Assembly: GCA_903813345.2 (NCBI GenBank)
Contig: CAIIXF020000009.1
Span: 36,323,759 to 36,387,758, forward strand
Origin: Owenia fusiformis
Lineage: Eukaryota > Annelida > Polychaeta > Sabellida > Oweniidae
Length of the DNA stretch: 64,000 bases
Direction: 5' to 3'
The position numbers were made by a program, and so were the translations under genes. Positions within the stretch are counted from its first letter, which is position 1; the number at the start of each line of letters is the position of its first letter. This document shows, piece by piece, positions 1 to 64,000 of this stretch. The notes under the pieces are model-generated. The model was not told where the DNA came from, did no database searches, and worked only from the letters and a program-made list of their open reading frames with translations.

Positions 1-32232
<32,232 letters not shown>

Positions 32233-32391
32233 CCTAAAGTTTACGGAGTGAAGCTATATTCGGACGTTGATTGGTTTAACTTCAATTTAAAGTCAGGGTC
32301 AAGGTCATTTTGAACTTCCGTGTTTTTTGAAAATATAAAATTGTTACAATTGAGTTTCATCAGCAATAGAACGAGCTGCAGATGATAAAAA
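32233..32391. promoter_or_regulatory. Bidirectional promoter between ECD (minus) and LAMTOR2 (plus)
   Basis: Only 159 bases separate the two start codons. The gap contains an inverted CCAAT box (GATTGG, 32269-32274) and a TCAAGGTCA nuclear-receptor half-site of the ERR type (32299-32307). No TATA box lies in a consistent place. Both 5' UTRs must lie here or overlap unless there are upstream non-coding exons. Confidence 0.7.
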
Positions 32392-32459
32392 ATGCTTAAA
32401 CCAAAAGCATTAACACAGGTCCTCAGCCAGGCGAATACTGGAGGTGTTCAAAGTACACT
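32392..32459 (+). CDS. LAMTOR2: LAMTOR2 exon 1
   Basis: Encodes [20 protein letters not shown] plus STL in part. The donor GTAAGT at 32460 leaves phase 2. Confidence 0.97.
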
Positions 32460-35400
32460 GTAAGTGTAATAAAGTCATATGATTAAATTTTTCTATGATC
32501 CTCAAAAAACAGCCCAGCTTTTTGCCTAAATGAAACAAATACATTTTGACAGTTACTTAATCAACTTTATATGTTACTGTAAACACATTGTTCATTGGTC
32601 ATTGTTACTTTGCTAGCTAGGTGCATTCATGCACCCTCTGGGTCTCTCCCGGGGGGTCCACTTTATATAAACCTTGACGGGGATCCTCGGCGCATGTGGG
32701 GTACCTTTTTCAACGTTTGGTATGGCAATGGACCCATATTTCAGGATTTGGTATGGGAATGCCCGGAAATTTCTGACTTCTGAGGTATGGCAATGGTCGG
32801 ACTTTTGCTCTTCTGGTATGAGAATGGTCGTTGTAGATACGTTACCTAACATTAGTGGTATGGCTTTGGTCTAGTAGTTACAAATTTGAAGTTGTTTTGG
32901 ATCGTTTCCCGAAGTATCTTCTTTTCCAGGGCCTTCTTCAACTTTTGAATTTTATATGGTATGGCATTGGTCCTACATTTTGACATTTGGTATGGCATTG
33001 GTCCCATAATTGGGTATTTGGTATGGCATTGGTCCTATATTTGGACATTTGGTATGGCATTGGTCCTATATTTGGACATTTGGTATGGCCTTTGGGCGTT
33101 ATTTTGGTTGGTATGGGAACATATTGAAATTTGACAGATTGGTATGGGAACATATTGATATTTGAGGCTTCAGCCTAGGACCCCCGTCGATTTTTATATA
33201 CAGTGAACCCCCCGGGGGGTCTCTGAGGATCGTGTTGGCAAGTCCATACGACAATCCAACGCATTTGCTAGCGAACTCATCTTTCAGATCTTGGCTCTGA
33301 AACAGTGTATTCAAATTTCTCATAATAATGCATGGACTTGAGTCAATGTTTCTCTCGAAACTTACACTCAAATTTTTCATTCTGGGAACCAGTTCATACA
33401 TGTATGGTTAAAGTCCCATTAAAATAACGAAATGATGTGATATAACCACATATCTACTTACCAGTATGTTCTATGTCATCCATCGGACTAGGTTACATTG
33501 TGGAACTCAGCCAAACATGACACTTGAATGATTCTCTGGAAGTGATTTTCAAAGCACTGTTGCTTTGATAGGGAGGAAAGTACTACATTAAACAAGCTGC
33601 GGGGGTTCTCCATCACCTTGGAAACAGCTGAGTTCAATAAGCTCACTGACTATGTGGAGTCCCGTAAAAACTTTGAAAGTATCACAAATAAATCTGAAAA
33701 TATGTAATTTTGTGGTTGAGTATCTACAGTGTACACTCCTAATTTATTCAATACAAAAGCTCTGTAGCAGTGTCGCAGTACCCATTGCTCTAATGCTGGA
33801 TAGAATACTGATTTATTTATGTTTTGACTTATTGATGGATTTGATATGTTTGCAGATTATTGAACAGTGAAGGAGCTCTACTCGCTTTCTCAGGATATGG
33901 TGATCAAGATGCGCGTGTAACAGCAGCTATTGCCAGTAATATTTGGGCATCATATCTGAAGACAGGAAAAGTGACATTTAACGAAGACTCTTTACAACAT
34001 ATACTCATAGACTGCATGGTAAGGCCACATTTGTGATTGTTTAAATGACTGCTAGGTTAAAAAAAATGCAATATCACCCCTCCCCCTCCCTTCTCTCAAT
34101 TTCTACATACATGATATAGGACATAGTTTATGGTAAAATAGAAGTATCATAGGTTCTGTATTCTTTTCAGTTCCATTTTTATGTTCACCTGTAAGTCTCA
34201 AACTTTTTTGTGGACTGTGTTCAACATTTGGTGGGTGGTGTTTAATGTTTGATAGGTGATGTTTGGCACCTACTGTATATCAAACAGCAGGTGGTGGTGA
34301 CATTTTGCATGTTTATGTCTTGTTATATCACCATTACAAGTTGTGAAATATTGTTAGTCTCCTACTCTTTTTTTGATGGTGTTCGTTATTTGGTATTCAG
34401 TGGGCAGTGTTCGGTATCTATAACAAATGGCAGGTGGTGACATTTTGCATGATAATGCCTTGTTTAACATCATGTTGATGCTTTAACAGTCTAAATGACC
34501 CCAAAAGTAGTAGTTGTCATGGCCTTTATTAGGAGTTTCATCACGTAATAAATGCCAGTCCTTATAATAGTGTGACACTTGGTGACTGCTACCTTGATAT
34601 GATTGGACCACATTCTGATTTATACCCTTTGCAATCACTTGACTTAGCTTCTTAAAAGATAGCTTCGTCTTCACTCTTTCAGTTTAAGAGAAACCTTTGA
34701 ACACACTGAGCCAATCAGAGCTTGTAATTGAAAGAAGGACAACTTTCTATACATGGTCATTTTATCTGGCCTCCATTGTGTGGACCAACATTAAACATTA
34801 TCATTGCCTGACCATCTCTCTCCTAATATGGTAGCTTATCTACTTGGATAAGTATCAATCAAATAAGTATGAACATGTATAAATAAAAATATTGGTGTAA
34901 AATAAACTTATTTTATTCAGATTCTATTTATTGTTACATATTATTGAAAGTCCATGCATACACATGTCATCCTGACAGATATAGTTGGTACAGATACATT
35001 TCTAATTGTCAAACAGTAACTTTTCAATTTCAATTTCAAAATAATTTATTTCATTTTTCATTACAGATTTACAACATTATACAGGGGGTGTATAACTGCC
35101 CATTGATAATTAATTTTACAATATACAACTGTGAGCATCCAAAGTGGTACATACATCTATACAATAATATAATATAATATGAATACACTATGCAAATACA
35201 ATAATATGAGACATTAAAGAAATACAATAAAATGTTTGCTTATTCTGTACTCAGAAGGTGCAGTCTTCAAAAGAGAGAAGAGACTTTTCATTTTAATATT
35301 CAATGTTTTTCATTTAAACCCTGTTTTTACCTCCTTTCTTTTTTGCATAAAATGACAGATTTGTATTTGACCCAACCACTAAGTCTTTACCTTTGACCCT

Positions 35401-38400
35401 TGACCTTGTCATTAATACTAGTACTTCTGATTTTTAATTGCACTGTCACTTGATGACTGCAATTCATGAATCAGCATTCGGGTCCTCGGATCGGGAGTCG
35501 GTGGTATGCGACCTTTAACCCTGTCGAAGCTTTATAACACTTTCGCCACCCCATCAATGACGTATGGTGCTAGCGTTATCCCTTATTCATCAAAAGATAT
35601 CAATAAACTCGAAACGGCGCAGCGAAAAATTGGCAGGAAAATACAATCCTTTCCCGAATGAGCGGAATGCCCCGTAGCCTACGAGCCACTTGGATGGGAA
35701 GGTATAGAATACCAGATCGATACAGCAAAACTAATGTTCATATGGATGTTACTGAGTTTGCCTTGCAACAACATATACAAAAGACTGTTGATTTTACGAA
35801 TGACACTTATGGAATTTGACTTTAAAGGAATTAAAATGTCATCCCCCATCGCACATATGTGGTGCACGGCCAGGAAATACGATCTTTCGGAAATTGTAAA
35901 ACTAATGTTAGATGGACAAATGATCTCCAAAAGTAGTTGGAAACGTCTAGTAAAATGTCGAATTCGAGACCTACAAGAATCAATGTTTCAATAAGATGCA
36001 TGTTATACGAAGGTTTATCTTATTTTATCAATGGTCACTCATGTCTAATTCCAAATAGCTGGTATGTTTTGTGTCAAAGGATGCCACGATTGAAAAAACA
36101 ATTTACAACTGTTGTGAAGTTAATGACTGGTCAATTAGGTCTAAACGGTCACAAAAAGTGGGATATCTCAAAAGAAAATGGTCGATTGTGCAATGTCTGC
36201 AACTTAAATGAAATTGAATCAATCGAACATTTTCTCTGCCATTGCGAGTTGTATGTTGAAGAAAGGTTAGCACTTTACGAAATCTATAAATATAACGATA
36301 CAAGTAGTGTTAAAGATCGCATCAATCTGATCTTAAATTGTACAAACGACGATCTTGCATTGCAAGCTGTCTTAATAATTCACTCAATGTATATCAAGAG
36401 ACAAGCAACGCTCGCAACTTCGATCATTTCATAAACATGAGCAAATAATTTATCCATTTTTTTATTTATGTATTAACTTCCAATTAATGTACAATTGTAA
36501 CTCTCTTATATAAGAGGTAAATAAAGAATACAATACAATACAATTACAAAAATATATATTGTATTAATTAGTATTTCCAACTAGTTTTGTATCAATTACT
36601 TCATTATATTCTTTCATGTGATATTTGGAACCTCTGGTAACACCTTGAGATAAAGGTGTTAACTTGAGATAAAGGTGTTATCACAATTCGTTGATATCAA
36701 GTCCTAAGGATTGCTGCTAATGTTTTTTTTATAAAACTTTGGCAATCAATTGCATGTCTTCTATTGTTTACTAAAGGAATAAATTTATGTATAAAAAAAA
36801 AAAAAAAGTCCTAAGGATTTCCATGCCATTCTTATTGCTTAATTACAACAATAGATGGCCATAAAATCTCTACAAGTATTAGTGTGTAGCCATACAATGT
36901 ACTCCAAGATCTGTTGCACATGTGCATGTATGGTCGACCGTACCAATCCTGTCATAAGTTTTAACTGTAGCACCGGGACCCAATTTCCCGAATAAAAATG
37001 ATCCACTTCCACCATCTTGATTCATCCAGAAATCAGTATATGCTTCAATGAACTCATATTTAGATATCTCACCAGTACCATCACTATCTACTGCTTCAAA
37101 CCCATTTTCTGGGAGACTGCAGTTCATTCCAAAAATCTCAAGAAAGTATTTGTATTTTTCAACTCCAATACCTCCCTCTTGGTCACTATCCAGAATGTCA
37201 TACAGATGTTCAGCACTATGCAATATAGCAGCATTAAGGTAATCCTTATATTCTTTTTTTGAAAAGTACGATAGAAGAGCATTTGTGAATCCATCCTTTG
37301 ATACTTGATGATCTGGGGCATCACCTTTTCCAGCTGTTATAATCGTATTCCACATTATGTCTATAAATATGAATTTCAAGCCATTACGACGTGGCTTGCC
37401 CATCTTGCGACCTAATTGTAGGTAACTATTCTCTATTCTATCAAGTAGATTGAAAAAGTCACTTTTCTGAAGAAAGCCATCTCCAGTTTGGTCTAGCATC
37501 CGGAAAACTATAGACATTTTCTCTCTCCAAAATGATGAGCCTTCCGTCATGTTTGTAACTTCTTGTCCTTTTTTGCTTTGAACTTCTACTGTGTAAGTAT
37601 TAAATTGCCAACTGTATAGAAATGTATTACTTTCATCAAATTTTATTATAGCCGTCAAGTCTCCAGCCCCTTTCTAATGGCTGCACTGCTACCAGTACAG
37701 TACTAAACAGTATTTGTCACTACTGTAATTCCTTGGATAACTTACTTTATTAGCTTGTTGACACAATTATTTAGAAAAGTTGATTGTTTGTTTTATATTT
37801 TTCAAACTTCACACTAATCTGCTATTTGGCAAGTTTGTTTATCAGTTTTCATCATAGAAAACAATAGAAGATTAACAGTATATTAATCTACTCCTGATTT
37901 ATACACTACAACACAAACACATATTTGAACACGTATTTCATTGATCCATTTTGTTATGTTTATCAAATGAAAAAACATTATCACAGGCTGGTATCGAAAT
38001 TATTGTCCGCTTTGACGGAGCATGCTATTTTTCATAAAAACACTAAGAATACTTCACAATTTATTTTTTAACTCATATGTTTCGTTATACCATACAAAAT
38101 TACTTACTCCATGCAATGGATATATCATTTGCCGGTAACTTTCACTTCTGTTTGAAGTCCAATTACGCTGGGAAGAAAAGCTATTGAAAATGGCGCCGGA
38201 GTATCATACTTCAAAATGTACCATTTCTTGTTTAACTTTCTAATGGAACGATATAGTGACACGATAATATTTGCACATGGTTTCAGCATAAGTATGAAGG
38301 TATAAATGAGATGTTGATGTATTTGGTCTTTTTATCGTACCTAACAAGAGGTACGATATTGTAGTCAGCTTGACGGGCGGGCGGGCGGGCGGCGGCGGGC

Positions 38401-41400
38401 GGTGTCTCACTTTTCAGCTTGTCTACAGGTTTCCAGCCAAACCATTTGAAGGATTCATCTGAAATTTTCAGGGATGTTTCTACATATCAAAGTCAAGAAC
38501 TGATTAGTTTTTGGGCATTCTGGGTAAATTTTAAGGTGGCCATTTTGGATTTTCGTCCTAAAATCTTCACTTTCAAGACTTGTCTACAGGTTTTCAGCCA
38601 AACCATTTGAGGGATTCATCTGAAATTTTCAGGGATGTTTCTACATATCAACGTCAAGAACTGATTAGTTTTTGGGCATTCTGGGTAAATTTTAAGGTGA
38701 GCATTTTGGATTTTCCGTCCTAAAATCTTTACTTTCAAGACTTGTCTACAGGTTTCCAGCCAAACCATTTGAGGGATTCATCTGAAATTTTCAGGGATGT
38801 TTCTACATATCAACGTCAAGAACTGATTAGTTTTTGGGCATTCTGGGTAAATGTTAAGGCTGCCATTTTAGATTTTCCGTCCTAAAATCTTGTCTATCGA
38901 GGCTTGTCTACAGGGTTCCAGCCAAACCGTTCAAATTTTTACATATGTTACACAGTGATAAGTTCTAGAGCTCACACTGGAATAGCCTGATTACGGTAAA
39001 GTCAGATACCGTTGTCACAAATGGCGGACATAACTGTCGCTTCAATTAGATTTTCATGAACTGTATGTTTAATAGAGTACCTAGACTAAATTCCTTTGGA
39101 ACAACAAGCAATCAAAGTGTCTTAATACTCATTGTACAGTTAATAATGTTCTACCATCGAAATAAAGTCTTTAATTCTACCGACCAAAATGAGATACGGG
39201 ACAACGGACACTGTAATTACCATATGCCGTTGTCTTTCTAAATTACCCAAATTCAGATTCCGTTGTCATTGACGATATCGAAGACGCTATATTGTGGCAA
39301 TTCATGACCCAATCTGATGGAAAATGGGATTTCATATGATACATTATCACAAGAGCTCAATGCATGCACATAATTAGTGATGATAAAATCCCATGAAATG
39401 AAGACCAAGTGATTAGACAGTTGAAGCGACGGTTATGTCCGCCATTTTGTGACAACGGTATCTGACTTTACCGTAGTCAGGCTATTCCGGTGTGAGAGCT
39501 GATTAACTTTTCTGCGGCCATCTGGCTTTCTTGGTCAACAAGACCACAATGCTGTGTTTTAGGTACGATATTGTTCACGTCTGTGCCTTGTTATCATTAT
39601 TTTCACTGTTTGCAACGTAAATGTACATGAGATCAGGACATAGTATGTCTGTATAATCAGCCAACTTTCTGCTCCCTGTACTATTGAACAATTTACATTC
39701 CTTGTACCCTGAATTGATCGACTTTTGCAACTGTGTACCGTAATATTTCAAAATTTAAAACGATATTATTTACATTCTTTCTTCAACTATCATATAACTT
39801 GGAACATGGACTTCACTTTTGCACCACTGAAGTTCAACGAATAGCAATAATGACTCACTCCGAGCACCAAACGTATTAACCTTTTGACTAAACAGTCGAT
39901 ATACTCAAAAGCGACCTGGTTGAAAACCAAAAGATTTGCGCATGCGCGATCGAGGTAGGGTAGTGTGATCCACCTACAATAGTACAATAAAGTTTGATAG
40001 TAAATTAGCCATCCCTCCAAAGGCAAATTATAGGGCTAATAACTGTGATATAGGGCTAATAACGGTGATATGCATGCTTACAACTCGGGGTTTACAAAAA
40101 TGCAACCAATCGTGTTGGTGAATAAATGCTTCGTGATAACCTAATAATAAGCTTATAAGCTCGCCCAAGTAATTGGGCAATAGAGTTTTAGGGACCATCT
40201 CACTAAAGTTTTGTTGCGCTAAAGTTTCCACTTCTACAGTATCTGGAAATGAAAGATTTCAACGGTTTTAAAAATTCAATGCAAGTCCAAGTGTTAATAC
40301 AGAATAGATCGAATCATGATTCGACCCATTCCGTATTAACAATAACGCAGATGCGAGTAGGTAGTTACCAGATTCACCACCAGGTGGCTCGTTCGGGTCA
40401 GATAGCATGGCGGGTATAGGATAGGGTATAGGGTATAGGTATATGTGGTCGCCGGGTTGGCCTAGTGGTTAAGGCATTGATCTGAAAAGCAGGAAGTCTG
40501 GCTTCAAGCTGAAAAGTAGAGGTCTTGGGTTCAAACCCAGGTCACAGCACTTCTTGTGATTTGTCTTTGACCTATGACTGCTGACCTATACCGGCGATTA
40601 CTAGAGTGCTGCTAACTCGATAAAAGGCTGGCGCTGGCTAGAATTGTCTATGGTTCTAGCCAGGATAAAGGTACCAGTTCTTCAACTCGAAAATGGGAAG
40701 AGCTGCTCTACCTAAGTGACTAATATGTCATGATATGACATCTAAAGAGTCAATAAAAGATATATATATATATAGGAGAAAGTTCCCTTAAACTTAAATC
40801 ACATCTGTTTTAATGATTCAATTTTCATATAACCCTTATGTATCTAATAGTTATGCAAACTGAAATATGTCCAGTAAAAGAAAATGTTATCTATCCAATA
40901 CAAGAAAAGATATTTCACTTTTTGTGATTTTGTATCATGGGGTCTATGGGGAATCAACCCGAACAAGAAGTCACATTTTCAAAAAAAATAAAATTTTCAA
41001 AGTTGATAAACAATTTTCGAAAACATATTTCTAGATGTACTTTTTCACGTAGATTTCAAATATGACATCACCTTGACTGAATTTTGAATATTTAATGACA
41101 CAAATCAAGATTATTTCTACTCGCACCTAGTCTATTGGACTAGCATTGAGTTTTTTAAAATCTTGAAATTGTATATTTGGAACCAATTTGACATGCTTGG
41201 TTTGTAAAGGACTAAAGTATCCATCGGCGGCAAATGAAATCAGTTTCAATAGTTTAAGTTTCAAAAAGTTATGACAACTTTTGTCATTTTTTCAGGACTT
41301 CATAAAATGGTATGATATTAACTCTACATTGTTTATTGATATATGGATGCATACCTAAAATTTTGAGAATACATTATTCTAGTATTGTGAACATTTTAAG

Positions 41401-42927
41401 GATAGGAAAAATTGCAATCACCCAAGTGTCAAACCTATTGTTATTATTTCAGGAAGGGGAAGTTGCAATCATCCAAGTGTCAAACCTATTGTTATTATTC
41501 CAAGAAGGGAAAGTTGAAACCATCCAAGTGTCAAACCTGTTGTTTATTTCAGGAAGAAAAAGTTACAATCATCCAAGTGTCAAACCTATTGTTATTATTC
41601 CAGGAAGGGAAAGTTGCAAGCATCCAAGTGTCAAACCTATTGTTATTATTTAAGGAAGGGAACGTTGCAATCATCCAAGTGTCAAACCTATTGTTATTAT
41701 TCCAGGAAGGGAAAGTTGCAATCATCCAAGTGTCAAACCTATTGTTATTATTCCAGGAAGGGAAAGTTACATACAATCATCCAAGTGTCAAACCTATTGT
41801 TATTATTTCAGGAAGGTAAAGTTGCAATCATCCAAGTGTCAAACCTATTGTTGTTTATTACAGGAAGGGAAAGTTGCAATCACCCAGGTGTCAAACCAAT
41901 TGTTATTATTTTAGGAAGGGAAAGTTGCAATCAAAGGTATATAACCCTTACCCTATTGTTATTATTATTTTAGGAAGGGAAAGTCGCAACCATCCAAGTG
42001 TCAAACCTGAAAATGAGAAATATATACATGATTTAAAAAAAAAAAGTGTCAAACCTGTTGTTTATAATTTCAGGATGGGAAAGTTGCAATCACCCAGGTG
42101 TCAAATCTATTGTTGTGCATCTATGCTAAGTCATCAGTTGGGTTTGGAATGCTGAAAGCGAAGGTAAGCAAAAAGAATAAATCAGACAATTGCTTAATGT
42201 AGTTATTCCCTTACGCTTTGCAGTTTTCATTTCATACCAAAGGCACAATAATAAGAGAATAGATGGAAACATTGAATAGGATTACGTAATTATCCCACCG
42301 AACGAAGTTCGAGGTTCGAGGGGGATATAGAGAAGCCGTCCATCCGTCTGTTCGTCCGTCCGTCCGTGTGTTTCGGGCGATAACTCCAATACCGTTTGAC
42401 AGATTTGGTTCAAATTTTATAGGCTTATGCCTTATGAGTGTAGGACCTCTACCCGAGAAGGAATTTTCAATATGGCCGCTCAATTCAAATTGGCCGCCAT
42501 TTTTCGTAAAAAATGTAATTGTTGATAACTCAAATACAAGTTGACGGATTTGGTTCAAATTTTATATGCTGATGCCTAGGGACAAAGGAGTTTCGCACAA
42601 AAAGAGATTTTCAAGATGGCTGCTTAATTTTAATGTTTTGTTCGGTGGGATTTGCTACTCCATGGAGTTGCTGTTTTTCTAGTTTGTTTCTTTAACAAGT
42701 TAAATGTGAATATTTCTTAATTTAATGTAAGTCTTAAAGTGATTGGAAATCAATCATTTTATATCAGTCATTCAATCAGAAATCATTTCATTCGTAATTG
42801 TGAACAATACCCCTATTATGCAATCGCTCCTTAAAACTAACCTTCAAAAAATTGTTTTTCTTTTTTCCAGTTAGATGCACTTTCATCATATCTAGAGGAA
42901 CCACTGACACAAGTTGCTGCTTCTTGA
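32392..42927 (+). CDS. LAMTOR2: LAMTOR2 (Ragulator subunit p14/ROBLD3), complete, four exons
   Basis: Exons 32392-32459, 33856-34018, 42074-42163 and 42871-42927 give 125 codons plus stop, exactly the human length. The protein starts [20 protein letters not shown], continues [48 protein letters not shown], and ends [12 protein letters not shown], near-identical to vertebrate p14. LAMTOR2 is a roadblock-fold subunit that pairs with LAMTOR3 in Ragulator on late endosomes and lysosomes, anchoring Rag GTPases for mTORC1 and the MP1-MEK scaffold (family knowledge). Phase is consistent at each junction (2, 0, 0). Intron 2 is 8 kb and ends in a tandem array derived from exon 3. Divergent from ECD, sharing a 159-bp promoter. 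Confidence 0.98.
32645..33222. mobile_element. GGTATGG-repeat fold-back element in LAMTOR2 intron 1
   Basis: Ends tctcccggggggtccacttt and, inverted, gaaccccccggggggtc. Further pairing runs through TATATAAA..GACGGGG. Between them the motif ggtatgg(c/g)a recurs more than ten times, including three near-identical 31-bp units around 32970-33085. ORFs on both strands here are repeat artefacts. I recall similar CCGGGGGG/GGTATGG elements from other marine invertebrates but cannot check this. Confidence 0.75.
33235..33855. other. Rest of LAMTOR2 intron 1
   Basis: 33235-33400 has an open minus-strand frame without a recognised product. 33405-33515 repeats the arm of the TIR element at 30318-30450 (tctacttaccagtatgttct, then atgtcatcc). 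The remainder is plain AT-rich intron. Confidence 0.5.
33856..34018 (+). CDS. LAMTOR2: LAMTOR2 exon 2
   Basis: Acceptor tttgcAG, donor GTAAGG. It encodes [20 protein letters not shown] through [14 protein letters not shown], the roadblock core, and ends in phase 0. Confidence 0.97.
34205..34450 (-). mobile_element. CCAAC-rich MITE, two inverted copies
   Basis: Two successive reverse-oriented copies, each ending caggtggtgacattttgcat (34290-34310 and 34430-34450), with TTGGTGGGTGGTG-type sequence before them. Both match the forward copies at 19565 and 52945. Confidence 0.65.
34650..34770 (-). mobile_element. Diverged relic of the 9-bp-TSD promoter-bearing element
   Basis: Minus-strand sequence contains ctgattggctcagtgtgttc, gaaagagtgaagacgaagct and atcttttaagaag, matching the 3' third of 17394-17771, including its CCAAT box. 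The TATA part is decayed. Confidence 0.65.
35464..36545 (+). pseudogene. 5'-truncated, dead LINE (non-LTR retrotransposon) 3' end
   Basis: Plus-strand translation from about 35470 reads [45 protein letters not shown], stop, then [20 protein letters not shown], the post-RT region of jockey/CR1-type LINE ORF2. After a frameshift near 35985, a 165-codon frame ends with [20 protein letters not shown], the C-terminal CxxC..H..C knuckle of such elements. Defects are a TGA at 35659-35661 (probable CGA decay) and the frameshift. The element ends at about 36430, with a 3' tail of ATACA repeats near 36520-36542. The RT catalytic core is absent. It sits in the sense orientation in LAMTOR2 intron 2. Confidence 0.85.
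36701..36819 (+). mobile_element. Short retroposed poly(A) insertion with 12-bp TSD
   Basis: gtcctaaggatt occurs at 36701-36712 and again at 36808-36819. Between them are ~80 bases ending with AATAAA (36778-36783), ATTTATGTAT and an A15 run. This is a hallmark LINE-mobilised insertion, probably a 5'-truncated mRNA 3' end. The parent transcript is unknown; the oligo(T)8 inside may be original. Confidence 0.85.
36879..37550 (-). CDS. Sarcoplasmic calcium-binding protein-like EF-hand protein, single exon, nested in LAMTOR2 intron 2
   Basis: A 223-codon minus-strand ORF from the ATG at 37550 ([12 protein letters not shown]); the frame stays open farther upstream but without a better ATG. EF-hand loops are at residues 20-31 ([12 protein letters not shown]), 121-132 ([12 protein letters not shown], imperfect) and 155-166 ([12 protein letters not shown], canonical), with a degenerate second site near 75-90. 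The closing [16 protein letters not shown] resembles the end of invertebrate sarcoplasmic calcium-binding proteins (usually about 175-195 aa), followed here by about 33 extra residues with four Cys/His pairs. The family buffers cytosolic calcium. No introns and no premature stops, antisense to its host gene. It may be an old retrocopy or the last exon of a longer gene. No minus-strand poly(T) TSD signature was seen. Confidence 0.75.
   Translation of the reverse strand: MTEGSSFWREKMSIVFRMLDQTGDGFLQKSDFFNLLDRIENSYLQLGRKMGKPRRNGLKFIFIDIMWNTIITAGKGDAPDHQVSKDGFTNALLSYFSKKEYKDYLNAAILHSAEHLYDILDSDQEGGIGVEKYKYFLEIFGMNCSLPENGFEAVDSDGTGEISKYEFIEAYTDFWMNQDGGSGSFLFGKLGPGATVKTYDRIGTVDHTCTCATDLGVHCMATH
37700..38340. 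other. LAMTOR2 intron 2 segment upstream of the EF-hand ORF
   Basis: AT-rich. I see no repeat family or coding exon. If the EF-hand gene is active, its promoter or a 5' exon should lie here. Confidence 0.4.
38371..38400. repeat. GGGCGGGC microsatellite
   Basis: A run of gggc/ggc units at the start of the triplicated block, the inverse of the GTCCGTCC tract in the element at 42292. Confidence 0.85.
38412..38930. repeat. Tandem repeat, ~162 bp unit, just over three copies
   Basis: tgtctacagg recurs at 38420, 38581, 38743 and 38905 (spacing 161, 162, 162). Units share gtttccagccaaaccatttg, aggattcatctgaaattttc and tagtttttgggcattctggg at more than 95 percent by eye, so the expansion is recent. 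A short motif, aggtacgatattgt, brackets the wider block (38351 and 39562). Confidence 0.92.
38966..39500. mobile_element. TIR element with ~85-bp arms
   Basis: agctcacactggaatagcct, then gattacggtaaagtcagata, ccgttgtcacaaatggcgga at the left recur inverted at 39416-39500. The middle has no useful ORF. It is probably inserted within the larger block bounded by the aggtacgatattgt motifs. Confidence 0.85.
40296..40340. repeat. Palindrome TAATACAGAATxxxTCGAATCATGATTCGA
   Basis: A perfect 16-bp centre (tcgaatcatgattcga) with partly paired flanks (taatacagaat / attccgtatta). Confidence 0.7.
40450..40775 (+). mobile_element. tRNA-derived SINE
   Basis: A Pol III box A is visible (ttggcctagtggttaaggc, about 40457) and a box B (gggttcaaaccc, about 40528). 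A ~20-base insertion between them makes the tRNA-like head longer than a true tRNA. A ~210-bp tRNA-unrelated body follows, ending in a short AT dinucleotide tail (about 40760-40775). It is preceded by a GGTATA-rich run. Parent tRNA not determined. Confidence 0.75.
40780..41400. other. LAMTOR2 intron 2, plain segment
   Basis: AT-rich sequence. A weak similarity (agaaaagatatttcactttt) to 48125-48170 hints at an old shared repeat. No gene. Confidence 0.4.
41406..42073 (+). repeat. Exon-derived minisatellite: ~12 tandem copies of LAMTOR2 exon 3 acceptor plus exon start
   Basis: Units begin at 41406, 41453, 41504, 41553, 41604, 41655, 41706, 41757, 41812, 41864, 41915 and 41974. Most are 51 bp (range 47-59, the last degraded to 100). 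The unit is gaagggaaagttgcaatcat, ccaagtgtcaaacctattgt, tattattccag. The first ~40 bases are homologous to the start of exon 3 (42074), and the last ~11 imitate the intron end with its AG. Because 51 is a multiple of three, runs of units stay open and read [17 protein letters not shown] repeatedly. Only the array's last unit is followed by the intact exon with its donor. This is the array's origin by position and sequence; function is unknown. Confidence 0.95.
42074..42163 (+). CDS. LAMTOR2: LAMTOR2 exon 3
   Basis: Acceptor aatttcAG, donor GTAAGC. It encodes [20 protein letters not shown] then [10 protein letters not shown]. Its first ~40 bases are the parent of the tandem array immediately upstream. 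It starts with Asp where the array units and the vertebrate protein have Glu. Confidence 0.97.
42292..42652. mobile_element. TIR element with GTCCGTCC tract in LAMTOR2 intron 3
   Basis: Ends tatcccaccgaacgaagttc and gttttgttcggtgggat are inverted. It contains cgtccgtccgtccgtgtg and two internal copies of acagatttggttcaaatttt, about 140 bp apart. No coding capacity. Confidence 0.8.
42871..42927 (+). CDS. LAMTOR2: LAMTOR2 exon 4 (stop codon)
   Basis: Acceptor tttccAG. It encodes [18 protein letters not shown] and the TGA at 42925-42927. Confidence 0.97.
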   Translation, partial: LDALSSYLEEPLTQVAAS

Positions 42928-45093
42928 TACAAGACAGTAGAGACATCTTTATTTGCCAGAGACAGTTAATCATGTATATAGACTGTATATAAATTATTTT
43001 GAAATCATGATAAAAGGACTAAATGTGATGATTAAAATGGAATCATTCATATGTACACAGTACAGTGTATACTCTATGGATATAAGATATTAAAGAAAAG
43101 CAATATTTTATCAAGGAAGAATAGTATTTGAATTGTGTTTTCTTTTTAATTCTGTATCTATCCTCGAGTGCAATATCCACTCTCTTGAAAGCCCATGATT
43201 TTACCCTATAAATAGCAGATGATGTTGTATTGAAAACTGGACATTATTGCGCCATATATAGAATTAATACACCTCTTGATCTAATCCACACTATATTCAT
43301 ATTATACATTAAAACTAGGTTCCATGAAGCAGCTTCACAAGAAGTTTCAGATGACGAGCCCAACTAGATGCACTTTTATGAGCGTTACAAGATTTGCTCT
43401 AAATACTTGTTCATCCCTTTGCAAGCACACCTGGATTCTACGCAAAAAAATACTACCTTCTTTTTGTGACATAACTTTGTAATCCTAAGTGGGGAAGAAA
43501 GTCCAATAAATTAATTACAAAATGATATAGTTGTCATTGATAAAATCATTATAACTTATTTCCAAAATTATGTTACAAAAGGTGTGTCATTTGTCGTGTA
43601 GAATCCAGGTGCGCCAGCAAAGGAATAGACGACACATCTGGTCATAAATCTGCTGGTTGGGCTAGTCATCTGAAACTTCTTGTGGAGTTGCACCATGGAT
43701 GCTAATTTAATGTGCCAAAAAACAAATTAGAATCTTTGCCGACATAAAAATTATGAAACATTATGTGGGTGGGTGGCATTTTTGTGTAATGCGATTTCAT
43801 AATCAATGAAAAGCATTGGTGGTTATGCAGGTTAAAAGATCAAACCTTGTAGAGAACCATTGAAAAAAATTCTGGACGAATTTCATTCTATTGTAACAAT
43901 GTGATGCACTCATGTCTTGTTTCAGTTTTGAATTTGACCTTCCACCCTCCCTCATTCAAAGGATACAAGACAATTGTGTTGAAAATCACCCACAATTCAT
44001 TGAACCCAATGAGTTTAACTGTTTGAATTTTGGATGTATCTAAAATTGTGAATATTGAAGATTGCCAATACTGTATCTTCTTTCTGATTTGTTTCCTTGA
44101 AAATTTGAAATGGCCACCCTAACCTTGTATTGGTGGGAATTTTGAGATTTCACTGAAGAATGCTTTTCTGTTTGCAAATCAAAGCTTTTTAACAGTAGTT
44201 TGTAAAGTAATACTTTGACACAATTACTAAAAGTCATGGATTCTTGTTTGTTAAGATGGAGTTGCTGTTTCAATGTTTATTTTTGGTACTTGGGGCAGTA
44301 TTGCATTCATACAGTTCATGTTGCCTGGTTCACGTTGAATTAATTTAATGATACCCTCTATTTAATATTTGGCAAGACTCTCCCCCCAAACACACCCCAG
44401 ACCCAATTTGGATCCTTACTACGCTGACACCATTGTCATTCTTAATATCCTTAGTGCAAAGTTATTGTGACTAGGTTGTTGTTAACTAGTTGTTTAGATT
44501 TATTTATTAGCTGCAATTGGGAAACTAACAATGGCCTCACAATGTAAATACAGATTCACAGACCTTTTAAGTTATTAGGAGAATGTAAATATGTTTTATG
44601 GCAATTTAACAAAAGGTATATGAATCTTATGATGTTTAAACTGCTGTGTAACTACAGAGTCAAAAGAAATGCTGTGTACTTTAGATCTTTTTACATTTTT
44701 TTATTGACTGGGCAATTCAACTGATTTGTGAAGTTGCATTTAAGGTTAATAGTAGCTTGGACAAAATAGTATGATGGAACAAAGTTTATAAAGAATTTTA
44801 AAATAATTATATATACCTGACAATCTGGTCAAATTATCTTAAAAAACCTGATGAATGAAAATGCTTTATTTGCATATCTCATTTTCATTTTTCACAAAGT
44901 CAGAAAATAAGTTTCAATCAATGTTTTGAAAGAATTCAACTTTTTGTGTTCTGGCTACTAATAAACTCCTGAGTTGATATTTGATATGGTGTCACATTTT
45001 TGATGCAATTATATGCCAAGAATACGACTTAGAAAATTGCTGTTTGAATTTTATGTAGCATGTGAAGGATTTCTTGGAATCAGCTGGGAGAAC
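42928..45093. other. LAMTOR2 3' flank and intergenic region
   Basis: The first ~200 bases are the probable LAMTOR2 3' UTR; no canonical AATAAA is close. A fold-back MITE (43321-43699) follows. The rest, up to the Ly6 gene, has no recognised feature. Confidence 0.5.
43321..43699. mobile_element. Fold-back MITE with ~130-bp arms
   Basis: tccatgaagcagcttcacaa, gaagtttcagatgacgagcc and cacctggattctac at the left return inverted as gtagaatccaggtg, gttgggctagtcatctgaaa and cttcttgtggagttgcacca, then tgga. Confidence 0.88.
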
Positions 45094-45172
45094 ATGTTGT
45101 TTGTACAAATGATACTAGCTGTGTTTGTATTAATCAGTATTGGAGTTGGAACAGTGTATCAGGTGTCTGCAA
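45094..45172 (+). CDS. Ly6 gene exon 1 (signal peptide)
   Basis: Encodes MLFVQMILAVFVLISIGVGT then VYQVSA. Donor GTGAGT. Phase 1. Confidence 0.8.
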
Positions 45173-46664
45173 GTGAGTATGTTTTGAAAAATTGTGTTTG
45201 CTGCTGATAAATTATTGTTCCCAATATCACACACATGTCAACATCAATTTGAATAAGTTTTATTTTATTATTTTATTTATTGTTTACTGGTTTAATCTCT
45301 CAGTAAACAAACAGTTTCTAATTTCAACATATGTGAATATTTTATGACTTGAAATAGAGTATTCCTATTATTTTTACTCATTCTAATTTTGAAATATGTT
45401 TCACATACATGGAATTGAAATCGTTGTTTCATTTTATGAACACGTTGATTGACGCATTGTATGTCATTTATGAAGATGAAGGCTCTGATTTTAGAATATA
45501 TCATCAATATTTTTACCACAATATTTCTTATCAAATATCATTAAGCCTATCCATTTCGAATGAGAAAATAAATACTCATTTAACACTTATTTAAGATATA
45601 CAATTGGATTATCCTGCAGGCTACCCCAATTTGTACACTTTAGTCCTAAATGATGAGATTTCTATAATCCTTTCTTTATTCATTTTAGACACTATGGCTC
45701 AAAATAATAGTGGAACCCATGTTGGCATCAATTGTTTCCAATGTCATAATTATGATGGCATTGACATAATGAGCCCTGGGAATGAATCATTCACAATGTC
45801 CTGTTCGGATGAGTTTACATTGAGTAACACAAGCTCTTACACAAGTTCAGGGAAAACCTGTGTCACCTGCTTGAAGATATGGGAAGAGGTTGGCGATGAT
45901 GGAGACTATAGTATGTATTTTATGATGCAATCTAGACTTGACTATGTACTATTTTATCGCCATCAAAAATCTGTGATAAATAGATAGCCTCCATTTTTCT
46001 GTTACTGATGTTTGGAATTAAGTTATTGGCATTTAGCATATGTAACAAATTGTTATACTTTTGCAGCCATTTACCAGGTTGTCACATTTTTTTAAAAATT
46101 GGATGTAGAGAAATTAAATCTTTCTTAGAAATAATTAACTTAGTAAAATTGAACCTTACCCACAAGGTATGTTACAATGGGATTATTAATTCATTGCAAT
46201 TAAAGGTATTAATGGCATTGTGATGCAGATTATACATATTTTTTACTTACCTATTTGAGATCTATGCTTTTGTAATAATCTGATAATGTCACTCATTTAA
46301 ATATTAATAATTGGTACATCCATTATCATGACAAAACCATTATCATGACAGTTAAAAAGTACATGTATATAATAGAATTATCAGATATATGAAAAATATA
46401 AGGAAAATGTTGGTTTTGAACACATGATACATTATTTTCAATTACTGATACTAATCTATTATATGTTAACTTTCTGTTTCAGAAATAACTCGTAGATGCT
46501 CATCTGAGGCTATGTCAGATGGTTGCCAAGTAACAGGAATGTGGGGTCAGGAAAAGAAATGCTACTGCAGCACAGACTATTGTAACCATGGCAACCAGGT
46601 TATCAGGGATACCTTCTTGGTTGTCATGACAACTGGATATATGATGATGACTTCCTATTTGTAG
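45094..46664 (+). CDS. Ly6/uPAR three-finger protein with signal peptide and GPI-type tail, three exons
   Basis: Exons 45094-45172, 45689-45910 and 46483-46664 give 160 codons plus TAG with matching phase-1 junctions. The N-terminus MLFVQMILAVFVLISIGVGT is a signal peptide, probably cleaved after QVSA. The mature part has ten Cys: NCFQCH at the front, two more pairs, and KCYCSTDYCN at the end, the Ly6/uPAR closing signature. A hydrophobic C-tail (FLVVMTTGYMMMTSYL) follows, as in GPI-anchored members. Several N-glycosylation sequons (NNS, NES, NTS) lie in exon 2. An in-frame upstream ATG at 45013 would bury the signal peptide, so 45094 is preferred. Arrangement recalls the Quiver/Sleepless-type branch, but the exact orthologue is not clear. 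Confidence 0.88.
45689..45910 (+). CDS. Ly6 gene exon 2
   Basis: Acceptor attttAG, donor GTATGT. It carries the first five Cys (NCFQCH, MSCSDE, KTCVTCLKIWE). Confidence 0.88.
46483..46664 (+). CDS. Ly6 gene exon 3 (stop codon)
   Basis: Acceptor gtttcAG. It encodes KITRRCSSEAMSDGC, KKCYCSTDYCNHG and the hydrophobic tail, with TAG at 46662-46664. Confidence 0.88.
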
Positions 46665-47372
46665 ATACAAATAGATATGTTACCATGGCAACAAATTTTG
46701 TTGATTTGAATAGATTGGTTGTAATACAGCAATAACTTGAGAAGAAACTTTCTAAGCAATGGTCATGTTAACTGCTTGGAACTCATTTAATAGACACATA
46801 AAAGAAAGTCTTTTGATTTTAGACAATTTCTATTATGCATATTCAAATGTTAGGCAATATTTGTTACCAAACTAACATGCTTAATATATTCATATGGAAG
46901 GATGGAAAAAATATCTGGAAATATATGTTTGTTAAAACTTTTACAGTAAACACCTTCAGATGGGTATTTTGGAATTTTTCATATTTAGCGAGGCTAAATG
47001 TCTACTACTAGTCTTCAGATTTTAGGAAACACAGTATTTGCTAACAGTCTTCAGATTGACATGATCCAATACTATTGTCTTGGCAGTTGGCATTGTCTAT
47101 AGAATTAAAAAACAAGATTTATTTGTGATGTGATTTTATACACTAAGACTAATTGATAACCCAATTGCTACAATTAGTTGTGTAAATGTCAATATTTTGA
47201 TCTTAAAATTATATCACTTACAGACCAAATACCATCATAGAACTCTGTATATCTGACATCTAAAGAAACAACAGGATGAAGTATATAATAAATATATATG
47301 TTTTTTGTGTACATTATTTCATGTAGAAACTATTTATCTACTATATCATGTGTATATAAGTTGGTTTTAATT

Positions 47373-47396
47373 AATAAAAACACAAAAAGAAATAAA
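47373..47396 (+). terminator. Poly(A) signals of the Ly6 gene
   Basis: Two AATAAA hexamers (47373-47378 and 47391-47396), with a GT/T-rich stretch just downstream (ttgagttttgtatgt). They are about 0.7 kb after the stop codon and are the first good candidates. Confidence 0.6.
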
Positions 47397-47590
47397 ATAT
47401 ATTGAGTTTTGTATGTCTCACTTCTAATCACATACAAATGTTCATATCCTTATGTATTTAAAAAGTATTTGCCCAATAATTTTGTACCATGTAAAAGTCG
47501 TTATGTGCAAAACATGTACAGAATCTTTTTGCTCAGAATTCCTATTTCAGGATACACTAAAAAATTCCCCTGGATTTGAATATTTAATAC

Positions 47591-47979
47591 AGTCAAAACA
47601 GTAATGTTTGTGAGTACTTTGAATTTAAAAAATAAGCAATCAAATGACCATATTGAAACAGTTTATGTAAAAATAGAAACATTTATATTTATCCTAACTT
47701 TTGTATATTTTAGTTTGTTTTCTAGTTTAGCTATCATATCTGTGTCCTCTTATATTTTGATACTTCTCTGCCATGTTATTTTCGGGAAAATTAACATGGC
47801 TGAAACTCCCTAAATTACAAAAGGCTACAGATTTACTGCACACTATACATTACTATCTGAAATATACAAAAGTTAGGATAGATATAAATGTTTCTATTTT
47901 TACATAAACTGTTTCAATATGGTAATTTGATTGCTTATTTTTTAAATTCAAAGTACTCACAAACATTACTGTTTTGACT
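47591..47979. mobile_element. MITE with ~105-bp terminal inverted repeats
   Basis: agtcaaaacagtaatgtttg, tgagtactttgaatttaaaa through tcctaacttttgtatat at the left pairs with the inverted sequence at 47868-47979. The 160-bp core (ctctgccatgttattttc..taacatggctgaaa) recurs in another element at 63627-63845. Confidence 0.9.
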
Positions 47980-48384
47980 ATAGATTCAATGGATCAATTT
48001 AAAATAACCTTTTTGAGTTTTTTGATAATTATACCATTTAAAATGTGTTCAGAAAAAGTGAATAAATAAACCATAATATCTGTTCAAATATATAAATAGC
48101 CGATATATTTGTCTCTGATTCAACATAAGAAAAGGTATTTCACTTTTCATGATTTTTTGCTCAATGGGAAATCTTCACCTAGATTATATACACATTTTCA
48201 AAGAATGGTAAGTAAAGTAAGGCTGTAGTACTAATACTTATTACTACAGTTACATACTAAAACAAAATATGGTTACAAAATCTGAATGACAATATCTAAT
48301 CTCTAATGGGGGGCCTCTAATGATCCGTTGCCTTTGTGTGAATCGTGAAAAGCGAACATGAAATTCAAAGACGTTCGTGTAAAT

Positions 48385-48431
48385 AGTACATCATTGGTCC
48401 AATAGACGTTCGGTATTTTAACGCAAACAAA
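48385..48431 (+). promoter_or_regulatory. PFDN1 proximal promoter
   Basis: A back-to-back CCAAT pair, ATTGGTCCAAT (48393-48403), lies 29 bases before the start codon. The ATG is in a favourable AAAATGGC context. No TATA box. Confidence 0.5.
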
Positions 48432-48470
48432 ATGGCAGGCCAAATCTCGGTTGACATGGAACTGAAAAAG
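48432..48470 (+). CDS. PFDN1: PFDN1 exon 1
   Basis: Encodes MAGQISVDMELKK. The donor GTAAAC leaves phase 0. Only 13 codons. Confidence 0.93.
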
Positions 48471-51067
48471 GTAAACAAGCGCTTTATTTGTGTATTTTAA
48501 GAATGATACATTTATTTCTGTAGAATCTTTGTTACATAATGATTCACATTAATTCCGAATTTAGGGCAAAACTCCATTGTTTCATGTAATTTGGGCATAA
48601 ATGAGGGACCTTTTTCATGATTTTTTTTCAGTCGTTGAGATTTTTTTTGATTTATTTTTTGAATTAGCCTAATTTTAGCATTTTAGGCCTATTTGAAGTT
48701 GAACATCAAATTCAGTTTGAATTTCTCAGTTTTCTGCTTGTCAGATCAAGGGAAAAATCAATACCCGGTGATTTCAGCGTGAAGTGGCGTTTCGTTCAGT
48801 GGATGAGCTGCGCGCGCAGGCATAAATGTGATTATCAATATTATATAGGGGAGGGCTATTTGAAATAATTTTGGTCTCAAGCTCGACCCAGGGCTTTTGT
48901 CTTAAGGCGACGCTATATTAAATAATAAGTACAAAAAATGACTGCCATATTTTTTTGATAAAGACACATGTTTTTAAAATCTGTTTACCTTGTATATGAA
49001 TTGTGTATCTTGACTAATGAAACATGTCAAACTTAACATCACACATAAACGCATTTTTCCAAACTATGAATTGGAGGTGCATGGATCCCCAAAGCTAGCA
49101 TGAAGAGTGCGAAGTGAGGCTAATTTTTGAAAGTTTCAAGGAGTAGCCTTGCAACAGTCACACATTTGCAAGAGTCTAAAATTTCCACAAATCATCTTAC
49201 CTTTCCCAGGAACAACGAAGGAGCATGAAAATGTGCACTTCTTGCATTGTTAGAGTATAATAAACCTCAAACCATATTTGATATTCAGCAAGAAGTCCGG
49301 TAGAAATATAGAATATTTAAACATCAAAGCTGAAAGTTGAAAGCTAATCTGTCAATTTTCTGTCTGCAAAAGAGCGTTTACATTTGACACAATAACAGAC
49401 TGAGGCTTTGAAATCTAGGATTCCCCAGGAAAATATGACGTCATACTAAGGAATTCCCTATTGGTCTGGGTCGAGCCTTGTTCGAAAACACAATCCGATA
49501 AATACATGCTAATTTCTAAGGAGATTTTGTTTAAAGATTTAATCAATTATCAAATTGTTAAAGTGGATAAAGTGGTCACACTTGCTTCAATTCATAGCAT
49601 AATCGACAGATAGAAACTGCACCGAATTCCCGATGTCCTACCCCGTATTACTGTAGGCTATTAAGCACAGTGACCTACAGAGGGCGCTATCACAAACAAG
49701 TACTGCACGAACCGATAAATTCCTGGGTATTGTAACGCCCCTTGGTCAGATCAGCCCATCATCACGTCCATTTAATTTATGAATAAATTACGGGACACTT
49801 TGGTTGGTTGGACACTTGGATGTGTGGGGTTACTTCGTCATGGGGCTACTTCAACCATTGGGTTATTTCGACCATTGCTGATAATGTATATTTCCGGGGT
49901 GAGCCATCTTGAATTAAGTTTGCGTGTTTGGAAATTTGCTGCAAAACTGAAATATGTAGACAATGTGAAGAAGGAGTGATTCCTATTTGAAAAATAACAT
50001 GCGACTCAATTGAGGATTGCAGCAAAATTCTGGACATTCTGAACATGCAGGTTTACCTTAAGATCTCGCCTTTGAAAGCCCAGCCCCCTTACATATACAT
50101 GGACCTTATATGGCTATCATATGTTGAAATTGCATGATTTTAGGCATTCAGTGAGCTGCAGTCCAAGATGATCCAGTCTACGCAGCAGATCAAAGTGTCT
50201 GATATGCAGATAGAGACTCTGAAGAGAGGAATTACACACTCCAAACTAGTCCTACAAGAATTAACTGTTCTTCCCAACACAACTAGGATCTATGAAGGTG
50301 TAGGCAGAATGTAAGTACATGTAATTGATAAAGCTCCCATGCAAAATAAGAAAATACATGTATGGCATGTACAGTATATATGATTTGATAATAGGTAATG
50401 TATTGTATAAGCCAATGTCACAGTTAACAGTAGTTGTACGGATTCATTTTTTAAATCGGTAAAAACTTGTCTCTGCTTTTGGATCATCTTTAGTCTGAGC
50501 ATAATTTATTAGATTATAACATATGTAAACATGGTTAATTGGGGTCTGTCAATTCTGTTTATTTCCCCCTGGTGCCTTGATTTCTTGTTACTATGACAAC
50601 CAGTACTTTCTAATATTTTTGTTATAGTTAATGCATGTAATGTATTGTTTGCTGGATTAAAAAAAACATTATATACTGCACATTATGCCAGAATTTCATT
50701 CATTTCATCCCCAAAAAATGACTAATGAATTTAATACATTTCAGGTTCATTCTACAACCTGCAGATGAAGTTAGGAAACATTTAGAAGACAAAATAAGTA
50801 CTCATGATGAGAAAATAAAAACTGTACAAGTAAGTTTAAAATGAAGGATTTAGCAGTTAAGTTTCACAATCAAGACTTATTAATCTCATTGTCAGACCAA
50901 TGAATTTGCCATAATTTCCAATATTTTATGAGTAATATTTAATTGTTTAAGTCTGGAATTGAAACATGGCATATATTATTTTTCAGACTAACAAAACATA
51001 CCTGGAAAAGAACATCAAAGAAAGCGAAGATAATCTCAGAGAACTTGTGCTATCAAAGCGAAAATGA
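48432..51067 (+). CDS. PFDN1: Prefoldin subunit 1, complete, four exons
   Basis: Exons 48432-48470, 50144-50310, 50745-50829 and 50987-51067 give 123 codons plus TGA (human 122). The protein reads MAGQISVDMELKKAFSELQS, then a coiled coil, the conserved YEGVGRMFILQ beta-hairpin motif, and a second coiled coil ending RELVLSKRK. This is the beta-type prefoldin architecture. PFDN1 is one of six subunits of the jellyfish-like prefoldin hexamer that passes unfolded actin and tubulin to CCT (family knowledge). Junction phases 0, 2, 0 agree. Convergent with ARL6IP1. Confidence 0.97.
48471..50143 (+). other. PFDN1 intron 1
   Basis: AT-rich with a CpG-containing patch near 48770-48830. An isolated cagagggcgct string near 49677 resembles the CTCF core but is too short to call. 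No repeat family recognised. Confidence 0.5.
50144..50310 (+). CDS. PFDN1: PFDN1 exon 2
   Basis: Acceptor ttttAG, donor GTAAGT. It encodes AFSELQSKMIQSTQQIKVSD through NTTRIYEGVGR, and ends in phase 2. Confidence 0.97.
50745..50829 (+). CDS. PFDN1: PFDN1 exon 3
   Basis: Acceptor tttcAG, donor GTAAGT. It encodes MFILQPADEVRKHLEDKIST then HDEKIKTVQ. Confidence 0.96.
50987..51067 (+). CDS. PFDN1: PFDN1 exon 4 (stop codon)
   Basis: Acceptor tttcAG. It encodes TNKTYLEKNIKESEDNLREL then VLSKRK and TGA. Confidence 0.96.
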   Translation, partial: TNKTYLEKNIKESEDNLRELVLSKRK

Positions 51068-54000
51068 ATTAACATTGTTTAGGTGAAGTTCCTGATATAT
51101 GATGTATTTGACTGTGTTATGTGATGTGAATATGGATCCTTGGTCCTGTTAGCTAAAATGGATTATGTCGATCTACAGACTTTAAAGAGACGAGACCAAA
51201 AACTCTAGATTTCCTTTTCAACTGCAGGGGATATTATATTGCCAAAATGTCTGCAAATTCTAGAACCAATCCTGAATTTTCCAAAATTGTGTTTAAATTA
51301 CTGTAGGTATGCTCATACATGGACAGTATATTCAATTCGAGTATATTATTGTTTTAGTACAGTATTCTGTCAGCATGCCATTTAATCTTGAAAAAGCTAA
51401 TTTGTACCAACATTCTTGATACATTTTTATAATTGAGGATGTATTATGTATGTGAGTGAAATGTATCACCATTTTGTAATATAATAAGATAAATACAAAC
51501 AACTCGAATTCATAAATATCCAGTGTTAACTTTTTACTTTTAGGGACTCAAATTCAAAACTATCCAGTGTTTACTTTTAGGGACATGATCATATTGATGC
51601 ATATATCAATTCAATTTAATTAAAAATCAATCGTACAATGTTTCATAGAATACATGAAAAATCCACCCCAGGGGGTGTTTCATGGCTCATTAGATTTTCA
51701 ACAATCATGTTTTATTTGGAAACCAGAAGCAATTTGAATTTATTTGAAAAAGAACTGATGGAAGCACAAAGTATCACTGGTATCGCAATACTCACGTTAT
51801 CAGAAAAACCCAAATATTTTGACAGACCTTCAATATAAAAGGGTTTTAATTTAATGCTCCATGCAGCTTATTATTGAGGTCATATATGGTCACATCACAT
51901 TTATAGGTCAAGATCACCCGAAATGGCTAAAAAAGAAGTTTAAATAGGACTATAGACCACATGAAGCTCTTTTTTGACATATAGAGGATTGAGGAAGTTC
52001 AAGGTTACAATTCTCAGATGAAAGGTTAATCAGTTCCAATAAATCCAAAACACCTGACTTTGTTTAAAGAAAATGACTTGTCACTTTGTTATTTTCAACA
52101 ATTGAATTTCTGCATCTTACGTCAGAATTTTCTGATTTTACTCAATAAGTGCAACGATTACAAGGGACTCATTAATAAAACAAAAAGTGTTTTTTGTAAG
52201 AAATACAATAATTTATTAAAACACTATAAAATCAACATTTGATAAATATATATCAACCAAATATACTAGCATGCGAATAAATAAGTCAGTGACTGAATCA
52301 GCTGTGCATTTCAATGCCAAACAAATTATGCAGATTAGATCTTCAGAAAATCATTCACAAAAATTGTACTACTATGCTAACTGAACTTTCCCTTTAAGAA
52401 TGATTGTTATTATTAACCGAGTAGTAACAAATTCAGTTTGTTAAAATGGCAGTAATTTTAAATCACTGCGATTTTAATACAAATACAAAACAAAAAATTA
52501 CCATTGCACATATATAATATAGTAACAGTGAATCAAATAAACTATTAAGTAAGTTTTGCTTTATATTGATTGAATAATAAGTATTAATTACCAAACCATG
52601 CCAGAACGTAATGTACCCCAGTCAAAGTTACACATACATTCATTTCACAAATAGTTTAGAATTTAGGATTTTTAATCTCTCAATTCTGGCTTATTTCCTT
52701 GCATGAGGTACACACGATTCTGGCCTTTAAAACGTTTCATGCACTTCTACTTTTCAAATGTGACATAACATTCAGCATCTGGATAAACATGAACACATAT
52801 TGTTTCATACCATGTGACTACAAACAACAATTTTACATCATATCAAAGCAGGGTGGACTTGAATCTTTCTAAAGTTCATAAGGCTAATATTATACCAATT
52901 CCATCTTTTATATAAATGACAACAAGCACCAGACAAGGCTTTAACTTGTAAAATGTCACCACCTGCCATTTGTAAAAGACACTAACCGCCAAACGCCGAA
53001 CACCATCCACAAAAAAGGTAGAGACTATAACAATGTCACCACTTGTGAATGTTCTTTTGTACCTTGTGCATGTACAATGTTCAATACATTACAATCTATT
53101 TACACTTATTATCATACATTGATCTAAAAGGTACATAACTTGAACATATAGTAATATAAAAATAGCACATATACACTCTACTATACCTCACATTTGGTGT
53201 TCATGAGCAACCCATTTGGTTTATCAGTAATGGTTATGGTATTTGTTTTTATGTGTCTGTTCCTTATGAATGGTTTATCGGATGGCTGTTAGATGTTAAT
53301 AAGGTACTTTCAAAATATACTAAACAATACAATTAGACAAACAGAATATCTTATGCATTTCTAGGGGTTAGATATAGTAGAGTGATATACATAACACAAA
53401 GTACATGACATTTCAAAAGAGAGAAAATTTCAAAGTCAATTATGGATTGTTTACATTATGATTAGAAACTACATGTATTTGCTTTTCTTACAAACATAAG
53501 GAATAACTAAGGTTACATAAGGATATTGCATGTTCACAACACTATGAATATCAAGGGTATATAAACCAATATATACATAGTACATAGTCAGATATGCTGA
53601 TCTTCAGAATAATTATTTTGTAACAATATTTATACAATTGTCTTCATAAAATCTTCAGCAGAGATTAAAATTAGACAAAGTACATAGACAGATTTTGGAC
53701 TAAATGTCCGAAATGTGTCAATAAACTGTACAATTTTAATCCTTGACCTTGTATCAACTATGAAATGTATCTTTTAAAGGACATTTAATTCTGCCCTGTA
53801 CACTTACATCAAGGTGAGATCTTATTGTAATTATTTATGTTTCTAAATACCACGTGAAATACCATACATGTTCCCACAATATTCCTAACGGAGTCATCTT
53901 ACAAATTCTACTGGCCATACACAGATCATTACAAATCTACAGCTTACAAAAGGTCCGGATACTATCACAATATTTCTTTTGCAGCACTGAATCACAAAAT

Positions 54001-54282
54001 GGCAAAAATATTTCTGTTCAGTCAGGAAAAATGTCTCAAATTGAGATAATCCTTGATTTTTTCAGTAAATGACGTCTAGGACTACTAGCTATGTTTTAGA
54101 GTACACTAGCTGTGTTAATATCCAACCAAAAGGCACATCATTTTTCTCAAATCAAACTGGAAGCACTAATTCTAAAACCAAAAAAGAGATACTAGTGAAC
54201 AGATATTCGACATTCTTCAATGAAATTGCACATTTACAGAAAATGTTATGGCAAGCACAGTTTTGCACATAAGAAGTTGTAT
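51068..54282. other. Convergent 3' UTRs of PFDN1 and ARL6IP1
   Basis: PFDN1 3' sequence comes from the left and ARL6IP1 3' sequence from the right. A minus-strand AATAAA (plus-strand tttatt near 52212-52217) is the nearest canonical signal I see for ARL6IP1 and would give a ~2 kb 3' UTR. One MITE copy (52945-53043) is inside. No other gene. Confidence 0.5.
52945..53043 (+). mobile_element. CCAAC-rich MITE, copy D
   Basis: aaaatgtcaccacctgccat, ttgtaaaagacactaaccgc, then CCAAACGCCGAACACC and a closing caatgtcaccact. Member of the family at 8930, 19565, 21170 and 34205. It probably lies within the ARL6IP1 3' UTR. Confidence 0.7.
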
Positions 54283-54407
54283 CTATTGACGTTTTGGTTT
54301 CGGGTCTTTCCCAGCTATCAAACGTTTGATGACAAATTTCACAGAAGACAGTGCACTCTGTATGATCCCATGTCTGCGTAGTCCAGGTACCATCACGATA
54401 AACAGAA
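54283..54407 (-). CDS. ARL6IP1: ARL6IP1 exon 6 (stop codon)
   Basis: Acceptor attccAG. It encodes VLFIVMVPGLRRHGIIQSAL through the basic tail, TAG at 54285-54283. Confidence 0.95.
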
Positions 54408-57400
54408 CTGGAATGGAAATCAAGAAAAGCTTAGATTTCATTGTTATATTAATTAGGCAGACTGGTATAGGCATTTGTATTTTTCAAGTGAATTTTGCAC
54501 TTTATTTTCTTGCTCATAGTTTAATACTGAAATCAAGCAAATCTCATTTAAATATGATTAATCCTACAACAAGCCTCTTCCCCCTTACCATTTCAATACA
54601 TTAGAAACGCAAGACTAAAAATCAACAAGAATTCTTCCATACTCACCTATGAGATATGATAAGAAGAGATTGTCAACCAGGTTGCCTACCCAGGCAAGGA
54701 AAGCTAGCATCCCGATGAGAACGATCAGGTACTGAAACGTAACAATAATCTTGTCAAATCTCATCAACGTCAAGTGCAAATTACATAAACAGATGTAATA
54801 TAGTTTCATTGGGTTACATGTATTGACAAAGCAGATAAAATTCACAATAGCTCTCTTTAAAATAGAAAAAAGAACTTAATGTATTATGATTTTTTATTAC
54901 AGTTACATACCACTTTAGGCTTGTCATGTTTAAGTGTGATTAGAGTAGTCCTAAAATTGAGGAGATGGTTCCTTGCATTCAAGAGACGCATGCAGATCTC
55001 TTCATATTTCCTTTCTTGTACAATTGTCCTGAAGCCAGATAAAAAACAATAATCATACAGTGAAAGCTGTAGAGTAGATGACTACGACTATAGCTAAGAT
55101 CTGACTAGTGTTTCAGCAGTACAACAGCATTGTGATAACGATAACTAATAATTACAGAACAGCCACAGGCCCGTAGCCAGGATTTGCCAAGGGGGGTTCA
55201 CTTTTTGAAAAATTCCAGGGGGGGTCACTTTTGACAATCTTGGTCCAAATATGGCCAAAATCACTTAAAAAGTGCTCAGAATGATGAAAAACTGCATGAT
55301 TTTTAAAGAATTTTGGCCAAGGGGGGGGGGGGGTTCGCTCGAACACATCGAACCCCCCCCCCCCTGGCTACAGGTCTGAGCCAATGAATATATTATTTGA
55401 TAGAATGTTCCTATTACAAAATTAGGCTAATGTTCATTCAGCCCCTGGTTATCTATGTTATGGTATAACAAAATGAAACAAATAAATTAAAACAGGAATC
55501 CGAATAGTATTGCAAATTATATAAAATTGAATAAAATCGCAACATCATTTTTATGATATCATTGACTGCTTACCACACCCTTCTGGTATATCTAGTACTG
55601 TAATTTATATTTCAACATTATATGATTTGTAGAAAAATAATCTTCACTGCAATATTATAAGGTTGTCGCAATCTCAACATAATGCAGAGTAAAATAAAAC
55701 AATTATATAAGGAATAAAATAGAATGGTGAAGGTTTCAACAAGCTCACACTATGTTTGAACCTTAAGTAAATGATAGCTACAAACAGATAGAAATTGAAG
55801 TGCCAGGATTTCAATATTTACATCAATAAACTGCATATAGGATCAATCAAAATCATCTCTAATTTAAAGAGTGCAGATGAAGCCACACTCTTGTATAGGG
55901 TATGCACTTACCAGGATGTCTGGCTGAAGAGGGCAGACATGATAGTTGGTACCAAGAAGTCAACAAGGGTAACCACTAATCCAAATAATGAGAATGTTGT
56001 CAGCACACTCGGCTCTAGGTACCAGATCATTCTGTAAACAGACAAGAGACAAAATGATTAGTGTACAAAACTGTTAAAAACATGCTTTTTCAAGTTTGGC
56101 AAAGGAGAATTGGCTCCCAGAGTGCAACATCGATATTCTGTCCCATATATGAGCATGTTGTGATTCAAAATTTGAATTCAAAAATCTGACATTTTGTTCA
56201 CTTCAACATCTGAATTGTGAATTTTGGTCTTATTTCCAAAACTCACAAGAAACAAACAAGATATTGGATCAAATCTTTTGATCTGTTTTTTTTAAAAATT
56301 CATAGCAGTTTTAATTTCAGAAAATAACGACATTTCGAAGTTTTCATCATTAGAAAATATTGAGTTTCAATCCTGGGGCCAATCCTCCTTGAAGTCTATA
56401 TGTAAAATGTTAAGTGTCACATGTATATATGCCTACTACTTATGGGACAATAATATAGTGGTTATATAGAACTTGGTTGAAACTTACATGAATCCTTAGA
56501 TGAATCCTTAGTTAAACTATATTCTTGATTATTCATCACATTTTGAGGTTTCACAAATAAAAAAACAAAAGAAGATGCAAACTATTGATTTAGTTCACTA
56601 TATTAAAAATATTGTACATACGCAAATATGAGAGTGACACTACCAGCAAGAGCTGCTGGATGGTACGGTTTATCCCACTCAAGGAACTTGTTGATTGGCA
56701 ATAGAATCTCCCTCCACCCCTCCAGGTCATACTTCAGCTGATTCAGATCTGACCCATACCTGTCTACTTCTTCTGCCTGAAATATAAATCCAGAGCACTA
56801 CAAAGCCTAAGAGATATGACAAATATGAAACATTCAACAGCTAAATGGCTGTTGAGAACATGTACATTGTATATGATATTTACTCTCCTTTCAAGCTTGT
56901 ACCTGTTTTCTGTAGTTTGTCACACTCATGTCTAGAGCTTGATGAAGAACTTTTTCTATAGGGACATGGGCCACTCATTTGATCAAAACATAAATATAAT
57001 ACAGTAAAACCTGTCCGATGGAATACCTCTCTGTAGGGAAAACCTATGAACAAGGAATGCTTTTCAAAAGAACCGAATATTTTTCCATTGACTTACATGT
57101 TAACGGACCCTCTCTGTAGGGAAAACCTATGAACAGGGAACAAGGAACACTATTTTGGGGCAAATTATGAAAATTCACCTGTGAACAAGGAATATGGAAT
57201 ATTGGTGACACTGTATATTCCATTATTTTTCAGAGGTGGGAAAGTCTTAAGCCAATATCTGAATATAAAAAGCTTGGATTAATATGATTGAGATTAAGAT
57301 GAGCAATTGTTTACATGATGTAGCATCCCACCCACTGTTAATTACCCTGATTTATTTTAAAACTAATACTAATCTGTTTGTTACTTATTATCATGACACT

Positions 57401-59663
57401 AATTCTTACTTTCAAAAACCTAATTGCATCAAATCAGTTTTGATAATCTAGGGACTGACACAATTGTTTTATGGAGATAACAGATAGTAAGTACATGGTC
57501 ATGTTGAGCCAAATCTCTAAATCTTTTACTGATCCAACTACTAGATTATCAATGATATAAAATTTGGTTGATGAAACTTGAAATTCAGTTCTTAGCAATA
57601 AATCTCTACATATCATATCAATAATTACATCAACTAGACACCATCAGACGCTAGCAGCAGCTAAAATCAACATGGGGAGAATGTAACCAAGTATGGAGCC
57701 GGCATTTGTACAATCAATCAATATATATACAAATATGCTCATTCGGCAACTTTGAGTTTGCTGAAAGTGCGGCCCCTCTCTGTAGGGAAAACCTCTGAAC
57801 AAGGAAACTTTCCTTCAGTCCCAAGAGCATTCCCTGTTCGCAGGTTTTACTGTATATACAAATATTTCCCGCTCACCTCAGGGGGAGATATATATATCAC
57901 AATTTTTTCAACATTTTTCTGCGCTCACTCACGAAGATATCAATATCCACTCATGGATATAAATTATATTTTTTCAAAACCATAGGATATTCCTTTATTA
58001 TTTTTTAGTCACTTGTAGGATATGGACCAATCAGAGAGTGAGGAATATCATGAAAGTGTCGACGGTAATCTTTGGCACTTTCCATGATTGGGAAAATAAA
58101 TTCCTGCGTAAATTATTGTGTCTATTGTACCTTCTGATTTCAGATAAGTAACAAGTAAGATTTTTATTTTACAAATTACATTTGAAAATTGATGACGATC
58201 AAAGACAATACATACCTGCAATCAATAAAGTCATTTGGCGAATTCCTCTTGGCAGTAATTTTGAATTTTGTGAGGCACAAATCAGAAAAACAATACCATA
58301 ATTGTGATCTACTCTAAAATTCCTTAAATATAGACGTATACAGATTTCGGTTATTTGAACTTTGCGGTGGATTCGATTTTAAATGCTTCTTAATGATCTT
58401 TGAATTCTTACTATGAATTCTAAAAGTACTGTTTTGACTTCGCCACTTCATAAAAAGAACATTATCACCATTTACTCGACTCATAAATATACTTCCGGTC
58501 TACCAAGAAAAATAAAAGTCCTTAGAACTTTTTCAATGATCAGTCTAAATTTGGCTTTTTTGGGGAGGCATCAAAAGTTCAATGTCGGATTGGAAACTAA
58601 ATAAATCTAGTTTTGACATATCCAAGGCTTCATACCAGCGTATGCATAAAGCATTATGATTTGTCACGAGTTTGAGCTGAAATTTCGCTAAAAATGATGT
58701 AGGCCAAGGGTAGTCTCTGCCAGGTTTGTTTATTGTGGTTAGCTTGTAAGTGCTCAGAAGCAAATAATTCATGTGCGTTTCAGTGTAACTCAGTGGAGTT
58801 TGCGTTTCAGTGTAACTGTCGCAAAAATGGCGAACCAATGACAGAATTAACAGGTAAAATCACTTCAAAATTTAAGAGAACTTTTTACTTATAATAGCAA
58901 AACTTTTGTTTTATTTGTGCATTCTATCTATCAGATAAGAGTCTCAGGGGTATGTAGGCAAATTAATTTTGGTAGGAGCACTCTGTTTAGTTTGAAAACG
59001 CACCCTATATTATTTTATATCAGCACTGCAAGGGTACAGTATGATTAATAATTCATTATATCACTGTCATATTCCTCACTCTCTGATTGGCCCATGTCCT
59101 ACACGTGACTAAAAAATTACAAGCGATATTCACCAGAAGTCACATGACTTCCGGTAAAGTAAATATACAGTATGTGTGAGTTAAAACGATGAAGTATCGC
59201 TGCTGCATACAGTGACACTTAAACTACAGGCTTTTGTTGTTATTAGCTGCTACAGTCTCATCAGCGCACTTCTCGTCTTCATTGCTTGTTAAAGTAAATA
59301 TATTAATATGCCTATAAAGGAGAAATCATCCAAGCCGACTTGTGTTCTTGAGGTGTCATTTTTCCAACTTTTATTTCTCAGCAACTCGCCTTTATAGAAG
59401 TTATTGCTACCACAGGAACCTGTATCAACACCTGACATAGTTCAACATCGTTAAACTCAATAACAGCGTTCTTTACTATTAAGACTTTTCTTGGCCCGTT
59501 ATGGCCTGGGCCATAAGACATGTCAGATAAGAAACGAGGCCCAGGCTAGTAGGTCTAATGTTGTTGGACTACACCTGACAGTGACATCTATTGGTGACAA
59601 AACCCTGGGAATATATCTCTTATAAGAGATAAAGGGTTATTCCTTACTCACTTCGAGAGCCAT
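54283..59663 (-). CDS. ARL6IP1: ARL6IP1 (ADP-ribosylation factor-like 6-interacting protein 1), complete, six exons
   Basis: Exons in transcript order: 59663-59652, 56776-56622, 56031-55912, 55028-54911, 54731-54647 and 54407-54283. They give 204 codons plus TAG (human 203) with consistent phases 0, 2, 2, 0, 1. The family landmarks are LEGWREILLPINKFLEWDKP, a first hydrophobic hairpin (about residues 41-87, WYLEPSVL..DFLVPTIM), YEEICMRLL, KHDKPKVYLIVLIGMLAFLA, VGNLVDNLFLSYLI and VPGLRRHGI. It is an ER membrane protein with reticulon-like hairpins that shapes ER tubules and binds ARL6 (family knowledge). The C-terminus KPKRQ fits a KxKxx dilysine ER-retrieval signal, parallel to the KK near the human end. 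Exon 1 codes only MALE and sits in an inverted duplication. Confidence 0.96.
54647..54731 (-). CDS. ARL6IP1: ARL6IP1 exon 5
   Basis: Acceptor gtttcAG, donor GTGAGT. It encodes YLIVLIGMLAFLAWVGNLVD then NLFLSYLI, and ends in phase 1. Confidence 0.95.
54911..55028 (-). CDS. ARL6IP1: ARL6IP1 exon 4
   Basis: Acceptor gcttcAG, donor GTATGT. It encodes WTIVQERKYEEICMRLLNAR through TLKHDKPKV, the cytosolic linker between hairpins. Confidence 0.95.
55166..55378. mobile_element. GTAGCCAGG-type MITE, best copy
   Basis: Ends CAGGCCCGTAGCCAGG and CCTGGCTACAGGTCTG are inverted. Inside are G-rich and C-rich runs and the string aatcacttaaaaagtgctca shared with 16798 and 29205. 213 bp, in ARL6IP1 intron 3. 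Confidence 0.85.
55912..56031 (-). CDS. ARL6IP1: ARL6IP1 exon 3
   Basis: Acceptor tttacAG, donor GTAAGT. It encodes MIWYLEPSVLTTFSLFGLVV then TLVDFLVPTIMSALFSQTS, the first membrane hairpin. Confidence 0.96.
56032..56621 (-). other. ARL6IP1 intron 2
   Basis: AT-rich. No repeat family or exon seen. Confidence 0.5.
56622..56776 (-). CDS. ARL6IP1: ARL6IP1 exon 2
   Basis: Acceptor atttcAG, donor GTATGT. It encodes AEEVDRYGSDLNQLKYDLEG through AALAGSVTLIF, and ends in phase 2. Confidence 0.95.
57002..57852. mobile_element. Pogo/Tigger-type non-autonomous element
   Basis: Ends CAGTAAAACCTG and CAGGTTTTACTG are perfect inverted repeats flanked by TA on both sides, the TA target of Tc1/mariner-pogo transposons. 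A subterminal motif, ctctctgtagggaaaaccta, occurs three times (about 57030, 57110 and 57776). 851 bp, no transposase ORF. Confidence 0.88.
57999..59118. mobile_element. 1.1 kb inverted-repeat element in ARL6IP1 intron 1
   Basis: ttttttagtcacttgtagga, tatggaccaatcagagagtg, aggaatat at the left recur inverted at about 59056-59117. The interior lacks a credible ORF. A fragment ctgcgctcactcacgaagat just left (57918) resembles the palindromic-MITE cores. Confidence 0.8.
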
Positions 59664-60230
59664 GTTAGGTTTTTAAACTTATGGCTCTCAAACGGGGAAG
59701 TGGACAGCTGATTAATAGTGACCTTTGAAATCGAATTAAGTCGATCAGCGGCCAACTTTTGTTCTCTAACTATGTTATACATCATTATCATCCTTCTGTG
59801 CAAGTATTGGAGCACTGAAGTACTTCCTTTTCGATCAAGACTTGTAATTCTTAGTCCAGTGAATGTTTTTACTGCCAAATTCCAATATGGCGTTTTCTGC
59901 TTGGACATTTTCGTAAATCTCCGTTGCGTATCTCGCTCCTAGCAAACCGCCATATTGGAAATAGGTCTAAAAAACATTCACTCGATGAACAATTTACAAG
60001 TCTTGATCGAAAAGAAGTATTTCAGCGCTCCAATACTTACACGGATTGATGATACTGATGTAAGACACAGTTAGAGACTAAAAGTAAGCCGCTGATCGAC
60101 TTAATTCGATTTCAAAGGACGCAATCATTCAGCTGTCCAAATGCTCTGTGGGAAAGCTATTATATCAAAATCCAAATAGCTTTCGCAGGAAGTAAGTTAT
60201 TCCCAGGTTTTGGTCGTGATTGCTACAGTA
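59580..60230. repeat. Inverted duplication covering ARL6IP1 exon 1 and upstream region
   Basis: The left arm (about 59580-59930, including the start codon, donor and upstream sequence) is repeated inverted at about 59940-60230, at roughly 75-80 percent identity by eye. Shared blocks include agctgtcca, aaatcgaattaagtcgatca, agtattggagc, cgatcaagacttgtaa and gtgaatgttttt. In the right arm the start codon position reads ATAGC and the donor reads GGAAGTAAGTT, so the copy is not a second ARL6IP1 start. Confidence 0.85.
59652..59663 (-). CDS. ARL6IP1: ARL6IP1 exon 1 (four codons)
   Basis: ATGGCTCTCGAA followed by the donor GTGAGTAAGG. Phase 0 joins to AEEVDRY of exon 2. Assigned by position, context (aacATGG) and frame. 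The tiny coding part makes it the least certain exon. Confidence 0.75.
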
Positions 60231-60395
60231 GATCTACAATAATGCTACAATATTTTGTTTCATTTAGTGTTTTGACTTGCACCTTCCTAAGCTAAGTTGG
60301 AATCATAGATCTAAATCGAATACAAAAAATTTGCAAATGAATTTATGATTGAAATCTGAGACCTCTAACATAAAATTTTTTATGGTGGTTGAAAT

Positions 60396-60478
60396 TTACT
60401 CACGTCGAGAGCTACCATGTTAGATTTTGAAAGTATACTTTCAAAATCTAAGTAGCTCTCGACGGGAGTAAGTTGAAA
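60396..60478. repeat. Palindrome related to the ARL6IP1 exon 1 arm
   Basis: Arms around actttcaaaatcta and gtagctctcgac pair across a tata centre. On the minus strand one arm reads aacatggtagctctcgacgt then gagtaa, reminiscent of the exon 1 start/donor aacatggctctcgaagtgag. Confidence 0.8.
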
Positions 60479-60587
60479 TGATTAGAGTCCATTTCACTGC
60501 TTCATTTCGTCAGTAGAACGGCAAATATAAGAAATTGGGAGACCATTGTGCAATAATATATGGAAAAGTATATTCATACGTAAAGGC

Positions 60588-60617
60588 TAGAGTACCGACA
60601 ATTGTCGGTACTCTAGA
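60588..60617. repeat. Perfect 30-bp palindrome with ACCGACAATTGTCGGT
   Basis: Every base of CTAGAGTACCGACAA pairs with its reverse complement. Related half or whole sites follow at 60633-60667, about 60689, 61994 and 62033-62056. Confidence 0.92.
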
Positions 60618-60892
60618 CTCTGATGTGGTGGCACGCTAGAGGACCGACAAATAAATTGTCGGTACGGGAGATATGCTGTGTTTACACGCTAGAGGACCGA
60701 CAAATATTGATTTTCGAATTTTCTGGCGCATGCGCAATGCGCGGGGGGATATTTCAGATATCATACGGATATTTCGGGAACAAGTGCAAAACCCGGGGAT
60801 TACCAAACCCAGTCAAAAAATGGTAGCCCGGGAACGGGGAATGGTAGTAAACATTGAAAACCCAATAAAAAACATGAACAAGTAAGACGTTA

Positions 60893-61750
60893 GAGAGCTA
60901 TTAATGCAGAGTAAACGGCTATATATATTCTAAACAGACAGGATATTTCTCCTGAGCCGATCAGGCGTAGAAAGGGGCGTTTGCTACCCATTAGATAGAA
61001 AATAGCAAGAATGTTTTTTATTTGAAGCTTATGGTATGAGGTTCCATATCCATCCGCCAAAAGGTATGACCCATATATAGTCCATTTAAAAACCTGTGGT
61101 ATCATTCTAAATAACCCATAGTTGGCTTCTAGGGTACCTAGTATGCCACTATTTGGTATCAAAATAAAGAGGAGTTCAACTTTCATTTGAATTACGAAAA
61201 TAGCGATGTAGGTGAAAATAGTTCCGAACGTGAGCATGTTTACTACGCGTTTGCCCGTCATATCAGAATTAAGGAAGTGGTAGCAAACGCAAGTTACAAT
61301 AAACGGACGCTGATATCTCAAAAAGTAACCTGACTCCCTATAATTTGATGTAGGTCAATCGAACCCCTATATGGACAGGTGCATTTTGATATATAACACT
61401 ATGGGGGGTAAGCGTTTCATAGTTGGTCACGAACGCCATATGTGCAAAGTATTGTTATGAATTTTCGAATTTGGTGTTGGATTACGGTACTCATACCTTA
61501 TAGCACAATTTTTGATGGAAGTTGCATTTGGCTCCCTTAGTTAATGGCCACGATTCCATCTCGCATGAGAGAGCTACCAAACGCAAAGTAAACAGTGATA
61601 TATTCTAAATTAGATATTTCTCCTGTGCCATGGCGTAGTAAGGGTAGAGAGCGACGGGGGCGAAAGCATCCCATCCCCTCCCCTAACTGTATATATCGAC
61701 CATTAGATAGAATAAGAAAAGAGCTTTAAAATGTTTTTTAATTGAAGCTT
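60893..61750. repeat. Diverged direct duplication (about 60893-61030 and 61567-61750)
   Basis: Both copies share gagagctac/gagagctatt, gtaaac, gatatttctcctg, cgtag, ccattagatagaa, and ttttttaattgaagctt in the same order. The right copy carries an extra GC-rich insertion. The 143-codon minus-strand frame over 60890-61321 has no family features. Confidence 0.6.
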
Positions 61751-61872
61751 GTAGGACAATTTTGATGGAAGTTGAATCAATTTTTGTCGAAATAAATTAT
61801 GGCTCACTACAAGTTAATGCCTGTACGATTCCATACTGCAAAAGAAGCACTATGCCCCCCCTCAAAAGAAAA

Positions 61873-61950
61873 AAGTGGGTCCTGCAGGGATTCGAACTCG
61901 GGTTTGAGTGTGTTCGAGTCCTGCTCCCTAACCACTAGGCTACCAGTGAT
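61873..61950 (-). tRNA. tRNA-like sequence, probably a pseudogene or SINE head
   Basis: Minus strand reads ggtagcctagtggttaggg (box A) and gagttcgaatccctgcagg (box B), about 40 bases apart, with a T run after it (Pol III terminator). The T-stem has mismatches and no good acceptor stem forms, so a functional tRNA is unlikely. No anticodon is claimed. Confidence 0.45.
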
Positions 61951-62648
61951 GAGGTTATTTCAAGAGTAAAAGTAGTGGATTTATTTATGAAATTGTCGGC
62001 TCTCTAGCAAAAACACGTAGCAGCCACTTGCGTACCGACAATTGTCGGTTCTCTATCTGGCACTACTAGGTGACGAGAATTACATCATTATCGTGCGGTA
62101 CCTCTGTACTTACCGCAAGTCACTCTCTGAAAATTCAGTGTAATGAATCCTCTTGAAAAAACACTTAACATTACCTTTCAGTGATGGTAATACGTACATG
62201 TGTAAACCTGGTATTGTCCTTTTATCAGGTTAAGTTTCCCAATAAAAAAATTAAAAATTGAATGTGATATAGACGTTCAAATATGAATGTAAAAGCAACC
62301 TGTTCAGAGTATGTTTTTAAGATTTTTAAGGTTGCGGAACACCGCAACTTATCACATACTATGTAAAATTCCAGTAATCTGATTGGTTGGTTACCATGTG
62401 AGTTTTCCCGTCTCACACGTTACTAGAGGCAACCAGTGATGACGTTTCATATTTTAAAAGAAAACAGTATGACGTCATATTACTTCACAAGAAAGTATGA
62501 ATGCAACGGTATGACGTCATATTATTTCAAAGCGAAATTTCAAAACACACAAAAATGGTAATAGTTACCATGAGTACAGAGTACTGAACTGAGTCATACT
62601 GTCCAAATCAAAATGCTTCATAATTCCTAGACATGTGATAAAATCGTC

Positions 62649-62787
62649 ATCACACGTTTCAGCTTATGTGATACAGGAAATATTCCACTCGGGTAACAAT
62701 GTATTACCACTCAAGCTTCGCTTTCGTGGATGATACAGTATTACCTTTCGTGGAATATTTCCTGTATCACATGCTGAAACGTGTGAT
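62649..62787. mobile_element. Palindromic MITE with AAGCTTCGCTTTCG core
   Basis: atcacacgtttcagcttatg, tgatacaggaaatattccac pair with gtggaatatttcctgtatca, catgctgaaacgtgtgat. The loop contains a variant of the agcgaagcga core seen at 22805 and 24898. Confidence 0.88.
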
Positions 62788-63620
62788 AACTGATATTTAA
62801 GGTTAGTTTGTATGTTAGGAATTTTGCTGCAATCCTCAATAAAGTCACATGTTATTTTTCAATTAGGAATCACTCCTTCATCACATTCATTGTCTATATT
62901 TTCAGTTTTGCACAAAAAAATGCACTAATGTACCTAGAAAAGACTGGTGAGAACATTTGCTTCGTAAAATGCATAAAAACGAGAAAATTCAGTGACAGAA
63001 GGTTAATTACGAACGTACACGAGATTTTTGAGATTTTTGACGAACATGAATTCCTGGAAAGATATCGTATGCATTAAATTGTTATATATCAAAATGCATA
63101 TTGATAGAATCTGCAAGAATGAAGCATCAAATGAAACGATCGCAAGCACTTCCTTTTAATGCAGGTATATTGTTGTAATTATATTCTCGAAAATGTGAAC
63201 TATCTCCCCTTTAATTTCTAGAGGATACTAGATCCATTTTGCCTTTGCCCGGCTGTACTATACTAATGCAAGGCGCTACAAAATGTTGATGTAAAAACCG
63301 GTAAAACCCCGAAGACTTGGAAGTAAAAATTCCGGTATTATGGCCATTTTTTGATAAAAAAATGTGACTCCGAGGTCGTGATTTACAAGGGACACTATGG
63401 CTAAAATGGGTCAAACTGACATTCCTGCCATAATAAGTGACACGGTCGTCATGACCACAGATTGCGGACACGGAAATTACATGCGGACACCTAATGAATT
63501 TGCGGATAGCTTCATGAATACCACGCAACGCAATAAAATGCGGACACGCAATGGGTCCGCAAATAAACTACGGACACGCAAGCTTGCGGATCTTTCATGA
63601 ATTAGGCCTCTGGAGCCACT
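62788..63620. other. Gene-free segment
   Basis: AT-rich to about 63220. Then comes a stretch with repeated gcggacacg/caatgcggacacgc motifs (about 63465-63590), an imperfect 20-30 bp repeat. No gene supported. Confidence 0.45.
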
Positions 63621-63626
63621 CCGATA

Positions 63627-63845
63627 TTCATAATGTACACGAATGACATTTGTATATCTTGGATTGCTTCTAGTTTGGCTTATAAAGTGTGTAGCCTCTT
63701 ATATCTGGATGTTTCTCTGCCATGTTATTTTCAATAAGATTAACATGGCTGAAATTCTTCAAATTACAAGACGGCACAGGCTTATTGCACAAAAAACTAA
63801 AAAATCTGAAATATACAAATGTCATTCATGTACATTATGAATATA
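63627..63845. mobile_element. MITE with ~31-bp TIRs sharing its core with 47591-47979
   Basis: ttcataatgtacacgaatga, catttgtatat and its inverted match at 63815-63845 form the ends. The core tttctctgccatgttatttt..taacatggctgaaa is shared with the MITE at 47591. It abuts the right 94-bp repeat. Confidence 0.85.
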
Positions 63846-64000
63846 CTTTTCCATATATTATTGCACAATGGTCTCCCAATTTCTTATTTTTGCCGTTCTA
63901 CTGACGAAATGAAGCAGTGAAATGGACTCTACAGTTGGGGACAAAAATAAATGACAGGTCGATTTTCGATCACCATTTCCTAATTATGGTGGTCTGAAAG

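Follow-up and report, generated by a model that had tools for sequence, protein, structure and literature searches.

LAMTOR2 and the minisatellite at its third exon

The window, a stretch of 64,000 nucleotides from the annelid Owenia fusiformis, carries the essential LAMTOR2 gene in four exons on the forward strand, and the end of its long second intron is occupied by a tandem array whose units repeat the boundary between that intron and exon 3. The features are listed below by their positions in the window; the splice-site scores given here and later are from matrices not trained on this species.

32392..32459, + strand: LAMTOR2 exon 1, identified by homology; 22 residues plus 2 nt, donor GTAAGT
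33856..34018, + strand: LAMTOR2 exon 2; ends in ATG before the donor GTAAGG, phase 0 into exon 3
34019..42073, + strand: LAMTOR2 intron 2; 8,055 nt, with the array at its end
41395..42073, + strand: exon-boundary minisatellite of 12 units, each joining the intron end to the first ~41-46 nt of exon 3; defined by TRF, repeat finding and unit alignment
41401..41452, + strand: unit 1, at the 5' edge of the array; weak acceptor (1.0 bits)
41504..41552, + strand: unit 3, the sole unit with AA in place of AG
41553..41816, + strand: longest in-frame stretch left open; 88 aa when entered in phase 0 at 41553, closed by the stop TAA at 41817
41864..41914, + strand: unit 10, with the top-scoring decoy acceptor (10.4 bits against 9.2 for the true site)
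41974..42073, + strand: last unit, degraded, with an A-run and the in-frame TAA at 42034
42046..42073, + strand: true 3' splice site region, repeat-derived; GTGTCAAACCTGTTGTT against exon 3's own GTGTCAAATCTATTGTT, 15/17 matching
42074..42163, + strand: LAMTOR2 exon 3; 30 residues, ending in AAG before the donor GTAAGC
42871..42927, + strand: LAMTOR2 exon 4; 18 residues, then the stop

The joined exons 1-4 encode 125 residues, every one of which (125/125) is aligned in a full-length match to mammalian LAMTOR2, and this bears out the view of the initial annotation that the gene is otherwise intact. A search of the genome with the Robl_LC7 profile, which a weak copy could escape, showed no second LAMTOR2. 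The sole other Robl_LC7 match (L001) was considered as a second LAMTOR2 or a retrocopy and was rejected, being by eye a dynein roadblock chain.

The tandem decoy copies that had been described before exon 3 are real, and their description as a minisatellite of acceptor plus exon start holds, although the array begins at about 41395-41401 and not at 41406 as first placed. Unit starts lie at 41401, 41453, 41504, 41553, 41604, 41655, 41706, 41757, 41812, 41864, 41915 and 41974, with the real exon 3 start at 42074. The spacings between them, read 5' to 3', are 52, 51, 49, 51, 51, 51, 51, 55, 52, 51, 59 and 100, so that six of the twelve are exactly 51 bp. TRF recovers the core of the array (41395-41933) with a period of 51, 10.5 copies and a score of 821. 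As had been noted, most units keep the acceptor dinucleotide: AG stands at 11 of the 12 unit starts, and the exception is the AA of the unit at 41504. A genome-wide search at the DNA level, in the one assembly and with very common words ignored, returned nine matches, all of which fall inside the array and exon 3.

The units are not equally alike. Units 2, 5, 6 and 7 are 95-99% alike among themselves, whereas units 1, 11 and 12 share only 49-69% identity with the remaining units (both in gapped 75-nt windows). Alike central units with divergent edge units are the usual mark of unequal exchange, and they fit the earlier suggestion that the array was homogenised separately from the exon. Unit 1 also stands apart in its upstream flank, which does not have the GTGTCAAACC block common to most other units. 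The units had been said to begin with Glu where the real exon has Asp; this is so for 11 of 12 (first codon GAA) but not for unit 1, which begins GAT, and its Asp may not be homologous to that of exon 3 since the alignment puts an insertion there. A search for older units further upstream gave a best local match at 41278-41297 with a score of 25, against a null distribution with a 95th percentile of 21 and a maximum of 28.

Splice signals and reading frames within the array

We scored acceptors and donors with matrices that were not trained on Owenia fusiformis, and these separate real sites from background only modestly: for the top AG close to each of 22 CCT exon matches the median score is 6.5, and for the top AG of 79-nt stretches drawn at random from intron 2 it is 3.6, with a 90th percentile of 8.4. 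By this matrix the true acceptor at 42074 scores 9.2 bits and the decoys lie between -1.8, for the AA unit, and 10.4. Eight of the 12 decoys pass 6.8, the value that marks the 95th percentile among 345 AGs over ~7.2 kb of intron 2, and one decoy outscores the true acceptor. A choice of 42074 would not be explained by the sequence at the splice site alone. With eight of the twelve decoys strong by the matrix, some leakage to them is plausible. Exon length does set the sites apart, as entry at 42074 gives an exon of 90 nt and entry at the decoys would give exons of 190-763 nt.

On the donor side, a matrix of the same kind gives 9.4 bits for exon 2 and 11.3 bits for exon 3. Donor-like sites scoring above 5 occur within the array after 41815 (7.2), 41887 (5.2) and 41936 (5.3). 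Cassette microexons formed through these three sites were considered and, at scores of 7.2, 5.2 and 5.3, are thought unlikely.

The consequences of decoy use can be read from the frame. When the array is entered in phase 0 from exon 2, a stop is reached before 42074 from all 12 unit starts, and the stops are seven distinct ones at 41515, 41651, 41817, 41912, 41942, 41971 and 42034. The initial annotation had pointed to the in-frame TAA near 42034 as the truncating stop; the TAA is present, but it is only the last of the seven, and 11 of the 12 decoy entries terminate upstream of it. The frame of the array is likewise held only in runs. The proposal that the 51-bp length keeps frame, allowing units to be read through as a 17-residue peptide, is correct for such runs; entry at 41553 opens the longest, in which the 17-residue repeat is completed four times before indels break the frame. 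By reading frame, use of any of the 12 decoys would place a premature stop ahead of a later junction, as is expected of a poison element for nonsense-mediated decay (NMD). Even the last stop ends 127 nt short of the exon 3/4 junction. The usual rule for nonsense-mediated decay sets a distance of 50-55 nt, and with stops at least 127 nt before that junction, transcripts that entered at a decoy would be targets for decay.

The true acceptor has itself been drawn into the repeat. From -28 to -12 the true acceptor shares 15 of 17 bases with GTGTCAAATCTATTGTT of exon 3, a match that no shuffle of the intron end attained in 2,000 trials. The working acceptor is therefore itself a repeat copy, its tract and branch region reused from the coding sequence. 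Stretches resembling CTRTTGTT can be seen by eye in both the intron end and exon 3, about one unit apart, and plausibly mark the point of slippage.

To look for selection on the decoy acceptors, the AG columns were compared with their neighbours, a comparison of low power: in units 2-12, one of 22 AG cells is off consensus versus 19 of 242 cells in the other 22 boundary columns (P 0.48). Neither preservation nor purging of the decoy AGs is visible in units 2-12, at the low power that 22 AG cells afford.

Arrays at other exons of the genome

Further arrays came to light at CCT exons that had been taken as splice-site controls, and three families were then tested with 87 control exon matches, comprising 36 CCT, 29 proteasome and 22 AAA matches. 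Out of 60 CCT matches, the 42 in fetched loci were used (71 with the 29 proteasome matches), and six of the 42 were then dropped as intronless, stop-containing or composite matches, leaving 36 (65 with the proteasome matches). For the AAA family, a first look scored 19 of 154 candidates and the final set holds 22 matches. Probes were 40 nt long, and a copy was counted at 30 nt or more, with at least 80% identity, within 1 kb. The ends of HMM matches are not exact exon ends, so the edges are approximate.

For 11 of the 87 matches the neighbouring intron held copied exon sequence, ten of them being detected through an edge probe; by family, the counts are 8/65 for CCT and proteasome and 3/22 for AAA. 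By probe position on the HMM exon matches, copies were found for 5' ends in 6/87, for 3' ends in 4/87 and for middles in 3/87 (L038, L053 and L055). L055 was matched by its middle probe only and has, by eye, one upstream acceptor copy. Noncoding probes from the same loci had copies in 49 of 432 cases. Exon edges therefore carry copies at roughly half the noncoding rate (10/174 vs 49/432), with a Fisher P of 0.035 that is rough, as the six noncoding probes per locus are not independent and some loci overlap. Exon edges are no hotspot, and the arrays look like a background feature that is thinned rather than enriched at exons.

In L018, presumably a CCT8-like exon judging from its peptide, all eight upstream acceptor copies (8/8) are identical to the real site from -14 to +16. 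The same is true at L079, whose peptide we take to be katanin-like, of all seven acceptor copies (7/7) within the 900 nt that were scanned. Another exon, presumably PSMB5-like from its peptide, has seven upstream copies, all with AG and with 0-3 mismatches. On the donor side, an exon that we take from its peptide to be VPS4-like has 23 donor copies downstream of the chosen candidate donor, 20 of them with GT; two equally good donors lie one unit apart there, so that the real donor is ambiguous by one copy. The picture is not uniform. The single donor copy of L019 under the 40-nt probe test reads GA, where an earlier scan of the same exon end had more copies; L065 has one acceptor copy, which reads AA, beside a real acceptor that was not placed with confidence; and the donor position of L053 was also not confidently placed.

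Since 11 of the 87 control matches have copies, and two of these have 7-8 acceptors identical to the real one, LAMTOR2 is not special in having an array. Neither is the disruptiveness of its decoys special, since 24 of the 27 decoys tested outside LAMTOR2 are also disruptive; three decoys, in the presumably CCT7-like (from its peptide) L023, are open and in frame. That decoys occur in conserved and presumably essential genes suggests that they are usually harmless.

Known systems and the interpretation of the array

The closest described counterpart is found in lancelets, where, according to PMC3087553, 'mirage' minisatellites are tandem duplications across an intron-exon boundary, at either boundary. 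The genes concerned are Adh3 and the globins BflGb6 and BflGb9, to which PMC3902484 adds TnC and PGBD5. Many, but not all, mirage copies carry AG or GT, concerted evolution acts inside the cluster with boundary copies excluded, and the mirages are reported as not interfering with regular splicing (PMC3087553). Length instability between haplotypes or cells is a further mark of mirages. The LAMTOR2 array is alike in that it also spans the intron-exon boundary in tandem, keeps the splice dinucleotide in most units (11/12 AG) and has homogenised central units with the edge units excluded; on these three structural points it fits the mirage kind. It differs in the genes concerned, which are LAMTOR2, CCT, proteasome and AAA genes, and in its host, Owenia fusiformis, which is not a lancelet. 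The innexin profile has 34 matches in this genome, eight of which cover at least 331 of 333 positions, while lancelets have a single innexin according to PMC8769644; at least eight near-full-length matches versus one exclude a lancelet host. The GFP family gave 0 matches, which supports this weakly because the control genomes gave none either. Molluscan haemocyanin, for which there was no positive control, and hemerythrin also gave 0 matches, results that carry little information for genes split into exons, and COX1 gave 0 matches, so that no identification came from mitochondrial sequence. Among the matches listed in the literature searched, the coverage of which leaves out most subscription journals, we found no report of mirages outside lancelets.

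Other systems are more distant. Turri et al. reportedly found in 1995 that a minisatellite in human IFI6 (6-16) gives multiple splice donor sites. This is likewise a boundary minisatellite that repeats a splice signal, but it is said to lie on the donor side and to have short units, whereas the LAMTOR2 array lies on the acceptor side and has 51-bp units. Human segmental duplications contain internal tandem repeats at exon-intron boundaries, and these too are minisatellites at such boundaries; according to PMC2812944 they differ from one recent paralogue to the next and can alter the transcripts, in contrast to LAMTOR2, which is one gene with no second copy seen. The creation of introns by tandem duplication (Rogers; Gao and Lynch, as cited in PMC3087553) shares with the array the use of duplicated splice signals as raw material, but no new intron is seen in LAMTOR2. 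The metallothionein genes of earthworms have intronic minisatellites and duplicated exons 4, with no boundary arrays in the portion of PMC12783039 consulted.

We consider it likely that the array is a neutral exon-boundary minisatellite of the mirage kind, tolerated rather than selected, and that splicing uses the exon-proximal site. A 51-bp segment made of ~10 nt of intron end and ~41 nt of exon 3 would have been duplicated in tandem, probably by slippage between the CTRTTGTT-like stretches of the intron end and the exon, after which the array would have expanded and its units been partly homogenised. Exon 3 would have stayed joined to the last copy, so that the pyrimidine tract and branch region of 42074 would be recycled coding sequence. 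Exon definition is established splicing knowledge, and it would favour an exon of only 90 nt that is coupled to the strong donor following 42163, making 42074 the site most likely used. Use of an upstream copy would lead to a premature stop and probably to mRNA decay; any leakage to decoys would then be lost to decay, leaving the array nearly neutral. It is one of many such arrays in this genome, where tandem duplication is common. The initial annotation had offered as its first alternative that splicing ignores the dozen decoys, and this fits the evidence.

A different emphasis, unlikely but compatible with this neutral reading and overlapping with it in probability, is that the array is an intermediate of splice-site migration or intron gain, its acceptor having been carried downstream as copies were added in tandem, a route proposed for the globin genes of lancelets. 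The present acceptor being a repeat copy, and the different intron flank at unit 1 on the 5' edge, both speak for such a shift. However, the protein shows no shift of the exon boundary, with 125/125 residues aligned to mammalian LAMTOR2, and no new intron is seen in the gene. We regard as equally improbable a bolder proposal in which boundary arrays are common (about 1 in 8 of the conserved-gene exons tested), the spliceosome picks by position alone among up to nine identical acceptors (eight copies plus the real one), and almost every wrong choice truncates, so that decoy copy number would act as a heritable, fast-mutating rheostat on many genes including LAMTOR2.

Slightly less probable still is a poison-acceptor array at LAMTOR2 itself, the second alternative of the initial annotation, which gained no support; here decoy use would feed nonsense-mediated decay and copy number would tune the output of this Ragulator subunit and with it mTORC1. 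In its favour, reading from any of the 12 entries ends prematurely, 127 nt or more short of the exon 3/4 junction, and eight of 12 decoys outrank 95% of the 345 AGs scored in the intron, one of them scoring higher than the true site too. Against this, arrays of the same kind stand in unrelated conserved genes (11/87 control exon matches), 24 of 27 control decoys are disruptive as well, and the AGs show no conservation signal, albeit at low power; that exon edges have fewer copies than noncoding DNA speaks against a poison array specific to LAMTOR2. An assembly error, with copy number collapsed or inflated or the array itself false, is very unlikely: tandem repeats are hard to assemble and the copy number comes from the assembly alone, but assembly stutter would not create the many substitutions and indels between units, and the array lies on a 38.9-Mb contig. 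We give least credence to an in-frame LAMTOR2 isoform with extra 17-residue repeats, since, although the run from 41553 reads as such repeats, phase-0 reading from all 12 unit starts stops before exon 3, and rescue would need a further splice out through in-array donors of 5.2-7.2 bits versus 9.4 and 11.3 for the donors of exons 2 and 3.

If the array is, as we favour, a neutral minisatellite of the mirage kind, its interest reaches beyond LAMTOR2. Lancelets are where mirages were described, and they were put forward as a source from which new introns could arise; their recurrence in conserved genes of an animal that is not a lancelet suggests a general by-product of tandem duplication and not a cephalochordate oddity. 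Arrays of identical acceptors are also a natural experiment, as local sequence cannot tell the real site from a decoy. With site sequence uninformative at these arrays, the usage of their acceptors would test whether position and exon length, that is, exon definition, decide the choice.

Acceptor and donor copies at other exons

Among loci fetched from the same genome, three exons carry tandem copies of acceptors upstream, and one carries copies of its own donor downstream; in a CCT gene, the entire acceptor is duplicated.

Exons with copied splice sites (G000:C, contigs of this genome)
G000:C11:35575238-35578426, CCT8-like exon (L018): 8 tandem copies of its own acceptor and exon start, upstream
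G000:C3, ~18449461, PSMB5-like exon (L059): 7 acceptor copies upstream, in a 900-nt scan
G000:C10, ~6918593, katanin-like exon (L079): 7 acceptor copies upstream, in a 900-nt scan
G000:C3, ~22611969-22612124, VPS4-like AAA exon (L075): 23 copies of its own donor, downstream
G000:C10, ~13378990, CCT gene (L012/L027): entire acceptor duplicated as two perfect 30-bp copies

The CCT8-like copies are spaced 83-89 bp apart and are identical from -14 to +16. Most of the VPS4-like donor copies are spaced at 45 bp, with the GT kept in 20 of the 23. The duplicated CCT acceptor was left out of the count of exon matches with copies, which was made with 40-nt exon-match probes, because its unit holds hardly any coding sequence.

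Other content of LAMTOR2 intron 2

Within this intron, a tandem array of 3.2 copies of a 162-bp unit occupies window positions 38407-38928. Inspection by eye also picked out a candidate reverse-transcriptase remnant (35500-36440, + strand) and a candidate EF-hand-like frame (36900-37600, - strand).

Tandem arrays across the fetched loci

A 25-kb contig with CCT exons (G000:C222; L017/L028) holds a tandem array of 6-7 copies of a 136-bp unit, 99% alike. Counting arrays with a period of at least 25 and a score of at least 100, tandem arrays cover 7.8% of the 244 kb in 76 loci (L007-L082), a total in which some loci overlap and are counted twice, versus 3.0% of the window.
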